From contig OY987238.1 of assembly GCA_963920705.1 (NCBI GenBank), forward strand, positions 11,588,183-11,652,182: a stretch of DNA of 64,000 nucleotides, given 5' to 3'. The DNA comes from Odiellus spinosus (Eukaryota > Arthropoda > Arachnida > Opiliones > Phalangiidae). A model generated the notes under the pieces. The model made no database searches and was not told the origin of the DNA. It worked only from the letters and a program-made list of their open reading frames with translations. The position numbers and the translations under genes were made by a program. Below are positions 1-64,000 of the stretch, one piece after another. Numbering within the stretch: the stretch's first letter is position 1; each line of letters opens with the position of its first letter.

Positions 1-242
1 CGAGTTGACAAAGTTTATCAATTAAAGTTTGGTGACATTTTAAGGAAGATACATAGAATTTGCCAAATTTTGATAATGACAAATATTTGAATATTGAAAA
101 CTGATTGGAATCATCTTTTCTTCTGTTGACAATTAATTTTATAATGAGAGGTTGAAGTGATATTTATCGTTTGTCAAAGTTTAGTGACCAAATTTAATTG
201 AACTTGTAAATAAACTATAAATATTTGAATTATGTTACTTAC

Positions 243-282
243 CGAAGTAAACGGGCTTATCACACTTTGGACAGTTTGGCAT
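243..282 (-). CDS. CRIP1-like LIM protein, first coding exon only (gene leaves the window)
   Basis: On the minus strand an ATG at 282-280 opens a short reading frame MPNCPKCDKPVYF that stops at a consensus donor, G|GTAAGT, at 242. The two CxxC cysteines followed by a VYF block are the start of the single LIM domain of the cysteine-rich intestinal protein family, where the next residue is usually Ala. The split codon G|.. fits a GCN Ala codon completed by the next exon. Only 13 residues plus one base lie in the window; the rest of the roughly 75-residue LIM protein must lie to the left of base 1. CRIP proteins are small zinc-binding adaptors. The assignment rests on a short but characteristic N-terminus; CRIP2 or another LIM protein with the same start is possible. 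Confidence 0.78.
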
Positions 283-888
283 TTTGATCCTTCTCTTCCG
301 TTAATTACCCACCGTAGTACTTATACCTTTAGCTCAACGTTGTCGACTATAGGGCGTAGGTTCGATACTTTTGAAATATTTTTTTGCGCGTACAGGATGA
401 ACGGGGCCCGTTTTAATGGTATGCGCGCGCCGTTTCGAATAACTTTGATGACGGAACAGGCCGATTTAACAAGGGCGAAACAACAGCAGCTACAGGCGTT
501 ATGATAAAAGTTGTTTAGCAGAACGCGTATGCCTTTAATACACAAGCGTACGAGTTTTCTCGCTTTCGATAAAACTGGTTTTTTGTTTCAGCCACCCATC
601 ATTCTCTTTCACTTCTCCCCTCCCGTTTACCACTGACGTAATCTCTTAAAATGCTCCTCAACTAACTTCAGTAGAGCATGAACGTATTCTGGAATGATGG
701 CTATAATTTAATTATTACCGACTGTACTTTGATTTGCAAAATTTTGGGGAAAAAAGTGGGAGGGGAGCCTCTTCTTCCCTTTCTGATACGTCCTTGCCAC
801 CTAAAATTAAAAGTCCATATAAAAGATCACCGCTTTAGCATTTGTATCCCACGTCATGAACCATTACAAAACAAGAGAATAAAAAGTT
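283..888 (-). promoter_or_regulatory. 5' leader and probable promoter of the CRIP-like gene
   Basis: This stretch upstream of the minus-strand ATG is clearly richer in CpG than its surroundings between about 320 and 560 (several CGCG and CGTACG-type words), as expected for a leader and core promoter. Open frames here on both strands have no recognisable protein content and are treated as chance. From about 640 to 888 I see only AT-rich sequence. Confidence 0.4.
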
Positions 889-2862
889 ATTTAAAGGGGG
901 AGATTTCCGTTAACCGACCCCCCACTAAAGCGAGTTGAGACCGATCAGTTCATTAGTTTGGTCAAATTAAAATATTTAAAATCCAGATTCCCCATTATAA
1001 AATCCCATAGGGCGCGGATAATGTATTATTTTGAGTATCTAATTCATTCTGACCGGGTTTTTTTCCTAGTAATTAATTACGCAAATTATAATTACGTCGT
1101 TTAAGTGTCTTTTAACGAGAAAAAATCCATTTAAAATCAACCAAATAATTCAAATAAAACATTAATTGTTGGCCCTATGGAGATTAACATGGCAAAATCT
1201 GATTTAAATATTTTTTTTTGACAAAACTAATGAACTGATCGGTCTCAACTCGCTTTAATGGAAATAGGACCCCAAAATCAACTGAAATCCATCAAAAAAA
1301 GTTTCAGATTAGAAACTTTATTTTTGGCCATTTTCAAAAAAACGAAAAAACCAAAAAAAGGGAGAATGGAATTTTGTGATTTTCGTCGAGTTCGAAAATG
1401 TCAAAAATAAAGTTTCGAATCCGGAACTTTTTTTGATGGATTTTGGTTGGTTTTGAGGTCCTATTTCCATTAAAGCGAGTTGAGTCCGATCAGTTCATTA
1501 GTTTTGTCAAATTAAAATATTTAAAATCCAGATTTCCCATTATAAAAACCCATAGGGCGCCGATAATGTATTATTTTGAGTATCTAATTCATTCTGACCG
1601 GGTTTTTTTCCTAGTAATTAGTTACGCAAATTATAATTACGTCGTTTAAGTGTCTTTTAACGAGAAAAAATCCATTTAAAATCAACCAAATAATTGAAAT
1701 AAAACATTAATTGTTGGCCCTATGGAGATTAACATGGCAAAATCTGATTTTAAATATTTTTTTTTGACAAAACTAATGAACTGATCGGTCTCAACTCGCT
1801 TTAATGGAAATAGGACCCCAAAATCAACCGAAATCCATCAAAAAAAGTTTCAGATTAGAAACTTTATTTTTGGCCATTTTCAAAAAAACGAAAAAACCAA
1901 AAAAAGGGAGAATGGAATTTTGTGATTTTCGCCGAGTTCGAAAATGTCAAAAATAAAGTTTCGAATCCGGAACTTTTTTTGATGGATTTCGGTTGGTTTT
2001 GAGGTCCTATTTCCATTAAAGCGAGTTGAGACCGATCAGTTCATTAGTTTTGTCAAAATAAAATATTTAAAATCCAGATTCCCCATTATAAAAACCCATA
2101 GGGCGCCGATAATGTATTATTTTGAGTATCTAATTCATTCTGACCGGGTTTTTTCCTAGTAATTAGTTACGCAAATTATAATTACGTCGTTTAAGTGTCT
2201 TTTAACGAGAAAAAATCCATTTAAAATCAACCAAATAATTGAAATAAAACATTAATTGTTGGCCCTATGGAGATTAACATGGCAAAATCTGATTTTAAAT
2301 ATTTTTTTTTTGACAAAACTAATGAACTGATCGGTCTCAACTCGCTTTAATGGAAATAGGACCCCAAAATCAACCGGAATCTATCAAAAAAAGTTTCAGA
2401 TTAGAAACTTTATTTTTGGCCATTTTCAAAAAAACGAAAAAACGAAAAAAAGGGAGAATGGAATTTTGTGATTTTCGTCGAGTTCGAAAATGTCAAAAAT
2501 AAAGTTTCGAATCCGGAACTTTTTTTGATGGATTTCGGTTGGTTTTGAGGTCCTATTTCCATTAAAGCGAGTTGAGTCCGATCAGTTCATTAGTTTTGTC
2601 AAAATAAAATATTTAAAATCCAGATTCCCCATTATAAAAACCCATAGGGCGCGGATAATGTATTATTTTGAGTATCTAATTCATTCTGACCGGGTTTTTT
2701 CCTAGTAATTAGTTACGCAAATTATAATTACGTCGTTTAAGTGTCTTTTAACGAGAAAAAACCTGGTTTTTATTATTTTTTCTGAACTCCCTAGGTCCTA
2801 AATAGTCTATAACCATCGTTATTTAGTGGGGGGTCGGTTAACGGAAATCTCCCCATTTAAAG
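889..2862. mobile_element. Non-autonomous DNA transposon with 33-bp perfect TIRs and 8-bp target duplication
   Basis: The ends at 897-929 and 2822-2854 are perfect 33-base inverted repeats beginning GGGGAGATTTCC. They are flanked by the 8-base direct repeat ATTTAAAG (889-896 and 2855-2862), which is a target-site duplication. The element between is 1958 bases and has no coding capacity. An 8-base duplication is compatible with hAT, P or Merlin transposases; the GGGG start does not decide between them. Apart from a unique 58-base piece (2764-2821) the interior is the tandem array described separately. Perfect ends and intact duplications suggest a recent insertion. Confidence 0.9.
927..2763. 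repeat. Tandem array (3.4 copies) of a 545-546 bp unit made of two dyads
   Basis: Units start at 927, 1472, 2018 and 2564, giving periods of 545, 546 and 546 bases; the fourth stops near 2763. Copies differ at only a few positions each. Every full unit is two back-to-back inverted repeats. In unit 1 one dyad has arms of about 60 bases at 927 and ending at 1256. The second has arms of about 85 bases starting at 1257 and ending near 1473. The whole array is therefore self-complementary and could fold into large cruciforms. It fills almost all of the transposon and starts directly inside the left TIR. Confidence 0.93.
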
Positions 2863-3919
2863 TGCTGCTGTCATGAGCCAATAGTTGATTCTCGTGAATT
2901 CTGGCAGGAGATAAAGGCTTTGAAAAAATCGTGACAGCATCACTTTACGTCTATGAACAAAATTTAGGATACTAGTTTGATTCTCTAGGGTGTAGAAAGA
3001 TATTGTGGATGAATATATAAATGATATATATACTAAAAAGTAGTGGCTGAGAAGTCAAGGTGATTTTATCTCTAAATATATAATTAGCTAGCTCGTTTGA
3101 TTATCATAATGAGCTGTGACGATGCATTCAGAATTGTTTAATCTTTCCTTTTTTTTACGATACATGGATCAATGTTCAAATATTTTAATTAACCTCGCAT
3201 TCCTTTCGCGTCTGTAATAAAGCGGAAAATATTCCATCTGTATTTAGGTTAGTTTATCACTTTTATGGCCAACGTCTCACCTCGTTTCTTATCTTACAAT
3301 AAAATGTCAAACGTATTACATTATAAAGATGAGTTTGTCATGCATCCGATAATACCGCAATCACATTTTATTGTTAAAGATTGTGAAATTGAAGAAGGAA
3401 CACATCCTGTTTTGAAGTTGGTATGCCGCTGCAAGCCATGCTTTACGGAAAATCTCCATAATTTTAGGCATGATCGCCACCCACATATTTTTTATTTTCA
3501 AATTCCATGACTTTTCTACGTTTTCCCTGACCATAAACATATTTTTACCCTGACCAGTTTTCTTATTTACAATATTTACAATTACAGTATTTAGGTTAAA
3601 ATATTAAGTATAATGTTAGAATGTGAAAAAAGGATGCTAAGAAATATCGCCTCCATGTTGTCTTTGGCATCAAGAAATTAATGAATCGCAAGATGAAATT
3701 AAGTTGATCAGTCAACCTTGACCAACCAACCTTTCAGGGGGGTAATGTGTCCGATGAAAATTTTATGAACTAAGTGAGTTTGAAACTCAAAAAGATAACT
3801 TAATATATAATCAAAATGATTTATTTTTTATAAATTACATCACATTACATTACGTCATTCGCTAGAGTACGAAATTTAAATTTAATTATATAAATTAATT
3901 ACAAAAGAACAAGATTTTC
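2863..3919. other. Intergenic; one exon-like ORF at 3265-3421
   Basis: Mostly AT-rich sequence between the transposon and the 3' end of the ABCD4-like gene. A plus-strand frame starting ATG at 3265 has coding-like composition and reaches a possible donor (TTG|GTATGC) at about 3421, for 52 residues that include SHFIVKDCEIEEG. I recognise no family and found no partner exon, so this may be a chance frame. Confidence 0.3.
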
Positions 3920-5872
3920 TTAATAGATATCGTCGAGCGAAATAACATTGTCATGGTGTTGTTTCAACTGTTTATCGTGTCCGATGGTCAGCAAGGTAAT
4001 ATTCATGTCCGAACACATGGAGTAAAGTCGCGACTGTATGTCGCTGGAAACGGCACTCAGAGGTTCGTCGACCAGGGCCAACTGGGGTCTGTGACAAAAC
4101 AGGCGCATGAAACAGACCCTTTGCATTTCACCAGGCGACAAAGTGGCGAACCAATTCCAATCAGGCAAGACATCCAGGAACGAGTTGCACGTATGGATGC
4201 TTAACGAATCCAGACGATAGATTAAAGAAGACAAGTCGCATTCATTCAGTAATCTATAGAAGAAAAAAAAAAAGAAGGGCTAATTGATGTTCCATCAAAA
4301 AAGCTGTTAGAAATACCTGGTAATTTCCTCATCACACATTGTCAATTTTAAAAATTCGTCCACTATTTTAGGATAAAAAATTTGTTCCCTCAGAGTGGCA
4401 TTCGGCATGAGAAATGCCTTTTGAGGCAGATAAAATATTTTGGAACAGTCCCCATTAATTGGCAAGTTAAATTTGAAGTTTCCGTTGGAATGTGGCCATA
4501 ATCCCTTTAGGACGCGAAAAATCGACGTTTTTCCAATACCGCTTTTTCCCACAATCAAGCAGTTTTCTTGTTTATGGACGATAAACGATAGAGAGGATGG
4601 AAGTATCGGCGCCTCCTTCCAGGGATGGCAAAAGTTTAAGTTCGTGACTCGAAGTAGAGCTGCTTCGGCTACCTCTACAAAATAAGATTATTAAAAGTTT
4701 ATATTTTCCGCCACGATGAAAACTTCTCAAACCTGGTTCGCCAAAATTATCAAATTCAAAATTAGTATTGTCAAAGCCCTTGTACTTCTCCATTTTCGTC
4801 AATAATTGGGCCACACGATGACTAGTACCGGCTAGTGTGGTAAAATCTTCCGTTAAATTGACCAAGTTGCTAAAACAGGATATCAGGTACATGGTAACGA
4901 ATGTATTCTTGCTTATCAAAGCACTCAAGTCGGCGCTGGTTAAGTTATCGTACATTCCAGTAAAAATGGGTACCGCCAGAACCAAGAAGCTTATAATACT
5001 CCCGAAGTAATTGAACAAATTAACCGAAGTATCCAAGGGGTATTTGCGAAGAAACAGATTCTCTTGAGTATTTATTAATTCTTGTAACTGCTCGTTAGAT
5101 TTTTGATGTTCGATATTTTCTCCATTTTGAAAGGCGATAGCTTCGGAATTCGACCTGACGTGCATATGTTGGTATCGAAAATACCCCTCGCATTTTTCTT
5201 GCAAGTATACCATGGCTACAACGGGTGACATTAGCAGTTTATTTATGAAAGTGCTAAACAGAAAGTAAACGAAGACGCTGAATGGCCCCACCCATCCCGT
5301 GCTGGTGTACGAGGAGTAAGAGTAGTAGGCGATGGTGAACGGTGATATCATCAACGTTGGAAGAACGTTGCTCAGGGTTGCGCATAGTTTGTCAGTATCT
5401 TGAGTGATTCGTTGATCGGGGTTGTCTGTGTACAGTAATTCTTGGTTACGCAACATAGTGTCAGTTTTACCATCTTGGAACCTTAGAACCCACCTATTTG
5501 GTTTTTGTAGCGGACATTGAGGTCGTACTGAACCTTATTGCGGAAGTAATGAAAGTGCAGTTCCTGCGTAAGCCTTAGCCTACAAGTGACGTAGAAAATG
5601 GAAGCCACGTAACTGGAACTGCTTTTGATCAGAGACACGGTCGCGAACAGAATCAAGGATTTAACGGTCAACCAAATGAAACCGTTCAAGTTTTTCTCCC
5701 CTAGAACCTTGTAATATTCGCTGGTGAGCAGTCCCACTCGATAGTAGACATATTCTTGGAGTAATCGGATTAATAACAAGGCTAAAAACAAGTGGAAAAC
5801 CAGTCTGCTTCGCAGTTTGGTACACAAGTAGGCGAATCGTTTGAGGAATTGCCAGTCGAAACGGTACTCCAT
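3920..5872 (-). CDS. ABCD4: ABC transporter subfamily D member 4-like (lysosomal cobalamin exporter)
   Basis: Four exons join in phase: 5872-5494, 5440-4733, 4674-4317 and 4253-3920, with introns of 53, 58 and 63 bases. The product is 592 residues, close to human ABCD4 (606). A six-span membrane domain comes first and carries the DNPDQRITQD motif of subfamily D and the ISPF, STGW, QEKCEG and ISCF blocks that match ABCD4 in particular. The nucleotide-binding domain has Walker A (GKSGIGKTS), a linker peptide (LSPGEMQR), Walker B ending in a catalytic Glu (LALVDEP) and the H-loop His (IGHDK), so it looks active. Known ABCD4 homodimerises in the lysosomal membrane and exports vitamin B12 with LMBD1. 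The 53-base first intron has a weak pyrimidine tract, and its boundaries are chosen to keep the frame. Confidence 0.95.
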
Positions 5873-7505
5873 CTTTCTACGAATACTTAATGCCAGTAAA
5901 ATTATTTTAACGTAAGTATAATTAATTATACTAACTGCTAAGAACTACTTTAGTTTTAAGTTTTCAGTACGTAAAAAGTAAGACTCCGTTTTCTGCTTTG
6001 GTTTATTATTATAGAAAAATAAAATTTTTAAAACATTGCGCCTAAAGGGCAATGAAAAAATAATATCCCACATGCGAGCAATTCAAAAGGATAGGCGGCT
6101 TCTACTAGGTAGTTAAACTTTCCCATAAGATAAACTTCTGTGCACTGTCATTATATAAATTTTATGGGTTATAACAATCATTTCGGCAAAAGGGAGAACC
6201 TAGCTTTAAGCGTGTATGAAACACCCAAACTAATAAGCCGTAAAGTCCGTCTAAATATTCGGAAATTAAAATTTAATCTGATCACGGGTAGATTTATAGT
6301 TTAAACTTCCCGCGGTTTGGCACTTAAATCCCCCATGGACAGAGTCAAGGCTCAGGGTATGTGTATTTCATTATAACATTGATTAGTACTTTATTATTGT
6401 GATTGTCTTATAGATTCTTTAGTTGTATTGTTAATACTAATTTGTGGAATAAGTTTCATTCACTTTCTCTATAAATATTTTTATTACTTAGCCCAGTTCC
6501 ATGTACATACCCTTCTTAATGTACCCTGAGTTCTTGACAGTTCTCTCCCAGCTTAAAGTAACCAGGAATCAAACTATTTATTCGTTTATAAACTAGCTAA
6601 CGGTATTTTTGCATTTTAGAAATTAGTCCAGTCATAAGGAATAATTATGAATAATTTTGAAATGGTTTTTTATCTATAAACTTAAGAGACAACCTTAAAA
6701 GTAATAATTAATTTTTCCAAACCTTGGTAGGCGTTGAATCGATTTACAAGCAGACGACTAGTGACGAACAGCTTATAAGTTGTTTAAAAAAAAAAAAGCC
6801 CGAATCATAACAATAAAAACAAGTTGGGAAACCAAAATATAACCTCCCCGACCCCGACGTTAAGGTAATCTAACCTAACCCTACCTAAAATAAAAGATGA
6901 AAAGAAATGTAGAGTATTGGATGAGTAGAGGAAACAGCGTGCATTTCAATCATTATTCTCTATTTTACGGAGTATAAGTATTTTCCCTTAACCTCAAGGA
7001 TACAGAGAATGCAAAAGAATGTTATGCGTTACCCATAATTATATGCGGCAGGGCGTAGACTCTAATATACACACCAAATGAAATGTCCTGCGTTACCCAT
7101 AATTATATGCGGCATGGCGTAGAGTTCATAATTGACACACCAAATTAAATTTATTTTCTAAATAAATATGTAAAATACATGTTCTTTTAATATAAATTAT
7201 CATTAGAGCATAGGCTGTACTGTGTGATTATCTTTGAGATAATCCACTGATTTGATAAAGACGAAGGATTTAGTCTGGGATGGCAATGAAGACAAGGAAT
7301 TAAAACGACGAAGATTTTGTAGCAAGTTCCTCTTAGACAAACCAAGAAATATTGTAGACTGAATGTTCCATTTACAACCCATTTTCGGTAGATGATCGGC
7401 AATTACTTCCGGTACAGTTTTCGTCTAAAATTCTTGTTTTGACGTGCTAATAGAGGACCATTACTGATATTTTCATCATGCAAGTGATCCCAGTCATTGG
7501 AAGAA
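5873..7505. other. Intergenic, AT-rich; short tandem duplication at 7023-7147
   Basis: No coding sequence is supported between the ABCD4-like start and the small minus-strand gene. At 7023-7147 a block of about 64 bases (core CGTTACCCATAATTATATGC, at 7026 and 7090) is duplicated in tandem with few changes. A run of AACCTAACC-like words lies at about 6865-6890, common in insect intergenic DNA. On the minus strand an open frame from 7570 to a stop at 7403 (56 codons) overlaps the last exon of the small gene in a second frame and is discussed there. Confidence 0.5.
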
Positions 7506-7833
7506 TCAAAGGATTGAGCTGGTCGAGAGGTTATTTTCCAAACCGGCTGACAAGATGTTAGCTTCCACTCCTATGATAAAAAAAATATCTTGAATACTGA
7601 AATAGACTAATTTCCATACCGTTAATATTTATACTTGAATAGCTCCTTTTATGTTTAGAATAACGAGGCCGTATGAAGAACTGTTGAGCTTTTACTGACT
7701 GTAAGAATCTCATATGTCGAGTCCGAAAACACTCACTGCTTGCGTGTTTCAATTCTTCGTAGCCAGGCCGTCTCTTTCTGGTGATAAATGAAAGCCGTGT
7801 CGCTGCTCTGTTGACTTCAAATGGTGATGACAT
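7506..7833 (-). CDS. Small basic protein, unrecognised, probably two exons
   Basis: A minus-strand frame from ATG at 7833 begins MSSPFEVNRAATRLSFITRK and continues basic and Arg-rich for 71 codons. It reaches a donor G|GTATGG at 7620. A 49-base intron ends CATAG at 7571, and joining in phase gives a stop at 7506, for about 92 residues. I do not recognise the family. Two points are unsettled. A consensus donor (GTGAGT) and acceptor pair inside the first exon would remove 42 bases in frame. Also, the last exon is open much longer in another frame (7570-7403, 56 codons with coding-like content, DSSNDWDHLHD), which I cannot reach with a canonical junction. No signal peptide or membrane segment is evident. 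Confidence 0.45.
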
Positions 7834-8146
7834 TCTGCGCTGGTTGATTTTCTCACTTAAGTCACTATAGCTCTCTTTTGTCTGGTCTCACTCTACACGG
7901 CTTCTTTTGATTATGAAAATAATTGGAAATGTTTCTTGGTTTTATAGTGGAGAAATCTGAAGCCTATTTTTTTCCAGCATCAGATAACCATTTTTTATTC
8001 AAAACTGATGTTTTTTTAAACACGGGAAACCTACTGTACTTCTGTCCAAGGGGAGTTTTCACGACTATAATTTTTCTTAAGAGGTTTAACATTTTGTATC
8101 AATCCGCCTCAGCTTTAAATCTTATGTCGTTTCTATCTTGGATGCC
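7834..8146. other. Intergenic upstream of the small minus-strand gene
   Basis: Contains the presumed promoter of the minus-strand gene; a 76-codon plus-strand frame here (7923-8153) has no recognisable content and is T-rich, so it is treated as chance. Confidence 0.35.
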
Positions 8147-8815
8147 CGTGTAAACGTACCTTTATTTAGATTCTTCAATCCACCCCAAGTTTGCAGCAAG
8201 CCTTAGCCTATACTGCCCGTTATACCTTTGCTTTTTGGACTAAATGATATATGGAAAACAGCTTAGCGCGTGTTGCCAACTCAAGCTGGTATTAAACGGT
8301 CACATTTCATTAAATCTTTGTTTAACTAAGAGAAGCACTCGTAAACAATAAACTATACTTTCTCTCTATTAGCTCGAATTCAATGGATATTCCTTATCAT
8401 TCTACTGTTTAAGAAATAAAATTTTTGTTTATCATTTTGAAGCAATTAATAAAAATAGGCTAAGCTTATGATTTCACCCTTTTGTAACCAATTCAGGCAC
8501 CTTACTCTCTATTACTTCATATAATTTATCAATATTTCATTATTTAAATCTGTGTTTAACTAGAGAAACTCTCGTACCGAAAGAAGTCTTATCAAATTTT
8601 GTCAAAGTACCTTTGTCTGTATTAATTCGAATTCAGTGGACGGTGTAAACGCACTTTTATTTAGATTCTTCAATCCACCCCAAGTTTGCAGCAAGACTAA
8701 GCCTATACTGCCCGTTATACCTTTGCTTTTTGGACTAAATGATATATGGAAAACAGCTAAGCGCGTGTTGCCAACTCAAGCTGGTATTAAACGGTCACAT
8801 TTCATTAAATTTTTG
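8147..8815. repeat. Pair of ~170-bp direct repeats, 497 bp apart
   Basis: The block at about 8147-8318 recurs at about 8644-8815 with only a handful of differences; both contain CCACCCCAAGTTTGCAGCAAG and end in CATTTCATTAAAT. A second, shorter and more diverged pair lies between them (around 8320-8395 and 8556-8640). The layout is that of a short element bounded by direct repeats or of a segmental duplication. I see no coding sequence in it and cannot name a family. Confidence 0.75.
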
Positions 8816-9164
8816 GGAAATTTCTTAAATATCTTCTAAACTATCTCGAATTTTTAATTGATTTTTCAGCTTCTTTATTAATTAGATTCAGTTTAACAAT
8901 ATTATTATATTAAATTAAAATTTAAATGAATTATACGCTTCAATTCACTAAAAGATATCGCGGCATAAGGCCAAAATAGTTAGGGCATGGAAAAGGGGTA
9001 TATATAGCTTTCGATAACCTTTATTCACCGAGCGAGTAACCGAGAAGAGTTGGGGAAAACCCCCCCTTCTCAACGTCTAGACGTTTATCGTAACCCTAGG
9101 CATTCGGTAACTGCACCACAAAGACCCGTAGAGGGAGGAGATGACTGGAGTGGAAGGTTGATGT

Positions 9165-9385
9165 GGACTATATTAGCGAGGGACGCCTCGTTAATATGGC
9201 CCGCTGAGATCGGACACTAGAGGTTGGACCTTGGTGTGAGGATGGTCGGAGGTGATTATAACAGTGGGAGACGTCCCATTGCGTATAATCGCCTTCAACT
9301 GTCCAGCATCGAGGTTTGACCGTAAAGTGGATGGTGGCATGCGATAATATACAATTGGAGACGTCCTGTTGTATATAATTGCACG
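9165..9385. repeat. Three tandem stem-loops (~88 bp period) with identical GACG loops
   Basis: Three hairpins centred near 9183, 9270 and 9359 have stems of 11, 16 and 19 positions. Each closes on the same four-base loop GACG inside a conserved (G)GA-GACG-TCC core. Stem sequences differ but pairing is kept with G-T wobbles. The flanks (GAGGTTGGACC / GAGGTTTGACC, then GGATGGT) show that the whole 88-base block is repeated. The region around it (about 9000-9650) is richer in G+C than its neighbours and may belong to one structured element. Confidence 0.75.
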
Positions 9386-9542
9386 ACACCTGAAACTCAT
9401 TGTGGCAGCCACGCTTAAAGGAGGTAATTCCCGTTAAACGGAATTGAACGATAAGCTGGTATGATAATGTCTCTAGACTTTTGGCTCCACGAGCTAGGTC
9501 ACGTGATTTCCGGTTACACAGGATATCCGCTTACACAGGAAG

Positions 9543-9648
9543 TGACACACACACACACACACACACAGACACACACACAGACACACACACACACAGACAC
9601 GATCAGTGTAAAACCTCCCCCTGAACTAAAGTTCAGTCGGGGAGGTAA
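9543..9648. repeat. (AC)n microsatellite followed by a short perfect-stem hairpin
   Basis: An imperfect AC/CAGACA run covers 9543-9598. Just after it, 9612-9648 forms a hairpin (CCTCCCC...GGGGAGG with an inner GAAC/GTTC pairing). The hairpin sits at the right edge of the G+C-richer block that contains the three stem-loops and may mark its end. Confidence 0.6.
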
Positions 9649-9990
9649 AAATTAAATTATCCGAGAAATCTAAATACAATATCCAACAATAAAAAACGAG
9701 GTAAGAACGACTTCACTTTATTCTCGGCCTTGAGATGTACAACCTTAATTTAGAAAACGAGCTAAAACTGGTCCAACGTCCTTAGTAAGGTCTTCTTTTA
9801 TGAAGAATCTCCAATATAGATTATGGATTATACCTCCATGTTTTTTTTCTTAGAATGTCGTCTTCTCTTGGCATGTGTTTGGTCATTTTTGGTGGTGCCA
9901 ATGGCTTCGTTCTGAACTTCTGATACGAACGAAACAGTTTTTGTATTTAACTGAAATCAATTTAGATATAATTAATTATAATTAATCAGC

Positions 9991-12229
9991 ATGTCCGTTG
10001 AATCTGCAACCGAATTATCCGCACCACTGTTTCGTGATTTAAATCCCGATGACTCGGAGTCCAATATTACTGAAATTCAAAGCTTATGCCTTCGATGTGG
10101 TGAAGATGTAAGTGTCAAATTTTGATTTTATATTTGAGTTATTTAAACGTATATAAGTCTATGTTTTTTATAGGGGACCACAAAACTGTTGCTCACAAAA
10201 ATTCCATTCTACAAGGAGGTAGTGCTTATGTCATTTTTTTGTCCACACTGTGAATGGTCCAATAATGAGCTACAACCGGCGGGAAAAATGCAAGAAGAAG
10301 GAGTCAAATTTGAATTGAGTGTCAAGTGTCTAAAAGTATTGGCTATGATCACAAATATAACGTAAATTGCTGTTTATAAAAGATAATTATCCATTTTACA
10401 TTGGTTTTTAGGATCTATCGAGACAAATTGTCAAAACTGAATGGGCAACTGTTAAGATACCGGAACTAGAATTTGAAATACCTCCTAGAACTCAGGAAGG
10501 GGGTAAGATATGCTTTTATTTCACCGGTTGCAAATGGCAACTTAAAAGAAATAGCGACTATTCCTAGTATTTTCTTTCTTTAGCCATATCAACGATAGAA
10601 GGGATTATTCAAAGAGCAATTGAGGGATTAATGCAGAGAGTTGATACCTTAAGAAAAGTAAAATATTCAATTTACTACTCATTTTAATTTTTATTATATC
10701 TTTTGTATAATTAATACCGTTCATTAGGAAGCTGAAGAAGATAGTCTCGAAAAGTTGTTAGACTTCGTGAAAGAATTAAATCAGTTACTCACCGGAGAGA
10801 AACCTTTCTTATTTGTAAGAAAATTTGTCTTATTCTAAATACTTCTTAACATTCTGGAATAATTTGGATACTAATTTATTCTTTAGATTTTGAACGATCC
10901 GTCTGGGAACAGTTTTTTGGAAAATCTGTATCCTAAGATTGTGCAACTAACATTTTTTTCATTCTGTAGCGTTATATTTTTTCCTATACGAGGCCTTATA
11001 AAATAGTTTAGCACCCCAAAAAGACCCTCAACTTATCATTACTCACTACACCAGGACAAAGGAAGAGGATCGGTTTCTAGGAATTTTTGTAAGATTATAA
11101 TAAGTCTGGCAACGTAGTTACTTGTTGATATAATATAACGGGCATTTAAGTTTGTTTTTCAAATCTCCAGGAGCCGGAAGAACCTGAAGTGGATACTGAA
11201 TTGAAACTTAACGATGAAGTGCTTAAGTTTCAAACAAATTGTCCTTATTGTAACGTACCATGTCATACAAACATGAAAGTAACTCGTATCCTTTTAAATT
11301 AAGATTGCCTTAAGTTTCTCAAAAAAAAAAAAAAAGTTTAAAAAAGGTTAAATTTGTCTTAACAAATGTTTTAGAGATTCCAAATTTCAAGGAAGTGATA
11401 ATTATGGCAACAAATTGCTCATCTTGCGGTCATAGAACTAATGAAGTGAAGAGTGGCGGTGGAACTGAACCATTTGGTACCAGAATCACATTCAAACTTG
11501 AAAATGAAAGAGATTTGACCAGAGATGTTTTAAAAGTACTCTTACTTCGTTTTTTAAATTAAATTTATGGTATGTTAAAAGTTGTTTAACTTTTTTTAGT
11601 CCGAGACTTGTAGCATCGCCATTCCAGATATAGAACTCGAAGTTGGTTCCCATGCCTTGGGAGGTAGATTTACGACGGTAGAAGGACTTCTTGAAAACTT
11701 TAAAGAACAGGTAAAACTATTGTATCATAACTTTCATTTTCTTATATCCAGTTAGATATTTGCAACTATAAGGAAATAGGAATATAACTAAATTGGTTTT
11801 TTCGACCTCCCAGAATTTCTATATAACAAGATTTTAGCGTAATATAAGGTGGTTTGTTTTAAAAACCCATATATTTCTTTGCAGCTTACTTCCCAGAACG
11901 TCTTAATTCAAGGTGACAGCGCAGACAGCGAAAGTAGAAGAAAGATGGATGAATTTCTACAAAAGGTTGATGACATTGCTCAAGGAAAACTAAAAGTTAC
12001 TATGGTTCTCGATGATCCGTGTGGAAATAGTTATATTGAGGTTAGTTAATATATTAGTTTCGTAGATTTATACCTAATAATCATTAATTTAACTAATATA
12101 ACATTTTTACAGAATATTTGCGCACCGGATTTGGATCCTCAACTTACAATTGAAAAATATACCAGAACTTTTGAACAGAACGAAGAACTGGGATTTAACG
12201 ATATGAAAACTGAGGAATACGCTAGTTGA
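9991..12229 (+). CDS. ZPR1: Zinc finger protein ZPR1
   Basis: Twelve exons join in phase: 9991-10107, 10174-10335, 10412-10502, 10584-10657, 10728-10814, 10887-10927, 11007-11088, 11171-11285, 11375-11535, 11600-11710, 11885-12040 and 12113-12229. They encode 437 residues (human 459). The two ZPR1 modules are plain: CLRCGEDG with [10 protein letters not shown] near residues 33-70, and CPYCNVPC with [18 protein letters not shown] in the second half. Each zinc finger is followed by its alpha-helical/beta domain, including [10 protein letters not shown] and [10 protein letters not shown]. The C-terminus keeps [15 protein letters not shown]1 is an essential protein that binds eEF1A and SMN complexes and shuttles between cytoplasm and nucleus. 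All introns have GT-AG ends. Nothing is missing. Confidence 0.97.
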
Positions 12230-12507
12230 AAGTCTTGCCCTGTTCTGTTATGAATTATACATTAAACTAAAAAAATAATAATTTCTATCTATTTATGACT
12301 ATTATTTCAATTAGCAGTAGATCACTACCACTGTTTACTTCTGGTTATATCGTCAAACATTACAAATATAGTCAAAAGTGTACAAAATTTGTTTCGTTTT
12401 GATAGTGTTATTCTGCGGCAAATTCTCACAAAACTTTTAAAATCTAATCTAGGTCAAACTCTTTGTCAGTCCACAATATATGAAATTATTTAGTCTTTGT
12501 CGTAAGC

Positions 12508-13737
12508 ATGGCATTAAATTCAGGGAAAGTTGTCTCTCGCTTACCTAGGTATGAATAAAAATTGCATCTAATTTTCAATAATTACGTCTAATATACATTA
12601 ATTTTTTTTTTAAGATTGGATAGTCCTTTATCCGAAGCTCCGTATCAAGTTTCACCCACTGATTTAAGAAGCTCACATTACGCAGTAATTCCACCAGTTA
12701 GAGGACATAAATCTAACCAAGATAGGTTCGGGGTAATTTTTGTTACATTAGTGTTGCCATGGTTACGAAAATAACGAATTTGAAAAAGGTTCTGTAGATT
12801 TTAAATCAATACTTTGGTATTTTTTATAAAGCGTAGAGGGCCAAGAATTAGAAAATAGAATTGCAAGCTTGATATAAATTGAAATATGAAGGAAATTTAA
12901 TGTTTCCTACACATATATATATATTTTTAAGGGATAATGCAATGACCAAGGATTTGGTGGGATAAATTAAGAATCTATTCCATTTGCTTTTATTAAAACT
13001 TGACAATTCATTAATGGTTCCAAAGGAAGAAAATTCAAGAAATACTTCCTTCCGACACTGCCTGACTAGCAGCGGGAGTAATATGTTAAATATAGAAAAG
13101 CAGCCCCCTTTAATTAGTGCCAGAAGTAAACAGGAGGAGTAGGTATCCTTGCCTATTTGGGGTGGCATCACCATTTCAATTTTTTTTGCGCAAATTTTGA
13201 GGTGAGCTTGGTTTTTAGGTGCGAAGAAGCCTATTCCCCTGCCATTTATTTTCTAATATTGCCTAATGGGAGAAGGAAAGACAGCGTCATGTGAACAGCT
13301 CCACTTTGATTTAGAGGCTGATCATACGCTCGTTACAAAACTTATAATACTTTTGATTTATTTTAATCGGGTTAGGTTAGATTACTTTCGAGAAGTACCA
13401 CAATCTGGCGAATTAGGAGGAGAAATGCCTCATTTGCTCCCAGATATAGGAGAACCACATCCCTGTCCCTATTTTCTTACACCCGATGTGGATCTTCGGC
13501 CCCAAAAATGGTCCACTACCAGAATGAAAGACGGGGATATTCTTAAGGTAATAATTTTTTTATTTGTTTCTGTTAACACTTTTGATGCATTAATTTTTTT
13601 TTCAGATGGCAATGAATCAAATTCTAGTGGATAATAAATTTGGCAAAGAAGTGGTTGGAATGTTATTAATGGAAATAATAGAGGAAGATTATGCGGAAGA
13701 AATTGCCATTGAAGTTATGCAAGAATTAAAGAGTTAA
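12508..13737 (+). CDS. Conserved-looking small protein of unknown function (~151 aa)
   Basis: I do not recognise this family. Four exons can be joined in phase: 12508-12548, 12615-12725, 13376-13547 and 13606-13737, giving 151 residues from MALNSGKVVSRLPRLDS to MQELKS. The middle is Pro-rich (VIPPVRGH, PHPCPYFLTPDVDLRPQKW). The last exon is a charged amphipathic helix with an acidic tail (VVGMLLMEIIEEDYAEEIA) resembling a docking or dimerisation helix. The second junction is least certain: AG|GTTCGG at 12725 keeps the frame to an acceptor at 13375, whereas the stronger-looking donor GG|GTAATT at 12733 does not join in phase to any acceptor I favour. It starts 279 bases after ZPR1 stops, on the same strand. 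Confidence 0.7.
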
Positions 13738-14450
13738 TATACATTTTTCATTGACTGAGCTCGAAATCGGTTCGAACATTTGAGTGTAGTTGTAATGGTA
13801 TTGCAAAAACAGACTTTAGTCACATTTTAATTTTTATTCTTCCCAAAACTGGCAATTTTGACATTTGGAGAAAATTTATAATTTAGTGTTGGTTCACTTA
13901 TATTAAAAGATAGATGGCGCTTGTGACGTACGTTTTGTCGTGAAGACTTGAATTAAGAGCAACTTGGTCTATTCGAAACACGTGAAAGCTCCTATTAAAT
14001 TTGACTTTTATTTATTTTCTTAAGCGTTTAATTTAACGCATTGCGTTTCGTCATAAACCGAAATCCACCAAACAATGTTCCAGCCTCGAAACATATGTTA
14101 TAACAAATGTTAATAAATCAAAACACATTGAAGTAAGCCTTCTTTAAAGCAGACGCAAAAGCAGAACATCTTAAACAGATAAATTAGAGGTACGGAAATA
14201 AGCTTTGGTTATTAAACAGCTTTCAAATTCAAATTGTCCAATTAATTTTCAGGCTGGGGTTAGAGGTTATATTTCGCCAAGGCTCGTAGTCATTGAGTAA
14301 CAATAGGCAAATGGCCGAGAAGTGCGTAGTTTTCGTTTATATAATTTTGAATTCATAACTTTGTTGTTAATTAAACAATTAATTGAAGTTTAAATTTAAA
14401 TTGGTACAATGAATTCATGTTAGTGAGTCTAGTAGCTACAGTTTGTATCA
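13738..14450. other. Intergenic; probable promoter and first leader exon of EI24
   Basis: No gene is supported in 13738-14300. A donor-like A|GTAAGT at about 14451 and an acceptor TTTTCAG at 14980 would make a spliced leader for EI24, with transcription starting somewhere between 14280 and 14440. This is inference from splice-site words only. Confidence 0.35.
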
Positions 14451-14997
14451 GTAAGTTATTTAGTAGTTGTAATCTTACTTGTTTAGTATTGTTTTCTGAT
14501 CGAATTTGCATGTAAATATGATGCTTGTTGGGTTTGGTCGTTCGGGTGAAGAATTAATAGGCTTATGATTTTTTGTAAATATACAAATATTAGACAAAGG
14601 TGCATGTTTTTACGTTGTTATATTTATTCATAAGGCTTCTTGACAAGTTGACAACATGATAAGGATGAAAGACTTCATTTTGAGGGATTAATTCAGTCCT
14701 TCCCTGAATAAAAAATTATCTATGACAATATTCATATGACAGTCTTAAATATTACCCTTTAGTTCTTTCTGTTAAATATATCATTTTAGAAAGCAAACAG
14801 ACTTGTGTTTTAATAGAAATCTTATCTTTCTCTACTTCGAAGTTTTACTCAAGTCTAAACAGTGTTATTTGCACTGGCCATTCAAAATAGTAAACCTTGT
14901 TATCATTTCTATCAAATTGTTTGTTCAGATTTTTGCGTTTGCTCGTACTCTTAAAGCTATAATTTTTAATATTTTCAGACTGCTGGTCTCTCGTAAG

Positions 14998-15054
14998 ATG
15001 AGTGTGATCTCTCTAAATAAACTAGGACAAATATCTAACATTTTCTATGGATAG
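14998..15054 (+). promoter_or_regulatory. Upstream ORF overlapping the EI24 start codon
   Basis: In the proposed leader exon (from 14981) an ATG at 14998 with A at -3 opens an 18-codon frame ending TAG at 15052-15054. That frame passes over the main ATG at 15047 in another frame. The main ATG has T at -3, a weaker context. Such an overlapping upstream ORF usually lowers translation of the main frame. It depends on transcription starting upstream of 14998, which the sequence does not prove. Confidence 0.5.
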
Positions 15055-17287
15055 CCTCAAAGTAAGTTGACAACCTATAAAGTGTGTAAATGAGTAATTT
15101 TGAGAATGGTTATTTTGCTAAAATTAGATTTTTACAAACAGTTTCGATTTTAATAAATTATCCATTGCAGCTTATTGTGATTGGAATAGCCGTTGGTATC
15201 AGAGATGCGATATTGGGGATCGCAGCCATTTATCATCTGGACAAAGCTAGATTAGAATTCTCAGTTGATAAAAGTTCCTTGGGGAAGGATCTTACACAAC
15301 CGGAGACTGTCCTCTCAAAGAGAAGAACGCAAGCTGGAGTTCCTAAACCTATTAATAAAAGAGAGTGAGTTTTATCTTTGATAAAATTCATTATTTTAAA
15401 TAAAATCTATTTAAACTTTGATAGAAATCCAAAAATAGTTCATCGAATTTTACAGTGCTGTGCCTTAAATGGTGGGGTTTTTTGGGTAAATAAACTTTAA
15501 GTCAGGCTAAATTATGAAAATCAGAGTATTTCATTTAGGTTACTCTATTTTTAGCTTAGCATATTTGTATTTCATCACGGAGTCCTGCCTTGTCTTCAGG
15601 CTTTAATGGGAACATTGTTTGGTTCCACCCCTGGTCTTTCTACTTTCGTTTGGTCATGGATGAGACCCGTTCTTCTATTTACGTTCAGCGCTCTCTGGGT
15701 TATACCACTTTTTTTACTAAGCAGAGTTGTCAATAGTTTGTGGTTCCAGGATATAGCAGACTCTGCTTATCGTAACCTACGAGGTCGCCCTCAATTTCTT
15801 TCTAGTATCAGCAAATTAGTCGCTGACGCGCTATTTAGCGTTTTAATACAAGCGCTCTTCCTATTGCAGGTCAGCCGCTTTTGTTTCCTTTTTGAATAAT
15901 ATAATTTTGGGTTTTAATATCACGTGTTAAACTCATATATTAAGGTTTCCTTGCAGAGTATGTTTGTAAGCCTTTTGCCGATAGCTCCATTTGGAGATAT
16001 TATAAGCATTGTCCATTTGTGCCTACTTTACTCGCTTTACGCGTTTGAATACAAATGGTTTAATATGGGTAAGATAGGCTTTTTGGGTTTTACAGTAAAA
16101 ACCACATTATAATGAAACGTTTTTATTTTTTTTTATCGTAATTTGACTGATACCGATATTGCAAATTTTCTTTTTCCCAAGAGTTTCTTTATAATGACGT
16201 TTTACTCTATCAATATTTTATTCCAGACTTAACATAAAAATATCTATTTGTAGGATGGGAGCTACATAAGCGATTGTCTTTCATAGAACACAACTGGCCT
16301 TATTTTGTAGGATTTGGGATGCCACTAGCAATATTAACGGCGCTTCCAACATCTTATTTCATCAGGTTTGATCTTGTGTTTTTGATAATTTTTGTTTTTA
16401 ATAATTTATATTTTTTTCTTCGGTAGTGGTTGTGTATTTTCTATTCTGTTTCCTCTGTTCATAATTAGTGGAAATGAAGCCACTCCTATGACAGGAACAT
16501 GGTACGGAATTTAATACTATTTCATTGGATTGTGTTTAACTGCCATAAACGGCTGAGGGAAGTGTAATATATAACTTGTAGACAAGCCAGGGAAGTTGAT
16601 AAGGTCAAAAGGTCGTAGACTATTATGGGAAGTTGAATAGTTAGTCTAAATTTCATAGACCATTTTGAGAAGTTGATTAGTAGGTCTGAAGGTCATTATA
16701 GTAGGCCGAAAGTTATTCAATGACCTGGGAGTGTTGAATACTAGATCAAAATATCATATACGTTTGTGGGAAGGTGAATAATACGTCAGAAGGTCATTGA
16801 GGATTCAGGGAACTTGAATAGCAGCGCAAAAGGTCATAGACGCCTGTGGGAAAGTTGAATAGTAGGACTAAGTGTCATTAAAGACTGCGGGAAGTTGAAA
16901 AAGGCAAGAAAATGGCTTAAGTTTAGTATAGTCGTTGCAAATTTTCATAGAAATATTTCTATTATAGCATCTACGGTGTACAGTAGTGGATAATACTACT
17001 TCTATTTCAGTGAATATCCATTGCAGCTTTTTTCACCAGTCGTGTGTCTTTCAAACACGATATTCCATCGAACGATAGGACCGAGTGTCAGTGCCAGTAG
17101 TAGCCGTCAAAGTTTGTCCACACCCACTCCACCCATTACACCTACGAGAGACACTCTCAAACTGAAAAGACCTCGCAGCCATCTCTCTCTCCATTCCTCC
17201 CCTTCATCCAACTCATCCTCGAGAGGCAGAAAAGAGAGACCTACCAGTAGTAGGCGAGGTTCTAGTCTAACGAAAGACAATTTTTAA
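15047..17287 (+). CDS. EI24: EI24 (etoposide-induced 2.4 / PIG8) ER membrane protein
   Basis: Eight coding exons join in phase: 15047-15061, 15171-15364, 15425-15485, 15555-15869, 15957-16068, 16254-16365, 16427-16501 and 17011-17287, for 386 residues. The first exon encodes only MDSLK. The protein follows EI24 throughout: GIRDAILGI, the [10 protein letters not shown] segment, [76 protein letters not shown] and the final hydrophobic [10 protein letters not shown]. Several membrane helices are evident. The family acts in the ER membrane in autophagy and p53-dependent growth control. The C-terminal tail after about residue 300 is a Ser/Pro/Arg-rich low-complexity stretch, longer than in the human protein (340-358 residues). 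Confidence 0.95.
16588..16910. repeat. Degenerate minisatellite in EI24 intron 7
   Basis: Diverged copies of a unit like GGGAAGTTGAATAGTAGGTC...AAGGTCATAGAC repeat every 40-60 bases through the intron between coding exons 7 and 8. Related words (AAGGTCATGG) recur in minisatellites at 42.2 and 46.8 kb. Confidence 0.7.
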
Positions 17288-20200
17288 GAATAAAATGAAG
17301 TATAATATAATCACTGTATGATAATGCGTAACAAAAGTTTTTTTTTCCATATCTTACGCAAAATATATCGCTTCAATTTTTACTTAAACCATCGTGCAAA
17401 CAAATGTGTAAATTTATATAAATAACGAAAGTAATTTTGACAAGTGTACCTAGTCGTGGAAATGCGTGTTAAGATGTAAAAAAATATTATAGGAGTGTTA
17501 TTGTTTCCAATTAGGTATTGTTAGGATCTTCTAATTTCTTTTTCTCCCGTTACTTAGAAAAATAGTTAAAATGTTAAAACTATCCGCTACTTTTTAGGCA
17601 GAGTTGATTGAAAATCAATTCTTGTAGAAAATATAAAAACTTAGGTGCTTGAAGATTAACTTTTGATAGGTTAAGTAAAAAAGTGGTAAATTGATTCATT
17701 GGAGTTTGGATACCTTAAAAATAGATCAAATTTAAAAAGCTTCAAGTGTGGGCTCTCAAATTTAACTTCTAAAAAAACAATTTTGATCTATTCATTAAAC
17801 ATTTTACAAGTATGCGTGGCTTCACAATTTTTGGTCAAAAATAAACAAGTTTTCACTACATTCTGTTATCAATCTTTTTATAACTTTTGAAGTAATTGAT
17901 TATTTTCAAATTGAATTCGCCGCCTGCATATTTCTCCTGATTTCGATTGGTTACAAAATATACTCCACCCCCTTCCCCTGTGTGTTTATCAGACGTGATT
18001 TTGATTGGTTTATAGTGGGTCGGTCAAAGGTTAAACAGTCTGAGGCTATGCTCGACGAGACCAACGGTTACCAGTTAAGTCACGTTTGTTGTGTTACCCA
18101 GTCGCGTTTGTTTAAATTTTTAAATTTCAGTAAATTATTCTTCATATAAGTAGAAAAATGTCAAGAAACTAAAAATGACGAAAAGTGTAAGTCTGAATGA
18201 CTCGAAAAAAGAAGGGTCACCACAAAGGCGATGGATAGTAACAGAAGTGAAATGTCCCAACTGCCAAGTTCTATTTAACTACATTGCCTTCAGAGTGAAT
18301 AAACTTCGTAAACAATATTTAGTAAAGTATGTGTATTCAGAAGCAGCGTATCTCGGATATTACTTTGGATTTATTGCAATATTAAGGTTAGTTTTTTAGT
18401 TCTTATAAACCTAGCAATGTCTCGTACTAAAATTCAAATACTGTAAAAAGTGTAAAGGAGTAGCGGTAAATATCCGACGCTTTTTGATAAGGAGAGAAAC
18501 GTCACGTGACTCGTGACGAGTTTCGCGCTTTATACTCAAATTTAAAAACGGTTAGGCCTACTTTCAGATGAATGAGAGTATGAGATTGAAGAAAGGTTAG
18601 GTTAGGTTCGGTATGACGTTTTCCTGCCTATAAAAATTTCATACACTTGTTGAAAAGGATGTTTCCCAAATACAAAGGTATTTACAATTTTGGTCTATAA
18701 ACCTTTTTCGCGTCCGAAGAAATATTTGAAATGCACCATTTATGCAAGATCGTTTTACAATAAAAATAAAAGCGTCGGAGATTTAGGCCCTCGTCCTAAG
18801 TAGAGTATAAACCAAAACGAAAAATTGTATGCTACCCAGCCTGGCCGTAATGTCAAGCAATACATCTTCCTTTACTGTCCCTTTAAAGGGACCCAATTTT
18901 AAAATACGTCACTTAACGAACTTAATAATTTGTTCCGTTTTATAACGTCGCAGTGATGTTTTATAAAACCATCTGCCGTAGTAGCTCGAGTCCTTTTAAA
19001 TTCTAAAAGAGTGTTTACAGGGTGACCTACACATTCCTGTATTTATAAAACTGCTTAGATATATTTATATCACGCTTTTCATTTATAAGAGTTATTATTC
19101 GCGTAACTACTGATTTAAACTGCAAAATTGTTCAGGGAAAACCTGGAAAAGGCAGGGAATTTTGTAATGTCAAATAAATTTGACATAAATTAATCTATCA
19201 AATTTTGAAAGTACGAGTCCTTGATTATGAACTTTAATGACATTAAGTTGGTACGACATTAATCATCTAAAACCTAGTTTATATTGCGCAAAACCTTAGT
19301 TGCACCTGGATATATCAGTAACTTCACTTAAAACCTGGGAGATTGGATTTCCAAATGCTCTATAAACCCCAAAGAATTTTGTTTACCAAAATCTTGAATT
19401 CGTAATGAGACCTAATGAGAGAAACTATAACGACAAAGTCATTTTCTAACTAGGGTCATTAAAGCTAGTAAAAATCTCATGGACGAAACTTTTTTTTATA
19501 ATACTCTTGTTACGACATTCCCTGACGTTTAATTAAGGTACAGACTTGTATCGTTTCATTTATATTCGTAGATAATAAATATTTAATGAACTCTGATAAA
19601 TTAAGATCAACTTGGCCTTTCTCAAAAGTAATTCACGTTCACTTAACTGAAACCGAATTAAGTGACGCCAAGAGTGGTAGAGTAAACTTCTGGTCTGGGA
19701 AAAGTCCACCCACACAACGTTTAAACTTCATTCTCGTTGTTCTCGTGTACATACATACATTCATAGCTTAACGATTAGCCTACTTTTGACCAGTTGAAAT
19801 CGATTTCACGGGGCCAAGTTGTTGCGCGTGATTTCAAGGTTTGGCCACTAGAGTTCTTTTACTAAAAGTTACTCAGTTTCGATGGTCAGAGCGTGTAAAC
19901 CCGTGGTTACCTCACTAACTCCGTAACTTGGCTTCTTTGAACTATAACAGAGTTTAGCTTTGTACATACGGAACTCTCGAACTGAATTTAAACTTATGTT
20001 TCCGTATATTCCCAGCATATATACGAGGGTTGTCGCTGGGAAACAGGTACAAATACACGCGTTATCGTAGTCGCTAGATCTTGTTATTAATTCCGAGACG
20101 GGTCCGCAGTCGCGTGGACTGTTCCTAGAATTAAGCTTAAGTTTATTTAGCGTGCCAAATGTTCTTCCTTATTCACTCGTAGTGTGTTCTTTTAGTTTAT

Positions 20201-20291
20201 TATTATTGTCGCTGGTAACGAACAGATGGTAGAATCGAACCTGTCACGGACTTTCGTTTGAATTGTCTAAATTTGTTTTGGGTTTAAAATT
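17288..20291. other. Intergenic and igloo-like upstream region; ORF at 18175-18399
   Basis: 17288-18100 shows nothing but AT-rich sequence. A plus-strand frame at 18175-18399 (74 codons, starts MTKSVSLNDSKKEGSP, contains KCPNC) has coding-like composition and lies just after a moderately CpG-rich stretch. I recognise no family, and its donor-like sites (AGT|GTAAGT at 18187; AG|GTTAGT at its end) are not in the phase needed to join the igloo-like exons. 18400-19970 shows no gene. 19970-20291 is likely the promoter and leader of the igloo-like gene. Confidence 0.35.
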
Positions 20292-63885
<43,594 letters not shown>

Positions 63886-64000
63886 TAGAAATGCTACATT
63901 GTTTTGCACTCGTTCCTAAACTTTCGTGCTCCAAGAAAAATATATTTTCTTTAACGTCATATATATAACCTTGAAATGGTCAGTTATATTTTGTTTTTTC

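Follow-up and report, generated by a model that had tools for sequence, protein, structure and literature searches.

A Putative Transposon in Odiellus spinosus with an Interior Occupied Almost Entirely by a Tandem Array of Self-Complementary Units

Introduction

DNA transposons that carry tandem repeats are a published kind, exemplified by Tetris, Xmix/Xstir, miDNA4, and Merlin elements with internal repeats. These systems are summarized here from the available portions of the sources cited. Tetris, from Drosophila virilis, is a non-autonomous foldback element with target duplications of 8–9 bp in three complete copies. The repeat is present as 3 units in one allele and 4 in another, and as free arrays it reaches up to 66 units (PMC4079207). 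Whether foldback-like elements are especially prone to yield satellites is left open in the available part of that report (PMC4079207). Xmix of Xenopus is a MITE in which an internal segment has been amplified as tandem repeats, the Xstir repeats (PMC12628747, PMC9659126, PMC6004289). Xmix itself is assigned to T2-MITE; its target site is TTAA, its ends are AGGRR, and it is presumed to belong to Kolobok (PMC6004289). miDNA4 of Xenopus tropicalis, which is of the Tc1/mariner type, is a MITE with one or a variable number of satellite monomers (PMC12628747, PMC9659126). Merlin elements have target duplications of 8–9 bp and inverted ends of 24–462 bp, and several contain internal tandem repeats. 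Of the two copies of the Merlin family Sy.k_F2, one carries 4 units of a 163-bp repeat and the other carries 3, and the authors suggest that such repeat carriers could spread proto-satellites (PMC8101967).

The element described here lies in a 64-kb window, which is the whole stretch of Odiellus spinosus DNA that was analyzed and the frame for all coordinates below. Like Tetris, it is a probable non-autonomous element of foldback structure without conserved ORFs, with a target duplication in the 8-bp range and internal tandem repeats. In Tetris, however, the repeats (~220 bp) are found within inverted ends as long as 1,735 bp that are parted by a middle domain, whereas the 33-nt ends of the present element flank a single central array of self-complementary units. 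As in Xmix and Xstir, an internal segment is present as amplified tandem repeats; unlike Xmix, the element has an 8-nt duplication and GGGG ends. It shares with Merlin a GG start, an 8-nt duplication, and internal tandem repeats, a likeness drawn from features rather than from a comparison of end sequences. The Merlin repeat families have a conserved DDE motif, whereas the present element has no transposase and its unit is larger and self-complementary. It is like miDNA4 in carrying repeated monomers inside a MITE-like element, although a self-complementary monomer is not described for miDNA4 in the available parts of its sources. Two features of the present element look less common: a single array takes up nearly all of its interior, and each unit contains two dyads. 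This exact layout, an array-filled interior with a two-dyad unit, was not found in the available text of the open-licence literature searched.

Results and Discussion

The element is 1958 nt long (897–2854), and its inverted ends pair at 33 of 33 positions (Table 1). The octamers on either side of it are both ATTTAAAG and agree at all 8 positions. The first-pass annotation had proposed a 1958-base element with perfect 33-base ends and an intact 8-base target duplication, and all of these features were confirmed. The end sequence, GGGGAGATTT, starts with GG. A scan of the window with this 33-mer, allowing up to 3 mismatches, returned 2 places, both of them element termini; at least 2 such matches were obtained in 0 of 100 shuffles. 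The 60 nt that precede the right inverted repeat gave chance-level matches only, both against the array and against the window to the right of the element. A reading of this stretch as a unit remnant was rejected, its best match to the array having an E value of 3.7. Within the element, no stop-to-stop frame exceeds 70 aa, which is the length of the longest. The element lies outside the recognized coding pieces of the window, about 1.07 kb past the end of an ABC transporter frame.

Table 1. Features of the element and its array (window coordinates).
Feature	Position	Strand	Evidence or remark
Left target-site duplication, ATTTAAAG	889–896	.	Same as 2855–2862
Left terminal inverted repeat, 33 nt, GGGG start	897–929	+	33/33 versus reverse complement of 2822–2854
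Unit 1, 545 nt, first 3 nt inside left inverted repeat	927–1471	+	Unit alignment
Unit 2, 546 nt	1472–2017	+	98.2% to unit 1, 98.7% to unit 3
Example of a long foldback, centered near 1910	1741–2086	+	RNA fold −203.4 kcal/mol; 0/100 shuffles as good
Unit 3, 546 nt	2018–2563	+	98.0% to unit 1
Unit 4, truncated, 198 nt	2564–2761	+	99.0% to unit 3 over 198 nt
Subterminal non-array stretch, 60 nt	2762–2821	+	Weak, chance-level matches only
Right terminal inverted repeat, 33 nt	2822–2854	−	33/33 versus reverse complement of 897–929; window scan
Right target-site duplication, ATTTAAAG	2855–2862	.	Same as 889–896

The tandem array occupies 1835 nt (927–2761), which corresponds to 3.36 periods of 546 nt and 93.7% of the element. 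Each of its four units starts with AAAGCGAG. Pairwise identity between units is 97.5–99.0% (6 pairs, gap columns left out), and the unit alignment contains 17 variable columns, 3 of them with gaps. The earlier description of 3.4 near-identical 546-base units therefore holds. It had also placed the start of the array immediately inside the left end, and the first 3 nt of the array indeed overlap the inverted repeat on that side, at its inner end. This left edge resembles a joint between units, with CCACTAAA in the end versus CCATTAAA at the joints. A derivation of the unit joint from the inverted end was considered on the basis of the common string ATTTCC[G/A]TTAA (10 of 11 positions) and is not claimed, the match having an E value of ~0.24 in a tiny search space. 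On the right, the array stops mid-unit, and other sequence fills the interval before the inverted end. The array does not appear in the list from Tandem Repeats Finder, whose longest period of 500 is below that of the 546-nt unit. No other array of this unit was found within the 64-kb window, where the best unit match outside the element is 37 nt at 84% identity.

The internal structure of the unit was examined with an inverted-repeat tool and by local alignment. Two dyad centers are found per 546-nt period, one series near 1091, 1637, and 2183 and the other near 1364, 1910, and 2456. The two inverted repeats per unit reported in the first-pass annotation are thus recovered as two dyads per period, with arms that are imperfect. 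The array is a series of half-units of ~273 nt in alternating orientation, in which each half-unit partners both of its neighbors. Among the six full half-units, identity is 98.2–99.3% within an orientation versus 73–74% between orientations. For half-units A2 and B2, identity is 92–100% near the hairpin joint, over three successive windows of 25 columns, and drops to ~50% at both dyad centers.

In the foldback centered near 1910, the inverted arms at 1729–1902 and 1918–2091 are 84% complementary. A 346-nt piece folded as RNA gives −203.4 kcal/mol versus a shuffle mean of −66.3 (z = −26.8), a value reached by 0 of 100 shuffles. One 546-nt unit folded as DNA gives −154.3 versus a shuffle mean of −53.5 (z = −24.0), again reached by 0 of 100 shuffles. 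It had been suggested that the element would be a strong cruciform former and a source of hairpin RNA. The predicted folding goes far beyond that of shuffled sequences and to this extent agrees with the suggestion, but the values describe a computed hairpin-forming potential only.

The distribution of differences among half-units bears on the order of events. Across 268 gap-free columns of the six full half-units, 193 are invariant, 64 are orientation-specific and fixed, and 11 vary among units. Because the 64 differences between the arms are common to all three full units, the simplest reading is that the foldback formed first and was amplified in tandem later. These common differences would predate the tandem copies, or conversion among units would have spread them. 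The element is a clean example of a case whose order of events, foldback and then tandem, is readable from sequence. The first-pass proposal of a foldback unit amplified within a mobile element gains support as to the order, from 64 fixed versus 11 variable columns, whereas mobility is suggested by the inverted ends and the duplicated target site of a single copy, with neither a second insertion nor an empty site seen.

Differences among units also suggest that the units have not evolved independently. At four columns the four units are divided 2:2, and all four combinations occur in 5 of the 6 column pairs, the remaining pair being without conflict; one of the four columns is a difference in the length of a T run. 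These conflicting site patterns point to exchange or conversion between units, and recurrent mutation is a possible source of them given only four sites. Over 164 columns, the partial half-unit at the far left shows 5–6 differences from its three fellows, whereas the fellows differ from each other at 2–3. This excess would fit a position at the edge of an exchanging array. An attempt to date the insertion relative to the amplification from the identity of the ends was dropped for want of power: at 1.0–2.5% divergence, the range seen among units, the chance of 0 differences in 33 nt is 0.72–0.43.

Taken together, these data make it probable that the element is a non-autonomous, MITE-like terminal-inverted-repeat transposon in which an internal foldback formed, its arms diverged, and the foldback was then amplified in tandem to 3.4 copies. 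A transposase acting in trans, possibly of the Merlin or Mutator type, would move the element and generate the 8-nt target duplications. The internal foldback would consist of two abutting hairpins. After its formation and the divergence of its arms, the 546-nt foldback would have been amplified, most likely through replication slippage at the hairpins or unequal exchange between units, and further exchange between units would have followed. This reading is in line with published relatives, the Tetris alleles having 3 and 4 units and the copies of Merlin Sy.k_F2 having 4 and 3. The direct route from transposon to satellite DNA suggested in the first-pass annotation would require other insertions, variation in unit number, and free arrays. 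A further-reaching proposal would make the element a live intermediate of satellite birth, with self-complementarity as the driver of amplification: hairpins would stall replication, the unit number would shift at or between transpositions, and the 546-nt unit would also occur in the genome as free arrays and give rise to long dsRNA; we regard this as quite doubtful. Should other insertions with differing unit counts exist, the family could be used to ask if self-complementary units are amplified more easily than plain units.

The foldback itself could have come from two separate MITEs, hairpins of ~330 nt and ~215 nt that abutted at the palindrome TTAA and were later duplicated in tandem. We give this origin a modest chance; it differs from the preferred explanation only in how the foldback arose, and both may hold together. 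The high arm identity around the joint of A2 and B2 (92–100%) and its fall at the centers (~50%) look as if two foldback termini had met there, and TTAA is present at the joints within the array. However, TTAA is self-complementary and so carries little weight as a target duplication at a dyad-symmetric joint. Neither hairpin was found alone in the 64-kb window, and the element's left-end joint has CTAA in place of TTAA.

It is unlikely, in our judgment, that the element instead captured a piece of a pre-existing satellite with a self-complementary monomer, such that the inverted ends merely flank it. An array that accounts for 94% of the element and breaks off within a unit, at 2761, does resemble a cut-out piece, and capture of a tandem repeat that already existed has been proposed for miDNA4 of Xenopus, according to the available part of a review (PMC12628747). 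The array nevertheless sets in at the inner margin of the left end with the joint-like CCACTAAA, although joining through so short a match would also suit capture by microhomology, which makes the argument from the joint a weak one. Unit traces elsewhere in the window are weak and at most 37 nt long, 64 kb being little sequence in which to meet a satellite. Short tandem arrays are also liable to collapse or expansion in assembly, and the number of units could be an artefact of this kind. We consider this very improbable for the present array, since its units are distinct at 17 variable columns (3 gapped), which is not what mere duplication in assembly would produce, and the window contains no N.

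Assignment to a superfamily was approached through the ends, the target duplication, and a domain scan. Inverted ends that match at 33/33 and a target duplication that matches at 8/8 agree with a terminal-inverted-repeat (class II) transposon, and the lack of a transposase gene (longest frame, 70 aa) agrees with a MITE or other non-autonomous element. MITEs are given as 80–500 bp (PMC2874221), and the present element, at 1958 nt, is longer. Merlin ends begin with GG, and the target duplication is 8 or 9 bp (PMC8101967). The GG start and 8-nt duplication found here, both weak indicators, would fit Merlin, and Mutator also remains compatible. The domain scan covered a selection of 16 among the 111 window frames with a length of 65 aa or more, and none of the 16 showed DDE_Tnp_IS1595, the transposase expected of an autonomous Merlin copy. 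No Merlin end sequences for comparison are given in the available portions of PMC3212995, PMC10294476, and PMC2874221. Tetris was placed in Mutator on the basis of duplications of 8–10 bp and earlier suggestions (PMC4079207). The 8-nt duplication of the present element lies within this range, but its ends are just 33 nt long and its foldback is internal. hAT elements have an 8-bp duplication and inverted ends of 5–27 bp (PMC2874221). Here the 8-nt duplication fits, whereas the 33-nt ends fall outside that range. What we take to be the usual hAT terminal motif is absent from the ends of the element.

Exact patterns of 20–40 bases gave 0 matches in viral contigs and in (prokaryotic) genome contigs, and blastn of phages and plasmids likewise gave 0 matches; a eukaryotic element is hardly expected in these collections. 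When end and unit sequences were sought in the available published text, one 13-mer matched, in two papers, both on Brachypodium, that appeared unrelated.

In the remainder of the window, 6 of the 16 scanned frames had no domain match. The split gene pieces recognized there suggest a eukaryotic, probably animal, source. ABC_membrane_2 and ABC_tran matches occur in overlapping or neighboring frames on the minus strand at 3923–5944, which we take to be an ABCD4-like transporter. ZPR1 domains are found at 11314–12046 and IQ motifs at 62887–63487, and a weak EI24 match at 15555–15896 scores 17.2 bits, below the cut-off of 32. A tRNA scan of the window with bacterial settings and an Rfam scan returned nothing.

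Several other repeats are present in the window. At 14053–14092, a weak match (37 nt, 84%) to the shorter of the unit's two hairpins may be due to chance. Another self-complementary repeat is present as two copies in opposite orientation, at 25789–26329 and 28460–29016, that are 88% identical and whose longest inner arms are 94% and 91% complementary. A larger element-like structure at 28224–29782 has inverted arms of 47, 89, and 51 nt that are 80–89% complementary; it encloses the copy at 28460–29016, possibly as a nested insertion. A dispersed repeat is represented by at least four related pieces (21782–22055, 38710–38972, 51357–51495, and 59126–59279), with 82–89% identity in the listed pairs. 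A 173-nt direct repeat at 8148–8320 and 8643–8815 is 97% identical, with 495 nt from start to start. A degenerate tandem array at 44764–45080 has periods near 31, 59, 90, and 121 nt, and a tandem array at 42149–42329 has a period of ~38–39 nt and 3.2–4.6 units, depending on the row.
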